From an uncultured Nitrospirota bacterium (GTDB lineage: Bacteria; Nitrospirota; Nitrospiria; Nitrospirales; UBA8639): a stretch of 64,000 bases of DNA. The notes below the pieces were generated by a model. The model did no database searches and was not told where the DNA came from. It worked only from the letters and a program-made list of their open reading frames with translations. Position 1 is the stretch's first letter. Each line of letters starts with the position of its first letter. Both the position numbers and the translations under genes were made by a program. Shown piece by piece: positions 1 to 64,000 of this stretch. Location of the stretch: the NCBI GenBank assembly GCA_937139405.1, contig CAKZPV010000047.1, positions 62,001-126,000 on the forward strand, given 5' to 3'.

Positions 1-90
1 TTTGTAGAAAATTCCCGGAATATTTTTTTGATAAATTTTTTACGAACTGGTTTTCTAGAATATATTTGACTAGGCGTTGTCTAATTTCTC

Positions 91-3000
91 TTAAGATGAT
101 TTGGCCGAAAGATTATTTAATTCCTTTTCTGTATCAATTTCCAAGTAGGGGTCTAATTGTTTAGCTCTCTCAAAGATAGCCTGAGCTTGTTTGCGTGCGC
201 CTTGCTTGGCTAATTTCTTTCCCTCTTCTATAAAAGTTGGATGTATCGGGAGATTGGGGCAGGTTCGTTCATATGGGACCGCTTCTCCGGCAATCTGTTT
301 CCATTCTGCAAATGGGATATTTTCTTTTGCCGTATCACATACGGCATGTGCCAGTTGTCCAGTTCCAGACCAAAGGATTACTTTTTTATCACTTCCGCCC
401 ACAGCAAAAGTTTGTCCATCCGGACTAACGGCCAAGGCTTCTAGGGCTCCTTTGTGCCCAGAAAATTGAATTGGCTGCTGGGTGGGGTCTTGCCAATTCC
501 AAATACGCAAGGATTTATCCGAGCCGACTGAAGCTACAGAAGCTCCATCAGGACTGAATTGAACTCGTGCGATTCGTCCAGTAGACCCTGTCAAAAAAGT
601 AGGACTAATAATTGATTGGTGAAGATTCCATAAACCAATTTGACGATCACGGCTGCCAGTAGCCACCAATCGCCCGGAAGGGTGAATTGCAATAGAGGTA
701 ATACGTTGTTTATGTCCTCGCAAAATTTTCGGTGGGCTGTCCTTTCGCTCAAGGTCCCAGATCCGGAGAGTGAGATCATCTCCACCCGCAAGTAACCTAT
801 TGCCACTCGGTGTGAAGGCGATGGCATTGACTCGACCAGCGTGGGTACCCAACGTGGTAGCCTTTGGTTGTTTACTGGTCAAATCCCATAATCGAATGGT
901 GTGGTCTTGACTACCTGATGCAAGTTGTTTTCCATTAGGCTTGAATGCCACGCTGGTGATGCCTTTTGTATGAGCTTGGAGTATACGAGGGGGAGAGCTC
1001 GGCTCAGAAAGATCCCAGAGGCGAATAGTCGAATCTAAACTCCCAGAAGCAATTTGTTGTCCATTGGGGTGTATTGCAACAGATAACACCCCTGCGGTAT
1101 GGCCAGTGAATATTTGAGGTGAATCTAGCGGATTATTTACGGACCATAAGAACACCGTTCCGTCACTAGTTCCACCAATGACATGATCGCCAGAGGGATC
1201 GAATGTCACGGTGTGAATTTTAGTAGAAACTCCCTTGAGTTGAATCGGTGATGTGTGGAGATCCTTACGAAGAGAGCGGTCAATCGTGGACCACTGCATT
1301 CCATTGCCCTGGAGGTTTAAGACATAAGCTTGGCGAGCCCAAAGCAATCTGGTGGTTTCAGATTTTAGTGGGCTAGGTGATTGCGTTAGTTTTGCGGTAA
1401 TTCTTGAGACCACGTTGCCGAAGTCATTTTTGCTAGGATTTCTGGCTCGCAAAGACTTGTCAGGGATTGCCGTCAGTGGGCTGTTTTTTGATGTGCTTTT
1501 TGCGACGGAAGAAGCCGCTCGCAAAGATTTTTCCAAATTATGAATCTGTTGCTGGGCTTTAGCTAATTGCTGTTCTGTTCCTTGAAGTTTTTGCGAATAT
1601 TGATCTCGTTCCTCTTTGGTTTGCTTTAAGGTGCCCTGGGTCTCTAAGTTTTTGGCTGATTTGTTTTCAAGTTGCGTAATCTGTTTTCCCGCTTCAGCTA
1701 ATGCTGTCTGACTTTCCTCAAGTTTTGTTTGAAGGGTTGAACGAGCCAAGGCGAGTTTAGTGAACTCCTCTTCCGAACGCCGAGCTTTCTCAGAAGAAGC
1801 AGTATTAATAGATTGTAAAGAGTTCTTGCTGATCGCGACCTGGCCTATTGCTGTCGAAAGCTTATCTCCTAAGGTCGCCACTTGAGTTGTCGCTGAGTTC
1901 AGCTCTCGTTTGACCTGGTTCAGTTCAGTGCTTAGCTCATCTCGTTCCTTTTGCAAGGCAGTCAAGGAATTATCAGCGTCGGAATTCTTTTGGGCTATTA
2001 ATGTTTCAAGTTGGCTCACACGGCTAGTGGCTTGAGATTCTCGTGAACGAAGGTCTTGAAGCTCAGTGGTAAGTTGGGCATGCTCTTGCCGTAGGGTGGT
2101 GAGTGTGCCGTCGGATTTTTCCTGTTGTTCGGCTAATAGTGTCTCTAGATGGCTTCGTTTTTGTTTCTCTTCTTTGATGGTTTGATCTTTTTGAGTTAAA
2201 GCGGTTTCAAAAGTCACTGCTTGATTTTTTATTGTTGACAACTCTTTTTGGTTAGCAGATAAAAGTTCTTTGTATTTGGTGCGATCCTGTTGAAGGCGGT
2301 TTAATTCAGATCGCGCAAGTTCTGCCTGTTCTCTCGCCGTTTCTTCTTTCGTCACAAACATTTGGCGATTCTCAGCAAGAGAGACCTCCAGCCCTTTAAT
2401 TGTTGATTCCAGTCGTTCTCGGTCTGCCGTATGTCGTTGACTTTCAGTTTGAACCAACTGTTTATGTTGAGAAAGTAACGCGTCCAAATTTCTAGCTCGC
2501 TCATGAGCAAGCGCTAACTCGGTGTTGGCTGTTTTGAGTTGAGTGCCTAATTCTGAGCGGGCTGCCATCAGTTTTTTTGTTTCGGAAGGTGAAAGTGAGG
2601 ATTTTTTAAGAACCGCTAATTGCAAGTCTTTGACTTCTTCAAGTGCTGACGCTAATTCTCTTGACGTCGACGTGGCCTCGGATTGTAATTTAGCGCGTTC
2701 AGCTCGCAGCGCAGATAATGATTGTTCATAGGCATCTTGCTCGTCACTAATTTTTGAGGTCAGTTTTTGAACTTCGGCATGAAGATCGGAAAGTGCTTCT
2801 TCTCTTGAGGTCAGTTGAGTCTCCAGCTTAGTTCGTTGGTCTAGTAGGTTTTTGGTTTCATCCCCAGAAACTTGTTGATAGCGAACAATCGTCGCTTCAA
2901 GTTCTTGGATTTCCTTCTGAGCTTGGGCGAGGGCCTCCGGTTGTTGTGGTGTTTTCGGTGTTCCGCTGGCTTCAGAAGGAATGGCCGGAGAGGGAGAAGC

Positions 3001-4251
3001 GACCTGGGCTGGGCTAACCGAAGGGTTGGGAGAAGTCGGAAAGCGGAAGAACCACAAGAGTAGTACGACGCCTAGTAAGAATAGGCTGGCCGCCATCACA
3101 TATGAATGCTTGGGTTGAGGATCGTTATTCTGAGAAAGCGCCTGTACTGCAGGAGCGGAAGAGCGAATATGGCGCTTTGCCCATGCTGGGGGAAAGACTT
3201 CTTCGTACAAAGGGTTACGTATAGCAATTTCTTTGTCATTTTCTCGAAGAACGCCGACTAATCGTAGCTGTTCCAAGGCTGCTTGATTTGTTCCCACGTT
3301 TTCTGTCTTACCTTCTAAGACATCTAAATACGGCTCAAGGAGAGATTTTCCATCGGCAAAAGGTTCTGTTAATGCCGTTCGGACGAACTGAAAATTGGGT
3401 TCTCGAAGGCCTTGTAGGCTTCCGATGAAATGCCGAACACATTCATCAACCTCTGTTTCAAGCCAAGTGGTACGGTGTTGTTCTTCTAGAAGCCTGCAAA
3501 GTAATTGAGTCAGGTAGGGATGTCCTTGTGTCCAGCGATACACCCATTTTACAGCTTCAGTGGCAGCCTCCGTCGGGAGGCTAAGGCCTTCAGCTAGGGG
3601 GAGTGCTTCTTCAAGCGTAAAGTCTGAGAGCCTAACTCTATGGCTCCATTGGAATAGTGATGATGACTCGTCTTCAGGAAGTAATTGGGAAGGAGTTGCC
3701 ACGCCACAGACCACGAATGAGAGGCGATACAAGATAGAATCGGTGGCTCGTGATTCATAAAGGGTCGTCAGCCACTGAAAAAAGGCAACCCTGAATGGCA
3801 AAGCCATGGTTCGTTCGATTTCATCAATAAACAACACCAGGGGTGCATCAATTTCAGGCAGGATGACTTCAGTTATTAATTTTGTCAGCCGTTCTTGAGG
3901 GGGGAGCGCAAAAATTGATGGTTTTGCCCACCAGGCCATCACATCGGTCGTGAGGTCTAAATTATCATTCAAAATACGAACAATAGTGTGAAACCACTCT
4001 TCTTTGCGAGGAGGAAGGGGGAACTGGCTAAGGTCAATGAGAATAGCGTGATGCGAGTTGGCGTTGAGCTGTTCAGCCGTATGCGCAATCAGGCTGGATT
4101 TTCCCATTTGGGGAGAATGAAGGATATATGTGGGTCTCCCATTCTGGCAGTGATCAAGCAACTCAGCATCTGCCGGACGTTGAATGTACTGGAGATCTCG
4201 AGCCTTGACCGTTCGACCACTTGAAGAACCTGGATGATTTTTATGTGCCAT
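91..4251 (-). CDS. AAA_35-type ATPase with TM segment, long coiled coil and C-terminal WD40 propeller
   Basis: 1386 aa. The N-terminal domain resembles the AAA-like (AAA_35) ATPases common in cyanobacteria and other bacteria with large signalling proteins. It has a Walker A-like SPQMGKSS at about residues 46-53 and a Walker B LVLFIDE at about 138-144. A hydrophobic segment near 385-403 should cross the inner membrane. Residues about 440-930 are an extended Glu/Gln/Lys-rich coiled coil. Residues about 1020-1290 hold seven WD40 repeats, each ending in a WD-like pair (RLWDL, RIWDL, LWNL), enough for one beta-propeller. A short TPR-like helix pair ends the protein. The ATG start fits the AAA domain beginning. 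It is monocistronic as far as visible. The domain architecture suggests a membrane-tethered ATP-dependent sensor or scaffold; substrate and role are unknown. Confidence 0.8.
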   Translation of the reverse strand: MAHKNHPGSSSGRTVKARDLQYIQRPADAELLDHCQNGRPTYILHSPQMGKSSLIAHTAEQLNANSHHAILIDLSQFPLPPRKEEWFHTIVRILNDNLDLTTDVMAWWAKPSIFALPPQERLTKLITEVILPEIDAPLVLFIDEIERTMALPFRVAFFQWLTTLYESRATDSILYRLSFVVCGVATPSQLLPEDESSSLFQWSHRVRLSDFTLEEALPLAEGLSLPTEAATEAVKWVYRWTQGHPYLTQLLCRLLEEQHRTTWLETEVDECVRHFIGSLQGLREPNFQFVRTALTEPFADGKSLLEPYLDVLEGKTENVGTNQAALEQLRLVGVLRENDKEIAIRNPLYEEVFPPAWAKRHIRSSAPAVQALSQNNDPQPKHSYVMAASLFLLGVVLLLWFFRFPTSPNPSVSPAQVASPSPAIPSEASGTPKTPQQPEALAQAQKEIQELEATIVRYQQVSGDETKNLLDQRTKLETQLTSREEALSDLHAEVQKLTSKISDEQDAYEQSLSALRAERAKLQSEATSTSRELASALEEVKDLQLAVLKKSSLSPSETKKLMAARSELGTQLKTANTELALAHERARNLDALLSQHKQLVQTESQRHTADRERLESTIKGLEVSLAENRQMFVTKEETAREQAELARSELNRLQQDRTKYKELLSANQKELSTIKNQAVTFETALTQKDQTIKEEKQKRSHLETLLAEQQEKSDGTLTTLRQEHAQLTTELQDLRSRESQATSRVSQLETLIAQKNSDADNSLTALQKERDELSTELNQVKRELNSATTQVATLGDKLSTAIGQVAISKNSLQSINTASSEKARRSEEEFTKLALARSTLQTKLEESQTALAEAGKQITQLENKSAKNLETQGTLKQTKEERDQYSQKLQGTEQQLAKAQQQIHNLEKSLRAASSVAKSTSKNSPLTAIPDKSLRARNPSKNDFGNVVSRITAKLTQSPSPLKSETTRLLWARQAYVLNLQGNGMQWSTIDRSLRKDLHTSPIQLKGVSTKIHTVTFDPSGDHVIGGTSDGTVFLWSVNNPLDSPQIFTGHTAGVLSVAIHPNGQQIASGSLDSTIRLWDLSEPSSPPRILQAHTKGITSVAFKPNGKQLASGSQDHTIRLWDLTSKQPKATTLGTHAGRVNAIAFTPSGNRLLAGGDDLTLRIWDLERKDSPPKILRGHKQRITSIAIHPSGRLVATGSRDRQIGLWNLHQSIISPTFLTGSTGRIARVQFSPDGASVASVGSDKSLRIWNWQDPTQQPIQFSGHKGALEALAVSPDGQTFAVGGSDKKVILWSGTGQLAHAVCDTAKENIPFAEWKQIAGEAVPYERTCPNLPIHPTFIEEGKKLAKQGARKQAQAIFERAKQLDPYLEIDTEKELNNLSAKSS

Positions 4252-5017
4252 AAGATGCTACTCAGAATATTTCTGTCTCAAAAATCAGCTTCGAATGAAC
4301 CCGTTTGGCAATAAATTCTTGAGTGTATATTTAACCATAACCTAAACGAAGAAGGCCGTAGATAACTAATAAGAAGGGGCCTTTTGAAATTTAGGTCCTA
4401 GTTATTGGAAAAATGATGGTTATGAGGCGCCATATTCAGAAAACTATTACCTTATGAAAGCTTAAAATGAAGGAAAGCAACAATGCTCACTAATTAATCT
4501 TTGTCTCTCTGGGCAAAGTTGGTGATGAATAAAATGGGACAGAAGACCAATCAAGAAAGATATTACTCATTACTTGCAAGACAAGTCACCCACCCTATTT
4601 ATGTGGTTGAGGAGGATCCAGGTCATGCGGCCAGATTTGAGCCAAACTGAAAAGTCGAACTATTTTTATACTTTCCGTTTCGCACCATTCAGCAAGTGAG
4701 AGACTGCTTCTACAATGGAATTGTACTTAGGTATTACACTGTTATACAACCTCTGTAATGAAAGTATTCTTAAGGTTGAGACAATGTATATTTAATTTGA
4801 GCCCTGATTTTCGTACAAGGGATCGGATAGAGTTCCATCCTTTCTGTGTTTTTTGATTTGTTGGTTCATACTTATCCAGTTCAAGCAGCATATGTGTAAG
4901 TGGTAGTACTGCGTTAACAGCCAGGTCAAAGCTGAGCCAATATCTAGTGGTTTCCTGAACCAACTGGATAAATATGATAGTGACTAGAGTTAACCATTGT
5001 CCGATTAACGAGGTTCC
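4252..5017. other. 766-bp gene-poor intergenic stretch with a mini-ORF
   Basis: No convincing full-length gene is seen. A 24-codon ORF (ATG 4625 to TGA 4697-4699) has a strong Shine-Dalgarno (GGAGG at 4611-4615). Its product begins MRPDLSQTEKS and could be the preserved start of a decayed gene. A 73-aa TTG-start ORF on the minus strand (4742-4963) has no ribosome site or recognisable family. The AT-rich composition and lack of coding bias fit decayed DNA. Confidence 0.5.
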
Positions 5018-5968
5018 ATGGCATCTTCATCAAAAAAAGTCATTTATGCTGCTCTCATCGGAAACGCGTTGATTGCAGTAACCAAATTTGCCGCATCTGT
5101 GGTAACAGGGAGTTCCGCAATGCTAGCCGAAGGTATCCATTCTCTCGTTGATACTGGCAATCAAGGTCTATTGTTATATGGCCTGCACAAAGCCAAGAAG
5201 CCACCTGATGAAAAGTTTCCCTTTGGTCATGGAAAAGAAGTGTATTTTTGGAGTTTCGTGGTGGCAATTCTCATCTTTGCCCTGGGATCAGGAATTGCGC
5301 TCTATGAAGGAGTTTTGCATATTTTTCATCCTGAGCCTGTCGCAAATCCTATGATCAATTATGTGGTTTTAGGTCTCGCATTAATTTTTGAGGGGGGAGC
5401 TTGGTATTTTGCCTTCAAAGAATTTTCTCACACCAAAGGCGAATGGTCGTATGTACAAGCGGTGCAACGAGGGAAAGATCCTACGATATTCATGGTGTTG
5501 TTTGAAGATTCAGCAGCGGTGTTGGGATTGCTCGTGGCTTTTTTGGGAATTTGGTTGGGGCAACTAACTGGGATTCTCTATCTCGATGGGCTTGCTACGG
5601 TCATTATTGGATTAATTCTTGGAGGGACTGCGATTTGGTTGGCGTATGAAACCAAAGGGCTTCTTATCGGAGAAAGCGCCAATCAGGAAGTTGTTCAAAG
5701 TATTCGGGAAATGGCCAAGCAGCTCTCAGGTGTCACGTATGTGAATGAAGTCTTGACGATGCATATGGGGCCGGAATTTATTTTGGTCAATATCAGTGTA
5801 AACTTTCAGGATGGCGTAACATCTGAAGTTGTCGAAGAATGTGTTGCTCAACTGGATGTACGGATCAAGACAGAGCACCCTTTTGTTAAGCGAGTTTTTG
5901 TGGAAGCTGAAGCCCGTCGAGTGAATAAGGCCAAAAACGTAGAGAGTAAAAAGCCAACAGAAACTTGA
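5018..5968 (+). CDS. Cation diffusion facilitator transporter, ZnT9/SLC30A9-like
   Basis: 316 aa. CDF family inner-membrane exporters move Zn2+ or related divalent metals out of the cytoplasm in exchange for protons. The TM2 signature IHSLVDTGNQ (H41, D45, N48) is present, followed by the FPFGHGKEVYFWS stretch typical of the branch related to human SLC30A9. Another TM helix carries LFEDSAAVLG. The soluble C-terminal domain from about 215 (EVVQSIREMAKQL through VKRVFVEAEA) has the usual ferredoxin-like fold pattern. ATG start at 5018, after a possible GAGG at 5009-5012. A hairpin with a T-run follows at 5992-6020. The metal cannot be assigned from sequence. Confidence 0.88.
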   Translation: MASSSKKVIYAALIGNALIAVTKFAASVVTGSSAMLAEGIHSLVDTGNQGLLLYGLHKAKKPPDEKFPFGHGKEVYFWSFVVAILIFALGSGIALYEGVLHIFHPEPVANPMINYVVLGLALIFEGGAWYFAFKEFSHTKGEWSYVQAVQRGKDPTIFMVLFEDSAAVLGLLVAFLGIWLGQLTGILYLDGLATVIIGLILGGTAIWLAYETKGLLIGESANQEVVQSIREMAKQLSGVTYVNEVLTMHMGPEFILVNISVNFQDGVTSEVVEECVAQLDVRIKTEHPFVKRVFVEAEARRVNKAKNVESKKPTET

Positions 5969-5991
5969 TCATTAGAAAAACAGAGTGAGAT

Positions 5992-6020
5992 GTGAGACCG
6001 AGAGTACGAGTCGGACTCTT
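5992..6020 (+). terminator. Rho-independent terminator candidate after the CDF gene
   Basis: GAGACCGA and TCGGACTC pair, with one A/A mismatch, around a 9-nt loop and run into TTTT. It sits 23 bp after the transporter stop codon and between convergent genes. Confidence 0.5.
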
Positions 6021-6057
6021 TTATGTGTATGACAATGGAGTGGGAAATCGTTGAGAT

Positions 6058-7392
6058 TCAATCGTCATTGTTATTGGAGATTTCTAAGACGACCGGGCAA
6101 TGGTCCGACAAACGGCGATAAGCTAAAGGGTAATCTCCACGGATACGTTGACAATCGGCCACGGCACAATAGCCTGTGACTCGAACGGATTTCACGGTTA
6201 TTTCCTGCATGTCCTTAGCAACTAAGATATGATCCAACTGTCCGCCTCGCCCACGAAAGTAATGAGAACATTGGACCTGTAGAGGGAGGTCAGAAAATCC
6301 AGGGCGTTCTTTTTCCACAAACCGGCGTAGATACTTGAGCTCGGAGCGCTGCGAATGGCGGTCTCCAGCGCCCATCGTGTTGAAATCGCCTAGAATCACC
6401 ACATCATGATCCTTTTTCAATAAAGGCTGGACAGCCTTATCAATGCGGTTTAAGGCTTTTTGGCGTTCTTCGAGGGCAAACACGGTCGGTCCGGATTTCA
6501 AATGTACGGCAATGAGATGAAAATCAGCTCCATCCTTCTCGCGCGCCTGAACAAAAGCATAATGACCTGGGCGCAAGCCAGACGTGCAGGGGTTCTTGGC
6601 CGATGAGGCTTTTGCATTCAATTGCCACAGGCTTTCAAATTGAGACACTGCCGCGCGTGAGTCATTCCACAATAACCCAATATGATGATCGTTCGGGCGT
6701 CCACAGGGTTGCCTGTGCCATCGCCAGGTATCACCTGTTTGTTTCGATAATTGATGTGTAAGCGTTTCCCAGGCTTTCTTGGCTTTTGGAGTGGCTAGAG
6801 TTTCTTGAATCGCCAACACGTCCACCTGCATCCAACGTATTGCACAAATTAACCAATCCAAATCGGTGGGTTCGGCTGAAGCTTGGAATTGATCGGGGGC
6901 CGATCCTGCTGGAAACCAGCGAAGATTCCATGTGGCAACACGCAATTTTTCAGACGACATCTTAGACATGCGGAGACCGTTTTGAATCGCAGCTTGGCAT
7001 TGCGCCTTATTTGTCCAAACCTCACCTTCTCCTCCCACAGAAGTCTTAGATGCAGCAGAAGTCTTTGGAGTGAAGGGTGCATGTGGAGCGAATGGTTTAG
7101 GTGCGGCTGTGACTCGAATATATTTTTTGTGTACCCAGATTGTGTCTCCTGAAACTAATTCGATTGATACCCAATGGCCGTCTTGAGCAAGTTGATGGAT
7201 AGTCGCGGTTGTGCCACTGGGAACATGTTTTAGATAGCTAGGAGAGGGTTTGCGATGTAGCGGTACCCCAATGGGCTTCTTGGCTTCAAGGATGACCGGT
7301 TGCCCTACCTGAAGATCTTGGGCTGAGGCGAAGCTGAGGTTTCCGGTAAGCAGAAATACTGTAAAGCTAATAAGGGTTAGGAAATTTCGCAT
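6058..7392 (-). CDS. Secreted endonuclease/exonuclease/phosphatase-family nuclease with SH3 domain
   Basis: 444 aa. The N-terminal 24 residues (MRNFLTLISF...SFASA) are a signal peptide, so the protein acts in the periplasm or outside. Residues about 30-95 form a bacterial SH3-like module (GVPLHRKPSPSYLKHVPSGT...GDTIWVHKKYI). The catalytic part is DNase I-like: RVATWNLRWF, VLAIQET (metal-binding Glu), VILGDFNTMGAGDRHS (Asp/Asn catalytic pair) and LSDHCPVVLEI (C-terminal Asp-His). It probably hydrolyses DNA or another phosphodiester; the family also includes phosphatases, so the substrate is inferred. It is convergent with the CDF gene. Confidence 0.82.
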   Translation of the reverse strand: MRNFLTLISFTVFLLTGNLSFASAQDLQVGQPVILEAKKPIGVPLHRKPSPSYLKHVPSGTTATIHQLAQDGHWVSIELVSGDTIWVHKKYIRVTAAPKPFAPHAPFTPKTSAASKTSVGGEGEVWTNKAQCQAAIQNGLRMSKMSSEKLRVATWNLRWFPAGSAPDQFQASAEPTDLDWLICAIRWMQVDVLAIQETLATPKAKKAWETLTHQLSKQTGDTWRWHRQPCGRPNDHHIGLLWNDSRAAVSQFESLWQLNAKASSAKNPCTSGLRPGHYAFVQAREKDGADFHLIAVHLKSGPTVFALEERQKALNRIDKAVQPLLKKDHDVVILGDFNTMGAGDRHSQRSELKYLRRFVEKERPGFSDLPLQVQCSHYFRGRGGQLDHILVAKDMQEITVKSVRVTGYCAVADCQRIRGDYPLAYRRLSDHCPVVLEISNNNDD

Positions 7393-7508
7393 GTTCTCTT
7401 CTTAACAAATGCATGAAGAGAATACCAACTTATTATGCTTCATGAAAAAATGATGATGAAGAAGCATGAAATATACTGCTATGATCCTAGTTCTTTGAGA
7501 CCCTCATA

Positions 7509-9188
7509 ATGAGTTCTTCAATTAATCTTGAAATTGCTAGTCAAGCGCGTTTGCGGCCGGTTGCGGAAATTGTGCACGATAAATTGGGCTTAGATGCCGA
7601 CCACCTCGAATTGTATGGCAAGCATAAAGCCAAAATCCCGCTCTCAATGATGGCCTCCCTTCGCGACAAACCGGATGGCAAATTGATTCTTGTTACCGCT
7701 ATTTCACCCACCAAAGCGGGAGAAGGCAAGACGACCACATCTATTGGGTTGGGAGATGGGTTAAATCATATTGGGGCCAAAACCATTGTGGCTATTCGGG
7801 AGCCGAGCCTCGGCCCGTGCTTTGGGATGAAGGGTGGGGCATGTGGTGGGGGCTATGCCCAAGTGGCTCCAATGACGGATATTAATCTGCATTTCACCGG
7901 GGATTTTCATGCGATTACCGCGGCCCACAATTTACTTGCCGCCATGGTCGATAATCATGTGCATTGGAGGCATCACCCACATATTGATCCCCAGCGAGTG
8001 ACGTGGGGTCGTGTATTGGATGTCAATGATCGCTCGCTCCGCGATATTGTGACGGGGCTAGGGGGGAAAGTGAATGGCTTCACGCGCGAGGGTCGATTTG
8101 ATATCACGGCAGCCTCAGAAGTGATGGCCATTTTCTGTCTCGCGTCTGATATAAAAGATTTAGAACGCCGGTTGAGCAATATCAAAGTTGGGCGAACGGC
8201 TGACAAACAGATGGTCTTTGCTCGGGATATCAAAGCCGAAGGAGCCATGGCCGTCTTGTTAAAAGAGGCCTTCAATCCAAATCTTGTTCAGACGCTGGAG
8301 AATAATCCTGCATTGGTGCATGGCGGGCCGTTTGGCAATATCGCCCATGGGTGTAATTCGATTGTGGCCACGAAACTGGCGCTCAAGCTTGCTGACTATG
8401 TGGTCACCGAGGCAGGGTTTGGGGCCGATTTAGGTGCGGAGAAATTTTTCAATATCAAATGCCGAAAGGCAGGATTGAAGCCAGCCTGTGCGGTAGTGGT
8501 GGCTACAATCAAAGCGCTGAAGCTGCATGGTGGTGCGCAGGAAGCCAAGCTGGGAGAAGAAGATCTCGTGGCCCTCAAACAGGGTTTGCCAAATTTATTG
8601 CAACACATAGAAAATGTGAAAAAATTTGGTGTCCCAGTTGTTGTGGCCATCAACCAATTCACCCACGATACACAAGCTGAACAGGATTTGGTGGAACAAT
8701 CATGCCAAGAGCTGGGTGTGCAGGTGGTACTCTCCAATCATTGGGCTAAAGGTGGGAAAGGGGCTGTAACATTAGCGGAAACTGTCAAGCAGATTGCGGA
8801 TGGTGGAACAGCCTCATTTTCTGCATTGTATTCGGACGACCTGCCCTTAGCAGAAAAAATGCGTACGGTTGCTCGGGAAATCTATCGTGCCGATGATGTT
8901 GAGATCCCCCAAACCGTTCAAACTCGCCTCACCGAGCTAGAAAAAAATGGCTACGGGCATTTCCCCGTTTGTATGGCCAAAACTCAGTACAGTTTTTCGA
9001 CTGAATCCGCCATGAAGGGCGCACCTACGGGTTTTACCGTTCCGGTCCGCGAAGTACGGCTCGCTATGGGTGCAGAATTTATCGTCGCGATGACTGGCGA
9101 TATTATGACGATGCCTGGTCTTCCGCGTGTGCCTGCTGCGAACGTAATTGGAGTGGATGACAGTGGCAATACTGTTGGTCTGTTTTAA
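7509..9188 (+). CDS. fhs: Formate-tetrahydrofolate ligase
   Basis: 559 aa, full family length. Joins formate to tetrahydrofolate with ATP hydrolysis, giving 10-formyl-THF for purine, formyl-Met and C1 metabolism in the cytoplasm. The nucleotide-binding loop [20 protein letters not shown] (about 65-84) and the [13 protein letters not shown] and VVAINQF segments are characteristic. The C-terminus carries the conserved [18 protein letters not shown] start at 7509. It stands alone, with uvrB following after 111 bp. Confidence 0.97.
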
Positions 9189-9299
9189 AAGGATGTTTAA
9201 AAATCCCATCAGCGTCGTTATTTTCATTTAACATCCGCAACTGTTTGTTGATGCCACCTCCGCTCCTTGGCTTATGGTAGATTGCCAGGGGAGTTAACC

Positions 9300-11297
9300 A
9301 TGAGCATTTTTTCTCTTCAATCTGACTACATTCCTAAGGGTGATCAGGGCAAGGCCATTGCCGCACTGACGACGGGCTTAGAGCAAGACTTGAAACATCA
9401 AGTGTTGTTGGGGGTCACAGGGTCTGGCAAGACGTTTACGATGGCGAATGTGATCGCCAATGTTCAGCGACCCACGTTGGTGGTGGTGCACAATAAGACC
9501 TTAGCTGCGCAGTTGTATCAGGAATTCAAGTCCTTTTTTCCCGACAATGCTGTGGAGTATTTCGTGAGTTATTACGATTACTACCAGCCGGAAGCCTACA
9601 TTCCCACTACGGATACCTACATTGCGAAAGACTCTGCCATTAATGACACCATTGATCAAATGCGGCATGCGGCGACGACGACCCTCTTGCAACGCAATGA
9701 CATCATCATTGTCGCATCGGTGTCGTGTATTTATGGATTAGGTTCGCCAGAGGTCTATCACGACATGTTGCTCTATCTTGAGCCGGGCATGGAAATTCGG
9801 CGAGAGAAAATTTTAGCTAAATTGGTAGATATTCAATATTCGCGGAATGATCTGGAATTACAGCGGGGCATGTTTCGGGCACGTGGCGATGTGATTGAAA
9901 TTTATCCAGCGTCATCGGATTCTAATACGGTGCGAATTGAGCTCTTTGGGGATGAAGTTGAAGCCATTCATGAAATTGATCCACTCACGGGCACGGCCTT
10001 ACGTGCGTTGCCGAAAATCGCGGTTTATCCTAAGAGCCATTATGTGATTGCGCCGGATCGTTATCAGCAGGCCATTACTGGCATCGAAGAAGAATTAGAG
10101 AAGCGCGTGGCCTATTTTCGGAAGACAAATCAATTGTTGGAAGCACAACGAATTGAGCAGCGCACCAAGTTTGACCTAGAAATGATTCGGACGATGGGCT
10201 ATTGCCATGGTATCGAAAATTATTCACGCCATTTAAGCGGACGTCAGCCTGGCGAACCGCCGCCGACCTTATTGGATTACTTCACCAAAGATTATTTGTT
10301 AATCGTAGATGAGTCGCATGCCACAGTTCCGCAGTTTGGGGGGATGTATGAAGGCGATCATTCTCGCAAAAAAACGTTAGTGGATTATGGTTTCCGCCTG
10401 CCTTCGGCTATGGATAATCGACCGTTGAAATTTCCAGAATTTGAGCAATTCATCAATCAAGTTGTGTATGTCTCCGCGACTCCAGGTCCTTATGAATTGA
10501 AGCATGCGCAGTCGGCGCCGGTGGAACAAATCATTCGACCGACGGGGTTGATTGATCCTGTGATGGAGGTGAAGCCTGCTAAAGGGCAAGTGGAGCATTT
10601 GCTCGGAGAAATACGCCAGCGGGTGGGGAGGGGGCACCGAGTATTGGTGACCACGTTGACCAAGCGGATGGCGGAAGATCTCACAGAGTATTATTACGAG
10701 CAGGGACTAAAAGTGCGCTATCTACATTCAGACATTAAAACCTTGGAGCGCGCAGATATTATTCGAGATTTACGCAAGGGTGCGTTTGATGTCTTGGTGG
10801 GTATCAACTTGTTGCGTGAAGGGTTGGATTTGCCTGAGGTCAGTCTAGTAGCGGTGCTTGATGCAGATAAAGAAGGTTTTTTGCGTGGCTATCGTGCGTT
10901 GGTGCAAACATCGGGTCGGGCTGCACGTCATAGTGATGGCACAGTCATTCTCTATGGGGACACGGTGACCAAGTCCATGCAGATGACTTTAGAGGAGACA
11001 GGTCGACGACGCATGATTCAATTGGCCTATAACAAAGAGCATGGAATTACTCCTGAAACGATCAAAAAACGTATCCATGATTTAGAGTATGATTTATCTG
11101 AAGCAGATTTTGTGGAACTTCCAATAGCGGCGGAAACTGAAGAAGTCTATGCATCTGAAGGAGGCCTAGAAAAGAGAGTTGTGGTGTTAGAAAAAGAAAT
11201 GAAAGCAGCAGCCAAAGCCTTAGAATTCGAGCGAGCCGCGAAACTGCGTGATACTCTTCGTCTACTCCGCCAAAAACTCATTCAAGTCGGCATCTAA
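9300..11297 (+). CDS. uvrB: Excinuclease ABC subunit B
   Basis: 665 aa from ATG 9300. This start is preferred over an upstream in-frame TTG because CAGGGGAG at 9287-9294 is a good ribosome site. UvrB is the damage-verifying helicase-like subunit of nucleotide excision repair, acting with UvrA and UvrC. Visible features are Walker A GVTGSGKT (38-45), the beta-hairpin [12 protein letters not shown], the DEAD-like VDESH, helicase motifs including [13 protein letters not shown] and QTSGRAAR, and a C-terminal UVR motif ([13 protein letters not shown]) for UvrC binding. uvrA and uvrC are not in the window. Confidence 0.98.
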
Positions 11298-11308
11298 AAA
11301 ACGCTAAT

Positions 11309-11330
11309 AAAAGGTGTCAGGAACCTTTTT
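11309..11330 (+). terminator. Terminator candidate after uvrB
   Basis: AAAAGGT and ACCTTTT form a 7-bp stem around a 7-nt loop, followed by T residues, 11 bp downstream of the uvrB stop. Confidence 0.5.
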
Positions 11331-11363
11331 ATGTGCAATCCTGGAAGAATAAATAGATGCTGA

Positions 11364-11627
11364 TTAAATATGTTTGTAGAGGTACGCGCCGAGCAGCATG
11401 CCCAAGACACCGAGTAAGTTGATCTTAAGTAGAAAGCCCAGAGTGAATTTGAGTAGGACCAAGTTGACGGTGACTGGTGGATCCAGTCCTAATCTTGGAG
11501 CTACGACGAAAAAGCTGCGGACAGCACCTTCCGGGGATACCACTAGAAGAATTTCCCCCAAAACACTCCCCAAGAGGCCACCGATAAAGATGAACAGTAG
11601 TAAATAGCCGCCACTTTTCTTCAGCAC
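11364..11627 (-). CDS. DUF4321-type small membrane protein
   Basis: 87 aa. Two hydrophobic helices (YLLLFIFIGGLLGSVLGEILL near the start, and LGFLLKINLLGVLGMLLGAYL at the end) flank a short polar loop with PRLGLDPPVTVNLVLL. The size and the GSVLGEIL...LGFLLKIN pattern match the DUF4321 family of small inner-membrane proteins, which has no known function. It is convergent with uvrB. No partner gene is evident. Confidence 0.72.
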   Translation of the reverse strand: MLKKSGGYLLLFIFIGGLLGSVLGEILLVVSPEGAVRSFFVVAPRLGLDPPVTVNLVLLKFTLGFLLKINLLGVLGMLLGAYLYKHI

Positions 11628-11811
11628 GGCTGTGTTCTCAAAATAGTTTTGATTGTAGGGGGAGCGTTCATCCGAAACGATCTAAATTGTTAATGGGTTT
11701 CTTTGTGAGAAGCCTTACTTCTGCTTAGGGTAAACTCCTAAATACCTTACGGCAAATTCAGAGATCCGTCAAGAAAGAATCAACTGAGTCGGGTTTGAAA
11801 ATAGGGCAGAA

Positions 11812-12507
11812 CTACGATGGGTCTAATGCAGGAGAGAGAGACTCCTGATGAATTGAAAAACGCATAGTGCCCATCTTGTTCATGGTGTTCACCATGTATC
11901 CCACATAGATATCTACTCGATAGCGGCCAGGCCGCCACTTTCCATCTTGGGCAAAAAACTTGAGGTAGCCGCTAACGTCTTCTAAAGCTAAGTCGGCTCG
12001 GTCTTCATCAATCCACTGGGTAGCATCGGCATTTTGAACCTGTTCTGGAAAGAGGCGTCCAATGATTTGAAAAGGCGCGAGATGTTCGTGGACAGCAAAG
12101 ACAAGATGAACGGATTTGGTTGATGAGGGAAAGGTGTCTGTCGGGTTGACGGGGACGAGGATATGACCCTGACGAATGGTTTGGTCTTCTTCCACACTTT
12201 CGGCAAACGTCAAACTTGCGAAGAGTCCCCCAGGTTTATGGTCGGAGGATGGCAGATTCGGAGAGTTGGAATAGTCATGATAGGGTACTGAAGTTTCAGT
12301 CGGAGCCTTCTCTTCAAAAAAATCTGGTAGGGACTCAAATTCTAAAAACCCATGCTGTGTTTCTTGAGGCGAACGCACTGGAGAGGAAGGTCTAGGCGGA
12401 GATTCCTCTGCCAAGCAGGTAACCCAGCCCATGGTGACTACTAGGATGCCGGTAAGGCATGTTATGCGGTCAATAGAAGACGAGAGAAATGGTACAAGGT
12501 GTCGCAT
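11812..12507 (-). CDS. Exported protein of unknown function
   Basis: About 231 aa from the ATG at 12507; an in-frame ATG at 12519 is also possible. A hydrophobic N-terminal segment (ITCLTGILVVTMGWVTCLA) is a likely signal peptide or membrane anchor. A Pro/Ser-rich linker follows, then a globular part from about residue 90 with beta-strand-like segments (HILVPVNPTDTF, KSVHLVFAVHEHLAPFQIIGRLF, GRYRVDIYVGYMVNTMNKMGTMRFSI). No family is recognised. The C-terminal pattern recalls small beta-sandwich domains of periplasmic proteins, but that is a guess. It is divergent from the methyltransferase gene at 12732. Confidence 0.6.
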   Translation of the reverse strand: MRHLVPFLSSSIDRITCLTGILVVTMGWVTCLAEESPPRPSSPVRSPQETQHGFLEFESLPDFFEEKAPTETSVPYHDYSNSPNLPSSDHKPGGLFASLTFAESVEEDQTIRQGHILVPVNPTDTFPSSTKSVHLVFAVHEHLAPFQIIGRLFPEQVQNADATQWIDEDRADLALEDVSGYLKFFAQDGKWRPGRYRVDIYVGYMVNTMNKMGTMRFSIHQESLSPALDPS

Positions 12508-12731
12508 CGTAATGATCACGTCTATAATATTAGGAATGAATTCTGATGAGCGTTCCTTCTGTCTTGCATTGCTCTACCCTTGCCGACCTTGAGTGGTCAA
12601 GCCTTTATACCCATTACCTTGCGGCATCAAAAGAGCCTTTGTTAGAATTTTTTGTTTCTACGCATTTTCATCTATGCCTATCCTAATGGCCATTATCCAT
12701 GATTTTCTAGAAAGACAATAGGTCAACATTT

Positions 12732-14162
12732 ATGAGTGGACCCACTGCCAAAGATCCAGATGCGCTTCCTCAACTCGTGGGAGATTTTCAACCTGTCGAC
12801 ATTTGGCAAGCCCATATCAATCGTCTCTTTTACGGATTGTTAGGAACTCGCGTACGTGAATATTATCAGACGTTTGCGGCGGCGGATTATCGGCTTGGGT
12901 ATGCGCTGGCCGAAGATTATTGGCGGCAATGTGTGTCGCGGGAAAAAATAAAAAATAAGGCAGCAGGCGCAGCTCCTTTGATTGTGATGGAATGGGGTGC
13001 GGGAAATGGCAATCTGGCTGCCTGTTTTTTAGATCGTCTTCAAGAATTAGATCAAGAGAACCTGGTGCTTCCCAGGATCACTTATGTCTGCGTCGAACAA
13101 GAGCCCGTACTCTTAGAGCAGGCGAAGCACAATGTGGATTTAGTGAAACATAAGGATCGCGTCTCGTTTGAATGTACAGCTGTTGAAAATTTGGCCTCGT
13201 ATGTTGATGCCAGCGTGGATCGCATAATCTGCAACGAGCTTTGGAGTGAGTTGCCTACTAAGTTGGTGTTGCGGAAAGAAGGAGACATCAAAGAAGAACA
13301 ACTTCGTCCTAATTTAAATGAAAAACGGCTGGTGGAATTTCCCGATTGGGAAAAATTTGTCGAGGCTTTTGACAAGGCGGATCTCGAAGCCCTGCCAACA
13401 TTCGCGGCATTTTTAGGTGATTTGGTGTGGGAGCGAGAATATCAGCCAGTGGATGCAAAGACCTTGGCGTTTCGCCGAACCGTCACGGAATTTCTCAAAG
13501 GCATCGATGAGGAAGTCCTGGTGCCCTATAACGTGGGCGCTTGTCAAAGCCTCAAGGAAGCCAAGCGACTGTTGGGGCCTGATGCCATTGGATTTAGTAG
13601 TTTTGATGCTGGAACGGCCGACCCTCGTGTGCTCAACGATCCAGAGAAGCCTTGCTATACGGTTCAAGGGGGCCAATTCAGTTTCATGGTCAACTTTCAG
13701 TTATTGCAAGCTGTGGCGATGCATCTTGGCATTCAAACGGGCATTATCGAATCTCAGCGTGATTTTGTCTCAAGAAGTCTCGGTGCCCCTGTGTTGAGTG
13801 TGATGGATCTGTTGGCATCTCATCCGCACCCACCGGAAGGCGAGCCGTGGCAATTGGATGTCTTTATTCTTCGGACATTAGAAGCCGTCAATCAGACTTA
13901 CCGTTCTCCCTATCGACGTCGAATTGAATTTCCTATTATGGAAAGCACGCCAGCGAAAGAACGCGCGGAACTTGAAGCACTGCTACAAGCACTGCCCAGC
14001 CAAGGTGTGCCCGATACCATTGCGTACCTCACGGAATCCGAAATTCGTGTCGCCAGGCCAGCATTAGAAAAATTAGGATATGATCTCGACGGCATTGAGG
14101 CGATGCTGCAGTTTCCCGCGCAGCCGGTTGACTACATGCATTTCTCGTTTATTGGGCAATAA
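12732..14162 (+). CDS. SAM-dependent methyltransferase, MidA/NDUFAF7-like
   Basis: 476 aa. A Rossmann methyltransferase glycine motif is seen as VMEWGAGNGNLAACFLDRL at about residues 86-104. VCVEQEPVLLEQAKHN follows as the acidic strand that binds the SAM ribose. A post-motif IICNELWSELPTKLVLRKEG resembles the NE..D.LP segment of the MidA (DUF185) family, whose mitochondrial member methylates a complex I arginine. The long C-terminal half has no motif I recognise. ATG start at 12732. A link to respiratory-complex assembly is inference; a different protein or small-molecule substrate is possible. Confidence 0.6.
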   Translation: MSGPTAKDPDALPQLVGDFQPVDIWQAHINRLFYGLLGTRVREYYQTFAAADYRLGYALAEDYWRQCVSREKIKNKAAGAAPLIVMEWGAGNGNLAACFLDRLQELDQENLVLPRITYVCVEQEPVLLEQAKHNVDLVKHKDRVSFECTAVENLASYVDASVDRIICNELWSELPTKLVLRKEGDIKEEQLRPNLNEKRLVEFPDWEKFVEAFDKADLEALPTFAAFLGDLVWEREYQPVDAKTLAFRRTVTEFLKGIDEEVLVPYNVGACQSLKEAKRLLGPDAIGFSSFDAGTADPRVLNDPEKPCYTVQGGQFSFMVNFQLLQAVAMHLGIQTGIIESQRDFVSRSLGAPVLSVMDLLASHPHPPEGEPWQLDVFILRTLEAVNQTYRSPYRRRIEFPIMESTPAKERAELEALLQALPSQGVPDTIAYLTESEIRVARPALEKLGYDLDGIEAMLQFPAQPVDYMHFSFIGQ

Positions 14163-14344
14163 GTTCATTGCCATAGTTTCCTGTCACAGAATTCCTTTGA
14201 GTGTTGACGCATTTCCTAATAGATCTAGAGATTATATTTTCAAAGGGTTGCTGAATTTTAGGTGGATTTTTTGGAGGATGTTATGTATACTTCATCGACT
14301 TTTTTAGGGAATCTATTTTCTATTTAACAAAAATGAGGTCGTAG

Positions 14345-14641
14345 GTGTTTGGATCATTTGGGTGGATGGAGCTGATGCTCATCCTCATCATTGTCTTGAT
14401 TATCTTTGGTGCGGGGAAAATTCCCCAATTGGGCGAAGGACTCGGCAAAGCCATCAAAGGTTTTAAAAAGTCTGTGGCTGAAGCCGATGCGCTAGACGTG
14501 ACGCCCAATGATGACTCAGAAGTAACCCAGGCTCCACCACCACCGCAACAAGTTGCCAGTCAACCTCAAGCAACAGAGGTTCCACCACAAGAAGTGCCGG
14601 TTCAGCAAACTGTAGAATCGACGCAACCTAAACAGGGATAA
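14345..14641 (+). CDS. tatA: Sec-independent translocase protein TatA (first copy)
   Basis: 98 aa with a GTG start at 14345, preceded by GAGG at 14335-14338. It has the TatA layout: short N-terminus (MFGSFGWMELML), one TM helix (LILIIVLIIFGAGKIP) with the FG hinge, an amphipathic helix (LGEGLGKAIKGFKKSV) and a Pro/Gln-rich disordered tail. TatA oligomers form the pore for folded twin-arginine substrates in the inner membrane. A second tatA-type gene follows after 119 bp. tatC is not in the window. Confidence 0.92.
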   Translation: MFGSFGWMELMLILIIVLIIFGAGKIPQLGEGLGKAIKGFKKSVAEADALDVTPNDDSEVTQAPPPPQQVASQPQATEVPPQEVPVQQTVESTQPKQG

Positions 14642-14760
14642 CGTTGAACCGAAGGCTGGCACGGTGAAGGTGGCTTGGCTTGGTGAACAAAGGCGAGAAT
14701 CCCATTCAACCCATTTCCTCACATTTGAAGTGCCTACCCACGAGATAGGGAAAGAAGATC

Positions 14761-15048
14761 ATGTTTGGCTTAGGTGCAATGGAAGTGTTGATCATCTTGG
14801 TGATCGCGTTCATGCTCTTTGGTCCAAAGGAATTGCCGGAAATTGGCAAACAAGTTGGCAAAGCTGTGAAAGGGTTTAAGGAAACCACGGAAGATCTTCG
14901 CCAATCTGTTGAGCCAGAAATCAATATGATCACTCAGGAATTGAAATCCGTTGAACAAGACCTAGAGTCATCGATGAAAGAAGCGGAAGAACAAATCAAA
15001 GGTGCGACAGATCAGGCCACGGAATCAGGAGATTCACGGCCTGTCTAA
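14761..15048 (+). CDS. TatA/TatB-type translocase protein (second copy)
   Basis: 95 aa. MFGLGAMEVLIILVIAFMLFGPKELPEIGKQVGKAVKGF has the TatA/B TM helix, the FGP hinge and the amphipathic helix. The FGPKELPE wording and the longer acidic helical tail (EINMITQELKSVEQDLE) lean toward TatB, which receives signal peptides with TatC. Family members in this size range are often annotated TatA. It lies 119 bp after the first copy, so the pair may provide separate TatA and TatB roles. Confidence 0.88.
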   Translation: MFGLGAMEVLIILVIAFMLFGPKELPEIGKQVGKAVKGFKETTEDLRQSVEPEINMITQELKSVEQDLESSMKEAEEQIKGATDQATESGDSRPV

Positions 15049-15204
15049 GTTGAGTTCAGGCTGAACTTACAAGCTTTCCCTGTTGCCTTTTTACAACCAT
15101 CGTAGCATTCCAGCAATAATCCTTAGGTAGATTTTATAGTTCCATCATTAAGATAACATTAAAATAACATTATTTTTTAATAACTTAGATCAACTGCTAT
15201 TAAC

Positions 15205-15220
15205 TGGCATATATTTAGCA
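15205..15220 (+). promoter_or_regulatory. Sigma-54-like promoter for the porin unit
   Basis: TGGCATATATTTAGCA has GG and GC separated by exactly 10 nt, the -24/-12 spacing of sigma-54 promoters, with one mismatch in each half from the TGGCAC/TTGCA consensus. The predicted start would be near 15231, directly before the structured leader. No enhancer sites were identified. Confidence 0.4.
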
Positions 15221-15231
15221 TTGTTTTTACA

Positions 15232-15276
15232 TACGGCAAACTCCTAAACACAAAGTGGGTCAGCCGTAAGGGGAGT
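15232..15276 (+). ncRNA. Candidate pseudoknot in the porin 5' leader
   Basis: TACGGC (15232-15237) pairs with GCCGTA (15263-15268). Inside that loop ACTCC (15240-15244) pairs with GGAGT (15272-15276), which lies outside the first stem. This is the topology of an H-type pseudoknot. A mini-hairpin CAC-AAA-GTG sits at 15249-15257. A further imperfect hairpin, CCGTGTC/GACGCGG, follows at about 15284-15303. It could be a regulatory leader of the porin mRNA. It does not match any riboswitch core that I know. Confidence 0.4.
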
Positions 15277-15415
15277 GTAAAAACCGTGTCGTTTGTGACG
15301 CGGGCTATTCAAAATAATAAGGAAGCGGGCACGAGACACCATCGGTAAGGGAAGGAATTCAGAGGAATTGATGGGACTCGAGTCCACAAAGGTTTTCACC
15401 AACAGGAGGAGAGCA

Positions 15416-16927
15416 ATGAGGACTTTTTACAAAACCTTTACGAGGTTGACCACAGCGGCACTTCTAGTGGCCATGTCGGCAGCGCCAGGGTTTGCAGCAA
15501 AGACGACCCCGGCGACAAACAAAAACACGAATGTGCCAGCCGTGCCACGGGCCATTCCTGATTTGGTCCCTTATCACAAATTTGATCCACCGGCAGGGGC
15601 CGTTTTTGATGCTAGCAAGTTGACTGTATCAGGGGATATGCGGATCCGTCCGGAATTCCGATCCAATGGCGGCTTTGGGCTGGGTGGAAGTGCACCTAGA
15701 CAGGCAGATGGATCATATAGATTTAACAATGCCGGGAATCAATCGGATTTTTTCACGCAACAACTTATCCGGTTGGGTTTCCATTATGCCATCTCTCCAG
15801 ATGTGGCATTTTTTGTTCAACCGCAAGTGTCAAACAACTGGGGAACGTCGGGCCCAAATGGGACGGGTAGCGATCTCTTTCTCCGTCAAGGTTTCATGAT
15901 AGTCAGGAATTTCTTGGCTCCTAATTTGACCCTGAAAGCTGGACGCCAGTTAGTGGTTTGGGGAAATCACCGAATTTTTGGACATTTTGACTGGAATAAT
16001 GTGGGATTTGCCTTTGATGGGGTAACCCTCCGGTATAACCATAGCAAGGTTCCAGTAGAGGTAGGGTGGCTGAGAGTTGATGAGGGTGACTGTAACGACA
16101 GTGCTGGTGGTTGCGGAAATGCCACAAGATCAGCGGATACCGGGGATGCCGATATTTGGTTCGCGCGCTTACCAATGAAGTTTGGGGGCGTTGCTGTTGA
16201 ACCTGCCTGGATCTTTGAAGATAATGGGATTGGCGGAAATCCTCCAGGTGGACAACCAGGCAACCAAAGTCGACATACGGTCGGTGGCCGGGTTGCCACG
16301 AAAAAAGGGATTGTTGACGTCACGGGGGAAGGTTACTGGCAGTTTGGTTCATTGGGGACCACGAGCCCAACCAATGGAAACCGGCAAGAACGTATTAATG
16401 CCATTGCCCTGCATTTAGATGCGGGTGTGACCTTGCCTGTACCTATGCAACCCCGAATCGGTGCCGAAGTAAACTATGCCTCTGGTGATGAAAATTGTAA
16501 TGCAATGGATGGCAATCGCTGCGGAAATACCTTTAGCCAGTTGTTCCCAACGAACCATATCCACTTTGGATATATGGACAGGATGTCCTGGCAGAATATG
16601 TTCACCTACGGCGGGAATTTGCAGATGCGCCCAACGGCCAATAGCCACTTTGAAATTGGTGGGCATATCATGCGTCTAGCCAATCAGAATGACAATTGGT
16701 ATGGAGCCAACCAAGCAGTGTTTAAAGCCACTCCACAGGGAAATACTGAGAAATCGCTTGGTGGTGAGATCGATATCACCTACACCTTGTTCTTCATTGG
16801 CAACAAAGTTGGTTGGCAGGTTGGTTATGGCCATTTCTTTGCTGGCGATTATCTAACGAAGAATGATACAGGTAGTGCTGCTAACGACCAGGACTGGGGC
16901 TACACCCAACTCTGGGTCAACTTCTAA
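15416..16927 (+). CDS. Outer-membrane beta-barrel porin
   Basis: 503 aa from ATG 15416, chosen because AGGAGGAGAG lies directly upstream (15404-15413); earlier in-frame codons lack a ribosome site. MRTFYKTFTRLTTAALLVAMSAAPGFA is a clear signal peptide. The mature part is rich in alternating aromatic/Gly strands (RIRPEFRSNGGFGLGG, LIRLGFHYAISPDVAFFVQPQ, LKAGRQLVVWGNHRIFG) and ends WGYTQLWVNF, with the terminal aromatic residue typical of outer-membrane barrels. It resembles alginate-export-type porins. It likely allows diffusion of small solutes; the substrate is unknown. A long structured leader precedes it and a strong terminator follows. Confidence 0.8.
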   Translation: MRTFYKTFTRLTTAALLVAMSAAPGFAAKTTPATNKNTNVPAVPRAIPDLVPYHKFDPPAGAVFDASKLTVSGDMRIRPEFRSNGGFGLGGSAPRQADGSYRFNNAGNQSDFFTQQLIRLGFHYAISPDVAFFVQPQVSNNWGTSGPNGTGSDLFLRQGFMIVRNFLAPNLTLKAGRQLVVWGNHRIFGHFDWNNVGFAFDGVTLRYNHSKVPVEVGWLRVDEGDCNDSAGGCGNATRSADTGDADIWFARLPMKFGGVAVEPAWIFEDNGIGGNPPGGQPGNQSRHTVGGRVATKKGIVDVTGEGYWQFGSLGTTSPTNGNRQERINAIALHLDAGVTLPVPMQPRIGAEVNYASGDENCNAMDGNRCGNTFSQLFPTNHIHFGYMDRMSWQNMFTYGGNLQMRPTANSHFEIGGHIMRLANQNDNWYGANQAVFKATPQGNTEKSLGGEIDITYTLFFIGNKVGWQVGYGHFFAGDYLTKNDTGSAANDQDWGYTQLWVNF

Positions 16928-16936
16928 ATACTTTGT

Positions 16937-16964
16937 GATTCCCGCAAAAAGTTAGCGGGGAATC
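16937..16964 (+). promoter_or_regulatory. 3' UTR hairpin after the porin gene
   Basis: GATTCCCGC (16937-16945) pairs with GCGGGGAATC (16955-16964), with one bulged base. It has no T-tract, so it may be an mRNA-stabilising structure upstream of the true terminator. Confidence 0.45.
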
Positions 16965-17000
16965 TATCTAAGGGGACTTCACTCTCCTTCGGATCTTCAA

Positions 17001-17038
17001 CCGCCCCTACTGATATTCTCAGTAGGGGCGGTTTTTTT
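17001..17038 (+). terminator. Strong rho-independent terminator of the porin gene
   Basis: A perfect 13-bp GC-rich stem (17001-17013 with 17019-17031), a 5-nt loop TATTC and a T7 run make an ideal intrinsic terminator. Confidence 0.92.
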
Positions 17039-17566
17039 CGTTCCATCAACCCATCTGTTTTCTGATGATTTTCTCCTGGCTTCTCTCTGAAGGCTTTCTG
17101 TCAGTGCTTAACCTGAAACTTCTTGAAGTCTTTGTTATCACAAAGTGAAAATTTCTGCTAAATATTTGCAAATCATTAATTTCGAAAAGTTTTTTTATGT
17201 TCTTATGTTGAAGACTGGGACGACGAATGATGCCCAGCCGCGAGACCATATTGGGATGTATGCCGCTGCTTTGTCATGTGCCAATGTTAAATTTGTAGTT
17301 ATCTAGTGGGTAGAAGCTGTGTGGTTCAGCTCGGTTCGGGATAGAGCACGGGGAGGTCACAAGGTTTTGAAAAGTGACGCTCTTCATTTTGCTGTGATGA
17401 CACGACTTGAAGATGACAGGTTATTGATTATCTACCCTGTGAATTCCACCTTTAGCTGACAATGTAAATACCAAAGACCATTACAGTAGGAGATTAGTGG
17501 CAAGCTTGCGGGTCGTGAATGGCTTAGATTTTTTAGTGTGGAGAGCAAAAGAGGGGTGGTAACAGG
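17039..17566. other. Gene-free stretch between porin terminator and lipoprotein gene
   Basis: Short ORFs here (for example the 67-codon minus-strand frame at 17046-17249) have no ribosome site, no family and AT-rich unbiased codons. No RNA gene or repeat is seen. Confidence 0.5.
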
Positions 17567-18634
17567 TTATCGTGTAGATAGCTTGTTGGGTAGGCCTGGT
17601 TGGATTTCTGTGCGAATACTATGGGTTCCTGGCGGCAAGCCTTCTGAAAGAATGATCCCTATAATCAGTTCACCCTGTGAGGCCTTTGCTACTGACTTCA
17701 GGCGCCCACGGATTTCAGCCGTACGTTTTTCCCCAACTTTTAGAGAGCCAAGAGGAACAGGAACCGGCGCGACTTGTTTGAAGGCTTCAACCAATCTTGG
17801 AGTTCCTCGAAGTTCCACATAGGCCGAGGGAATGTCTGTCTCGCTGACATTGGTGGCCTCGATTAACAACACGATGGTTTCACCACCTTCTAGAATCAAA
17901 TTACGATTCGCATCCACCAATTTGGTGCGGAATTTGACCGCTGGAGAGAGTGTCTGCGAGACGGGAGTCTGTGTTGGTGTTGCGGAGTCTCCTGGTTGAT
18001 TGGAGAGTGATTCTGTTGGTTGGCTTAAACGAGGCATCACGCTAGCCATTTCTTTTGCCAGTGTTTCTGCGGATTTTTCCACGGCTTCATCAATGGAGCC
18101 GGTAGAACAAGAAGAAGATTGGCTGGTTAGAGCTGGAGTCCAAATTGTGATGCTTTTGTGGGAGGTCAAAGGCGTTTGGGCCAATGCTGTTCCACTACTA
18201 TTTTCATAGACAGCTAGGAGATTGAGATCGATGAGCGCGTTATAGCGGTCGTCTTCACCGACTCCGGTCACTGGATCAAAGCCAAATTGTTGTAAGTCAA
18301 CGATGACTCGGTATCCGTCATCAGTGACGCCTTGGGCCTGGCCTACCGGCGGTTCGGCTCGAACGCCATTAAATCGATCTTGTCCAATCTGTAGAAATGT
18401 ATCAGTAATGATCTTGCCAACAGGAATAGTATACGGTAATCCGCATGCATCAACCGTTTGAGAATAATTTACCAATTTTGGCGAAAAAGCATAGGTTACT
18501 GTCATAGGGAGACGTGGTACAGCTTTTTCTTCAAAGCCAAGTCGCGGGATTGAGACTTTCTCGCAAGCGGAGGAAACAAGGAGGAATAGCGCAATTAGAC
18601 AGGGAATGAAAGGGTGTTTGGATTTTTGGCACAC
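17567..18634 (-). CDS. Lipoprotein of unknown function
   Basis: 355 aa with a GTG start at 18634. The signal peptide ends in a lipobox (FLLVSSAC, Cys 24), so the mature protein is lipid-anchored. The middle part (VVDLQQFGFDPVTGVGEDDRYNALIDLNLLAVYENSSG) looks like a beta-rich domain and is followed by a Thr/Ser/Pro-rich linker. The C-terminal third has a pattern of extracellular Ig-like or CARDB-like domains: RNLILEGGETIVLLIEATNVSETDIPSAYVELRG. This suggests a cell-surface or periplasmic structural protein. No specific family is recognised. Confidence 0.65.
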   Translation of the reverse strand: MCQKSKHPFIPCLIALFLLVSSACEKVSIPRLGFEEKAVPRLPMTVTYAFSPKLVNYSQTVDACGLPYTIPVGKIITDTFLQIGQDRFNGVRAEPPVGQAQGVTDDGYRVIVDLQQFGFDPVTGVGEDDRYNALIDLNLLAVYENSSGTALAQTPLTSHKSITIWTPALTSQSSSCSTGSIDEAVEKSAETLAKEMASVMPRLSQPTESLSNQPGDSATPTQTPVSQTLSPAVKFRTKLVDANRNLILEGGETIVLLIEATNVSETDIPSAYVELRGTPRLVEAFKQVAPVPVPLGSLKVGEKRTAEIRGRLKSVAKASQGELIIGIILSEGLPPGTHSIRTEIQPGLPNKLSTR

Positions 18635-18758
18635 AAGCCTACACTACCCCATGGTTCGGAGAGTTGCAAGTCAAAATGCGTGCAGCTTGGTGTTTTGAAT
18701 TGTCATGCATTCTGTTGCACAACAGCAGTCGTGTAATTATGGGAATGTCGGCAATTTT

Positions 18759-19511
18759 TTAAGGAGTAGCACCCGTGGTTCTGACCTGGTTTGTTCGCTG
18801 ATGAGGTGACGGAGAGTATGTTCGTTCGTCAGTGTCCGGTGTGAAGATTCGCACGCGATCGGGAGTTTGCTGGTAAAGCGTTTCAGCCAAACGATCTGGG
18901 AAAAAATACCAGTCTGAAATATGGATGATGGGTTTGGTAAAACGTTCAAGGAAATCGCTTACGGCAACCGTACACATGAAGGGCCAAGTGAATGATGAGA
19001 AGCTGCCGCTCGGATGTAATTCATCTGTGCCTTCTAGCAAGATGAGTCGTAATTGATCTGCTTGGGTTGCTGATATATCCCATTCGAACACTTTCACGCT
19101 CGTATCATCAAGACTCCAACGAAACTGCGTATAGGTTTCAAGAGTAGGCGGATCTCGAATAATGAGATCTCGCATTCTACGTGGTAGCTGAATTTTAGTC
19201 TTTTCTTGAAAAAAATCCCTTCCGTCAAATCGGGCATAGTCACCAGCAGGATCCCAAAGCAAGACATCATTCTCTCTTCCCACAAGCCGTAATGCGGAGT
19301 GGCTTGATGCCAGGCCGCTATACATTATAAGCACTTGTAAGTGGGGGGTATGTTGGTGCTCGGAAACTCTTTGAATACCAGATGATGGGATTTTTGAAGC
19401 ATTCGGAAGAGAGGGCGTCGGTCCAATAACACATCCTGAAACCAAAAGGGACCAAGATAAGGTGACAAAGGATTGGCAGAATTGTCTGAGGAGGTTTTGA
19501 TGCGCATTCAT
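18759..19511 (-). CDS. Lipoprotein of unknown function
   Basis: 250 aa from ATG 19511. LSWSLLVSGC (Cys 27) is a lipobox. The body contains LQVLIMYSGLASSHSALRLVGRENDVLLWDPAGDYARFDGRDFF, so it may be a papain/NlpC-like or DUF4105-like membrane-proximal protein (the SHSALRL segment hints at a catalytic Ser/His region), but this is a weak resemblance. It is divergent from the lipoprotein pair starting at 19601, with which it shares an 89-bp intergenic region. Confidence is in the gene, not in a function. Confidence 0.6.
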   Translation of the reverse strand: MNAHQNLLRQFCQSFVTLSWSLLVSGCVIGPTPSLPNASKIPSSGIQRVSEHQHTPHLQVLIMYSGLASSHSALRLVGRENDVLLWDPAGDYARFDGRDFFQEKTKIQLPRRMRDLIIRDPPTLETYTQFRWSLDDTSVKVFEWDISATQADQLRLILLEGTDELHPSGSFSSFTWPFMCTVAVSDFLERFTKPIIHISDWYFFPDRLAETLYQQTPDRVRIFTPDTDERTYSPSPHQRTNQVRTTGATP

Positions 19512-19600
19512 TCCAATAGGGGCCTCTTGACCATGAAAGAAGTTAGGGTGTTCAATTTAGTATCAACGGACATTATATCCTAACCTACGGAGGTGTCACG

Positions 19601-20371
19601 ATGTGGCGTTACATTTTGATGGTTGTTGGGTTGGTTCTGCTTGTCATGGTCAGTGCCTGTTCCTTTGAAAATTCTCCTAAGCGGCTGCCTGCCTATCTCA
19701 CCCCGCTTTCTGCTGACGAGAATGTTGCGGCGACAAGTCATTTTCTTCCAACAGAAAATGTCACGGGGGCACTTGTGGTGATTAATGACACAGGCTTTGA
19801 AAAGTCTGCTCCAAGTTTGCAGATGGAAACGCGGCAATCTCTTGGAGGGTACCTCCAAGCCGAAATTCATAAACAATTATCCCTTCAACTGTCTTCAGTG
19901 GTTTATCCAGAGAGTTTACAACCCAATGGATCTGTCGACCAATTTATTCAACTAGCCAAGGATCAAGGTGTGCCCTATCTGCTTCTGGCCGTTTTATCTA
20001 GCACGGAATGGGAGGTTCCTGATCGGCTTCCTTTGAATGGGTTTCAACAGCCCACGGGACTACGTAGTGGTGGCTTAGTGGGGTATCGTGCAGAAAATTA
20101 TTCACGCATGGAGTTGGCCTTCCTAGATGGGAAAACAGGACGACCAATTGTGATGACTGATGGGCAGGCTTGGGCCACGCTTGAACGGTTAGCCGTGCCA
20201 TTGGAATCGAATGTGTATCCAGTCGTCAGACGTGAGCAATCCCAACCTCCTATTTATCCTAACTCAGACGCAGATGCGTTCGAAACACTTCGATGGGTTT
20301 CCGGACAGGATGCGATCGCCCAAGCGGTGATGCATCTTGAAGAAATATGGAAAAAGGTCAAGGTCTCTTAA
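19601..20371 (+). CDS. Lipoprotein, first of a tandem paralogous pair
   Basis: 256 aa. ATG 19601 with GGAGG at 19589-19593. VGLVLLVMVSAC (Cys 20) is a lipobox. The body has FIQLAKDQGVPYLLLAVLSSTEW and MELAFLDGKTGRPIVMTDGQAWATLERL, an alpha/beta pattern like periplasmic proteins with an anticodon-binding-like or CsgG/LpoB-like fold. The next gene encodes a related sequence (HEHGISHILLVVLSS). No known family is recognised. The stop at 20369-20371 is immediately followed by the next gene's probable GTG. Confidence 0.65.
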   Translation: MWRYILMVVGLVLLVMVSACSFENSPKRLPAYLTPLSADENVAATSHFLPTENVTGALVVINDTGFEKSAPSLQMETRQSLGGYLQAEIHKQLSLQLSSVVYPESLQPNGSVDQFIQLAKDQGVPYLLLAVLSSTEWEVPDRLPLNGFQQPTGLRSGGLVGYRAENYSRMELAFLDGKTGRPIVMTDGQAWATLERLAVPLESNVYPVVRREQSQPPIYPNSDADAFETLRWVSGQDAIAQAVMHLEEIWKKVKVS

Positions 20372-20372
20372 G

Positions 20373-21095
20373 GTGAGAATAAGCCTGGTGTGGCTCTGTT
20401 TTGTTGTTTCTCTATTCTTACTTTTTGCTGGGTGTGGTCAAGGGCCATCTCCTCGCTTACGTGCCCTCTACGGTACTCAAGGTTTTCAACCGCAGCCACC
20501 TCATTCCGTGTGGCCCCAATTGGATCGAGTGGGGCTTATCGTTCATTCCGATACGACAGGACCTAATGCGGCTCCGGCGATTTCTCCTCAATTTCTGGAA
20601 ACGTTGAATCGACGAACTGAAGAGTTTGTTGCTCGGCGTTGCCTGGTTCCCGCTGCCGTACTGCTCACTTTTCGCCCATCAATCCAACAAGCACAGATTA
20701 AGCAGAAACTCATTTCCCTCGGGCACGAGCATGGGATTTCTCACATTCTTCTCGTGGTATTGTCGAGTCGGGAGCAAAGTGGACCCGCGACATTGGGTGG
20801 GGAACGCATGATGACTCAGATGAGTGGGATTTCGGTGGAAAACGTGGCCTTGTCTGAGGTGGCGCTTCTGCGGCTGGCTGATTATTTGGTGATTTGGAAT
20901 CTGACAGGATCAGCGACTGAAACGCTGGAGTTGTTGGATGCCCCCATTGGAAAGGACCAACCGACTCGTGAGCAATCATTGGAAATCTTACGGGCTCAAG
21001 CAGCACAACAAGCCCTGGATCGATCATTACACTTTTTAGGGTCCTGGTGTGAAGATATACCGAAAAAAGCTGGCCGGAATAGCAGTCCCATTTGA
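20373..21095 (+). CDS. Lipoprotein, second of a tandem paralogous pair
   Basis: 240 aa from the GTG at 20373, chosen because it places a clean signal peptide (MRISLVWLCFVVSLFLLFAGC, lipobox LLFAGC) at the N-terminus. An upstream in-frame start at 20337 would overlap the preceding gene. The body has RVGLIVHSDTTGPNAAPAISPQFLE and LGHEHGISHILLVVLSSREQ, matching the core of the upstream lipoprotein. It starts one base after the first gene ends, so the two are co-translated. Function unknown. Confidence 0.65.
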   Translation: MRISLVWLCFVVSLFLLFAGCGQGPSPRLRALYGTQGFQPQPPHSVWPQLDRVGLIVHSDTTGPNAAPAISPQFLETLNRRTEEFVARRCLVPAAVLLTFRPSIQQAQIKQKLISLGHEHGISHILLVVLSSREQSGPATLGGERMMTQMSGISVENVALSEVALLRLADYLVIWNLTGSATETLELLDAPIGKDQPTREQSLEILRAQAAQQALDRSLHFLGSWCEDIPKKAGRNSSPI

Positions 21096-21098
21096 AAA

Positions 21099-21596
21099 CT
21101 AGCGATAATTTTCAAACTGGAGATCTAAGTCAAAATCTTGTGCTTTTAGATGCGTCATAACGGCTTGGAGCTCATCTTTACTTTTACTTTGTACACGGAC
21201 TTGGTCCCCTTGAATTTGACCCTGAGCTTTGAATTTGGCTTCTTTAATGGCTTTCGTGATGGCCTTGGCTTTATCCTCAGGAAGTCCACTTTGGATTGTG
21301 ATGGTCTGTCGCACTGTGCCTCCCAACGCTTCTTCTACTTTGCCGTACGTGAGTCCTTTTAAGGAGACGTTTCGTTTGATGCATTTGGCTTTCAGAATGT
21401 CTAATACGGCGTTGAGTTTGTAGTCATCATCAGATAACACAACTAATTGCTTCTCTTTTTCTTTGAGCGTCAGTTCGCTTTTACTCCCCTTAAAGTCATA
21501 GCGCTGCCCAATTTCTTTCAAGGTTTGATCCACGACATTTTTCATCTCCTGCATGTCGATTCGAGAAACAACGTCAAATGAATAGTTGTCAGCCAT
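21099..21596 (-). CDS. YajQ family nucleotide-binding protein
   Basis: 165 aa, full length for YajQ/DUF520. Conserved segments: SFDVVSRIDMQEMKNVVDQ, RYDFKGSKSELTL, KCIKRNVSLKGLTYGKVEEALGGTVRQTITIQSGL and HLKAQDFDLDLQFENYR. Two ferredoxin-like domains bind nucleotides. Family members in Xanthomonas and Pseudomonas bind cyclic di-GMP and act as effectors; whether this one does is inferred. ATG start at 21596. It lies tail-to-tail with the lipoprotein pair. Confidence 0.93.
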   Translation of the reverse strand: MADNYSFDVVSRIDMQEMKNVVDQTLKEIGQRYDFKGSKSELTLKEKEKQLVVLSDDDYKLNAVLDILKAKCIKRNVSLKGLTYGKVEEALGGTVRQTITIQSGLPEDKAKAITKAIKEAKFKAQGQIQGDQVRVQSKSKDELQAVMTHLKAQDFDLDLQFENYR

Positions 21597-21671
21597 GTCT
21601 AGCCTTTCTTAAGGAATTTGGGAAAAATAAGAAACGTTAGTGTTACGCATGACTAGGTAAATAGGAAAGAA

Positions 21672-23621
21672 TCAACAACATGGGCCGACAGGTATGTTGA
21701 TGCCTTCACCCTCAAATACTTCTGAGCTATTGAGCGGGTTCTTGCGAACCACATAGCCGTACCATTTTCGAGCACTATCTCCGAGGACAATACATGCTAG
21801 CAGAGCGACCATTCCTACTAATGCTGCATTGAGACCCATAGTCAAAGATTGCGCGTTGTCTCCTGACATGGCGCGATCGATGAAAAGAAAAAAGAGTTCA
21901 TAACAGCCCGCCAATGTGATGATTCCCACAAACACCATAGGGATGATCGTGACCCACAGGTATGAGACTTTATTCATTTTGATAAGGACCGTTGTGGCAA
22001 TGCAGAGTGCGAGCATGCCCAATAATTGATTGGCTGCACCAAACATCGGCCAGATTGTGGCGATACTTCCTGTTCCAATAAGATAGCCCCAGGCTCCCAC
22101 TACGAAAAGGCTAGTTCCTACTACTCCCGGCCACCAATTGATGTGTTTTAGAGGGGCATAGGCCCGCCCTCCTAGTTCCTGCACTAGATAGCGAGCTACC
22201 CGAGTTCCTGCATCAATGGTGGTGAGAATAAACAGGGCTTCAAAGAGCAACGCGAATTGATACCAATAGGCCATAAGGCCAGACATGCCGGGAAGCCCAG
22301 AGAAAATCGAAGCCATACCTACTGCTAATGATACGGCGCCGCCTGGTCGTCCGGAGACATCGACCTCTACCATACTTGAGAGTTCTTCAATATGTTTGGT
22401 GGGAAACCCCATGTTTTCCAACGTATCTATAGGGAGATGGGTATTGATGGCGAAATAATCTCCAGGTACCAAGAGACAAGCCGCAATTAAGGCAATGACT
22501 CCTACGAAACTTTCTAAGAGCATGGCTCCGTAACCCACAATGGCTTGGGATTCGTGGCTGATAAGTTTTGGGGTTGTACCTGATGATACGAGAGAATGAA
22601 AGCCAGAGATGGCACCGCAGGCAATTGTAATAAAGAGAAATGGAAAGAGGGTGCCGGGGATGATGGGGCCATTTCCACTAATAAATTCAGTCGTTCTGGG
22701 CATTTCAATGGTAGGAGCTAACATGATCACGCCGACTCCGAGTAAAGCAATAACCCCTAATTTCATATAGGTCGATAAATAATCTCGAGGAACTAAGAGA
22801 ATCCACACAGGGAGGACCGACGCGAGGAATCCATATGAAGCCAGGCACCAAGTCAGGGTGGTGCGGTCCCACAAAAACCATTCTGCCCATTCAGATTGTG
22901 CGACGGTGCGACCAAAGATGATGGCAATAACGAGTAGGACCAAGCCGATGAGTGTCATTTCTCCGACTTGTCCGGGGCGAAATTTTTGGAGGTAGAGGCC
23001 CATGACAAAAGCGATTGGGATGGTCATCACAATGGTGAACGTACCCCAGGCATTGTTATACAACGCATTGACGACAGCCAGGCCTAAGCCGGCGAGTGCG
23101 ACCACGACGATAAAGAGCACAGCGATGGCTGTTGCGAGACCGGTGATGGGTCCTAATTCAGCATGAGCGATTTCCGGGAGGGAACGCCCATTCCGACGCA
23201 TGGAGGCCACGAGAATAATGAAGTCTTGGACGGCCCCAGCCAGTACAGCACCTACGACAATCCACAAAAATCCTGGAAGAAAGCCAAATTGTGATGCCAG
23301 TACGGGGCCCAGCAACGGACCAGCTCCGGCAATGGCCGCAAAATGATGGCCGAAGAGAATGTATTTATTCGCGGGATAAAAATTTGTCCCGTCTTCTAAC
23401 CGATAGGCTGGCGTGCGACGTCTGTCATCTAAATTCATGACCCGTCGAGCTAAGAATTGTCCATAAAATCGATAGGCTATGACGTAAAAACATGAGGCTG
23501 CTACGACAAGCCACAGTCCATTCACTTTTTCATTGGGATTGAGAAAGCCAACGACATGGCCAAATGCAATGGCACATAGTATCGCTAGGCCAGCCCATCC
23601 AATTTTATGGAATGTGGTCAT
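21672..23621 (-). CDS. cstA: Carbon starvation protein A, peptide/pyruvate transporter
   Basis: 649 aa polytopic membrane protein with about 16 hydrophobic segments. The CstA signature region is clear: FYPANKYILFGHHFAAIAGAGPLLGPVLASQFG and GAVQDFIILVASMRRNGRSLPEIAHAELG. FHSLVSSGTTPKLISHESQA is a second conserved block. Family members import peptides or pyruvate, usually under carbon limitation. ATG start at 23621. It ends with the hydrophilic tail SEVFEGEGINIPVGPCC. Confidence 0.93.
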   Translation of the reverse strand: MTTFHKIGWAGLAILCAIAFGHVVGFLNPNEKVNGLWLVVAASCFYVIAYRFYGQFLARRVMNLDDRRRTPAYRLEDGTNFYPANKYILFGHHFAAIAGAGPLLGPVLASQFGFLPGFLWIVVGAVLAGAVQDFIILVASMRRNGRSLPEIAHAELGPITGLATAIAVLFIVVVALAGLGLAVVNALYNNAWGTFTIVMTIPIAFVMGLYLQKFRPGQVGEMTLIGLVLLVIAIIFGRTVAQSEWAEWFLWDRTTLTWCLASYGFLASVLPVWILLVPRDYLSTYMKLGVIALLGVGVIMLAPTIEMPRTTEFISGNGPIIPGTLFPFLFITIACGAISGFHSLVSSGTTPKLISHESQAIVGYGAMLLESFVGVIALIAACLLVPGDYFAINTHLPIDTLENMGFPTKHIEELSSMVEVDVSGRPGGAVSLAVGMASIFSGLPGMSGLMAYWYQFALLFEALFILTTIDAGTRVARYLVQELGGRAYAPLKHINWWPGVVGTSLFVVGAWGYLIGTGSIATIWPMFGAANQLLGMLALCIATTVLIKMNKVSYLWVTIIPMVFVGIITLAGCYELFFLFIDRAMSGDNAQSLTMGLNAALVGMVALLACIVLGDSARKWYGYVVRKNPLNSSEVFEGEGINIPVGPCC

Positions 23622-23709
23622 AAGAAAAACATCCTAATCAATAGGATTGAAAGGAGTAAACCATTCGAACCCATCGGATTTTCAGAAAATGAATTGCGGG
23701 AATGGGGTT

Positions 23710-24135
23710 TTAACCAAACGTAAATGGCGGCTTGCCAGCCTTCTCCCGGAAGGCATTGATGGCTTTAAGAACTGTAGGATGCTGGATCAATTTTTGCTCC
23801 AACCGGTTTTTGCCAGGAAAGTCGATAAAAAGAATTCCTAATAGCATTGTTAGCAGGCCTTGGCCTGGCAAAAAAAGCATCGCGATTCCTGCTAGGAGAA
23901 AAATGATTCCTGCAATATTTTTTGCCAGAAGCCCGAGGGTTCGGATCACTGGATGGTGATTGGCAAACCAGGGTTTATGATGGTGATTCTGAAAGTAATC
24001 AGGAGGAAGTCGGATGAGGATCGCTGGAATGGCGATCAACGTGCCCACAAAGGCGATGATAGAAAAAGCAATGAAGCCAACCCACATTTCCTTGGATATC
24101 CATGCTTCGGCGAACTGGATGAGTTGATCAATCAT
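23710..24135 (-). CDS. PGPGW-type putative transmembrane protein
   Basis: 141 aa. Two TM regions (FIAFSIIAFVGTLIAIPAILI; LAKNIAGIIFLLAGIAMLFLPGQGLLTMLLGILFIDFPGK) and a C-terminal cytoplasmic helix (KLIQHPTVLKAINAFREKAGKPPF) match the PGPGW family (PF09656), here with LPGQGL in place of the canonical motif. Function is unknown. It is upstream of and co-directional with cstA, 88 bp apart, so joint transcription is possible. Confidence 0.68.
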   Translation of the reverse strand: MIDQLIQFAEAWISKEMWVGFIAFSIIAFVGTLIAIPAILIRLPPDYFQNHHHKPWFANHHPVIRTLGLLAKNIAGIIFLLAGIAMLFLPGQGLLTMLLGILFIDFPGKNRLEQKLIQHPTVLKAINAFREKAGKPPFTFG

Positions 24136-24290
24136 GAATGTGGTACGGTTTGAGGAATAAGAAATGAAGCATTCGGAGCATGTATTTGCTATACGAGATT
24201 GTTCTGCACCTTAACGACAATCTATAATGACTAGCCCGTTTTTCAATTGAGAAATGAGAATCATTCTATTGTGCTTTTTATAGGACTATC

Positions 24291-24767
24291 ATGCCTCAAT
24301 ATTGGTTGTTGAAATCAGAACCGACAAGTTTTTCGATCCAAGATTTGGCGAAGTCTACAGAGCAAACTACTTGCTGGGAAGGTGTCCGCAATTACCAGGC
24401 CCGTAATTTTCTCAAATCCATGAAGGTGGGCGACCGAGGATTTTTTTATCATAGCAATACCGATCCTCCGGCAATTGTCGGAACAGTTGAAGTGGTGAAA
24501 GCTGCCTATCCCGATCCTTACGCATTCGATAAAAAAAGTCGTTATTTTGATGCAAAAAGTACGTCCGATGCGCCACGATGGTTTTTGGTGGATATTAAAT
24601 TAGTCAAGACTTTTTCGAAACCACTCGCATTGGAGTATTTGCGAACCGTTAAAGGTCTTGTACATATGGAACTCCTGCGAAAGGGCTCACGTCTTTCAGT
24701 TCAGCCAGTTCGTCCAGAAGAATGGAAGTGCATCTGCTCGCTGGGTGCTTCTAGCAAGCGGGCTTGA
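24291..24767 (+). CDS. EVE domain-containing protein
   Basis: 158 aa. The whole chain is one EVE domain (PUA-like fold): MPQYWLLKSEPTSFSIQDL, CWEGVRNYQARNFLKSMKVGDRGFFYHSNTDPPAIVGTVEVV and YFDAKSTSDAPRWFLVDIKLV. EVE proteins bind modified bases in DNA or RNA; some fused forms belong to defence systems, but stand-alone forms such as this are widespread and of unknown role. ATG start at 24291. Confidence 0.92.
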   Translation: MPQYWLLKSEPTSFSIQDLAKSTEQTTCWEGVRNYQARNFLKSMKVGDRGFFYHSNTDPPAIVGTVEVVKAAYPDPYAFDKKSRYFDAKSTSDAPRWFLVDIKLVKTFSKPLALEYLRTVKGLVHMELLRKGSRLSVQPVRPEEWKCICSLGASSKRA

Positions 24768-24790
24768 GGGTTTAAAGGCTAGAAAACTGT

Positions 24791-25084
24791 TCAGGTTGTT
24801 GTAGCATCCGATTCTTGAGGGAAGACTTGCATGAAGGGATGAACGGTTACTTCCTGGAACACCCCATGAATCATGTACGGATCTTCTTTGGCAAATATCT
24901 GGACTTCTTCCAGAGTTTCTGCCTCAACGACAATTAAGCTTCCCGTCTTATCCGTTAGAGGCCCAGCCAAAATCACCTTGCCTTGTTGTGCCCATTGTTC
25001 AAGCCGTTGCAGATGAGCTTCTCGATACAAGGGACGTTTAGCTGCCCCAGTCGGCCCATCTTTCCCTAAAATCACAAATTTCAT
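24791..25084 (-). CDS. YciI family protein
   Basis: 97 aa. The dimeric ferredoxin-like YciI fold is shown by MKFVILGKDGPTGAAKRPLYREAHLQRLEQWAQQGKVILAGPLTDKTGSLIVVEAETLEEVQIFAKEDPYMIHGVF. It has the conserved His (REAHLQRL) and the Asp of the DPY motif proposed as an active site. No substrate can be assigned. It is convergent with the EVE gene. Confidence 0.9.
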   Translation of the reverse strand: MKFVILGKDGPTGAAKRPLYREAHLQRLEQWAQQGKVILAGPLTDKTGSLIVVEAETLEEVQIFAKEDPYMIHGVFQEVTVHPFMQVFPQESDATTT

Positions 25085-25214
25085 TGGGTCTTATCTCTAT
25101 TTTAGCCTTTTCTTTAAATGATGAGTCAGGAGTATTCCCTTTCTTGCCTTACGAAGCAAAAAGTCACATGCTGCCTTGAGAAGGATGGTTGCTTCTTAAT
25201 TGGGATGGAGAGTA

Positions 25215-25631
25215 TTAGATCTCTGACTGGTCTAGGGGTTGTCGGCTATTATACCCGCTGTCTATATCGTGCCACCAACCCACGTGGTCTTCTCCAGACT
25301 TCCAGCACAAAAACACAAGTTTGTCATTGAGCATAAAGGGAAAATCACAGAGGCCAATTTCGACATCTTTGATCACCACGCCCATTTCTTGAATGGCGTG
25401 TAAACTCCCATTAATATCCTGTAACCCTTTGATATATTTGACCCCCATGACTGTGCCTCCGCCGACTGATGCTTGAGCGCTGGCTTTTTTAACCTCGTCC
25501 CGAGTGTCGATCAGGATTTGGCGCCCTTGTTTAATGGCTGTCCAATGTTGCTCAAGTTCCGGGACTAAGGCATTAGCTTCAGAAAGGGTGAAAATTCGTT
25601 CGCTAGAAAAGGGAAAGCCTGATTCTGACAT
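25215..25631 (-). CDS. DUF2203 domain-containing protein
   Basis: 138 aa. RIFTLSEANALVPELEQHWTAIKQGRQ, DINGSLHAIQEMGVVIKDVEIGLCDFPFMLNDKLVFLCWKSGEDHVGWWHDIDSGYNSRQPL is the DUF2203 pattern, with the conserved GL.DFP and LCW...E..V.WWH..D.GY.SR blocks. Function unknown in all family members. ATG start at 25631. Confidence 0.8.
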   Translation of the reverse strand: MSESGFPFSSERIFTLSEANALVPELEQHWTAIKQGRQILIDTRDEVKKASAQASVGGGTVMGVKYIKGLQDINGSLHAIQEMGVVIKDVEIGLCDFPFMLNDKLVFLCWKSGEDHVGWWHDIDSGYNSRQPLDQSEI

Positions 25632-26147
25632 AAAAGAAAGGATCCTTCGGTTGAGCTTTCAATTAGAATAAGGATGGTTTACCATAATAAGTAGAACAGT
25701 GCCAACTGCTTCTTCGCGTTGCAAAAAACATCTAAAAATTTCAGCCGGTTTAAGTTATTTCTTTACTTGCCCGATAATGAAACTATTGACAAGGTAATCA
25801 TTTGTGAGATACATAACATATCAAGACCTGCCCAAAATTGAAAAAGCTATATCCGCCTAATTAACTTCCCGGACTTTTTAGTTTTAACCCAAATCGTAGA
25901 TAGGACATTGCGACTGCTGTTGACAACTGTGGTTCCTCATTCGCTCTGACGCATTCTTCTCTAACGTAACAAAAAGCGGTTTGAACATTATGATTGTCGT
26001 AGAGGGTTTACCCTTCCCTGACAAGATGTCCTCAAAAAATATGCAATCTAATTATCGTCATGAACTTCCGAATGTGTCCCCTTTCCAACCTTTTTCCCCA
26101 ATCGCATTTACCAGGAAATCCTTCCGGTCAACCAATGGAGTAATCTT
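25632..26147. other. rho upstream region
   Basis: 516 bp without a supported gene. A TTGACA at 25786-25791 could be a -35 element, but the -10 options downstream are poor. Long leaders are common upstream of rho because it autoregulates. The 61-codon frame ending here has no family. Confidence 0.4.
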
Positions 26148-27398
26148 ATGCATCTTGCCGAACTGAAGCAGAAATCTATTGGAGAGTTGAATGATTTAGC
26201 ACGAGGCCTCAAGATTGATGGTGCCCCAAATTTGCGAAAGCAAGAGCTAATTTTTTCCATTCTTCAAGGACAAAGCGAAAAAAATGGCGTCATATTTGGT
26301 GAAGGGGTCTTAGAAACGCTGTCTGACGGCTTTGGGTTTCTTAGAGCGCCGGACTCGAATTACCTGCCTGGACCCGATGATATTTATATTTCACCATCTC
26401 AAATACGACGATTTAACCTGAGAACAGGCGATATTGTTTCTGGCCAGATTCGCCCTCCTAAGGATGGTGAGCGATATTTTGCGCTCCTGAAAGTCGAAAA
26501 AATTAATTATGATGAGCCAGAAGTGCAGCGCGATAAGATCTTGTTTGATAACTTGACACCGTTGTATGCAGAAGAGCGGATTAATTTAGAGTTTGATCGA
26601 GAAGAATATTGCACACGAGTAATGGAACTGACGACGCCTATTGGAAAAGGGCAACGTGGTCTTATCGTCGCTGCTCCTCGGACGGGTAAGACGATGTTGC
26701 TCCAGGCCGTGGCTCGCTCCATTATTGCCAATCATCCTGAAATTGTTCTAATTGTGTTACTGATTGATGAGCGGCCAGAAGAAGTGACGGATTGGCAACG
26801 CCAGGTTAAAGCTGCTGAGGTCATAAGTTCAACCTTTGACGAACCGCCTCAACGGCATGCCCAGGTCGCAGAAATTGTCATGGAAAAAGCCAAGCGGTTA
26901 GTTGAACATAAGCGGGATGTGGTCATTTTATTGGATAGTGTGACTCGTTTGGCTCGTGCATATAATACCATTTCGCCTCCTAGTGGAAAGGTCTTGTCCG
27001 GGGGGTTAGATTCGAATGCGTTGCAGCGGCCCAAACGATTCTTTGGGGCAGCTCGTAATATTGAATTTGGTGGAAGTTTGACGATTTTAGCTACCGCGCT
27101 GGTTGATACCGGTAGCCGGATGGATGATGTGATTTTTGAAGAGTTCAAGGGAACCGGTAATATGGAAGTCCATTTGGATAGACGGTTAGCTGATAAGCGG
27201 CTCTTCCCCGCCATTGATATCAGCCAATCGGGTACCAGAAAAGAGGAATTACTGGTTGATCGTGATCGCCTCAATAAGATGTGGATACTTCGAAAAGTGT
27301 TAAGTCCTCTTGGGACTATGGAAGCCATGGAATTTCTCATGGACAAGATTGGGGGCACAAAAGATAATAATGAGTTCTTGCAATCCATGAATCGATAA
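26148..27398 (+). CDS. rho: Transcription termination factor Rho
   Basis: 416 aa, usual length. The N-terminal Rho domain ([39 protein letters not shown]) and the OLD RNA-binding domain ([43 protein letters not shown]) precede the ATPase: Walker [13 protein letters not shown] and Walker [17 protein letters not shown]. The Q/R loops ([26 protein letters not shown]) are intact. Acts as a hexameric RNA translocase. It starts the co-directional block ending at dnaG. Confidence 0.98.
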
Positions 27399-27472
27399 TT
27401 CACAATAGAGGATTATCAAGAATCTGGTTTTATTCAGACTGAACATCTGTTTGCCGCAGTGAAGGAGAGAAC

Positions 27473-27688
27473 ATGAAAAAGGGAATCCATCCAACCTATG
27501 AATTTGCTAATGTCAGTTGTGCCTGTGGGATGTCCTATCAGACGCGGACCACGGTTGGAGACTTAAAGGTCGATATTTGCTCCAGTTGCCATCCCTTCTA
27601 TACGGGGACTCAAAAAATTGTTGACGCCGAAGGTCGGGTGGAACGCTTCAATAAACGATACGGTAAAGTTGCGAAAGCGAAAGCCTAA
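27473..27688 (+). CDS. rpmE: 50S ribosomal protein L31
   Basis: 71 aa. [64 protein letters not shown] is typical L31. The CxC and CxxC pairs (C16, C18, C37, C40) are the zinc-binding C+ form, not the zinc-independent paralogue. ATG start at 27473, with GAAGGAGAG just upstream. It lies 74 bp after rho, the usual neighbour. Confidence 0.97.
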
Positions 27689-27883
27689 TCAGGTTTTCCA
27701 CTCTCCACAGTCCTCCCTCCTTACCTCTAGATGGTATGAACACAAGTCGGGTGTTGAGCATCATTTGTTAAACTGGTTCAGCACCCGAGTCCTTGTACAT
27801 CAGTTCTGTGAAATTTCCCTGACGGGTGTGTTGATGGCAAAAATTTTAATGAGAATAGTATTTTCCCGTCGTTGGGGGTATTC

Positions 27884-28963
27884 ATGGCTAATCTAACAAA
27901 GACAGAATTACGAGAAGGCGGCCTTCTCGGTCGATGGGAAGCGATCGCCAATAAATATGATACGTTCAATGACCAATTGACTGATCCAGCGGTGCTGGCC
28001 AATTCTTCTCTCTTAGTATCCCTGACAAAAGAACGGGCTGAGTTGGAGCCTATTGCCCAAATGTTTGGAGAACATCGTCGAGTTCTTGAGGAGATTGCCG
28101 AGGCTCAATTGATGGTGGAGGACCAACAGTTGGATTCTGATATGCGGCGATTAGCCGGTGAGGAATTGGAGGGTCTTGAATCTCGTCGAGAAAGTTTAGA
28201 AGCGCAGGTCGTTGAGCTTCTGTGCCCAGAAGACGAAGCGAACAATAAAAATTCATTCATTGAAATTCGTGCGGGAACCGGAGGCAGTGAGGCCGGCTTG
28301 TTTGCTGGAGATCTTTTGCGGATGTATATCAGATTTGCTGAAGCCAAAGGGTTGCGAACAGAACTTATGGAGTCCCACGAAACGGGGATAGGGGGCATCA
28401 AGGAGGCCGTCGTCTTGGTTGAGGGAAAAGGGGCATTTGGGTTTTTCAAGTATGAAAGTGGGGTGCACCGCGTTCAGCGTGTTCCGACTACTGAAGCCAA
28501 TGGACGGATTCATACATCGACAGCCACCGTTGCCGTCATGCCAGAAGTGGAAGAAGTTGATGTGCAAATTGATACGAAGGACTTGCGAATCGATACCTAT
28601 TGTTCATCTGGAGCTGGTGGACAGAGTGTGAATACGACGTATTCAGCAGTCCGGATTACTCATATCCCCACTGGTGTGGTGGTGACCTGTCAGGATGAGC
28701 GGTCTCAACTCAAGAATCGCACGAAAGCTATGCGAACGCTGAGGACGCGCATTGGAGATGCCGAGCGTGAAAAACAAGATGCCTCTATTGCCCAACAACG
28801 GAGGTCACAAGTTGGGACAGGGGAGCGCAGCGAAAAAATCCGCACGTACAATTTCCCACAAAATCGTCTGACCGACCATCGTATTGGGCTAACCTTGCAT
28901 AAACTCGATCGCGTTATGGAAGGCGATCTGGATGATTTAGTCAACGCGCTCAAAGCTCAGTAA
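27884..28963 (+). CDS. prfA: Peptide chain release factor 1
   Basis: About 359 aa. The in-frame ATG (VFMANLTK) is preferred to a TTG four codons earlier. RF1 recognises UAA and UAG stop codons and triggers hydrolysis of peptidyl-tRNA. The catalytic GGQ motif is in YCSSGAGGQSVNTTYSAVRITH. The Q is the target of PrmC, encoded next. C-terminal FPQNRLTDHRIGLTLHKLDRVMEGDLDDLV is conserved. It is part of the rho-rpmE-prfA-prmC-murA run. Confidence 0.97.
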   Translation: MANLTKTELREGGLLGRWEAIANKYDTFNDQLTDPAVLANSSLLVSLTKERAELEPIAQMFGEHRRVLEEIAEAQLMVEDQQLDSDMRRLAGEELEGLESRRESLEAQVVELLCPEDEANNKNSFIEIRAGTGGSEAGLFAGDLLRMYIRFAEAKGLRTELMESHETGIGGIKEAVVLVEGKGAFGFFKYESGVHRVQRVPTTEANGRIHTSTATVAVMPEVEEVDVQIDTKDLRIDTYCSSGAGGQSVNTTYSAVRITHIPTGVVVTCQDERSQLKNRTKAMRTLRTRIGDAEREKQDASIAQQRRSQVGTGERSEKIRTYNFPQNRLTDHRIGLTLHKLDRVMEGDLDDLVNALKAQ

Positions 28964-29031
28964 CGCATTTCAATAACCTTTCCCAATCGTTTGTCTTGTT
29001 TGTATTAGCTCCTGGTCTGTTGGAGGCCGTC

Positions 29032-29910
29032 ATGACTTTGTCCATTTCTTCTTCCCAATTATATCGTGAAGCGATTGATAGGCTGAACAAAGCTGGAATT
29101 GATAATGCTCAACGAGAAGCCTTATGGATTGTCGAAGAGGCTTTGGGCACAACCAGATTACGGCTTCTTAGTGATGAGGAGGATTCAATCGATCATGTGA
29201 CATACCAGGGAGTTATTTCCCTGCTGGAACGGCGGGCATCACGAGAGCCGTTGCAATATGTGTTAGAGAATCAGGATTTTTTTGGTCTGAGCATGGTCGT
29301 GAACCCTCATGTTCTGATTCCTCGACCCGAGTCAGAATTGCTGGTTGAAGAAGTAATTGCCAGGCTTGGCTCTCATTCACAACCAATTATTTGGGACGTA
29401 GGGACGGGCTCTGGGTGCTTAGCCATCAGTGTCGCGAAGGCTCTCAATAATGCGGTGGTAATTGCCTCAGATCGCTCTCTGTTAGCGTTACAGGTGGCAA
29501 GAATAAACGCAATGAAACATGGCGTTTCCTCGCGAATTTTATTGGTAGTCGGAGATCTTTTGGCCCCCTTGTTATCCAGCGGATTAGCAGGTAAAGTGAC
29601 GGCCATTATTGCAAACCTACCCTATATTTCCCACGAAGAATGGGATCGACTTTCTCCTGATGTCAAAGATTTTGAGCCGCGACTGGCTCTAGATGGAGGC
29701 CCCGACGGCTTGGATGTCTATCGGAGGTTGTTAGAAGAAGCTCCAGATGTCTTAGCGTCAGATGGGGTTGTGTATATGGAGATTGGTTTGGGACAAGCTG
29801 ATCCCCTATGTAAGGTGATCACCGGTTCAAAATTTTTCAAAGTAATAAAGGTTCAGCCTGATTTGCAGGATATTCCGCGAATGGTCTGTGTTCAACGAGT
29901 TGGTTGTTAA
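29032..29910 (+). CDS. prmC: Release factor glutamine methyltransferase
   Basis: About 292 aa from ATG 29032, preferred because TTGGAGG (29019-29025) precedes it; upstream codons are weaker. N5-methylates the GGQ glutamine of RF1/RF2 using SAM. Features: PLQYVLENQDFFGLSMVVNPHVLIPRPESELLVEEV, SAM loop WDVGTGSGCLAISVAK, and the substrate loop IIANLPYISHEEW. The last has NLPY in place of the canonical NPPY. The family also accepts other residues at the second position, so activity is likely. Downstream of prfA, spaced for coordinated expression. Confidence 0.93.
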   Translation: MTLSISSSQLYREAIDRLNKAGIDNAQREALWIVEEALGTTRLRLLSDEEDSIDHVTYQGVISLLERRASREPLQYVLENQDFFGLSMVVNPHVLIPRPESELLVEEVIARLGSHSQPIIWDVGTGSGCLAISVAKALNNAVVIASDRSLLALQVARINAMKHGVSSRILLVVGDLLAPLLSSGLAGKVTAIIANLPYISHEEWDRLSPDVKDFEPRLALDGGPDGLDVYRRLLEEAPDVLASDGVVYMEIGLGQADPLCKVITGSKFFKVIKVQPDLQDIPRMVCVQRVGC

Positions 29911-29928
29911 GGAAGCAGTAATAAATAT

Positions 29929-31194
29929 ATGGATCAGATTAAAATTATCGGCGGATCTCCATTACATGGTGTTGTCGAAATTGGCGGGGCTAAGAATGCC
30001 GCGCTCCCAATTTTGGCAGCGTCGTTATTAGGAGGCGGGGAATGTATTATCGACCATGTTCCTCAAGTTCGAGATCTCATCACGATGGCGAAACTCTTAG
30101 AGTTACTAGGGGTAAACGTGCAGACCGAGGGCGGTCGAGTCATGTTGGAGGCAAGCCACGTCCAATCCATTGAAGCTCCGTATGATTTAGTTAAAACCAT
30201 GCGTGCATCTATTTTAGCTCTTGGCCCGTTGCTCACACGTTTGGGAGAAGCGAAGGTTTCGTTGCCTGGTGGTTGTGCGATTGGAACCAGGCCCGTGAAT
30301 CTTCATCTCAAGGGATTGGCAATGATGGGTGCCGAGGTTCAGGTTGATCATGGGTATATTCATGCCAAAGCTCGTCGTTTGAAGGGAGCCCGAATCGATC
30401 TTGATTTTCCCACGGTAACCGGAACGGAGAATCTCATCATGGCCGCATGTTTAGCGGAAGGGACTACGAGTTTGCATCATGTTGCTCGTGAACCTGAAAT
30501 TGCAGATTTATGTGCATTTTTAACCAAACGAGGGGCCAAAATTTTGGGTGCAGGGACCGATACCATTACTATTGAGGGTGTCTCTGAGCTGCATGGTGCG
30601 AAGCATGAGGTCATGCCTGATCGTGTAGAAGCAGGTACCTTTGTCATGGCCGGTGCGATCACAGGCGGAGATATTACGGTGAAAGGCTGTGTCACAGATC
30701 ATTTAGGTAATGTGTTCACAAAAATACAGGAAATGGGCGTGGAACTGACAGAAAATTCCGATGGCAATGGAGTCCGAGTCCGTTGCTCGGCTCCACTCAA
30801 AGCTGTTGAAGTGAAAACCTTGCCCTACCCGGGGTTCCCGACCGATTTACAGGCTCAGATGATGGCCTTGATGTCTGTGGCCGAAGGCACGAGTATTCTC
30901 ACGGAAACCATTTTCGAAGGCCGGTTTTTGCATGTCCCAGAACTCCATCGTATGGGCGCCTCCATTGAAATTGATGGGCCTCATGCTGTCGTCAAAGGTA
31001 CTGCGTCACTCACCGGAGCAGAGGTGATGGCCTCAGACCTTCGTGCAAGTGCTGGGCTCGTTCTGGCTGGGTTAGCCGCTGAGGGAGAAACGACTGTTTC
31101 ACGGGTGTATCATTTAGATCGTGGGTATGAACGTTTGGAAGAAAAGTTTGGAACGTTGGGTGCGCAGGTGCAACGGGTTCGAGAAGTTGTATGA
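29929..31194 (+). CDS. murA: UDP-N-acetylglucosamine 1-carboxyvinyltransferase
   Basis: 421 aa. Transfers enolpyruvyl from PEP to UDP-GlcNAc, first committed step of peptidoglycan synthesis (cytoplasm). K22-N23 (GGAKNAALPIL) and the catalytic Cys 116 loop (LPGGCAIGTRPVNLHL) are present, so it should be sensitive to fosfomycin in the usual way. ATG 29929. The stop overlaps the hisG start by four bases (ATGA), coupling murA to the his genes. Confidence 0.97.
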   Translation: MDQIKIIGGSPLHGVVEIGGAKNAALPILAASLLGGGECIIDHVPQVRDLITMAKLLELLGVNVQTEGGRVMLEASHVQSIEAPYDLVKTMRASILALGPLLTRLGEAKVSLPGGCAIGTRPVNLHLKGLAMMGAEVQVDHGYIHAKARRLKGARIDLDFPTVTGTENLIMAACLAEGTTSLHHVAREPEIADLCAFLTKRGAKILGAGTDTITIEGVSELHGAKHEVMPDRVEAGTFVMAGAITGGDITVKGCVTDHLGNVFTKIQEMGVELTENSDGNGVRVRCSAPLKAVEVKTLPYPGFPTDLQAQMMALMSVAEGTSILTETIFEGRFLHVPELHRMGASIEIDGPHAVVKGTASLTGAEVMASDLRASAGLVLAGLAAEGETTVSRVYHLDRGYERLEEKFGTLGAQVQRVREVV

Positions 31195-31862
31195 GTGAAG
31201 GCGTTACCATTGCTCTTTCAAAGGGGAAACTTTTGCCGCCGACGCTCGCCTTGTTTCGGCAAGCCGGATATTCGGCCTATTACGTTGATGAGGGTGATCG
31301 CCGGTTGATTTTGGAATATCCTGATCATGGTCATCGGGTTCTTATTGTCCGTCCGAGTGATGTGCCGGTTTACGTAGAATATGGCGCGGCTGATTTGGGC
31401 GTGGTGGGGAAGGATGTGTTGTTAGAGCAAAGTCCTGATGTCTATGAGCCAGTGGATCTTGGTTTAGGAGTCTGTAAACTCGTTGTTGCCAAACCGAAAG
31501 GTCAAACCCCAATTCAACGGTTATCTTCTAAGCTGAGAGTCGCGACGAAATATCCCAATATCACCGAGCGGTTTTTTAATCAACAAGGGTTACCCGTCGA
31601 ATTGATTAAATTATATGGGTCCATTGAGTTAGCACCTTTAGTTGGTTTAGCTGATCGGATTGTGGATTTGGTAGAAACTGGGGGAACACTCAAAGCCAAT
31701 AACCTTGTGGAAGAAGAGGTCATCGCCTGGTCATCGGCCCGCTTAATTGTGAACCGAGCCAGTTTGAAAATGAAACATGCCGCGGTGACGGCAGTGATCA
31801 GCCGGATTAAAAAACAAGTGACGAAGGACAGGGCACCGAAAGGCGGAAGAAAGGGGCGCTGA
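31191..31862 (+). CDS. hisG: ATP phosphoribosyltransferase, short form
   Basis: 223 aa. First step of histidine synthesis, condensing ATP and PRPP. VTIALSKGKLLPPTLALFRQAGY and ETGGTLKANNLVEEEVI (PRPP-binding) are conserved. The chain ends after the catalytic domains and lacks the regulatory C-terminal domain, so this is the short HisG that needs HisZ, a histidyl-tRNA synthetase-like subunit. hisZ is not in the window. ATG overlaps murA stop; hisD begins 2 bp downstream. Confidence 0.95.
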   Translation: MSEGVTIALSKGKLLPPTLALFRQAGYSAYYVDEGDRRLILEYPDHGHRVLIVRPSDVPVYVEYGAADLGVVGKDVLLEQSPDVYEPVDLGLGVCKLVVAKPKGQTPIQRLSSKLRVATKYPNITERFFNQQGLPVELIKLYGSIELAPLVGLADRIVDLVETGGTLKANNLVEEEVIAWSSARLIVNRASLKMKHAAVTAVISRIKKQVTKDRAPKGGRKGR

Positions 31863-31864
31863 GA

Positions 31865-33148
31865 GTGAAAATTTTTTCTTGGAAAGATCCTCGTTTTGAC
31901 AAGATAGTAGAGGCTGTATGTCAGCGAGCGACCCAAAAAAATAGCAAAGTTGAACAATTGGTCCGAAAAATTTTGGACGACGTGCGTCGCGAAGGCGATA
32001 AGGCGGTTCAACGTTTTACCTGGAAGTTTGATCGGATTCGGATCCGCCCTAACCAATTACGAGTAACCCCGAAAGAGATTCAAGAAGCCTATGCTGTCCT
32101 TCCTAAGGCTGATACCGCGGCGCTCAAATATGCCGCTCGACGCATTCGAACGTTTCATCGACGACAACGACGGTCGACATGGACGTACCGAAAGGACGGG
32201 ATTCAACTAGGGCAAATGATCACGCCGCTTGATGCGGTGGGGATCTATGTTCCTGGAGGCAAAGCGGTCTATCCTTCATCGGTGTTGATGAACACCATCC
32301 CAGCCAAAGTCGCGGGAGTTGGTCGTGTGGTAATGTGTACCCCGACGCCGTCAGGTGCTATTCATCCTTCTCTATTGGTTGCTGCCGATATTGCCGGGGT
32401 TGATGAAATCTATCGAGTAGGGGGCGTACAAGCCATTGGGGCATTAGCTTTTGGGACTTCCAGTATTTGCCCTGTGGATAAAATCGTCGGCCCGGGGAAT
32501 GTGTACGTGGCGACAGCCAAGCGGCTTGTCTATGGTCAGGTAGATATTGATATGATTGCAGGTCCAAGCGAACTCCTCGTTTTAGCCGATTCAACAAGCA
32601 ATCCACGTCATGTTGCAGCGGATCTGTTGTGTGAGGCTGAGCATGATGAGGAGGCTTGTGTCTATCTCGTGACGACCTCATTGGCCTTAGCCAAACGAAC
32701 GGTCAAAGAGGTGAATCGCCAATTGAGTGAGTTAACTCGACAAGAGATTGCCTCTCATTCGGTTGGGACTCATGCCGTGGCATTTGTGGTCAAAACCGTA
32801 AAAGAGGGATTTGTCTTAGCAAATCAGATTGCGCCCGAACATCTTTCATTGAATATGAAAAAGGCGGTCGACTATCTTCCCCGTGTTCGCCATGCTGGAG
32901 CAATTTTTGTCGGGCGCTATACACCACCGGCTGTGGCTGATTATGTCGCAGGCCCCAATCATGTGTTGCCAACCGGGGGAAGTGCGAGGTTTTTTTCTAG
33001 TTTAGGTGTTGATGAATACGTCAAGCGAAGTAATGTCGTCTCCTATTCACAAGCGGCATTGCTCAAAGCTAAACGCGCTGTAATGCGTCTTGCCGCCTTG
33101 GAGGGGTTTGACGCGCACGGTCAATCCATGGAGAGTCGATGGACATGA
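31865..33148 (+). CDS. hisD: Histidinol dehydrogenase
   Basis: 427 aa with a GTG start 2 bp after hisG. Oxidises L-histidinol to L-histidine with NAD+ and zinc, the last two steps. [69 protein letters not shown] and [12 protein letters not shown] (metal/catalytic region), [15 protein letters not shown] all belong to HisD. Overlaps hisB by 10 bp. Confidence 0.97.
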
Positions 33149-33747
33149 GTCAAAAATCTGTTCCCAGATCTGCCTCAAAAGAACGAACAACTGCCGAAAC
33201 CGCCATTCGCGTACAATGGGTCCTTGATGGAGCAGGTCAAAATACCATTCAGACTTCGATTCCCTTCTTGGATCATATGCTCAATCTCTTAGGGAAACAT
33301 GGATTTTTTGACCTTGTGGTTGAAGCCAAAGGGGATATTGAGATTGATGATCACCATACAATCGAGGATATTGGTATCGTTATGGGCCAGGTACTGAATC
33401 AAGCGTTGGGGGGAAAAGAAGGTATTGCACGCTTTGGATTTGCCTCCGTGCCATTGGATGAAACCTTGGCACAGGTGACCGTTGATTTGAGTGGTCGTCC
33501 CTATCTGGTCTACAACGTGTCATTACCGACTCGGTACATTAAGTCATTTGATTTGGGTCTCTTTGAAGATTTCTTTCAGGCCTTTGTGAGTCAGGGAGGA
33601 CTCAATCTTCATGTGAATGTTATCTATGGGCGGAATCCACACCATATTATGGAGGCGGTGTTTAAAGCTTTAGCGAAGGCCTTGGATCAAGCCGTCAGAC
33701 GAGAAGATCGGATTTCAGGGGTGTTGTCCACGAAAGGCTTGTTGTAA
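33139..33747 (+). CDS. hisB: Imidazoleglycerol-phosphate dehydratase
   Basis: 202 aa monofunctional enzyme, without the phosphatase domain of the enterobacterial fusion. Dehydrates imidazole glycerol phosphate. Metal-binding His motifs DHHTIED and the [13 protein letters not shown] and [17 protein letters not shown] blocks are present. ATG at 33139, or ATG 33145 two codons on. Overlaps hisD. Confidence 0.96.
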
Positions 33748-33793
33748 TTTTGGTTAACGTTGGGGTTAAGTAGCGGAATAAGTTAGGGCAAGC

Positions 33794-34414
33794 ATGATCG
33801 CTATTCTTGATTATGGCATGGGCAACCTTCGCAGCGTGCAAAAAGGGTTTGAACGCATTGGTCATGAAGCCGTGGTCACGCGGGACCCTGCGGCCATTGA
33901 TCGAGCCAGTCATGTGGTGTTGCCTGGTGTGGGGGCTTTTGGCGATTGTATGGCGAATGTGACTCGTTTTGGCCTCGTGGATCCCATTCATCGGGCCATT
34001 CAAGCCGGTAAACCTTTTTTGGGGATTTGTGTGGGTTTTCAACTGTTGTTTACCGAAAGTGAAGAATTCGGATCTCATAAGGGGCTAGGTCTCTTGCCAG
34101 GAAAAGTCAAAGCGATTCCTTTGCCTAAGGATGTGGCAGCCTCCTACAAAATTCCTCACATGGGGTGGAATACGATTCACATCGAGAAGCCGGCCCCTCC
34201 CTTGCAGAATATCGATCCAGAGTCCTATGTATATTTTGTCCATTCCTATTATGTCGAACCCGCCGCTCAAGAGCTGGTCAGTACGCGAACAGACTATGGA
34301 GTGTCCTTTGCGAGCAGTGTGTGGAAAGACAATATTTTTGCCACACAATTTCATCCTGAAAAAAGTCAGGCTGTTGGGTTGCAAGTCTTGAAGAACTTTG
34401 GTGAGTGGCAATGA
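33794..34414 (+). CDS. hisH: Imidazole glycerol phosphate synthase glutaminase subunit
   Basis: 206 aa class I glutamine amidotransferase. Supplies ammonia to HisF, encoded at 35962. MIAILDYGMGNLRSVQKGFERIG, PGVGAFGDCM, the nucleophile Cys 79 (FLGICVGFQLLF) and the His-Glu of the triad (TQFHPEKSQ) are visible. 46 bp after hisB. Its stop overlaps the following lipoprotein ATG. Confidence 0.96.
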   Translation: MIAILDYGMGNLRSVQKGFERIGHEAVVTRDPAAIDRASHVVLPGVGAFGDCMANVTRFGLVDPIHRAIQAGKPFLGICVGFQLLFTESEEFGSHKGLGLLPGKVKAIPLPKDVAASYKIPHMGWNTIHIEKPAPPLQNIDPESYVYFVHSYYVEPAAQELVSTRTDYGVSFASSVWKDNIFATQFHPEKSQAVGLQVLKNFGEWQ

Positions 34415-35193
34415 GACGTCTTGTTTTACGTGCGAGGAAAATGGCCCAAGAATGTCGTATGAGTTTTGTCCTAGTCGGAATAATGGGATGGTCTCTTTTT
34501 TCCCTCGGATGCGTTCCTTCGAAGGTTCAGGTCCAAGCTGCTCGACAATTTAATCCTTCGGCTATTTCTAGCATTGCGATCGTCCCATTCCAGGCGCTTC
34601 AGGCTCCTCAATGGAGTTATGGCCAATCGCGAGAGGGCGTGCGAGATCCAGAAGAAATCCGTACACAATTTCGATTGCCGGGTGCTGATCAAGTGCGTTC
34701 ATCTGATTCGTCGCACGATCGCTATTCTGTGTCTGACACGGCAGCGAAATTTATTACATCACGGGTTGAATCTGTTCTTCGCGCTCGCCCAGCCTTGCAG
34801 GTGATTGGGGTCAGTGAATCTGTTTCTGCACTTCCCTCAGGTGATGAGCAAGGCGCATCTTTGCGAACATTGGCCAAAGAGGTTGGGGCTCGGTTGAACG
34901 TGGATGGTGTCTTAATGGGTAAGGTTCGGACGTACCGTGAACGTGAAGGAACTAGAATGGGAGCGAAGCCAGCTGCGGTAGGATTTGAAATATTTTTGGT
35001 TCAGCCGTCAGATGGAACGGTATTGTGGAAGGGGGATTTTTTTGAAGAACAAAAACCCCTGAATCAGGATGTTGTGGGATTTTTTGAAAAAAGTGGAGGG
35101 TTTGTGACAGCTCGAGAACTTTCAGAATTAGGCGTAGAAAAAGTACTGGAGACCTTTCCCGTCGGGAAAGCAGCCCCTCCTGTTCGTGAGTGA
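34411..35193 (+). CDS. Lipoprotein inserted in the his operon
   Basis: 260 aa from ATG 34411, which overlaps the hisH stop (ATGA). The N-terminal segment VLVGIMGWSLFSLGC has a lipobox (SLGC), after a basic leader. The body contains AISSIAIVPFQAL, a Ser/Asp-rich loop, then LRTLAKEVGARLNVDGVLMGKVRTYREREG and GFEIFLVQPSDGTVLWKGDFFEEQKPLNQD, the layout of CsgG/LpoB-like or DUF799-type periplasmic lipoproteins. It has no evident link to histidine synthesis, but coupling to hisH is tight. Function unknown. Confidence 0.72.
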   Translation: MRRLVLRARKMAQECRMSFVLVGIMGWSLFSLGCVPSKVQVQAARQFNPSAISSIAIVPFQALQAPQWSYGQSREGVRDPEEIRTQFRLPGADQVRSSDSSHDRYSVSDTAAKFITSRVESVLRARPALQVIGVSESVSALPSGDEQGASLRTLAKEVGARLNVDGVLMGKVRTYREREGTRMGAKPAAVGFEIFLVQPSDGTVLWKGDFFEEQKPLNQDVVGFFEKSGGFVTARELSELGVEKVLETFPVGKAAPPVRE

Positions 35194-35221
35194 TGGTGGT
35201 TATTTCAAAAGATAAACTCCG

Positions 35222-35968
35222 ATGTTGTTGATTCCAGCAATCGATTTAAAAGACGGTAAATGTGTTCGCTTGCGACAAGGCGAAATGAGCCAGGTTACCC
35301 GATATTCAGATGATCCAGTTGGGATGGCTGAACATTGGCAAGATCTTGGTGCACCGTATCTACATATTGTGGATTTAGATGGGGCAGTGGAAGGTTCTCC
35401 GAAACACTTGTCTCAGATTGAAGCGATTGCCAAGAAATTAACCATTCCAATTCAAGTTGGTGGCGGTATTCGAAATGAGTTAACGGTTCAAGCGTATCGA
35501 TCGAGTGGAGTTGATCGGGTTGTAGTGGGAACGGCGGCCTTACAAGATGCAAAATTTTTGGCAACGATTGCTCTGCAATATCCACAAAAAATTATTGTGG
35601 GGATTGATGTGAGGCAAGGTCTTGTGGCTGTCCACGGGTGGACGACTGTCTCCACATTGACTGCCGGACAAGTGTTTGACTCTCTGAAAGATCTCCCATT
35701 AGGTGGCATAGTCTTTACGGATATCTCTAGAGATGGCATGTTGAACGGCCCTAATATTACCGCGTTGCGAGAGGCTGCGGAAACTGCACCGGTTCCGGTT
35801 ATTGCATCTGGTGGAGTTACCGCGTTAGAGGATATTAAGGCGATTCAAGAAATTGGCAACAATATTTCTGGTGTGATTATTGGGAAAGCCCTGTACGAAG
35901 GAGCCTTGGATTTCAAAGCGGCCTTGGCAATCGTCCATGGCGCCGAGGATGCTCGGACGTCATGTTGA
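35222..35968 (+). CDS. hisA: Phosphoribosylformimino-5-aminoimidazole carboxamide ribotide isomerase
   Basis: 248 aa beta/alpha-barrel. Isomerises ProFAR to [25 protein letters not shown] with catalytic Asp 8, [31 protein letters not shown] (second catalytic Asp) and [13 protein letters not shown] are present. Overlaps hisF by 7 bp. Confidence 0.96.
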
Positions 35969-36759
35969 CCAAGCGGATTATACCCTGTCTGGATGTTAAA
36001 GATGGACGTGTGGTCAAAGGCGTCTCGTTTGTGAATCTGCGTGATGCGGGAGATCCAGTTCATGTTGCTCAGGTCTATGATGGTGAAGGTGCGGATGAGC
36101 TGTGTTTTTTAGACATTACGGCCTCGCATGAAAAACGAGATACTATTTTGGATGTTGTGGTCCGGACGGCAGAGCAGGTCTTTATGCCATTAACGGTTGG
36201 TGGGGGTATTCGCACATTAGAAGATATTCGTCGATTATTGGAAGCTGGCGCAGATAAAGTGAGCATTAATACGGCTGCTGTTCAAGAACCGGCATTTGTG
36301 AAAGCCGCGGCCACACGCTTTGGCTCTCAATGCATTGTCGTGGCCATTGATGCCAAATGTGTGTCGAGTTGTGATGGTGATGTTCAAGAATGGGAAGTCT
36401 TTACGCATGGCGGCCGAAATGCTACAGGCTTGGATGCTGTTTGTTGGGCCCAGCGGATGATGGATTTTGGGGCCGGAGAAATCCTGCTTACGAGTATGGA
36501 TCAGGACGGGACGAAGGATGGCTATGATTTGCCGTTGACCGCCGCAATATCTGATGCGGTCACGATTCCTGTTATTGCCTCTGGCGGAGCCGGGACGTTA
36601 CCTCATTTGTATGAGGCGTTTACCCTGGGGAAGGCCGATGCGGTGTTAGCGGCCTCTATTTTTCATTTTCAAACATATTCTATTGGGCAAGCCAAATCTT
36701 TTTTGTCCGAGCAGGGGATTCCCATGCGACCCGGGACTATACCCGTTTCGATGGTTTAA
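35962..36759 (+). CDS. hisF: Imidazole glycerol phosphate synthase cyclase subunit
   Basis: 265 aa beta/alpha-barrel. With HisH makes IGP and [28 protein letters not shown] with Asp 11, [47 protein letters not shown] and [16 protein letters not shown] with the second catalytic Asp. Begins inside the end of hisA; hisIE begins 5 bp later. Confidence 0.97.
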
Positions 36760-36764
36760 AGAGG

Positions 36765-37457
36765 ATGAGTCAACCATCTGAAATGACCGGACCACAATTT
36801 GATGGGCAGGGACTGATCCCATGTGTTGTCCAGGATTGGTTGGACGGTACGGTCTTAATGGTAGGCTTTATGAATCAGGAAGCTTGGGCTCTGACTCAAC
36901 AGACCCAATTGGTTCATTTTTGGAGCCGATCCCGCAAAGAGCTTTGGAGAAAAGGGGAGACCTCAGGGCATGAGTTGCAACTGAAGGAAGTCTTTCTTGA
37001 TTGCGATCAAGATACGGTGTTGGTAAAAGCCCAACCTATTGGCCCAACTTGTCATACGGGTAGCCGGTCTTGTTTTTTTTCGCGCGTCTTTCCAAATTCT
37101 GAGGCAGACCTACCAAGGCTAGAAGGAACAAACGCTGGCGGCATACCCCAACGGTTGTATGAAATGGTGTCGCATCGAAAGACTCATCCCAGTTCTGAAT
37201 CCTATATGTCGAAATTGCTGCAAGGAGATGTTGATCGGATTTTAAAGAAAGTGGTTGAAGAGGCCGGGGAAGTTGTGCTGGCCGGAAAAAATGAGAATCG
37301 AGAAGAGATTATCTACGAGATGGCAGATTTATGGTTTCATTCCTTGGTTATGCTCGGACGTTATTCGATTCCTCCAGAAGAAATCTATCAAGAGCTGGGT
37401 AAACGATTTGGAAAGACAGGGATTCGACCAACAGACGGTGAGGTTTCTCGTGGCTGA
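36765..37457 (+). CDS. hisIE: Bifunctional phosphoribosyl-AMP cyclohydrolase / phosphoribosyl-ATP pyrophosphatase
   Basis: 230 aa. The N-terminal HisI domain has HFWSRSRKELWRKGETSGH and zinc ligands (DCDQDTVL, PTCHTG, CFF). The C-terminal HisE domain (SYMSKLLQGDVDRILKKVVEEAGEVVLAGKNENREEIIYEMADLWFHSLVML) is an all-helical pyrophosphatase. Together they carry out steps 2 and 3. ATG at 36765. Overlaps the HIT gene by 8 bp. Confidence 0.96.
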   Translation: MSQPSEMTGPQFDGQGLIPCVVQDWLDGTVLMVGFMNQEAWALTQQTQLVHFWSRSRKELWRKGETSGHELQLKEVFLDCDQDTVLVKAQPIGPTCHTGSRSCFFSRVFPNSEADLPRLEGTNAGGIPQRLYEMVSHRKTHPSSESYMSKLLQGDVDRILKKVVEEAGEVVLAGKNENREEIIYEMADLWFHSLVMLGRYSIPPEEIYQELGKRFGKTGIRPTDGEVSRG

Positions 37458-37794
37458 ATGTATTTTTTGCCAAATCGTTAGCGGAGCGATTCCCACGAAG
37501 AAAATTTATGAAGATAAACAAGTTGTAGCCTTTGACGATATCAATCCACAAGCATCGGTCCATATGTTAGTCATCCCTAAGCGGCATGTAGTGTCATTAG
37601 ATGAGACACAAGATTCGGATGCCCCACTATTGGGAGAACTGATGGTTGTATGCGCAAAAATGGCCAGAGAACGAGGTCTTGCGGAAAGCGGATATCGTGT
37701 TGTGGCGAACACAGGACGGGAGGCAGGGCAGACTGTGTTTCATCTTCACCTACATGTACTGGGAGGGCGCTCGTTTGCATGGCCACCGGGATAA
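37450..37794 (+). CDS. HIT family nucleotide-binding protein
   Basis: 114 aa from GTG 37450, chosen because GAGG lies at 37440-37443 and the product then begins VAECIFCQIVSGAIPTKKIYED, the normal family N-terminus. The histidine triad HLHLHVLGG and zinc-type CIFC are present. Hydrolyses nucleoside phosphoramidates or related mononucleotides (HinT-like). It ends the his-linked set; dnaG follows after 53 bp. Confidence 0.93.
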   Translation: MAECIFCQIVSGAIPTKKIYEDKQVVAFDDINPQASVHMLVIPKRHVVSLDETQDSDAPLLGELMVVCAKMARERGLAESGYRVVANTGREAGQTVFHLHLHVLGGRSFAWPPG

Positions 37795-37847
37795 CGTTCT
37801 TGAAAGGGGGGTTGTGCATTTCTACATTTGATTGAGGTGTTCAGATT

Positions 37848-39668
37848 ATGAGTGAAAAACGAGGCGTTCCTTCTGAGACCATACAACAAATTCGGGAGCG
37901 TATCGATATTGTCGATTTAATTTCGACTTATGTGAGTCTTTCCAAAGCCGGCCAAAATTTCAAAGGCCTCTGCCCTTTCCATTCTGAGAAATCTCCATCA
38001 TTTTCGGTAAATCCTGTGAGTCAATATTTTCATTGTTTCGGTTGTCAGGCTGGAGGAGATGCTTTTACCTTCCTCATGAAACAAGAAAATTTGGATTTCA
38101 TGGAGGCTCTTCGTGATTTGAGCGAACGAGCTGGGATTGCTCTCCCAGAGCAACGTCAGACTACAGCACGAATGGAATCTGGTGTGTCTCGTGAGCGATA
38201 TATTCATCTCTACCAATTAGCGGCTTCCTGGTATCACCAGAATCTTCAAGAATCATCTGAAGCGCAAGGTGCGAGAGCCTATTTGGATCAACGGGGAATT
38301 TCGCGAGAGTTCTGGACGACCTTTCAAATAGGCTATGCACCAGAGGGTTGGAACGGTCTATCCAAATGGATGGAACGACAGTCGGTCAATATTGATGAGC
38401 TGATTCATGCCGGATTGATTATTCGAAAACAGAAGGAGGGCGCTCAAGGATTTTCCACGTACGATCGATTTCGCAATCGGGTGATGTTTCCTATTGGCGA
38501 TGCTAGGGGACAAGTTGTGGCCTTTGGCGGACGTGTGATGGATGATGAAGCTTCTCCAAAGTATCTCAATTCATCGGAGACAGACCTCTTTCACAAAGGG
38601 CGTTCACTCTACAACTTAGATAAAGCGAGGCAGTCAGCAACGGCGGAAGGTCGGTTTTATCTGGTTGAGGGGTATTTCGATGTTATTGCGCTTCGTGAGC
38701 ATGGGATACCCAATGCTGTGGCACCTCTTGGCACGGCTTTGACTGCTGATCATGTGCAAATATTGCGGCGTTTTGTCCCGTCAGTCATGTTGGTGTTTGA
38801 TGGCGACTCCGCTGGGGTGAATGCCGCATTGCGGACTCTGGATTTATTTCTCAATTCAGGAATGGATGTGCGTGTGTTGTTGCTACCAATAGGTGATGAC
38901 CCTGATACCTATGTCAGAAAAAATGGTGTGGAAGCGTTTCGAGAGTTAGAGCGACGAGCGGCGACGCTTTTGGACTTTGTTGTCACCTCAGTCTTAGATA
39001 AAGCCAAAAAAGATTCCATTCAAGATCGAGTCAAACGGGCTGACGAGGTTTTAGGAATTCTTCAGAAGACGAAAAATCCGCTGGAGAAAGATGAATATCT
39101 AAAAGTCGTCTCTGAACGGCTCGGGATTCGACAGGATTTACTCAGAAAACGGTTGCCGACGTTGCGAGTTCGAGTCGATTCAGTCAGGCCAGGCTCCGAG
39201 CCGTCTCAAGCCATTCCGGCTATCACTCTTCCAACAGGGAAGCGAGAAGAGCGTGATGTTATTATTCTTTTATTACAGGGCCGTTTGGACTCTTCGCATA
39301 TACGAGAATTAGAGGAGGATGTTTTTACCATTCCGGTCTATCAGCATATCATGACTCAAGCAATTCATTTTCGTGATGAAACCGGGCAGATCGATCTGGA
39401 AGGGGTTCGAGGTCTCCTGAGTGAGGACCCTACCTATGATGCGGTGGTGGCACAATTGAGCGTGTGGGATCTCTATCTGGAGGATCCCTATGCCCATGTT
39501 GTTGGGTGTTTGGGTATTCTAAGAAATAAAAGACTTCAGCGTCAGCTGGATGAGCTCATAGGGCAGTTAAAAATTGCCGAACGAGAAGGACGTCATGATG
39601 ATGTGGATGCCTTAAATCGTCAAATTCATGGAATTCGAAACCAAAAAGTAGGATTTATGGTCTCCTGA
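37848..39668 (+). CDS. dnaG: DNA primase
   Basis: 606 aa. N-terminal CHC2 zinc finger (LCPFHSEKSPSFSVNP, FHCFGCQAGGDAF; Cys 42, His 45, Cys 63, Cys 66). RNA polymerase core with Toprim elements YLVEGYFDVIALREHG and VMLVFDGDSAG. The C-terminal part is the helicase-interacting domain. Synthesises RNA primers at the replication fork. ATG 37848. A sigma factor gene does not follow; a tRNA does. Confidence 0.97.
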   Translation: MSEKRGVPSETIQQIRERIDIVDLISTYVSLSKAGQNFKGLCPFHSEKSPSFSVNPVSQYFHCFGCQAGGDAFTFLMKQENLDFMEALRDLSERAGIALPEQRQTTARMESGVSRERYIHLYQLAASWYHQNLQESSEAQGARAYLDQRGISREFWTTFQIGYAPEGWNGLSKWMERQSVNIDELIHAGLIIRKQKEGAQGFSTYDRFRNRVMFPIGDARGQVVAFGGRVMDDEASPKYLNSSETDLFHKGRSLYNLDKARQSATAEGRFYLVEGYFDVIALREHGIPNAVAPLGTALTADHVQILRRFVPSVMLVFDGDSAGVNAALRTLDLFLNSGMDVRVLLLPIGDDPDTYVRKNGVEAFRELERRAATLLDFVVTSVLDKAKKDSIQDRVKRADEVLGILQKTKNPLEKDEYLKVVSERLGIRQDLLRKRLPTLRVRVDSVRPGSEPSQAIPAITLPTGKREERDVIILLLQGRLDSSHIRELEEDVFTIPVYQHIMTQAIHFRDETGQIDLEGVRGLLSEDPTYDAVVAQLSVWDLYLEDPYAHVVGCLGILRNKRLQRQLDELIGQLKIAEREGRHDDVDALNRQIHGIRNQKVGFMVS

Positions 39669-39761
39669 AATATTTTCAATCAATAGTTAAAGAAAAGTCG
39701 GAAAGGTATTTTTCCTGGAGCCAAACTATGGTAAAAGATACGTTACGCGATTGTGGGGTTT

Positions 39762-39838
39762 GGGCCCATAGCTCAGTTGGTTAGAGCGGCTGACTCATAA
39801 TCAGTTGGTCCCAGGTTCAAGTCCTGGTGGGCCCACCA
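39762..39838 (+). tRNA. tRNA with CAU anticodon, probably tRNA-Ile2
   Basis: 77 nt with encoded CCA. Acceptor GGGCCCA/TGGGCCC, D arm GCTC...GAGC, anticodon loop CTCATAA (anticodon CAT), and T arm CCAGG-TTCAAGT-CCTGG. The variable region TTGGTC and body resemble the isoleucine tRNA whose C34 is changed to lysidine by TilS, rather than initiator or elongator Met; this choice is inference. Confidence 0.93.
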
Positions 39839-39902
39839 AGATGCTGGGCCGGACTTAACCTGTTAGTAGGGTGAATGGGTTGTTATCAATGTTGAGGACT
39901 TT

Positions 39903-40631
39903 GTGAATTCGCAGCTGCAATTTCTTATTGAACTTCAAAAGTTTGATCTTCGAATTTTTCAGATTCAAGATTCCCAGCGAAAAGCCCCAGACCTTCTCAA
40001 GGCTGCTGAATCTCCCCTCCAAGACATTCTTTTTCGTCTCCAAGCTTTAAAAAACACTGGCGAGTCTCTGGCTACGCAACAGCGAAGTGCAGAACGAGAG
40101 TTGGCTACCCAAGAAGATTTGCTCCATAAAGTGCGGAGTCGTCTGTCGGAGTTGAAGACCAATAAAGAATATCAGGCGCATTTGTTTGAAATTGAGCAAT
40201 CCAGAAAGAAAAAGGATTCGATCGAAGAAAATGTGCTCGAAACGATGGAGCGTGTTGAAGAAAATAAAAAGACTGTTCAGGAACTTGAAGTCGAAGCCCA
40301 AGAAGCTCAGAAAATCTTTGATGTTGAAAAGGCCCGTTTGGAAAGTCAATTTGCTGAAATGGCCAATGAGTTAGCTGACTTAAATCAACAGCAGCAACGA
40401 GTAGCTGATTCAGTTGAGAAACCCTTGCTAGCTCGGTATAACCGGTTAAAGACCATGCGAAAAGGCTATGCCGTCGCTGAAGTGAAAGACGGTGCATGCG
40501 GAGGATGTCGGCTTCAGCTTCCTCCTCAACTCGTTGCGGAAGTGAGACGAGGAGATGAATTAATGGACTGTTCTTATTGTCATCGTCTTCTTTTCATGGC
40601 CCATCATTTGGAAGTCGAAACACTTGATTAG
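39903..40631 (+). CDS. Coiled-coil protein with C4 zinc ribbon, CdsZ-like
   Basis: 242 aa with a GTG start. Residues about 10-180 form a long coiled coil (LATQQRSAERELATQEDLLHKVRSRLSELKTNKEYQAHLFEIEQSRKKKDS). The C-terminus is a four-Cys zinc ribbon (GACGGCRLQLPPQL, DCSYCHRLLF). This is the DUF164/C4-type zinc ribbon family; chlamydial and Helicobacter relatives are DNA- or FlgZ-type adaptor proteins, so the role here is uncertain. Directly upstream of rnpB. Confidence 0.88.
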   Translation: MNSQLQFLIELQKFDLRIFQIQDSQRKAPDLLKAAESPLQDILFRLQALKNTGESLATQQRSAERELATQEDLLHKVRSRLSELKTNKEYQAHLFEIEQSRKKKDSIEENVLETMERVEENKKTVQELEVEAQEAQKIFDVEKARLESQFAEMANELADLNQQQQRVADSVEKPLLARYNRLKTMRKGYAVAEVKDGACGGCRLQLPPQLVAEVRRGDELMDCSYCHRLLFMAHHLEVETLD

Positions 40632-40694
40632 CGGTTGTAAGGCTTTATCCTTTCCTTGCATTCTCTTTCTTCTAGACTTACGATAATAGGCGGT

Positions 40695-41124
40695 GGTGGA
40701 AGTGGGCCGGGTGGCCGCTCACAATTGATGTGTGAGAGGAAAGTCCGGACTCCATAGGGCAAGGTGCTGGGTAACGCCCAGGCGGAGCAATCCGACACCA
40801 GCGCCACAGAAAATATACCGCCGATGACTGAAGCCTTGGCTTCAATCAGGTAAGGGTGAAATGGTGGGGTAAGAGCCCACCGCACTTGTGGTGACACAAG
40901 TGGCAGGGTAAGCGTCACCTGGAGCAAAACCAAATAGGGGAACGAATCTCGGCTGTGATGGGGAATTTCTTCCATAGCAGAACGGGAGGGAGGTCGGCCC
41001 GGCCAACGTTCTCGGGTAGGTTGCTTGAAGCCTAGGGTAACTTAGGTTCCAGAGAAATGGTCATCGCTGAATGAGGTTTGCCTCAAACAGTACAGAATCC
41101 GGCTTACAGGCCCGCTTCTCCACC
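40695..41124 (+). ncRNA. rnpB: RNase P RNA, class A
   Basis: About 430 nt. Core motifs are intact: GAGGAAAGTCCGGACTCC, GGGCAAGGTGCTGGGTAACGCCCAGG, GCCACAGAAA, GGTAAGGGTGAAA, TGGAGCAAAACC and CAGAATCCGGCTTACAGGCC. The 5' GGTGG...GGGCC pairs with GGCCCG...CCACC at the 3' end (P1), followed by a T-run. Processes tRNA 5' ends with RnpA. Confidence 0.97.
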
Positions 41125-41371
41125 TTTTTTTTAAAAATGATTGGGTAGGCGATATTGCATGGAATCTGAAAAGTACGAAAAATCTATTAAAACGATGGCA
41201 TGTATTGTCAAGAATGTGAGAAATATGAGCCTTAAATGAGGTGTCAATCTCACAGATGCCTCCTAACTCTTCGTTTGACCAGAGTTTTTGGCGTTGCTAA
41301 AATTGATAGGTTTACCTGAGCTCCTTGAACATCTAATGCCAACGGTCTGTTTTGCATAATTTTTCTCATAC

Positions 41372-41449
41372 GTCCCTATCGTCTAGCCTGGCCTAGGACG
41401 CCGCCCTTTCAAGGCGGCAACGCGGGTTCAAATCCCGCTGGGGACGCCA
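41372..41449 (+). tRNA. tRNA-Glu (TTC)
   Basis: 78 nt including CCA. Acceptor GTCCCTA/TGGGGAC, anticodon stem CGCCC/GGCGG region with loop CTTTCAA (anticodon TTC), and T arm GCGGG-TTCAAAT-CCCGC. Discriminator G. Confidence 0.96.
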
Positions 41450-41455
41450 TGATTG

Positions 41456-41486
41456 AAGCCGCTGAAGGATTCTTCAGCGGCTTTTG
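41456..41486 (+). terminator. Intrinsic terminator after tRNA-Glu
   Basis: Perfect 12-bp stem AAGCCGCTGAAG/CTTCAGCGGCTT around GATT, then TTTT, 6 bp after the CCA end. Confidence 0.9.
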
Positions 41487-41587
41487 TCTTTTTTGTCAAA
41501 TTAGACTCTTCCAATGCTGAATATCTTTCGATATGGTGAATGAGGAAGGAACGCATTTTTCTTTTATCTTTGTTTTGTGAGGGACTT

Positions 41588-42472
41588 ATGAATCCAAAGT
41601 TTGTTCTGAGTATGAGCATGGCTGTTTGTGTTCTAGGGCTGTTTGGGAATTTATTCGCAGCCGAAGATTGGAAATACACAGAATCCGGCGAGGTCGATCA
41701 AGGACCTATCGACGGGCCTCCCGGTGTCATGGTGTTAATTCCAGAAGGGGAATTCACGATGGGCGGCAACGAGGGGTCTCGGAACGAGCGGCCAGAACAT
41801 AACGTATGGCTAGATGCCTATTTCATTGATCGTTACGAAGTCACCATGGCTGAGTATCAAACAATTTTGGATCATGATTACAGCATTGAACCTCCGCCCC
41901 TCTGGGATGATGGTGCGGCAACCGGAAAAGTCGGAGATCGCCCTGCTGTTGGTATTACGTGGAATGATGCGAAACGCTACTGCGAGTGGATTGGCAAACG
42001 ATTACCTACTGAAGCCGAATGGGAAAAAGCGGCACGGGGAACGGATGGGCGTCGCTATCCGTGGGGACATATGCAACCCTTTGTGGATATTGCCAATTAT
42101 AATCAGGGAACGACGGGGTGGGTCAGCTATCCTATTACGTTGTCTCCTGTCACCAGTGGGACAAAGGGAATGAGTATTCGGCATGGGCTAAAAGAAGGCG
42201 GAAAAAGTGCCTATGGTCTCTATCATATGGCAGGAAACGCCTCTGAATGGGTGAATGATTGGTACGATCGATATTATTACGAGGACAGTCCAAAGAAAAG
42301 TCCTCAAGGACCAACTGAAGGAGACTTTAAAGTGTTGCGGGGTGGGTCGTGGGAAGATCAACCAGTCAATTTGCGGGTGACTGCTCGCTCAAAAGCCGAA
42401 GTAGATTTCCAAGATTTAACCACCGGTTTTCGGTGTGCCAAGGATAAGAGTGAGGAAGAAAAATCAGAATAA
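41588..42472 (+). CDS. Exported SUMF1/formylglycine-enzyme-like protein
   Basis: 294 aa from ATG 41588 with GAGGGA just upstream; a start 16 codons earlier is weaker. The signal peptide (MNPKFVLSMSMAVCVLGLFGNLFA) sends it to the periplasm. The sulfatase-modifying-factor fold is evident: VMVLIPEGEFTMGGNEG, YFIDRYEVTMAEYQ, PAVGITWNDAKRYCEWIGKRLPTEAEWEKAARG, YGLYHMAGNASEWVNDWYD, KVLRGGSW and TGFRCAKD. The double-Cys active site of true formylglycine enzymes is not seen, so it is more likely a PvdO-like or structural/ligand-binding member. Confidence 0.85.
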   Translation: MNPKFVLSMSMAVCVLGLFGNLFAAEDWKYTESGEVDQGPIDGPPGVMVLIPEGEFTMGGNEGSRNERPEHNVWLDAYFIDRYEVTMAEYQTILDHDYSIEPPPLWDDGAATGKVGDRPAVGITWNDAKRYCEWIGKRLPTEAEWEKAARGTDGRRYPWGHMQPFVDIANYNQGTTGWVSYPITLSPVTSGTKGMSIRHGLKEGGKSAYGLYHMAGNASEWVNDWYDRYYYEDSPKKSPQGPTEGDFKVLRGGSWEDQPVNLRVTARSKAEVDFQDLTTGFRCAKDKSEEEKSE

Positions 42473-42486
42473 AACGTGATATGAAG

Positions 42487-42927
42487 TTAAGAAATATGGT
42501 GGCTGCCAGTCTCTTGCAAGAGACTTAACGTCGGCATGTTTTTCTCTGGTTTTCTTTTTCTCTTGACGTCAGGATGGAACGAACGCTCTTGGATGGTCGT
42601 AGGAGTTGACGGAATTGCTATCATCTCTCGTTGTTGCCCGTAGAACCAGCGTGCAGTCTTTCCTTCGATATTTCGAATAATATGAGTCATTCCTGCGGGA
42701 ATGCGAATCTCCTCCCCGATAGCAGGTTGAATGCTTTGCCCTTCTATCTCCAGCTCTAATTCTCCAGACATCATCATAAACAATTCGTCTGTTTCTTTAG
42801 CCTGGTAGGACCATTCTCGTCCTGCATGGTCAATCCATAACCCACACGAAAATCCCCGGGCATGCCAATCCTTGGCCACAGTTGAACGATCAAAAATTAA
42901 AGAGTTGTCCAAGGGAATATCTGCCAT
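42487..42927 (-). CDS. Cupin domain protein
   Basis: 146 aa. A single cupin barrel: DELFMMMSGELELEIEGQSIQPAIGEEIRIPAGMTHIIRN, with the metal-ligand Glu and His of the two cupin motifs partly kept (first motif lacks the usual HxH). The C-terminal tail is basic and Pro/Thr-rich. Possible sensor or small-molecule-binding protein; substrate unknown. ATG at 42927. Confidence 0.75.
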   Translation of the reverse strand: MADIPLDNSLIFDRSTVAKDWHARGFSCGLWIDHAGREWSYQAKETDELFMMMSGELELEIEGQSIQPAIGEEIRIPAGMTHIIRNIEGKTARWFYGQQREMIAIPSTPTTIQERSFHPDVKRKRKPEKNMPTLSLLQETGSHHIS

Positions 42928-43485
42928 AAAAGGAGAAAAAGAAAGCCAAGTAATTTACTCGAAAACCAGGTTTCTTATATATAGGAGTGTTACGGGTGTC
43001 AATGTGGTTAGCTGTGGAATAGATGTGAACATCAGGGGATAATTGCCATCAGAAAATAAAAAATTCTTTTCTAGAATGGTTTCTAGCTTGTGAAAACTGT
43101 GGATAAATTTTCTTGAGAATTTTGAAGTTAATTAGTTCTTTCTGGATGGGAAATCTAAAACAGCATCTTAGGACATTGAGCGGATCATGAAACTCAAGGA
43201 AGCCTCAATCGTTTGTCCAATTTTACCTGCCTATAAATCGATGAAATTTCTCCAGAAAACTAAGAAAGAAATTTCCTTTCATTTTTTTTGCCATTTTTCG
43301 ATTTCATAGAAATTCCAATTCCATCAATTATGAATCGTTTAGTTTCTATTCTTCCTATCTTTACGCTATTCATTCGTGCAATTAGTTGTTTGATTACTTA
43401 TGTACGCAGAAAACAGACCTATCAAGGTGAGGGTTTCTTGAATGCTTAGCATTTTCAGATACTTCTGCTTTAAATTCTTTTAGAA
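42928..43485. other. AT-rich gene-free stretch
   Basis: 558 bp without a supported gene or RNA. It holds one perfect DnaA-box sequence on the plus strand as TGTGGATAA (43098-43106). No cluster of boxes, no iteron and no replication gene lies next to it. Confidence 0.5.
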
Positions 43486-46400
43486 TCAAGAGCATCCGTT
43501 GGTGGCACCGCAGTTGGCACATTTGAGGCACATGCCGTTTCTGACCATTGTGAATTGTTTGCATTCCTGGCAGGGATCGCCTTCGTAGCCTTTTTGCCGA
43601 GCTTCCTGTACTTCCGTGATGGTCACGGTTTCTCGTTGCATTTCTACTTTTCGAGAGACCTTTCCATGGGCGCCATTTTTCCCTGTACCGTTCCTTGTTG
43701 AACGACGAGAAGGAAAAACTTCAGGGCTGATAGAAGTTGAGGCGAGGGAACGAGGGTCGACTAAATCTTCTCCTTCTCCATCATCTTCTTCGATGTCTGG
43801 TTGTTTCTTGAGCGCATCGACACGAAGGTCTTCTGGGGCGACTTGTTCCAGGTCCTGCCTTTCGAGATAAGTGATCGCCATTTCCCGGAAAATATAATCG
43901 ATGATTGATGTAGACATCTTGATATGATCGTTGCCTGTTACTAGTCCATTAGGTTCAAAGCGTGTAAAGACAAAGGCATCCACGAATTCTTCAAGAGGGA
44001 CGCCATGTTGCAGCCCGAGAGAGATGGCAATGGCAAAGCAGTTCATGAGACTGCGAAATGCCGCGCCTTCTTTATGCATGTCCAGGAAAATTTCTCCGAG
44101 GGTACCGTCTTCGTATTCTCCTGTTCGTAAGTAGATTTTATGTCCTCCAACGATAGCTTTTTGAGTGTATCCGCTGCGACGTGTGGGAAGAGGACGACGT
44201 TTAGCGAGATAACGGACCAAAACGCGAGAGGCAGCTTGTTTGGCAACCGACTCGATTTTCTCTGATTGGGAGGACAAATCACCCCAATCGCTGAAGGTAT
44301 TAAGGGGTTGGCTTAACTTAGATCCGTCACGATACAAGGCGACGGCCTTTAGCATGGAATTCCAAGATGATAAATAAGCTTCTTTAACCGATTCCACAGA
44401 TGCATCGGCAGGCATATTGATGGTTTTGCTGATGGCCCCGCTAATAAACGGTTGGGCTGCAGCCATCATTCGGATGTGGGCAGCAGGAAGAATATAACGT
44501 TGTCCTAAACGTCCGCAGCGATTCGCGCAGTCGAAAATTGCCAGGTGCTCCATTTGAAGATGTGGAGCGCCTTCAACGGTCATGGTGCCACAGCAATAGT
44601 CGTTAGCCGCAAGAATTTCTTCTTGAGTAAATCCAAAGTGCTGAAGAATATTGAGTTGCGGATTTTGTAACTGTGATTCCGTAAGGCCTAATTTCTCTAG
44701 ATAGAATTTGTCTCCCAAATTCCATCTGTTAAAGGCAAAATGAATATCAAAAGCTTCATCAAGCTTGGATTCGATTTTTTCAAGACTTTCTGGAGTAAAA
44801 CCTTTGTCTTTCAAGGAATCATGGTTAATGAAAGGTGCTTTCTTAAGGGTACGTGTACCGCTAGCATAGGTCACAATATCTTGAATCTGCGAGGGGCTAT
44901 ATCCCAAGTGACGTAAGGCTGGCGGTAGGCTTTGGTTAATGATTTTAAACGCGCCGCCGCCGGCTAATTTCTTGAATTTCACCAATGCAAAGTCTGGTTC
45001 GATGCCAGTCGTATCGCAATCCATGACCAACCCAATGGTGCCGGTGGGTGCGATGACGGTCGATTGAGCATTCCGATACCCATATTGTTCCCCAAGTTCG
45101 AGGGCACGGCCCCAGGATTCTTGGGCGGCTTTGAGTAAGTCTTGAGGACAATGATCTGGTTGGATGGCATGTGGTGTGATCGTGAGCCCTTCGTATTCTT
45201 CGACCTGTGCGCCGTGTGTCGCTCGTTGATGGTTGCGCATGACCCGCAACATAGATTCCGCATTGCGAGGATAGGCGTTGAATGGCCCTAATTCTTTGGC
45301 CATTTCTGCTGAGGTGGCATAGGATTCACCAGTCATTAACGCGGTGATTGCTCCGCACCAGGCCAAGGCTTGTGGGGAGTCATATGCAATACCCAACTTC
45401 ATCAGGATGGAGCCAAGGTTGGCATAGCCCAATCCGAGCGTTCTAAAGGAAAAGCTTTTCTCGGCGATAGCTCGACTAGGGAATCCGGCCATCAACACAC
45501 TAATTTCTAGAACAATCGTCCAGAGTCGGACACCATGTCGAAATCCCTCGATATCGAATTGGCCCTCAGGAGTCAGAAACCGTCCTAAGTTGAGTGAAGC
45601 CAAATTGCAGGCCGTGTCATCTAAGAACATGTATTCACTGCAGGGATTAGAGGCGTTGATTCGTCCATCTTCGGGGCAAGTATGCCATTCATTAATAGTC
45701 GTGTCGTATTGAATGCCGGGGTCGGCACAAATCCACGCTGCCCAAGCGATTCGATCCCAGAGATCTTTAGCGGGCATGGTCTTATAGACTGCCCCGTCTG
45801 TTCGACGAGTTAACGTCCAATCGCCATTGGATTTGAGGGCAGAGAAAAATTCATTAGGCACTCGAATACTATTGTTGGAGTTTTGCCCCGAGACGGTTTG
45901 GTACGCTTTGCTATCCCAGTTGGTATCATATTCATGAAAAACAAAATGCGTGAAGCCTTCTTGAGCATAGTTGAACATACGTTGAATGTATGGTTCCGGC
46001 ACCGATACCTCACGAGCGGCTTGAATGGCTTCGCGTAAGGCTGAGTTTTCACGTGGATTTATTTCGGTTTGTGTCGTGCCGTCAGATTTAGAAATATGAC
46101 AGGCTTGCAGGACTTTATTGAGGTGTTGCGCACAAACTTTTGAGCCAGTGACCATGGCTGCCACTTTTTGTTCTTCAATCACCTTCCAATCGATAAATTC
46201 TTCGATATCAGGATGATCCAAGTTCAGACAGACCATTTTTGCGGCTCGTCTGGTGGTTCCCCCAGATTTGATGGCACCGGCAGCTCGGTCGCCAATTTTG
46301 AGAAAAGACATGAGTCCAGATGAACGACCGCCGCCAGATAAGGATTCTCCATCAGCTCGAAGTTTAGAAAAATTGGTACCCGTACCGGAGCCATATTTAA

Positions 46401-47025
46401 AGAGACGGGCCTCACGAACCCAGAGGTCCATAATCCCACCCTCGTTCACTAAATCGTCTGAGATCGATTGAATGAAGCAGGCATGCACCTGGGGACGTTC
46501 GTAAGCATTCCGAGATTGTTTGACGCGATGCGTATTGGGGTCCACATAGTAATGGCCTTGTGAAGGACCGGATAATCCATAGGCAAAGTGAAGCCCGGTA
46601 TTGAACCATTGCGGTGAATTGGGCGCGGCCATTTGCCAGGCCAGCATGTAACTGAGTTCATCTTGAAAACTTTGAGCGTCTTTTGGCGAGTCAAAGTACT
46701 GATGTTTGTTGCCCCATTCGGTCCAACATCCAGCTAACCGATGAAAGACTTGTCGGGCATCTCGTTCTCCCCCAAGGACAGGTGTCCCTTTCTCATTGAG
46801 AATGGGCTCACCCTCATCATCAAATTGCGGCACACCAGCTTTGCGAAAATATTTTTGAGCTAAAATATCGACCGCTAATTGAGACCAATGCTCTGGAGCC
46901 AGAATATTATCCTGATGGAAGACAGACGAACCGTCAGGATTTCTGATTTCCGAGGATCGTGTGGAAAAGGGAATGGATTGATACGGGCTCTCGCCAGCTG
47001 TTGTAAAACGACGTGCAATTTTCAT
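43486..47025 (-). CDS. nrdJ: Vitamin B12-dependent (class II) ribonucleoside-diphosphate reductase
   Basis: 1179 aa. Reduces ribonucleotides to deoxyribonucleotides with adenosylcobalamin as radical source and no oxygen requirement. Visible parts: the substrate/allosteric region [66 protein letters not shown], the active-site [21 protein letters not shown], and the C-terminal Cys-rich tail (CQECKQ...[14 protein letters not shown]) with a zinc-ribbon-like pattern. ATG at 47025, with GAGACTTTTC-like spacing. No separate small subunit is encoded nearby, as expected for class II. Confidence 0.95.
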
Positions 47026-47772
47026 GAAAAGTCTCCTTTTGAAGACACGAGAACACAGTGGGGTATTTCTTCGGTCGTGAGCATTGCTTCTTCGTTATTC
47101 TCTGCTTTTTTGGCATTCCCCGATTCCGAGGAACTGAATTGGGCAAGATTTTTTAGAGAAATAGCATGTTAGAGGATCATGCCATCTCAAAAACCGTCTA
47201 CCTAGAGGCCCATTTCACGATTTAAGAAAACGTCAAAAAGGCCTCTTTCTTGTAGAAATTCACATGCCCTATGAAAAACCAGAAAGCGACAGAGAAAACA
47301 GGAAAAAAAAGACCGGAAGAAATAATTGGTTAAAACCAATGACCCACAATCTATAGAGGATGGTAAAAATTGTCAATACTAAATGTTGTAAAAATTGATT
47401 CAGATATGGGGATTTATGTGCAAAACTTGTGGGTTTTAAAAACATGAATATTGATGCGGGTTTTTGAGTTAAATTGTAGGAGTTATCAACAGGCAAGTTC
47501 TTGGCATATTCAAGTTATGCACATTCAAAAAACATAAAGTAGTCAAGTTTGCTAAAAAAATATGGAGACCTAGACTGTATGAGGTTGGAATTAAGTGATA
47601 CCTGACGGAAATAGCGGAGGGGTACGATTAGCAAGCAAGAATGCCAGGACGTTTCACGTGATCTTTGATATAACGTCTCGACTTCTAAGGAACGAGATCA
47701 GCGGAAGGAAGAGCAGATTATTGTCAAAGGTCTTACAGGTCTTTCATCATTTTTTTCACTAAGGAGTGGACC
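47026..47772. other. nrdJ upstream region
   Basis: 747 bp, AT-rich, with no supported gene before the small membrane protein. No cobalamin riboswitch core is seen. A partial NrdR-like half-site (CACAATCTATAGAGG near 47345) is too weak to call. Confidence 0.4.
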
Positions 47773-48063
47773 ATGTATGTATGGAGCAAACAATTAGTCA
47801 TTGGTTTATTGGTGGCTTTTGTTCTATTAGAGAGCATCTTTTTCTTTATGACGGGAGGCGGAGCGGGCAGTCAATTACATGTTCGGACAACCCAATGGAT
47901 TACGGTCAATTATATCCTACTAGTTATTTGGATTTTTGTCTGGATGATTGACCAGGCTAGGGTGCGAGGGAAAAATGTATGGATATGGTTGCTGCCCTAT
48001 ATCATCTGTCCGCTTCCGACGCTGGTAGCCTTCATTCTTATGCTGCAACGTCGGGTTGGATAA
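47773..48063 (+). CDS. Small three-TM membrane protein
   Basis: 96 aa. ATG 47773 with AAGGAGTG at 47761-47768. Three hydrophobic segments (LVIGLLVAFVLLESIFFF, ITVNYILLVIWIFVWMID, NVWIWLLPYIICPLPTLVAFILML) with a short basic loop. No family is recognised. Convergent with the TrkH gene, seven bases apart. Confidence 0.7.
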   Translation: MYVWSKQLVIGLLVAFVLLESIFFFMTGGGAGSQLHVRTTQWITVNYILLVIWIFVWMIDQARVRGKNVWIWLLPYIICPLPTLVAFILMLQRRVG

Positions 48064-48069
48064 GTCAGG

Positions 48070-49449
48070 TTATCCAATGACGACGCGTGATTGAGCAAAG
48101 CGATAGGGTTTGTGGGCGGAGGTTTTTACGGCAAAGAGTCCAATCATCAATGGTCCGAACCGTCCCAAGAGCATGGAAAGCATAATCATGACTTTCCCGA
48201 AATCGGTGAACAATGCTGTTAAGCTTCGAGTCTCCCCATCTCCCAATGACATGCCCACAATACCCATGGCTGACGTGACTTCAAACATCAGAGATAAAAA
48301 TGGCTGTGATTCGGTGGAAGCCAGGAGTAGGGTCATTCCTGTAATAAGAGCGAGAGCCAAAATCGTGAGGCACAGGGATCGGGTAATGAGGTCTGGAGGA
48401 ATACGCCGGTGAAACACTTCCACATCAGGATCTCGTCGTAGCAGACTCCAAATGGTCAGAAACACAATGGCGATGGTGGTCGTTTTAATCCCTCCGGACA
48501 TACTGCCTGGCGACCCGCCAATAGCCATGAGAATGAGTAAGAAATAGAGTGTGGGTTCTCGCATTTCTCCCATATCGATGGTTGTAAATCCAGCAGTTCG
48601 CGAAACAGTGTGAAAATAAGACACGGTGAAGGTCTCACTTATAGACAATGGTTGTAGGGTCGCGGGATTATTCCATTCCAGCATGGCGATGCCGACGGTT
48701 CCGACGGCAAGGAGCATTCCAGTCGTTGAGAGCACCAGCTTTGAATGTGTAGTCAGACGGAATCTGGTGCCTCGAAAATTGTCGCGAAGATCTTCAAATA
48801 CGAGAAATCCAATACTCCCGAGTATCACCAACGTGGTGACAATAAGATTAATGGTCAAGTCGGTTTGAAAGGAAGAAAGGCTCTTGGAAAATAAGGCGAA
48901 CCCGGCGTTATTAAAAGCCGAAATAGCGTGAAAGATGCCGTAATACGCGGCGGTACTCCATGTGTGATCCATGGCAAAGCGAAGGGTGAGCAGAACAGCT
49001 CCTATGCCCTCCAGTGAAAAAGTAATAAGTGCCACCAACTTCACAAATCGCACAAGCCCTTGCATATCCATGGTGCTCATGGTTTCTGAAAGCATCATGC
49101 GATCTCGTAATCCTAATCGACGTCCGAGAATGAGTAGGATCAGCGTAGCCATTAAGGCGTAGCCCAGCCCGCCAATTTGAATCAATAGTAAAATCACCCC
49201 CTGCCCAAAGGTCGTGAAATCTTGCGGGGTATCCATCACGATCAGGCCGGTCACGCAGACGGCGGATGTTGCCGTAAAAAGAGCATCGATCAATCCTAGA
49301 TGTACACCAGGTTTTGTGGCGAAAGGAAGCATGAGTAAACAGGCACCTAGGACGATGAGTCCAATGGCAGCTAAGGCGACCACTTGCCCAGGCAAGAGGC
49401 GAATGCCCATGAAGCGGGAGATCAGTAGTTTCCCAAAGCTGGCATTCAT
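48070..49449 (-). CDS. TrkH/KtrB family potassium uptake protein
   Basis: 459 aa membrane protein with four P-loop repeats. Visible elements: LIDALFTATSAVCVTGLIVMDT (first selectivity-type loop), FHAISAFNNAGFALF (second), YFHTVSRTAGFTTIDMGE (third) and LMFEVTSAMGIVGMSLG (fourth). This is the K+ or Na+-coupled pore subunit, working with a KtrA/TrkA gating ring, which is not in this window. ATG at 49449. Confidence 0.92.
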   Translation of the reverse strand: MNASFGKLLISRFMGIRLLPGQVVALAAIGLIVLGACLLMLPFATKPGVHLGLIDALFTATSAVCVTGLIVMDTPQDFTTFGQGVILLLIQIGGLGYALMATLILLILGRRLGLRDRMMLSETMSTMDMQGLVRFVKLVALITFSLEGIGAVLLTLRFAMDHTWSTAAYYGIFHAISAFNNAGFALFSKSLSSFQTDLTINLIVTTLVILGSIGFLVFEDLRDNFRGTRFRLTTHSKLVLSTTGMLLAVGTVGIAMLEWNNPATLQPLSISETFTVSYFHTVSRTAGFTTIDMGEMREPTLYFLLILMAIGGSPGSMSGGIKTTTIAIVFLTIWSLLRRDPDVEVFHRRIPPDLITRSLCLTILALALITGMTLLLASTESQPFLSLMFEVTSAMGIVGMSLGDGETRSLTALFTDFGKVMIMLSMLLGRFGPLMIGLFAVKTSAHKPYRFAQSRVVIG

Positions 49450-49717
49450 GGTACGAACCTGATGAGTTTGAAAATGGATATGCGGAAGAAGGTAGACTCA
49501 ACATAACCGTTTGGAAATGTCAGGCTCCGGGGGTCTTGTAACCAGACGCACGGGGTTAGAGAAAGAAGCGTTGAGGGTCCAGATTTCAAACGAGGTGCGA
49601 CCTATTGTCGGGTGTGATATCAATCAAGAAAAATACTAGCATGTTCCTGGAAGAATGGGAACTGGGGCTCTGTCAATCTTGTTGTCCAGGAAGGGCTTCT
49701 CTATAATCTTACACTAT

Positions 49718-51094
49718 ATGTCTTCGTTCACGACTCAACGACCCCGAGTGGCGTTTTTGACAATTGGCTGTCGTCTTAATCAAGCTGAAACCGCGCTCCT
49801 GAAAGATGGTTTTCGGCGCCGCGGGTTTCTCCCTGTCGAGTATGGCCAGGAAACAGATGTGTTAATCCTCAATTCTTGCACCGTGACCGAAGGTGCCGAA
49901 GCCGATTGCCGGCGGCTGGTTCGCCAGACCCTCCGGAAATCACCGCAGGCCTTTGTGGCCGTGACTGGGTGCTATGCGCAGACGGGTCTAGCCGTCCTTC
50001 GTCAAATTGAGGGGATTGATCTGATTGTTGGTAATCAATTTAAGATGCAGTTGCCGGATCTCCTGCCCTCGGTTCCGCAACAGGTCAAACCGTCTGTTGC
50101 ACAGGTACATCATGAACGAATGGACGCAGATAATTTTGTTCTTGAAGGGGTTGGGGATTATTCGACAACTCGTGCGAATTTAAAAATTCAGGATGGCTGT
50201 CAATTTATGTGTGCCTTCTGCCTCATCCCTTTTGCGAGAGGGCGAGAGCGAAGTCGGGTTGTTGATGATGCCATTCGTGAGGCCGGGGAGCTTGCTCAGA
50301 AAGGTCATCGTGAATTGGTGTTGACTGGTGTGAATATTGGCCAATTTCAGGATCAAGAACTTGATCTTTTGGCGTTGCTCACACGGTTGGAAGCAATTGA
50401 GGGTTTGGCACGCATCCGTATTTCTTCCATTGAACCAACGACCATTCCGGATGGGCTTTTGGAATATATGAAGTCGTCGTATAAGTTATGTCGTTTCCTT
50501 CATGTTCCGTTACAAAGCGGAGATAATGCTATTTTGAAATCGATGAATCGACGGTATTCAGTTCAAGAATATCAAGAGGCTATGGAAGCAGCGCTTCAAC
50601 TCATTCCCGATGTGTGTTTTGGAACCGATGTGATGGTCGGTTTTCCTGGAGAGACTCAAGTGGAATTTGATAATACCCTCGCTTTTATTCAAGATTTGCC
50701 ATTTGCGTATTTGCATGTGTTCAGTTATTCCTCTCGACCCGGAACGGCATCGACTAAGATGACTGGTCAGGTTTCTTCACATGATATTAAAGAACGCAGT
50801 CGAATATTACGAAATCTGTCTTGTCATAAACGGGAGGTTTTTTACCAGAAATTTTTTGGGCATGAGCTTTCCGTGTTGTTTGAAGAAGAGGCGAAGGGAA
50901 CATGGACGGGATTAACGGACAATTATCTTCGTGTAGATGTGCGTTCCTCTCTGAATCTCAAGAATACGATTCAATCAGTAGTCGCCACAGGGATCATGTC
51001 TGATCGAATTGTTGGTCTTCTCAATCCTCTGCCTGAAAGTTTCTGTTACCCTCACCATCAAGAGCTTGCGGTTATTCAGGACAGAACCATATGA
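49718..51094 (+). CDS. mtaB: tRNA t6A37 methylthiotransferase
   Basis: About 458 aa from ATG 49718 (MSSFTTQRPRVAFLTIGCRLNQAE); an in-frame ATG at 49655 would add 21 residues. Converts t6A37 to ms2t6A37 in tRNA with two iron-sulfur clusters. N-terminal MTTase cluster cysteines (IGCRLNQAE, LNSCTVTEGAEADCRRL, TGCYAQTG), radical-SAM motif CQFMCAFC and a C-terminal TRAM domain. Its stop overlaps miaB by four bases. Confidence 0.93.
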   Translation: MSSFTTQRPRVAFLTIGCRLNQAETALLKDGFRRRGFLPVEYGQETDVLILNSCTVTEGAEADCRRLVRQTLRKSPQAFVAVTGCYAQTGLAVLRQIEGIDLIVGNQFKMQLPDLLPSVPQQVKPSVAQVHHERMDADNFVLEGVGDYSTTRANLKIQDGCQFMCAFCLIPFARGRERSRVVDDAIREAGELAQKGHRELVLTGVNIGQFQDQELDLLALLTRLEAIEGLARIRISSIEPTTIPDGLLEYMKSSYKLCRFLHVPLQSGDNAILKSMNRRYSVQEYQEAMEAALQLIPDVCFGTDVMVGFPGETQVEFDNTLAFIQDLPFAYLHVFSYSSRPGTASTKMTGQVSSHDIKERSRILRNLSCHKREVFYQKFFGHELSVLFEEEAKGTWTGLTDNYLRVDVRSSLNLKNTIQSVVATGIMSDRIVGLLNPLPESFCYPHHQELAVIQDRTI

Positions 51095-52470
51095 GCAGCA
51101 CACCCTTACTCCAACCCAGAAGCCTTAAACCCGTTTCGTCTTCGTCGGACAGAGCTGGGTATCAGGTCTATATGGAAACCTTTGGGTGTCAGATGAACGA
51201 ATATGACACCGAATTGGTTCGGTCGATCATGAAAGCTCGAGGGTTTCAGTTCACTCCTGTTGATGAAGAAGCCGACGTTATTTTGTTTAATACCTGCGCC
51301 ATTCGTGAAAATGCACACAATCGACTCTATGGGCATTTGGCTCGGTATAAAGCCAGAAAAAAAGAGCGAGGGTTGGTCATTGGCGTCTTAGGCTGTATGG
51401 CGCAGAATCTGAAACAAGAATTGCTGGAGACACGATCATGGATTGATGTTCTTGTAGGACCAGATGCGTATCGGCGCTTACCTGATTTGTTGACCGATGC
51501 GTTGGAGCATCAGCGTCGAGGTCTCGCAGTTGATCTTTCTGAGTTCGAAACATATGCGCAGATCGTGCCTGATCGAAACGGTGGAGTGAATGGCTGGATC
51601 GCCGTCATGCGGGGGTGTGACAATTTTTGTTCGTTTTGTGTGGTGCCGTATACCAGGGGCCGAGAGCGTTCGCGAGATCCAGAAAGTATTCTTGAAGAAG
51701 CTCAGCGGTTAGCCAGCCATGGGGTTCGACAAATTACTTTGTTGGGACAAAATGTGAACTCCTATCGATCTGGAGAATGGGATTTTGCTCGACTACTTGT
51801 GAGAGTGGCGGATGTCCCGGGTATTCAACGCATCCGATTTACATCACCGCATCCAAAAGATTTTCCTCCAGCCTTGCTTGAGGCTGTCGCCCAACATCCC
51901 ATCATTTGCAATCAAATTCACTTGCCCTTGCAGTCTGCGAATGATCGCATGTTAGAACGTATGGGGCGAGGCTATACCCGTCGGGAATATCTTAACCTCG
52001 TGGACGCGATTCAGAAAAAAGGACCGATTGTCTTAACCACCGATCTGATCTGTGGCTTTTGTGGTGAAACGGATGCGGAATTCCAAGAGACCTATGATTT
52101 GATGAAAGAACTAGAATACCAGGCGGCCTTTGTTTTTAAATATTCGGAACGAAAGCATACAATTGCAGCCAGGAAATATCCCGATGATATCTCTGAACAG
52201 GTGAAGGGGAATCGAACGAATCAACTGATCGAATTTCAGAAAGAGATTTCCCTGAAGCATAATCAAGCTTTGATTGGCACTGAAGTTGATGTGTTGATTG
52301 AAGGGAATGCGAAAAAATCAGACCAGCAATGGATGGGGCATACCGAACACAATGTCACGGTTGTATGGCCCAAGGAATCTTCTACCCATCTTCTTGGAGA
52401 TCTTGTCTCGGTCTCCATCCAAGATGCCACTCCTTCTACTCTCTACGGCATGCCCCATTCCCATAAATAG
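51091..52470 (+). CDS. miaB: tRNA i6A37 methylthiotransferase MiaB
   Basis: 459 aa. Adds a methylthio group to isopentenyl-A37. YMETFGCQMNEYDTELVRSIM, FNTCAIRENAHNRLYG and VLGCMAQ carry the MTTase cluster cysteines; MRGCDNFCSFCVVPYTRGRERSR is the radical-SAM site. QIHLPLQSANDRMLERMGRGYTRREYL and a terminal TRAM domain follow. ATGA overlap with mtaB indicates coupling of the two tRNA-37 modifiers. Confidence 0.96.
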   Translation: MSSTPLLQPRSLKPVSSSSDRAGYQVYMETFGCQMNEYDTELVRSIMKARGFQFTPVDEEADVILFNTCAIRENAHNRLYGHLARYKARKKERGLVIGVLGCMAQNLKQELLETRSWIDVLVGPDAYRRLPDLLTDALEHQRRGLAVDLSEFETYAQIVPDRNGGVNGWIAVMRGCDNFCSFCVVPYTRGRERSRDPESILEEAQRLASHGVRQITLLGQNVNSYRSGEWDFARLLVRVADVPGIQRIRFTSPHPKDFPPALLEAVAQHPIICNQIHLPLQSANDRMLERMGRGYTRREYLNLVDAIQKKGPIVLTTDLICGFCGETDAEFQETYDLMKELEYQAAFVFKYSERKHTIAARKYPDDISEQVKGNRTNQLIEFQKEISLKHNQALIGTEVDVLIEGNAKKSDQQWMGHTEHNVTVVWPKESSTHLLGDLVSVSIQDATPSTLYGMPHSHK

Positions 52471-52749
52471 CAGGTATTTCCATAGCTCAGATGGTTTCTG
52501 GGGCTATCGTGGTTGAAAAATTTCTGTCCATGGGTCTCGTAACATGCATCGTTATAAGCCAATGGGCAAATTCCTCCGGTAAATGGCAGTTCCTACCTCA
52601 AGTCGATTTTGGAATATCCGATACAAACAGTGAAGTCTTGTTGAAAAAAAGGCTTCCTCGCTGAAGGCCGATTGGGGGTAACGTCCAACAACCTGCCTAA
52701 GACACACAGCAACACCATCATACCTCGCTATGAGAAAGCGTTGACCAGC

Positions 52750-53709
52750 ATGGATCCCCAGATACTCCAACGGATTAAAAACTGCAAAACCCTCCCGGCG
52801 ATTCCTGCGCTCCCATTGCAAGTATTGCAAATGTGTCGGGATGATAAGGCGAGTGCTCAAAAAGTCGGAGAAGTGATTAGTAAAGATCCGTCTTTTGTGG
52901 CGAAGCTCTTGAATGTGGCGAATTCCAGTTTTTATGGGGGAAGCCGGCATAAGGTGACGACCGTCACGCATGCTGTCACGCTGTTGGGGATGAATTCTAT
53001 TGCCACCTTAGCCTTTTGTTTTTCCTTATACCGAGATTTGCGGAAAAAGGGTGGTGGGGCATTTGATCATACGCATTTTTGGCACCGATGTATTTTGGCA
53101 AGTTTGGCGTCAAAAATATTGGCGAAGCGGGTTCGAGTCATCAATGAAGAAGAGATTTTCTTGGCTGGACTACTCCAAGATTTAGGTATCTTGGTCATGA
53201 GTGAAGCGTTTGGGAACGAATATGGGACGTTATATCAAAAAGCCAATCAGGACCATCATGCTCTGGAAGCGCTAGAACAGGGGCGATGGAAAACAGATCA
53301 TTGTGAAATAGGAGCATGGCTGGCCGAGACTTGGGAATTGCCAGAAGTGTTACGGGAAGCTGTACGGGGCAGTCATAATCCATCTCTCGCTTCGACTGAG
53401 GACGAGGCTTCACGTTTAATGATTTTGTGTGTGGCGTTATCCGGGCGGTTGGCTGATATGTGGTGTCATCCAGAAACGGAGACAGCGATTCAGACAGCTC
53501 TTGAGTTATCACAAGAACTGTTGGAAATTGATGCTGATGGTGTGATGGAAGTGACTAAGCAAATCATTGAAGGTATTCCTGACATGTCAGCGTTTTTCCA
53601 AATTAACCTTGGTAAGCCCGAGGAAATTCAAAAAGTTGTAGACCTTCTTGAGCAGACGATTCACCCATCGATCCCTACCGACAATCCAGAGCCTGTTCCA
53701 GCCTCCTAA
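52750..53709 (+). CDS. HDOD domain-containing protein
   Basis: About 319 aa from ATG 52750; an upstream in-frame TTG at 52672 is possible. The HDOD fold is shown by LPAIPALPLQVLQMCRDDKASAQKVGEVISKDPSFVAKLLNVANSSFYG, VTTVTHAVTLLGMNSIATLAFCFSLYRDLRK and FWHRCILASLASKILAKRV. HDOD proteins often act in c-di-GMP or stress signalling, and the catalytic HD residues of phosphohydrolases are not kept. Function unassigned. Confidence 0.88.
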   Translation: MDPQILQRIKNCKTLPAIPALPLQVLQMCRDDKASAQKVGEVISKDPSFVAKLLNVANSSFYGGSRHKVTTVTHAVTLLGMNSIATLAFCFSLYRDLRKKGGGAFDHTHFWHRCILASLASKILAKRVRVINEEEIFLAGLLQDLGILVMSEAFGNEYGTLYQKANQDHHALEALEQGRWKTDHCEIGAWLAETWELPEVLREAVRGSHNPSLASTEDEASRLMILCVALSGRLADMWCHPETETAIQTALELSQELLEIDADGVMEVTKQIIEGIPDMSAFFQINLGKPEEIQKVVDLLEQTIHPSIPTDNPEPVPAS

Positions 53710-53779
53710 CACGGTGTTCTTACTACTCCCGCGGTTTTTGATAAAACGATTATTCTCTTACCCGTTTGAACCGATCAGT

Positions 53780-53807
53780 TCAACACGGAAATGCGTTTCC
53801 GTGTTGA
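53780..53807 (+). promoter_or_regulatory. Perfect 12-bp hairpin after the HDOD gene
   Basis: TCAACACGGAAA (53780-53791) pairs with TTTCCGTGTTGA (53796-53807) around TGCG. It has no T-run on the plus strand, and a second hairpin follows. Confidence 0.6.
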
Positions 53808-53845
53808 GGAAAAAAAGAGCCTCTCATCCATGAGGACAAGAGGCT
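53808..53845 (-). terminator. Minus-strand intrinsic terminator
   Basis: AGCCTCT (53818-53824) pairs with AGAGGCT (53839-53845). Read on the minus strand the hairpin is followed by a T-run, so it would end the transcript of the gene at 53991-54770. Confidence 0.6.
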
Positions 53846-53990
53846 TTCATAAAACAGGTGATATCGTGTGTTGCTGAGGTGGTCTTCGTACCTCAACACC
53901 ACCAGGCAGGTTGAGTGTTCTTTGCCTTATACGGGGTGTAGGTAACACTCCAATTGTATCAACAAATTCTGCGAACTCTTCAGTTTGCAC

Positions 53991-54770
53991 TCACCAGGTA
54001 ATAGGTCCCCATCGGTCGTCTGATCTCGTGACCGATACATTGAATCTTCCGCCGATTTCGTTAGGAATGACGACTTTCCCGTTTGGTCTAATCCCTTTGG
54101 TAAAATGAAGAGCCACTCTTGCCCCATCAGGGGTTCGTTCTAACAAGCCAACCTTTATTTCGATAGTCGTAAAATTGGCATTGAGGGTTGTGAGCCATTT
54201 GCGACGAGATTTGGACATTGAACTGATTTTTTCCAGGTTCGCCAAGTCTTTTTCAGTAATAGAGCGTTGCAGTTGCATGATGAGTTTCATCAGGGCCTCT
54301 GTCTCCGCTTTTCCATCTTTTCCCGCGGCTCCGGCCTCGTCTGCTGCCGTGGGCTTTGCCACTGCTTGAGAAGCCCCTCTTTGTTTAGTCTCGCGCTCTT
54401 TCTTTTGCTGAACAATAAAATCCTCAACCTCCTGTGGATTAATCCAAGCCTTTAGGGCGGTACAAATTTCTTGGATGTTTCTGGTTACCTCGCGTTTTTC
54501 TCCTTGCAACATCCCGACGGCAATTGTTTCAATCCAATCTTTTTCCAATTCAAAATCCTTGACGGAGGTGTTCACTTGAACCCAAACTTTATAATTGCTA
54601 ACTGCTACCTCGCGGGCAAAAGCCAAGGACTTTGTTTTAGCGACGGTTACTGATTCATCATCACCATAATGATAACAATACTCCCCTTCAACAGGGACCT
54701 GATCGGCTCCAAATGAGAGAGGGGGAGCAGAAAATAACGTGGCGATTAAGAACAGAAGTTTGTATACCAT
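53991..54770 (-). CDS. Exported protein of unknown function
   Basis: 259 aa. Signal peptide MVYKLLFLIATLFSAPPLSFG. The first half (EGEYCYHYGDDESVTVAKTKSLAFAREVAVSNYKVWVQVNTSVKDFELEKDWIETIA) resembles the LPP20/FlgT-N type domain of envelope proteins. A low-complexity Ala/Glu/Lys linker leads to a C-terminal part with basic helices and a beta-rich end (ARVALHFTKGIRPNGKVVIP). No family assignment is secure. Confidence 0.6.
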   Translation of the reverse strand: MVYKLLFLIATLFSAPPLSFGADQVPVEGEYCYHYGDDESVTVAKTKSLAFAREVAVSNYKVWVQVNTSVKDFELEKDWIETIAVGMLQGEKREVTRNIQEICTALKAWINPQEVEDFIVQQKKERETKQRGASQAVAKPTAADEAGAAGKDGKAETEALMKLIMQLQRSITEKDLANLEKISSMSKSRRKWLTTLNANFTTIEIKVGLLERTPDGARVALHFTKGIRPNGKVVIPNEIGGRFNVSVTRSDDRWGPITW

Positions 54771-54888
54771 CTGAAAAAGCCTGCCTGTCGAAAGTGTACG
54801 ACCCGTCTGGTCAAAAAAATCATGCGATCATGACGGTATCTAAAAAACTCAAATTTTTCAAGGAGAACAAAGTAGTCGAGCTAAGATT

Positions 54889-55125
54889 AAAGGATTTCAA
54901 TTCCATGATTTTCAGCATATGGCCGTGACCGATATGGGGCGAGAAGGTATTGATCATTTGACCATTATGAAAATGACCGGACACAAGACATTGGATGTCT
55001 TTAAACGGTACAATAGATGTCTCGAAGGGGACTTGCGGGAAGCCGCGTCCCAATTTAACACCTATTTAACACTAGGACATTCTGCTACTTTAGCCAGCTC
55101 ACCTCAAACGTTGACAAAAAAATAG
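54889..55125 (+). pseudogene. Tyrosine recombinase (integrase) C-terminal remnant
   Basis: The plus frame reads KGFQFHDFQHMAVTDMGREGIDHLTIMKMTGHKTLDVFKRYN, the box II region of phage/XerD-like integrases (canonical HDLRHTAVTNM and TGHKT...FKRY). Nothing upstream of it has a start or the rest of the enzyme: the frame is closed by a stop at 54841-54843. The essential HxxR arginine reads HDFQH, consistent with a single CGG-to-CAG change, so the fragment is inactive. The frame ends 1 bp before tRNA-Arg (stop 55123-55125, tRNA from 55127). Confidence 0.7.
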
Positions 55126-55126
55126 T

Positions 55127-55203
55127 GCGCCCGTAGCTCAATTGGATAGAGTACTTGACTACGAATCAAGAGGTTACAGGTTCGATTCCTGTCGGGCGCA
55201 CCA
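55127..55203 (+). tRNA. tRNA-Arg (ACG)
   Basis: 77 nt with encoded CCA. Acceptor GCGCCCG/CGGGCGC, D arm GCTC/GAGT, anticodon stem CTTGA/TCAAG with loop CTACGAA (anticodon ACG), and T arm ACAGG-TTCGATT-CCTGT. The A34 would be edited to inosine by TadA. Confidence 0.95.
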
Positions 55204-55419
55204 TCCTCCTGTAGGCGTGTGATTTACTTTCGACAATTGTGTCTAAACTTGGTTCGATGTAGATTCTGAGGTCATCAACGATAGGACCCGTTTTTCTTCT
55301 ATTCCTTTCTTCCTTGCCCTAGGTTCTCATTTCACAATTGGGTACACTGCCCCTTTCAATAGAGCGTGATCTCGCGGTGAAATCACTCACGCGATAAAAA
55401 TATTTCTTGGGAGGGGCTC

Positions 55420-55938
55420 ATGAGGTTATTCCTTTTGTCCTTGATCTGGATCATATTATTGACATTTTCCTCGTCTGCGAATGACGCCGAAGCGCAAATC
55501 GTTTCTCTGTTGGTTGATTCAGGCCAGCAAGAAGATTCTTCAATAATGGATCACGAAATGAAGAAGCATTTGCATGCAGAAGGTTATGAAGTGAATGGCA
55601 TGACCCCTGGTGAAGGGTTTTTCCTCTATGTGCAATTTATGCCGATCAAAACTGTAAGAGAGCAGCGGCAATTGCGAGGGTATGCAGGGAGCTTGTTTGT
55701 CGGATCTCAGGCATGGACAAGAGTTGTCGATTCTTTTATGCCTGATGGTTGTAATATTACGACTTATCAAAAAATGAAAAATAATATTGGCATGGAAATG
55801 GTCCTTTTAGATTCACAGATATTTACGGATTCAAGTATCCATGCTCTTGCGGAATTAATGAGTGCAAGAGCGAGTAGAATCATCCGAGGGAAAAGTGAGG
55901 AAATGACGGCTTTGATGATGGAGTTCGCGGAAAAATGA
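55420..55938 (+). CDS. Secreted protein of unknown function
   Basis: 172 aa. ATG 55420 with GGGAGGGG at 55409-55416. Signal peptide MRLFLLSLIWIILLTFSSSA. Mature chain has AEGYEVNGMTPGEGFFLYVQFMPIKTVREQRQLRGYAGSLFVGSQAWT and a helical end (IHALAELMSARASRIIRGKSEEMTALMMEFAEK). No family recognised. Confidence 0.62.
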   Translation: MRLFLLSLIWIILLTFSSSANDAEAQIVSLLVDSGQQEDSSIMDHEMKKHLHAEGYEVNGMTPGEGFFLYVQFMPIKTVREQRQLRGYAGSLFVGSQAWTRVVDSFMPDGCNITTYQKMKNNIGMEMVLLDSQIFTDSSIHALAELMSARASRIIRGKSEEMTALMMEFAEK

Positions 55939-56206
55939 TTCCTAAGATTCGATGAGATAAATGGTCTTTCTCCTTTCTCGCTTATATTGACTACGACTCC
56001 ATATAACTTCAATCTGACCGCTCATATTTGAACCTTTGTCTGTGAAAGAGTAGACTCTGACTATCTCTTGTTCCTTTTTACAGGACATGTGATTTTTTGT
56101 GCACGTCATTCCTCTCTATCATTCAAATTGGCATTGAAGCAGGAATATATTCGATACTACTTGTGAAGAAGCTGTGCCATCACTCAATGAGTAAAGGTAT
56201 GCTTCA

Positions 56207-56620
56207 ATGAACATTCGACTGTTTCTTACGAGACGGGTTATGAAGATGTGTTCGTTGCTTTTTTTGGGGATTGTATGTCTCATCTGGGTGATTCCAAGTA
56301 TCACCTTCTCTGAACCCTATCATTCTTCTTGTGGCACGGCTCTCGAGAAAGTTCATAAAGCCAGAAAATCCCTCATACCGTATCAGCGGACCATGGAATT
56401 AGCGCAAGCGCGCGAACGGAAGGCCTATGGAGAATTAACGATTTGTACAGGTGGTGGAATTTACAGCGTGACTAAAGCTGTCAGCTGTAACGAGGCAACT
56501 TGGCAGGCTCCAGAGCACACAAGAAAAGCGATTGATGCGGAAGATGACTATCTCCAGGGTAGAAAAATTTTTGAAGAATTATTTGAACAAGCGAAACAGG
56601 AGTGTCTGTCTGAACAGTAA
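56207..56620 (+). CDS. Secreted protein of unknown function
   Basis: 137 aa, with a signal-peptide-like segment at about residues 12-34 (LLFLGIVCLIWVIPSITFSE). The true start may be M12 (56240). The mature part has four Cys spaced for disulfides (SSCGTA, TICTGGG, VSCNEA, QECLSEQ) and helical spacing. Family unknown. Confidence 0.55.
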   Translation: MNIRLFLTRRVMKMCSLLFLGIVCLIWVIPSITFSEPYHSSCGTALEKVHKARKSLIPYQRTMELAQARERKAYGELTICTGGGIYSVTKAVSCNEATWQAPEHTRKAIDAEDDYLQGRKIFEELFEQAKQECLSEQ

Positions 56621-56800
56621 GTCTTGCTTGTGTTTTTTGAGCTTGTGCCCATCCACAATTCCTACTCGCTTTCCCCCATTCTGCAGCCCCAAATAGTCGA
56701 CAGAAAAGAGCACAATTAGAGACGAAATAAGCCCGAGTCTGATTTCTACGTGGAGTTTTGCATTCCTAAAGTAAGAAGATTTACGCCCTGAGAAGGTGAG

Positions 56801-58501
56801 CTATCGCGATTGTTGGCGGTGGCCGTAGAGAAGGGTCACGTTGATGCGACGACTCTCATACGTGTCCTCAAAATCGATGATGTCGGTTTCGTGGAAGAGA
56901 TTTGAATTGAAAATGACCGCTCGGTTTTGACGATGAGGGATCGTGATGGGCTTGGCTTCGTTCTGTTCAAGAAACTCTTGAATCTTGTACCGGTTCTTGT
57001 CATTGTTGTATTCCGCAAAGTCCCAATTATCTGGGGCTTCCTTATCCCACACAACCAGACCTCCATTCTCTGGGTTACGATTGGCTGTGTCGGGTGTGAT
57101 CCAAAAATTAACGTTCACGGCAGCGGCATCGGCATGCATGTTGAGACCTCGTAAAGCACTATCATGTTTGAAGGCCCAGGCTTGGACCAATTGATGGTGT
57201 TGGAAAATTCTCGGAAAGCTTCGTCGTAATTCTTCAGCGATTTGAAGTAAGAGAGGACAGGCAAACCCGTTGGCTAAAAAAGTTCCGATATAGCCGTTTT
57301 GATAATCCCGTTTCCAAATTGTTGACTCTAAACAGAAGGCGCGCAATGTTGTTAAGGCCTTTTGGGTTAAGAGAGTATCCACGTACATAGCTTCAGGTTG
57401 TGTCGAGAAGTATTGTGTTTCAATCGCGGAAACATCTAACTCTGAGTTGATGGTCTTTCCACGTATGATCTCTGCGGTACGAACATGGAGAAGCTGGTGA
57501 AAGGATGGAGCAAGAGCTTGCTGTTCTTGTGGAGTGAGTTGGAAAAAGATGGAATCCGATGTTTCCTGGTTGCAGCGAACAAGAGTAGCGTTCAATGTAT
57601 TCCGATAATTTATTGGAATCGGTAAAGTGGAGTCTTGTGTCAAAAGGTAGTTCAGTTGTTCTGCATCGTGCTTGACGCGAGCTTTGGTGACGAAAGGCGG
57701 AGCGCTACCTTGTTCATGGTTGTACGTGAGGTTCGCCGAGCGCTGGAAGCATACAAGGGCATTTGACATGCGCTGTTGCCAGAGCAACACTAACCCTAAG
57801 TGATAATGAGCATTAGGGTAGTTTGGTTTCAGGTTCAAGGCTTGTTGAAAGGCGGCGGTGGCTTCGTCAAGCCTTCCCTGATCCTTCAGTACGACGCCCA
57901 TATTGTGATGAGCTTCGGCATGTTGGGGTGACAGTTGGGTGGCCTGTTGATATTGTGACAGAGCTTGATCTAAGTCACCTTTTTCCTTATACACCACACC
58001 TAAATTATTCAGGAGATCAGCAGATTCTGGTTTGAGTTGTCGCGCTTCTTTATAGGCCGCAATGGCATTGTCCCACTGCCGTTGCCGTCGATAGACATTC
58101 CCCATATTACTCAATGCTTCGACATAGTGAGGGTTGAGTCGAATCGCTTCTTGATAGGCTGAAACCGCTTCATTTTCACACTCCTCTTTTTCCAACACTA
58201 AGGCTTGATTGAAAAAATAATGTGGTTTCATGTTATCGAGCGATATCGCTTGCTGAATGAGTTTTAACGCCAGCCCATATTGACCTTGTTGATAGGCTAC
58301 AAGTCCTCGAAGGTGTAAAGAATCTGGGTGTCTTGGAAATTGATCCAGAATGGAGTCATAACCTGCTTCTGCCTGTTGAAAACGGTGAGATTGATGGTGG
58401 CTGATGGCTTTTTGGAACAGGTGACGGGCCTCAGTGGACAGACTTTGAGCACCGGGAGCTTCTGAGGGTTTTGTGGGTTGTCGGTGTGATTGAGGTTTCA
58501 T
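56801..58501 (-). CDS. TPR protein with C-terminal 2-oxoglutarate/Fe(II) oxygenase-like domain
   Basis: 566 aa from ATG 58501; a TTG 12 codons upstream is possible. The N-terminal half (about 30-280) has about seven TPR units (AEAGYDSILDQFPRHPDSLHLRGLVAYQQGQYGLALKLI and similar). The C-terminal domain carries an oxygenase triad: H456-x-D458 (NMHADAAAVNVNFWI), H537 (NSNLFHET) and R552 (SRRINVTLLYG). It could hydroxylate a protein recruited by the TPR part. The Fe triad and 2OG Arg are present, so activity is plausible. Confidence 0.82.
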   Translation of the reverse strand: MKPQSHRQPTKPSEAPGAQSLSTEARHLFQKAISHHQSHRFQQAEAGYDSILDQFPRHPDSLHLRGLVAYQQGQYGLALKLIQQAISLDNMKPHYFFNQALVLEKEECENEAVSAYQEAIRLNPHYVEALSNMGNVYRRQRQWDNAIAAYKEARQLKPESADLLNNLGVVYKEKGDLDQALSQYQQATQLSPQHAEAHHNMGVVLKDQGRLDEATAAFQQALNLKPNYPNAHYHLGLVLLWQQRMSNALVCFQRSANLTYNHEQGSAPPFVTKARVKHDAEQLNYLLTQDSTLPIPINYRNTLNATLVRCNQETSDSIFFQLTPQEQQALAPSFHQLLHVRTAEIIRGKTINSELDVSAIETQYFSTQPEAMYVDTLLTQKALTTLRAFCLESTIWKRDYQNGYIGTFLANGFACPLLLQIAEELRRSFPRIFQHHQLVQAWAFKHDSALRGLNMHADAAAVNVNFWITPDTANRNPENGGLVVWDKEAPDNWDFAEYNNDKNRYKIQEFLEQNEAKPITIPHRQNRAVIFNSNLFHETDIIDFEDTYESRRINVTLLYGHRQQSR

Positions 58502-58685
58502 AAAAATACGCTGGGCCGTCTTTGGAATGAATTCCAAATGATGTATGAGGAAAAGCCTATGTCGGAGTTATGACAAAAGTAAAGTCGAGAGTGGTTGCCG
58601 GGGTAGTTTGGGAATTCCAGGAAACCTATACTAAGCGTTTAAGACTGCGGCACATACAGGTAGGACGAGAGCCATAGGTTCGACG

Positions 58686-59768
58686 CTAGTGAGATGAGGA
58701 TGAGGCATCTAACTGATAGAGGCTCCAATTTAGAGCTTCTCGCAGCGCTTGTATGTCGGTATGAGTGGAAGGGTTCGACCAGGCTTGAATGTTGAGGGTT
58801 TCTATCGGAGTGGCTGCCCGTACGTCCCCTAAAGTTCCCAACCCTCGGACGGCGATGGTTTGCATACGGGGATCATGGGATTGCAATTGTTTGAGAAAGA
58901 CATCATAAAGCGTGGGTGGCGAACTGTGAGTAGAAATTTCTCCGAGTGCCTTGAGTGCCACAAGTCGGTGTTCCGGGTTTTCGGACGAGTCTAGAATATT
59001 TACCAATGGGAGAATGGCTACTTCTCCTTGGTTCCCAAGAGCGGCAATAGCCGTTACAGCCAGCTCTGGAGTTTTTGTCGCTTTTTCAATGGTCAAGAGA
59101 GCTGCAGGGGAAGTTAGAGGGCCGAGTAATTCAAGAATGAGACGACGACGATCTAACTGATTGCTGTCTTGCTGATATAGGTGAATCAAGCGATCCGACT
59201 GACCCCACTCTGCCGCTAAATACAGGGGGAATTCATCTTTGGTCAATTGAGCCTGTAATTCTTGTAGGGCATATGAGCCGCTATTGGTGGCACCGGCAGC
59301 GTTAGCCGCTTTTCTGGGATTTTCAAATGACGTGCGTACTTCCCAACTCCAAATAGCTGGTTTCCCCTGATATCGATAAGAGATAGAGCATGCTGGGCCC
59401 TTCCAGAGTCGAGATGACGCCGCTGAGGGATGGCTTCCTTTGCGATGTTTGCTAGGCCCTGCCCAGGTTTTCTGTTCTTCACATTTGGTTCGTACCGTAA
59501 CATCGTGAGGCATCTTGGCATCGCTGATAGGAGTGAAGCCTGCTTGCGTCAAACGGTCGCTGACAATCTGATGAATGGCACTTGAGTTCTGCAATCCTCG
59601 TTCGGTGAGTGCGAGCGTCTCAACCAGCACATGTTGGACTTGTTGAAGAGGAACCGCTGAAGTGCTTGTGCCTAAGGGGGGTTGAGCAGAAACGATGACT
59701 GATATTCCAGAGATAAGAGTTGTGCAAAGAACTACTGGTACGGTTATTCGTAATATTCGTAATGACAT
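58686..59768 (-). CDS. Secreted HEAT-repeat protein
   Basis: 360 aa. Signal peptide (IRITVPVVLCTTLISGISVIVSA). A first part with KCEEQKTWAGPSKHRKGSH and GPACSISYRYQGKPAIWSWEVR, then HEAT/PBS-type helical repeats (ELAVTAIAALGNQGEVAILPLVNILDSSENPEHRLVALKALGEIS; MQTIAVRGLGTLGDVRAATPIE). Likely a scaffold or adaptor in the envelope. No specific function. ATG 59768. Confidence 0.72.
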   Translation of the reverse strand: MSLRILRITVPVVLCTTLISGISVIVSAQPPLGTSTSAVPLQQVQHVLVETLALTERGLQNSSAIHQIVSDRLTQAGFTPISDAKMPHDVTVRTKCEEQKTWAGPSKHRKGSHPSAASSRLWKGPACSISYRYQGKPAIWSWEVRTSFENPRKAANAAGATNSGSYALQELQAQLTKDEFPLYLAAEWGQSDRLIHLYQQDSNQLDRRRLILELLGPLTSPAALLTIEKATKTPELAVTAIAALGNQGEVAILPLVNILDSSENPEHRLVALKALGEISTHSSPPTLYDVFLKQLQSHDPRMQTIAVRGLGTLGDVRAATPIETLNIQAWSNPSTHTDIQALREALNWSLYQLDASSSSH

Positions 59769-60129
59769 GAAATAGACTCCTCAGAAAAATGGGTTGTCAT
59801 CATACCGAGGTCGTTCCTGAAAAAAAACCCATTTTGTCAGAAAGATAGGGATGGCCAATGATTATATCCTTAATGAAGCAAGTAGATTTTTTATAATCCA
59901 GTCGGGCAGCTCAGTTTTATTAGAAACGATTTGCTGGGTGTGGAGCCTCTTAATATTGAACAGTGGTGGAGTCTGCGTAGACGCAATTCTCAAGAAAACG
60001 AATTTTGAGAACGACGAGAGGGTATCTTGAAATATGTTTGTCACGCCTAATGAAACTCTCGGTCAAGCTGGATAGCCTATTGTGTGTTCGTTTGAAGTGA
60101 CACACGAGCGGCGAATTGTCAACAACTCT
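59769..60129. other. Gene-free left flank of the transposon
   Basis: About 361 bp of non-coding DNA between the HEAT-repeat gene and the element. Short minus frames (for example 59862-60044) have no ribosome site or family. Confidence 0.5.
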
Positions 60130-60136
60130 CAAATTC
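60130..60136. repeat. Left copy of target-site duplication
   Basis: CAAATTC, one base before the left inverted repeat. The same heptamer directly follows the right inverted repeat (63033-63039), as expected after transposition with an 8-bp (last base changed) duplication. Confidence 0.8.
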
Positions 60137-60137
60137 T

Positions 60138-60153
60138 GGTACTGGTAACGTTT
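60138..60153 (+). repeat. Left terminal inverted repeat
   Basis: GGTACTGGTAACGTTT. Its first bases GGT fit the usual IS1-family terminal dinucleotides. The transposase stop codon (60153-60155) overlaps its last base. Confidence 0.9.
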
Positions 60154-60980
60154 CACGAAGCCAACCTAATCATTTCTTCTAAGCTCCATACATGACTGGA
60201 TATCCCTGCCTCCATTGCTGGTGTGACTCTCAATGTCGAATGAATACGCACAAAATTATAGTACATCGTGTAAATAGCCATCGAATGAATGTGATTCTCT
60301 ACTTTCTTACTGTGTGCATTGGTCAGTCGAGTAAATCGTCGGTTACTCATTCGTAATTGAAGATTGAGTCGTTCTGAGTAACTGGTACTGACATGTTTCT
60401 TGTCAGGCTTTCCGGTAATGCCATCCTTTCTCGCTCCACAACAGACACCAGGGGAGTACCGAGTTTGGTTGCCTGGAGGCGGGTTATTATACAACTTCAC
60501 TAACATGGCATAGTCGATATCATTCCCAAAAGCATTCCATACAGCCTCCAAGTACGGCTTATGCCCATCACTCGTTAACTGCACTCGGTGTGCCAGCCTA
60601 CCAGCTAAGTCAGAAATAAACTTCTCTGCATAAGAAGCATCACGCCCACCCACTAACCAAGAGGGAATCAATTTGGTGTCTGCATCGATGGCCATCCAGG
60701 TCCAAACTGATCCATAGCCAAACTGTTCTCTCAGTTCATCGGGTAAGTTCTTATCCTTCCCATGGCAAAAGCTCCAAATCTCATCCACTTGGATTCTTTT
60801 GCAAGTGAGATTGCGCAGAGTTCGATCTTGGTATTCCAAGCAAGCACTCCCTAGGCTGGCTAGCAAGCGAAGGATGGTCGGTTTCCCGACTCCAGTCATG
60901 CGAGACACGCTGTTCACTCCTGCACCTTCAACAAGGGCCGCAATGACTTGGGTGCGTTTGGCTGTGGAGAGTTTATTCAT
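60153..60980 (-). CDS. IS1-like DDE transposase
   Basis: 275 aa from ATG 60980 (MNKLSTAKRTQVIAALVEGAGVNSVSRMTGVGKPTILRLL), a helix-turn-helix start. An upstream in-frame start at 61022 would add 14 residues but lies inside the promoter region. Catalytic triad candidates: D66 (RIQVDEIWSF), D138 (LTSDGHKPYLEA) and E203 (STSYSERLNLQLRMS). The C-terminal MYYNFVRIHSTLRVTPAMEAGI is family-typical. It should cut and paste or copy the element via the terminal repeats. Divergent from the P63C gene. Confidence 0.9.
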   Translation of the reverse strand: MNKLSTAKRTQVIAALVEGAGVNSVSRMTGVGKPTILRLLASLGSACLEYQDRTLRNLTCKRIQVDEIWSFCHGKDKNLPDELREQFGYGSVWTWMAIDADTKLIPSWLVGGRDASYAEKFISDLAGRLAHRVQLTSDGHKPYLEAVWNAFGNDIDYAMLVKLYNNPPPGNQTRYSPGVCCGARKDGITGKPDKKHVSTSYSERLNLQLRMSNRRFTRLTNAHSKKVENHIHSMAIYTMYYNFVRIHSTLRVTPAMEAGISSHVWSLEEMIRLAS

Positions 60981-60990
60981 AATTAATGCT

Positions 60991-61046
60991 ATGCTTGCTC
61001 GTGGAAGTATGTTATTATACAATTCAATGCATAGTCAAGCAAGCAT
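60991..61046. promoter_or_regulatory. Overlapping divergent promoters within a 9-bp inverted repeat
   Basis: Left arm ATGCTTGCT (60991-60999) and right arm AGCAAGCAT (61038-61046) are exact inverse repeats. Plus strand: TTGCTC (60995-61000), 17-bp spacer, TACAAT (61018-61023), toward the P63C gene. Minus strand: TTGCTT (61042-61037), 17-bp spacer, TATAAT (61019-61014), toward the transposase. The two -10 boxes overlap. Confidence 0.6.
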
Positions 61047-61069
61047 ACAACATTAACCAAGGAGAAGAC

Positions 61070-62128
61070 ATGGAATTCTTTTCAGGAGATGCCAGCGAAG
61101 CTGGGCAGACACTTTCGGAATTAGGGGCTTCAAAGGGCGGCAAGGCTAGGGCGAAGTCTTTGACAAAGGAGCAACGAAAAGAAATTGCTCGAAAGGCAGC
61201 GGAAACCAGATGGGCGACTGAAAGAAAGACCCCTCCACTAATACGGGCAACACATGATGGGTCCTTAAAAATTGGGGATAGTATCCTGCCATGTGCAGTC
61301 GTGGAGGACGGAACGAGGCTCCTCACTCAAGAAGGATTTTTAAAGGCAATTGGTCGTTCTGGTAAGCCAGCAGTAGGGCGTGGGTCGGTGGTCGAAAAGG
61401 TAGCCCCGTTTTTAGCCCTTGATAACCTAAAGCCCTTTGTTAACAAAGAGTTAGAGTCTTCGACATATCCCATCCAATTTAAGCCAGTCCAGGGGAGTCG
61501 GGCATGGGGTTATCGTGCTGAACTGTTGCCAAAAGTTTGTGAAGTATATTTAAAGGCTAGGGACGCTGGTGTGTTGCTTAAAAATCAGGAAAAGTTTGCC
61601 AAGGCTTGCGATGTATTGATGAGGGCATTAGCCCACGTAGGGATTTTGGCCCTAGTTGATGAGGCAACTGGCTATCAAGAAACTCGAGACAGGAAAGCCC
61701 TGCAAGCCATCCTAGATGCGTTTTTTGCAAAAGAGCTTGCCGCATGGACTAAAACCTTTCCGAATGAGTTCTATCACGAACTTTTTCGTCTACGTGGGTG
61801 GAACTGGCAAAGTAAGTCAGGTCATCGCCCAAGGCGGGCCGGAAAAGATACTAAAGACATTGTTTATGCCAGGCTAGCACCGGGTGTCTTGACTCAACTA
61901 GAAAAAAAGAACCCCCCAGATGAAAATTGGCATAGAAGGGCAAGACATCATCAATGGCTATCAGAAGACATAGGCAACCCAGCACTTGCCCAACATTTAC
62001 ACGCTGTTATGGCGCTTATGAGAGCTTCTGAAAATTGGGGGAAATTTAAATTGATGCTTGACCAGGCATTCCCAAAAAGAGGGGATACACTACAATTACC
62101 ATTGATGATTGATTCTACTTCTTCTTAG
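61070..62128 (+). CDS. P63C domain-containing protein
   Basis: 352 aa from ATG 61070, after AAGGAGAAG (61059-61067). The N-terminal 50 residues are Gly/Ala/Lys-rich (ASKGGKARAKSLTKEQRKEIARKAAETRW), a possible DNA-binding segment. The C-terminal part is the P63C domain (PF10546) known from phage and mobile proteins: FPNEFYHELFRLRGWNW, KDIVYARLAPGVLTQLEKKNP, HHQWLSEDIGNPALAQHLHAVMALMRAS. Role unknown; possibly regulatory for the element. Confidence 0.88.
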   Translation: MEFFSGDASEAGQTLSELGASKGGKARAKSLTKEQRKEIARKAAETRWATERKTPPLIRATHDGSLKIGDSILPCAVVEDGTRLLTQEGFLKAIGRSGKPAVGRGSVVEKVAPFLALDNLKPFVNKELESSTYPIQFKPVQGSRAWGYRAELLPKVCEVYLKARDAGVLLKNQEKFAKACDVLMRALAHVGILALVDEATGYQETRDRKALQAILDAFFAKELAAWTKTFPNEFYHELFRLRGWNWQSKSGHRPRRAGKDTKDIVYARLAPGVLTQLEKKNPPDENWHRRARHHQWLSEDIGNPALAQHLHAVMALMRASENWGKFKLMLDQAFPKRGDTLQLPLMIDSTSS

Positions 62129-62273
62129 CTGGGGCTTTGCGTTTGGGTTTTTGTTTTGTCGCAAGAGGCTCCCCTAGAAACGCCTCCATCACGTCACGAG
62201 CTAGGAGGTTAGGGTCAGTTGGATTCTTGGGTGCTTTATGAGGTGGGGGCTTCTTTTTGGATGGGTTTTTCAT
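62115..62273 (-). CDS. Lys/Pro-rich small protein (third gene of cassette)
   Basis: 52 aa from the ATG at 62273, which overlaps the stop of the preceding gene (ATGA). MKNPSKKKPPPHKAPKNP then a helix NLLARDVMEAFLGEPL and a basic tail RKAPAKKK. No family. It overlaps the 3' end of the P63C gene by 14 bp (convergent). Confidence 0.5.
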   Translation of the reverse strand: MKNPSKKKPPPHKAPKNPTDPNLLARDVMEAFLGEPLATKQKPKRKAPAKKK

Positions 62274-62545
62274 CGTGTTTTTTTTATCCAATCCCAAACA
62301 GATTTAGGAGCCCAACCCTTTCTAGCGTCAATGTCTATTTCAAAAATATACATATGGTCATCATTGTTAATTTTTGGCTTTAGGCGGCCAAACCATTTCT
62401 CGGGATCACTCGTAGTCCATACAAGCCACGCATTTGGAGCTATTCTTATCCAATCCAACCCTTGGTTGAAGGCCACCTCCAATTCCTTGACCTTTGTAGG
62501 ACCGGAGAAATTAAAAGTGATTTGCAAATACCTCCCTCTACTCAT
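62270..62545 (-). CDS. Small Cas2/SinR-like protein
   Basis: 91 aa. The pattern YLQITFNFSG (first strand), LDWIRIAPNAWLVWT, KPKINNDDHMYIFEIDIDARKGWAPKSVWDWIKK resembles the Cas2-like SinR/VapD ferredoxin-fold proteins whose C-terminus carries GW.P...WDWI. Catalytic or target specificity cannot be judged from sequence. ATG at 62545, overlapping the upstream gene by four bases (ATGA). Confidence 0.6.
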   Translation of the reverse strand: MSRGRYLQITFNFSGPTKVKELEVAFNQGLDWIRIAPNAWLVWTTSDPEKWFGRLKPKINNDDHMYIFEIDIDARKGWAPKSVWDWIKKTR

Positions 62546-62943
62546 ACCGCTTCGTCCGGGCTATCTGGGTTTTGGGTTATACCAGGCATTACAGGATCTG
62601 GCATCAAAGTAGACTCTGGCAGCTTTTCAATGCCTTTGGCTGCCAAGTCTATCCTTTTCCACGTAATAAGCTCTGCCCCCTCTAAGAGAGCTTCCCCTGG
62701 ATTGGTGGTTGCAAATGAAAAAACTTTAAACAGGTACAAAATAAACAAAAATCCCGCCAAGAGAGCCACGCTAATCAGAAACCAATTACCCTCAAGGCGG
62801 TACGCGACAATACCCAAAACTACCATGAGGCCAAGGCACACCAACGTAGTCTTGCCCACTACGCCACGCCCCAGCTTGATTCGCTCAATGCCTTCGGCGG
62901 TGCCACCAACTGAATTAAGGATATTTTTAAGGAATGCTTCCAA
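62542..62943 (-). CDS. Two-TM membrane protein (first gene of cassette)
   Basis: 133 aa with a TTG start at 62943 (weak ribosome site; start uncertain). Two TM helices (TTLVCLGLMVVLGIVAYRL; WFLISVALLAGFLFILYLFKVF) and a cytosolic, acidic, Pro-rich C-terminal tail. It overlaps the Cas2/SinR-like gene by ATGA. Such membrane anchors often accompany small effector proteins; that link is inference. Confidence 0.6.
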   Translation of the reverse strand: MEAFLKNILNSVGGTAEGIERIKLGRGVVGKTTLVCLGLMVVLGIVAYRLEGNWFLISVALLAGFLFILYLFKVFSFATTNPGEALLEGAELITWKRIDLAAKGIEKLPESTLMPDPVMPGITQNPDSPDEAV

Positions 62944-63016
62944 GGTAATTGATAATACCTAAATTTCAAGGAATGCACTACACCAGGAAAAGATAAGGTG
63001 GGATTATTTAATCGGC

Positions 63017-63032
63017 AAACGTTACCAGTACC
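63017..63032 (-). repeat. Right terminal inverted repeat
   Basis: AAACGTTACCAGTACC, exact inverse of the left repeat. Confidence 0.9.
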
Positions 63033-63039
63033 CAAATTC
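63033..63039. repeat. Right copy of target-site duplication
   Basis: CAAATTC directly after the right inverted repeat; matches 60130-60136. Confidence 0.8.
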
Positions 63040-63534
63040 AAAGTGCGGCAAAATGAGATGCTTCAGATAAGGAACCTGAGCAGGGTGGGAGATTAATCGC
63101 TCAAATTAATACCTCAACCCGAGAAATAGAGTGGAGCTTTCAGTGGATGTTGCTGTGATGTATCGTTTGCACAAAGATACATGCAACTTAGTGAGCGGTT
63201 TATTTGAATGGATTGAGGATGATCACATCATGGGCAGTTATGATATAGGGCCAATCGATAATGGTGGGGTTGCCATTACCTGACGGCTCGTCACTCAGTC
63301 AACGCTGAGGGCCATACCTTCATTGCTTGTATATCACCCGTCTGTTTGCAAGTCGTGCAGGCCACTATGCCTGTTTCACTATGTCGATGGTTTGCTCATG
63401 CGACTCCTTCCCAAGCCCTGGCTTCTCCATCGTTTTGTTCGTCAATACTTTCAGGCCATCTTCTGAAACGGTTAAGAGTTCCCCTACTGAGGCCGATATA
63501 CAGAGGAGATGAAGCAAACTGAATGGAGGGCTGT
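63040..63534. other. Right flank of the transposon, no supported gene
   Basis: 495 bp before the STAS gene. Short frames on both strands lack ribosome sites or families. A degraded gene is possible but not shown. Confidence 0.4.
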
Positions 63535-63900
63535 ATGGTCGTGTCCGAACGCATTTTGAGTGAACATACTCTAGTCGAAACATTTGTGGGGCGTTTTGAC
63601 CAACATGCTCGGCAAGATTTCAAGTGGCGGATTGATCACGCCATTACCCAAGGCTATCGGTTTGTTGTGCTGAATATGGTTGCAGTGTCATTTATCGATA
63701 GTGCGGCATTAGGCTGGCTCGTGCTTGCGCAGCGACGTTTTGAGCGGATTGGAGGAAAGTTGGGCATCATTGCCCCCATGGGATTTGTGCGGGATATTTT
63801 AGAATTAACCGAAATCAATGAATGGATTCCTATTTTTCAGAGTGAAGATGAAGCCTGGAAGACATTTGAAGCGCCGAAAACCGACTCATTGGATGAGTAA
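63535..63900 (+). CDS. STAS domain protein (anti-sigma factor antagonist-like)
   Basis: 121 aa from ATG 63535, chosen because GGAGGG lies just upstream at 63526-63530; an in-frame ATG at 63523 has no such site. The STAS fold is shown by GRFDQHARQDFKWRIDHAITQGYRFVVLNMVAVSFIDSAALGWLVLAQRRFERIGGKLGII. The DSAALG loop has the serine normally phosphorylated by a partner anti-sigma kinase. Partner not in the window, but the next gene begins 2 bp downstream. Confidence 0.9.
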   Translation: MVVSERILSEHTLVETFVGRFDQHARQDFKWRIDHAITQGYRFVVLNMVAVSFIDSAALGWLVLAQRRFERIGGKLGIIAPMGFVRDILELTEINEWIPIFQSEDEAWKTFEAPKTDSLDE

Positions 63901-63902
63901 TC

Positions 63903-64000
63903 ATGCGAAACGCTTCTCTGCTTGAAATAGATTCGCGTCGACCTGTTCCTGTGGCTCAGAAAGACCGGCGAATGGTCCGACGCCTTTCAGTCACGCCGCA
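63903..64000 (+). CDS. Start of an unidentified gene, cut by the window end
   Basis: ATG 63903 follows the STAS stop by 2 bp. Visible residues MRNASLLEIDSRRPVPVAQKDRRMVRRLSV do not identify a family. Coupling to the STAS gene suggests a signalling partner (for example a phosphatase or receiver protein), which is inference. Confidence 0.5.
   Translation, partial: MRNASLLEIDSRRPVPVAQKDRRMVRRLSVTP

Follow-up and report, generated by a model that had tools for sequence, protein, structure and literature searches.

Our analysis suggests that an outer-membrane porin gene of a nitrite-oxidiser-like bacterium (Nitrospirales) is transcribed from a sigma-54 promoter, starting at about position 15231, and that its mRNA begins with a cis-acting 185-nt leader which would set translation and show a clade-specific bistability. 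We regard this as the best explanation of the data and give it about an even chance of being correct. Comparison of homologous loci shows conservation of the promoter, of the sites upstream of it, of the leader helices P2 and P3 and of the context in which the ribosome binds. The leader itself is apparently an undescribed conserved RNA element.

All positions refer to the window, i.e., the whole stretch of 64,000 nucleotides that was analysed. It belongs to a 4.46-Mb genome, and the relatives of its porin fall in Nitrospirales bins. Two TatA/B-like genes lie upstream of the porin gene, and a strong intrinsic terminator (15 pairs and a T run) follows it at 16999-17033. Porin orthologues were gathered from genomes of the genus, the family and GTDB. 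Fifteen of their leaders could be aligned: five in group A (L009-L013, including the window) and ten in group B (L014-L023).

Promoter and upstream sites

The porin gene and the DNA features that precede its transcript are the following:

15081-15118, + strand: upstream block, a TGTTGCCTTTTTACAAC dyad and then CATCGTAGCATTCCAGCAATA, alignable at 22 porin loci
15167-15187, + strand: A/T-rich block ACATTATTTTTTAATAACTTA, lying between upstream site and promoter, aligned at 22 loci
15205-15220, + strand: sigma-54 promoter TGGCATATATTTAGCA, with GG at -24 and GC at -12; GG-N10-GC in 22 loci
15231, + strand: predicted transcription start A15231, deduced from spacing, 12 nt downstream of C15219 taken as -12
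15416-16927, + strand: outer-membrane porin, 503 aa, Pfam Alginate_exp (PF13372)

The promoter site is the single exact match to TGGCAYNNNNNTWGCA in the 64 kb. With one mismatch allowed, chance alone is expected to give such sigma-54 sites in a sequence of this length, so that conservation, rather than the match itself, is the evidence for the promoter. In the alignment, the GG and GC elements keep a spacing of exactly 10 nt in front of this porin in several genera; the 22 loci comprise the 15 with alignable leaders and seven more whose leaders no longer align. RpoN is encoded in the same genome (PF04552, E 8.8e-59). The sigma-54 assignment is strong, since promoter and upstream blocks are conserved at the 22 loci, sigma-54 is encoded and the upstream site is unique in each genome, being present once, at the porin, in all four genomes scanned (that of the window, G019, G010 and G008). 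These data bear out the sigma-54-like promoter noticed in a preliminary description of this DNA, in which a start near 15231 was predicted from the -24/-12 spacing. A start at A15231 would yield a leader of 185 nt (15231-15415) whose first stem begins one base later.

The block at 15081-15118 includes the dyad TGTTG-N7-CAAC (15081-15097) together with ATCGTAGCATTC...GCGATA, and is a probable enhancer, i.e., a binding site for an activator. In some relatives the dyad is perfectly palindromic, as in L056 (TGTTGCTAATTAGCAACA). A regulon sharing this site was rejected, as a second good site is absent from the genome. The A/T-rich block may correspond to a bend or to an IHF-like site.

Conserved structure of the leader

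The leader contains the following elements:

15232-15268, + strand: P1, UACGGC (15232-15237) with GCCGUA (15263-15268), predicted 37-nt 5' hairpin, favoured over a pseudoknot
15240-15243 with 15257-15260, + strand: P1b, nested in P1, ACUC with GGGU, possible in 15 of 15 leaders
15240-15276, + strand: second stem of the proposed pseudoknot, ACUCC (15240-15244) with GGAGU (15272-15276), able to form in the window but not conserved
15284-15303, + strand: hairpin P2, CCGUGUC with GACGCGG, 92.5% of cells paired in group A
15320-15328, + strand: motif AGGAAGCGG adjoining P3, its last 8 letters (GGAAGCGG) identical in 15 of 15 leaders
15327-15385, + strand: helix P3, covariation in 15 sequences
15400-15418, + strand: ribosome-binding site and start CAACAGGAGGAGAGCAAUG, nearly invariant in the 15 leaders and also seen in distant porin leaders

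The best supported helix is P3, which was overlooked in the preliminary description. Its arms pair GGGC with GUCC (15327-15330 with 15382-15385), CGAG with CUCG (15332-15335 with 15377-15380) and, further inside, CCAUCGGU with AUUGAUGG (15339-15346 with 15367-15374). Scored on a MAFFT alignment that was not fitted to structure, 90.6% of the cells are paired in the 15 homologues and four pairs have changed on both sides; sliding the partner strand by 1-3 columns reduces pairing to at most 49%. Group B mostly has GGAU/AUCC in place of GGGC/GUCC, plus an opened tandem G-A internal loop. P2 corresponds to a second hairpin that had already been proposed, and proves to be real: two pairs have changed on both sides among the five group A sequences, with slid controls reaching at most 39.5%. 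Compensatory changes beyond controls, the mark of a conserved structured RNA, are thus found in P3 and, more weakly and in five sequences, in P2.

These helices bear directly on the possibility that the DNA alone matters, the sigma-54 promoter being conserved and the leader being a spacer free of constraint whose folds arise by chance. The letters of the leader do diverge fast between clades, and its folding energy is ordinary in several relatives (z near 0); the window (z -3.6), L010 (-3.9) and L014 (-3.0) are more stable than their shuffles. However, the covariation of P3 and P2 lies far above the slid controls, the motif before P3 is conserved, and so is the length of the leader, with 208-226 nt from the -24 element to the ATG in the 15 leaders despite their diverging letters. 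We therefore consider a chance-folding spacer very improbable.

The leader matched no Rfam family, even at E up to 10, and distant porin loci gave no Rfam match either, so that known RNA families and riboswitches were rejected as its identity. The earlier proposal of a promoter that leads directly into a structured porin leader outside these families is in this respect supported by the comparison. A covariance model built on the 3' domain matched strongly once in each of 15 genomes, in each case at the porin leader used in building it, and gave no second copy elsewhere in those genomes. Eleven weak matches elsewhere in the family were checked, nine of which have a conserved ribosome-binding site before a porin-like start. 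Further copies of the leader in the window's genome were rejected, as none scored above chance (L002 at E 0.02).

In other clades (L053-L055, L047, L038, L039 and L062-L071), the 150 nt before the porin ATG harbour their own unrelated, clade-conserved hairpins, which lie before a ACAGGAGGAG ribosome-binding context that is strongly conserved. It seems that the leaders of this porin family are replaced rapidly, whereas structure close to the start persists. The second of two tandem porins in G019 (L043, 1000-1560) has a leader that has diverged but retains a P2-like GGCCGATGCTTAATATGGCC hairpin; inspection by eye revealed neither an upstream activator block nor a clear sigma-54 site at this duplicated porin. 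An in-frame ATG at 15371, 45 nt before the porin start, begins a frame that runs open into the porin in each of the five group A leaders. Its use as the porin start was judged unlikely because the frames of group B are shifted by indels and a strong Shine-Dalgarno sequence precedes the ATG at 15416.

The 5' domain was originally read as a pseudoknot leader made of two mutually entangled stems. The letters for both stems are indeed present in the window and are mildly unusual: among 1000 dinucleotide-shuffled versions of the leader, 22 gave an equally good H-type arrangement. Yet the second stem exhibits zero compensatory changes, and its central pairs are broken in 4/5 and 2/5 of the group A relatives; the two entangled stems are not kept with covariation, and a pseudoknot was rejected as the conserved core. 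The covariation check that had been proposed is thus failed by the pseudoknot and passed by P2 and P3. Homologues favour a nested hairpin that uses this 5' strand. P1b, in which it would pair with the strand immediately preceding GCCG, is possible in all 15 leaders, with 3-8 bp whose letters differ between leaders (ACUC/GGGU, AUCCC/GGGGU, GCUCA/UGAGU, AUCC/GGAU, GUC/GGC and others) and whose pairs change together. These instances are short and were anchored by hand, and by itself P1b fails to reach significance in some sequences. An inverted repeat of UUUUUACA (15224-15231) and UGUAAAAA was rejected as a transcript helix, since its 5' arm lies almost wholly before the predicted start.

A metabolite riboswitch built on this pseudoknot would profit from the rarity of the two-stem arrangement among the shuffles. 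We nevertheless think that there is scarcely any chance of it, given a second stem that is broken in relatives, a 5' domain without an invariant core across the 15 leaders, the lack of an Rfam match and a downstream region that offers only a porin, with no obvious ligand.

Predicted pairing between the leader and the porin codons

When 60 nt of coding sequence were added to the leader for folding, a further helix was predicted, which the preliminary description had likewise overlooked:

15258-15451, + strand: leader-coding helix, predicted, leader with codons 3-12, about 22-23 bp

In the window, 15258-15265 would pair with 15444-15451, 15266-15272 with 15435-15441 and 15276-15283 with 15424-15431; pair probabilities are mostly 0.8-1.0, and lower at the end pairs 15258-15451 and 15283-15424. 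The predicted partner of the group A segment (G)GGUCAGCC-(G)GUAAGGG-GAG-UGUAAAA is ACUUUUUACAAAACCUUUAC..GGUUGACC, and the same helix is predicted in all five members of the group. Their leader-start interaction is beaten by 1, 3, 0, 4 and 2 of 93 control porin-gene windows, respectively. Shuffled leaders did as well in 6 of 400 cases for the window, a moderate significance, with weaker results in the other members; duplex energies from RNAduplex were too loose for good discrimination. Against control windows, the helix is absent or unremarkable in the ten group B leaders, and leader-coding pairing was rejected as a general feature in favour of one confined to group A.

The helix could account for the near-invariance of the leader segment 15257-15283 in group A. 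Compensatory change is limited to one position (G-C, G-U and A-U, with A-C in L013), and is scarce because both strands are conserved. Conservation of codons at the gene start is common for ordinary reasons of initiation. Within the gene, codon identity peaks at the first porin codons for invariant residues (0.834 vs a median of 0.543), which would fit a constraint on the RNA but also ordinary constraints on initiation.

P1 and the leader-coding helix draw on the same strand and are mutually exclusive. As they cannot coexist, we infer a switch model, and the two exclusive pairings suggest a translational switch. An activator bound near 15081-15118 would drive sigma-54 RNA polymerase to transcribe the porin from about 15231, and the leader would then act in cis on translation and probably on message stability too. 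In the clade of the window, the leader may be bistable: with P1 formed and holding GGGUCAGCCG, the start region would stay open, whereas with P1 open, 15258-15283 would pair with codons 3-12 and block loading of the 30S subunit. Candidate signals that could shift this balance are an RNA-binding protein, an sRNA, temperature or coupling to translation. That one clade of Nitrospirales possesses such a bistable sigma-54 porin leader, with a 37-nt hairpin opposed to a 22-23-bp helix and control in two layers, is a tentative proposal which we would put clearly below an even chance. If true, enhancer-driven transcription would be combined with an RNA switch on an outer-membrane channel.

Alternatively, the leader could mainly be a stabiliser of the mRNA and a platform for ribosome loading, like the ompA 5' UTR, without any switch. 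A hairpin near the 5' end would guard against 5'-end-dependent decay by RNase E/G, and a strong Shine-Dalgarno sequence would retain ribosomes; other mRNAs are known to be stabilized by 5' stem-loops and strong Shine-Dalgarno sites (reviewed in PMC7509114). P1 starts one base past the predicted start in group A, the genome encodes an RNase E/G family enzyme, and the AGGAGGAG ribosome-binding site is extremely conserved. However, several group B leaders (L015, L016 and L018) have little 5'-terminal structure, and stabilization alone leaves P3 and the clade-specific leader-coding complementarity unexplained. We consider this alternative unlikely, though a serious one.

Porins are classical targets of sRNAs. 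The leader could accordingly be a landing site for a trans-acting regulator, either such an sRNA (for examples of porin regulation, see PMC1489923) or an RNA-binding protein such as CsrA at GGA motifs. Motifs of this kind flank P3 in all 15 leaders (AGGAAGC ahead of it and, at the ribosome-binding site, ACAGGAGGA), and a csrA gene is present in the genome. Nevertheless, GGA occurs in any Shine-Dalgarno sequence, Hfq was not found in the genome of the window (G000) with the Pfam model PF17209, and the genome yielded no candidate sRNA; its other sequences close to the ribosome-binding context are at chance level. An sRNA complementary to this context, or a second gene sharing it, was rejected; the closest extra match examined (L120) lies inside an open reading frame and has GCATTG at the porin-start position. 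A leader that serves mainly as such a landing site thus seems to us a rather remote prospect.

Relation to known systems

For Nitrospira, our literature searches yielded no paper dealing with a sigma-54 promoter of a porin or with the leader behind it and, to our knowledge, little is known about the control of outer-membrane permeability in these bacteria. A leader without Rfam coverage and with a predicted alternative pairing over the start codon offers a concrete, testable entry point, and the conserved upstream dyad provides a handle on the activator.

The TGGCA-N10-GC core and the distant upstream dyad are reminiscent of NtrC/NifA-type sigma-54 promoters; in contrast to these, the promoter described here feeds a 185-nt structured leader. 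The prediction that one strand either joins a 5' hairpin or covers the start region recalls translational riboswitches and other leaders that pair with coding sequence, although a conserved ligand-binding core is absent here and the pairing is limited to one clade. The 5' UTR of ompA stabilizes its mRNA in enterobacteria and acts as an RNA thermometer in Yersinia pseudotuberculosis (PMC8245352). Like the present element, it is a long structured leader of an outer-membrane protein (an abundant one in the case of ompA) with a strong ribosome-binding site, and control through ribosome access or stability, as we propose here, would be a further analogy. The porin leader differs from it by its sigma-54 promoter and its predicted helix with the coding region; the likeness is functional, and we do not claim any sequence relation. 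We thus file the leader as an uncharacterised cis-acting element of a known kind, the structured porin 5' UTR.
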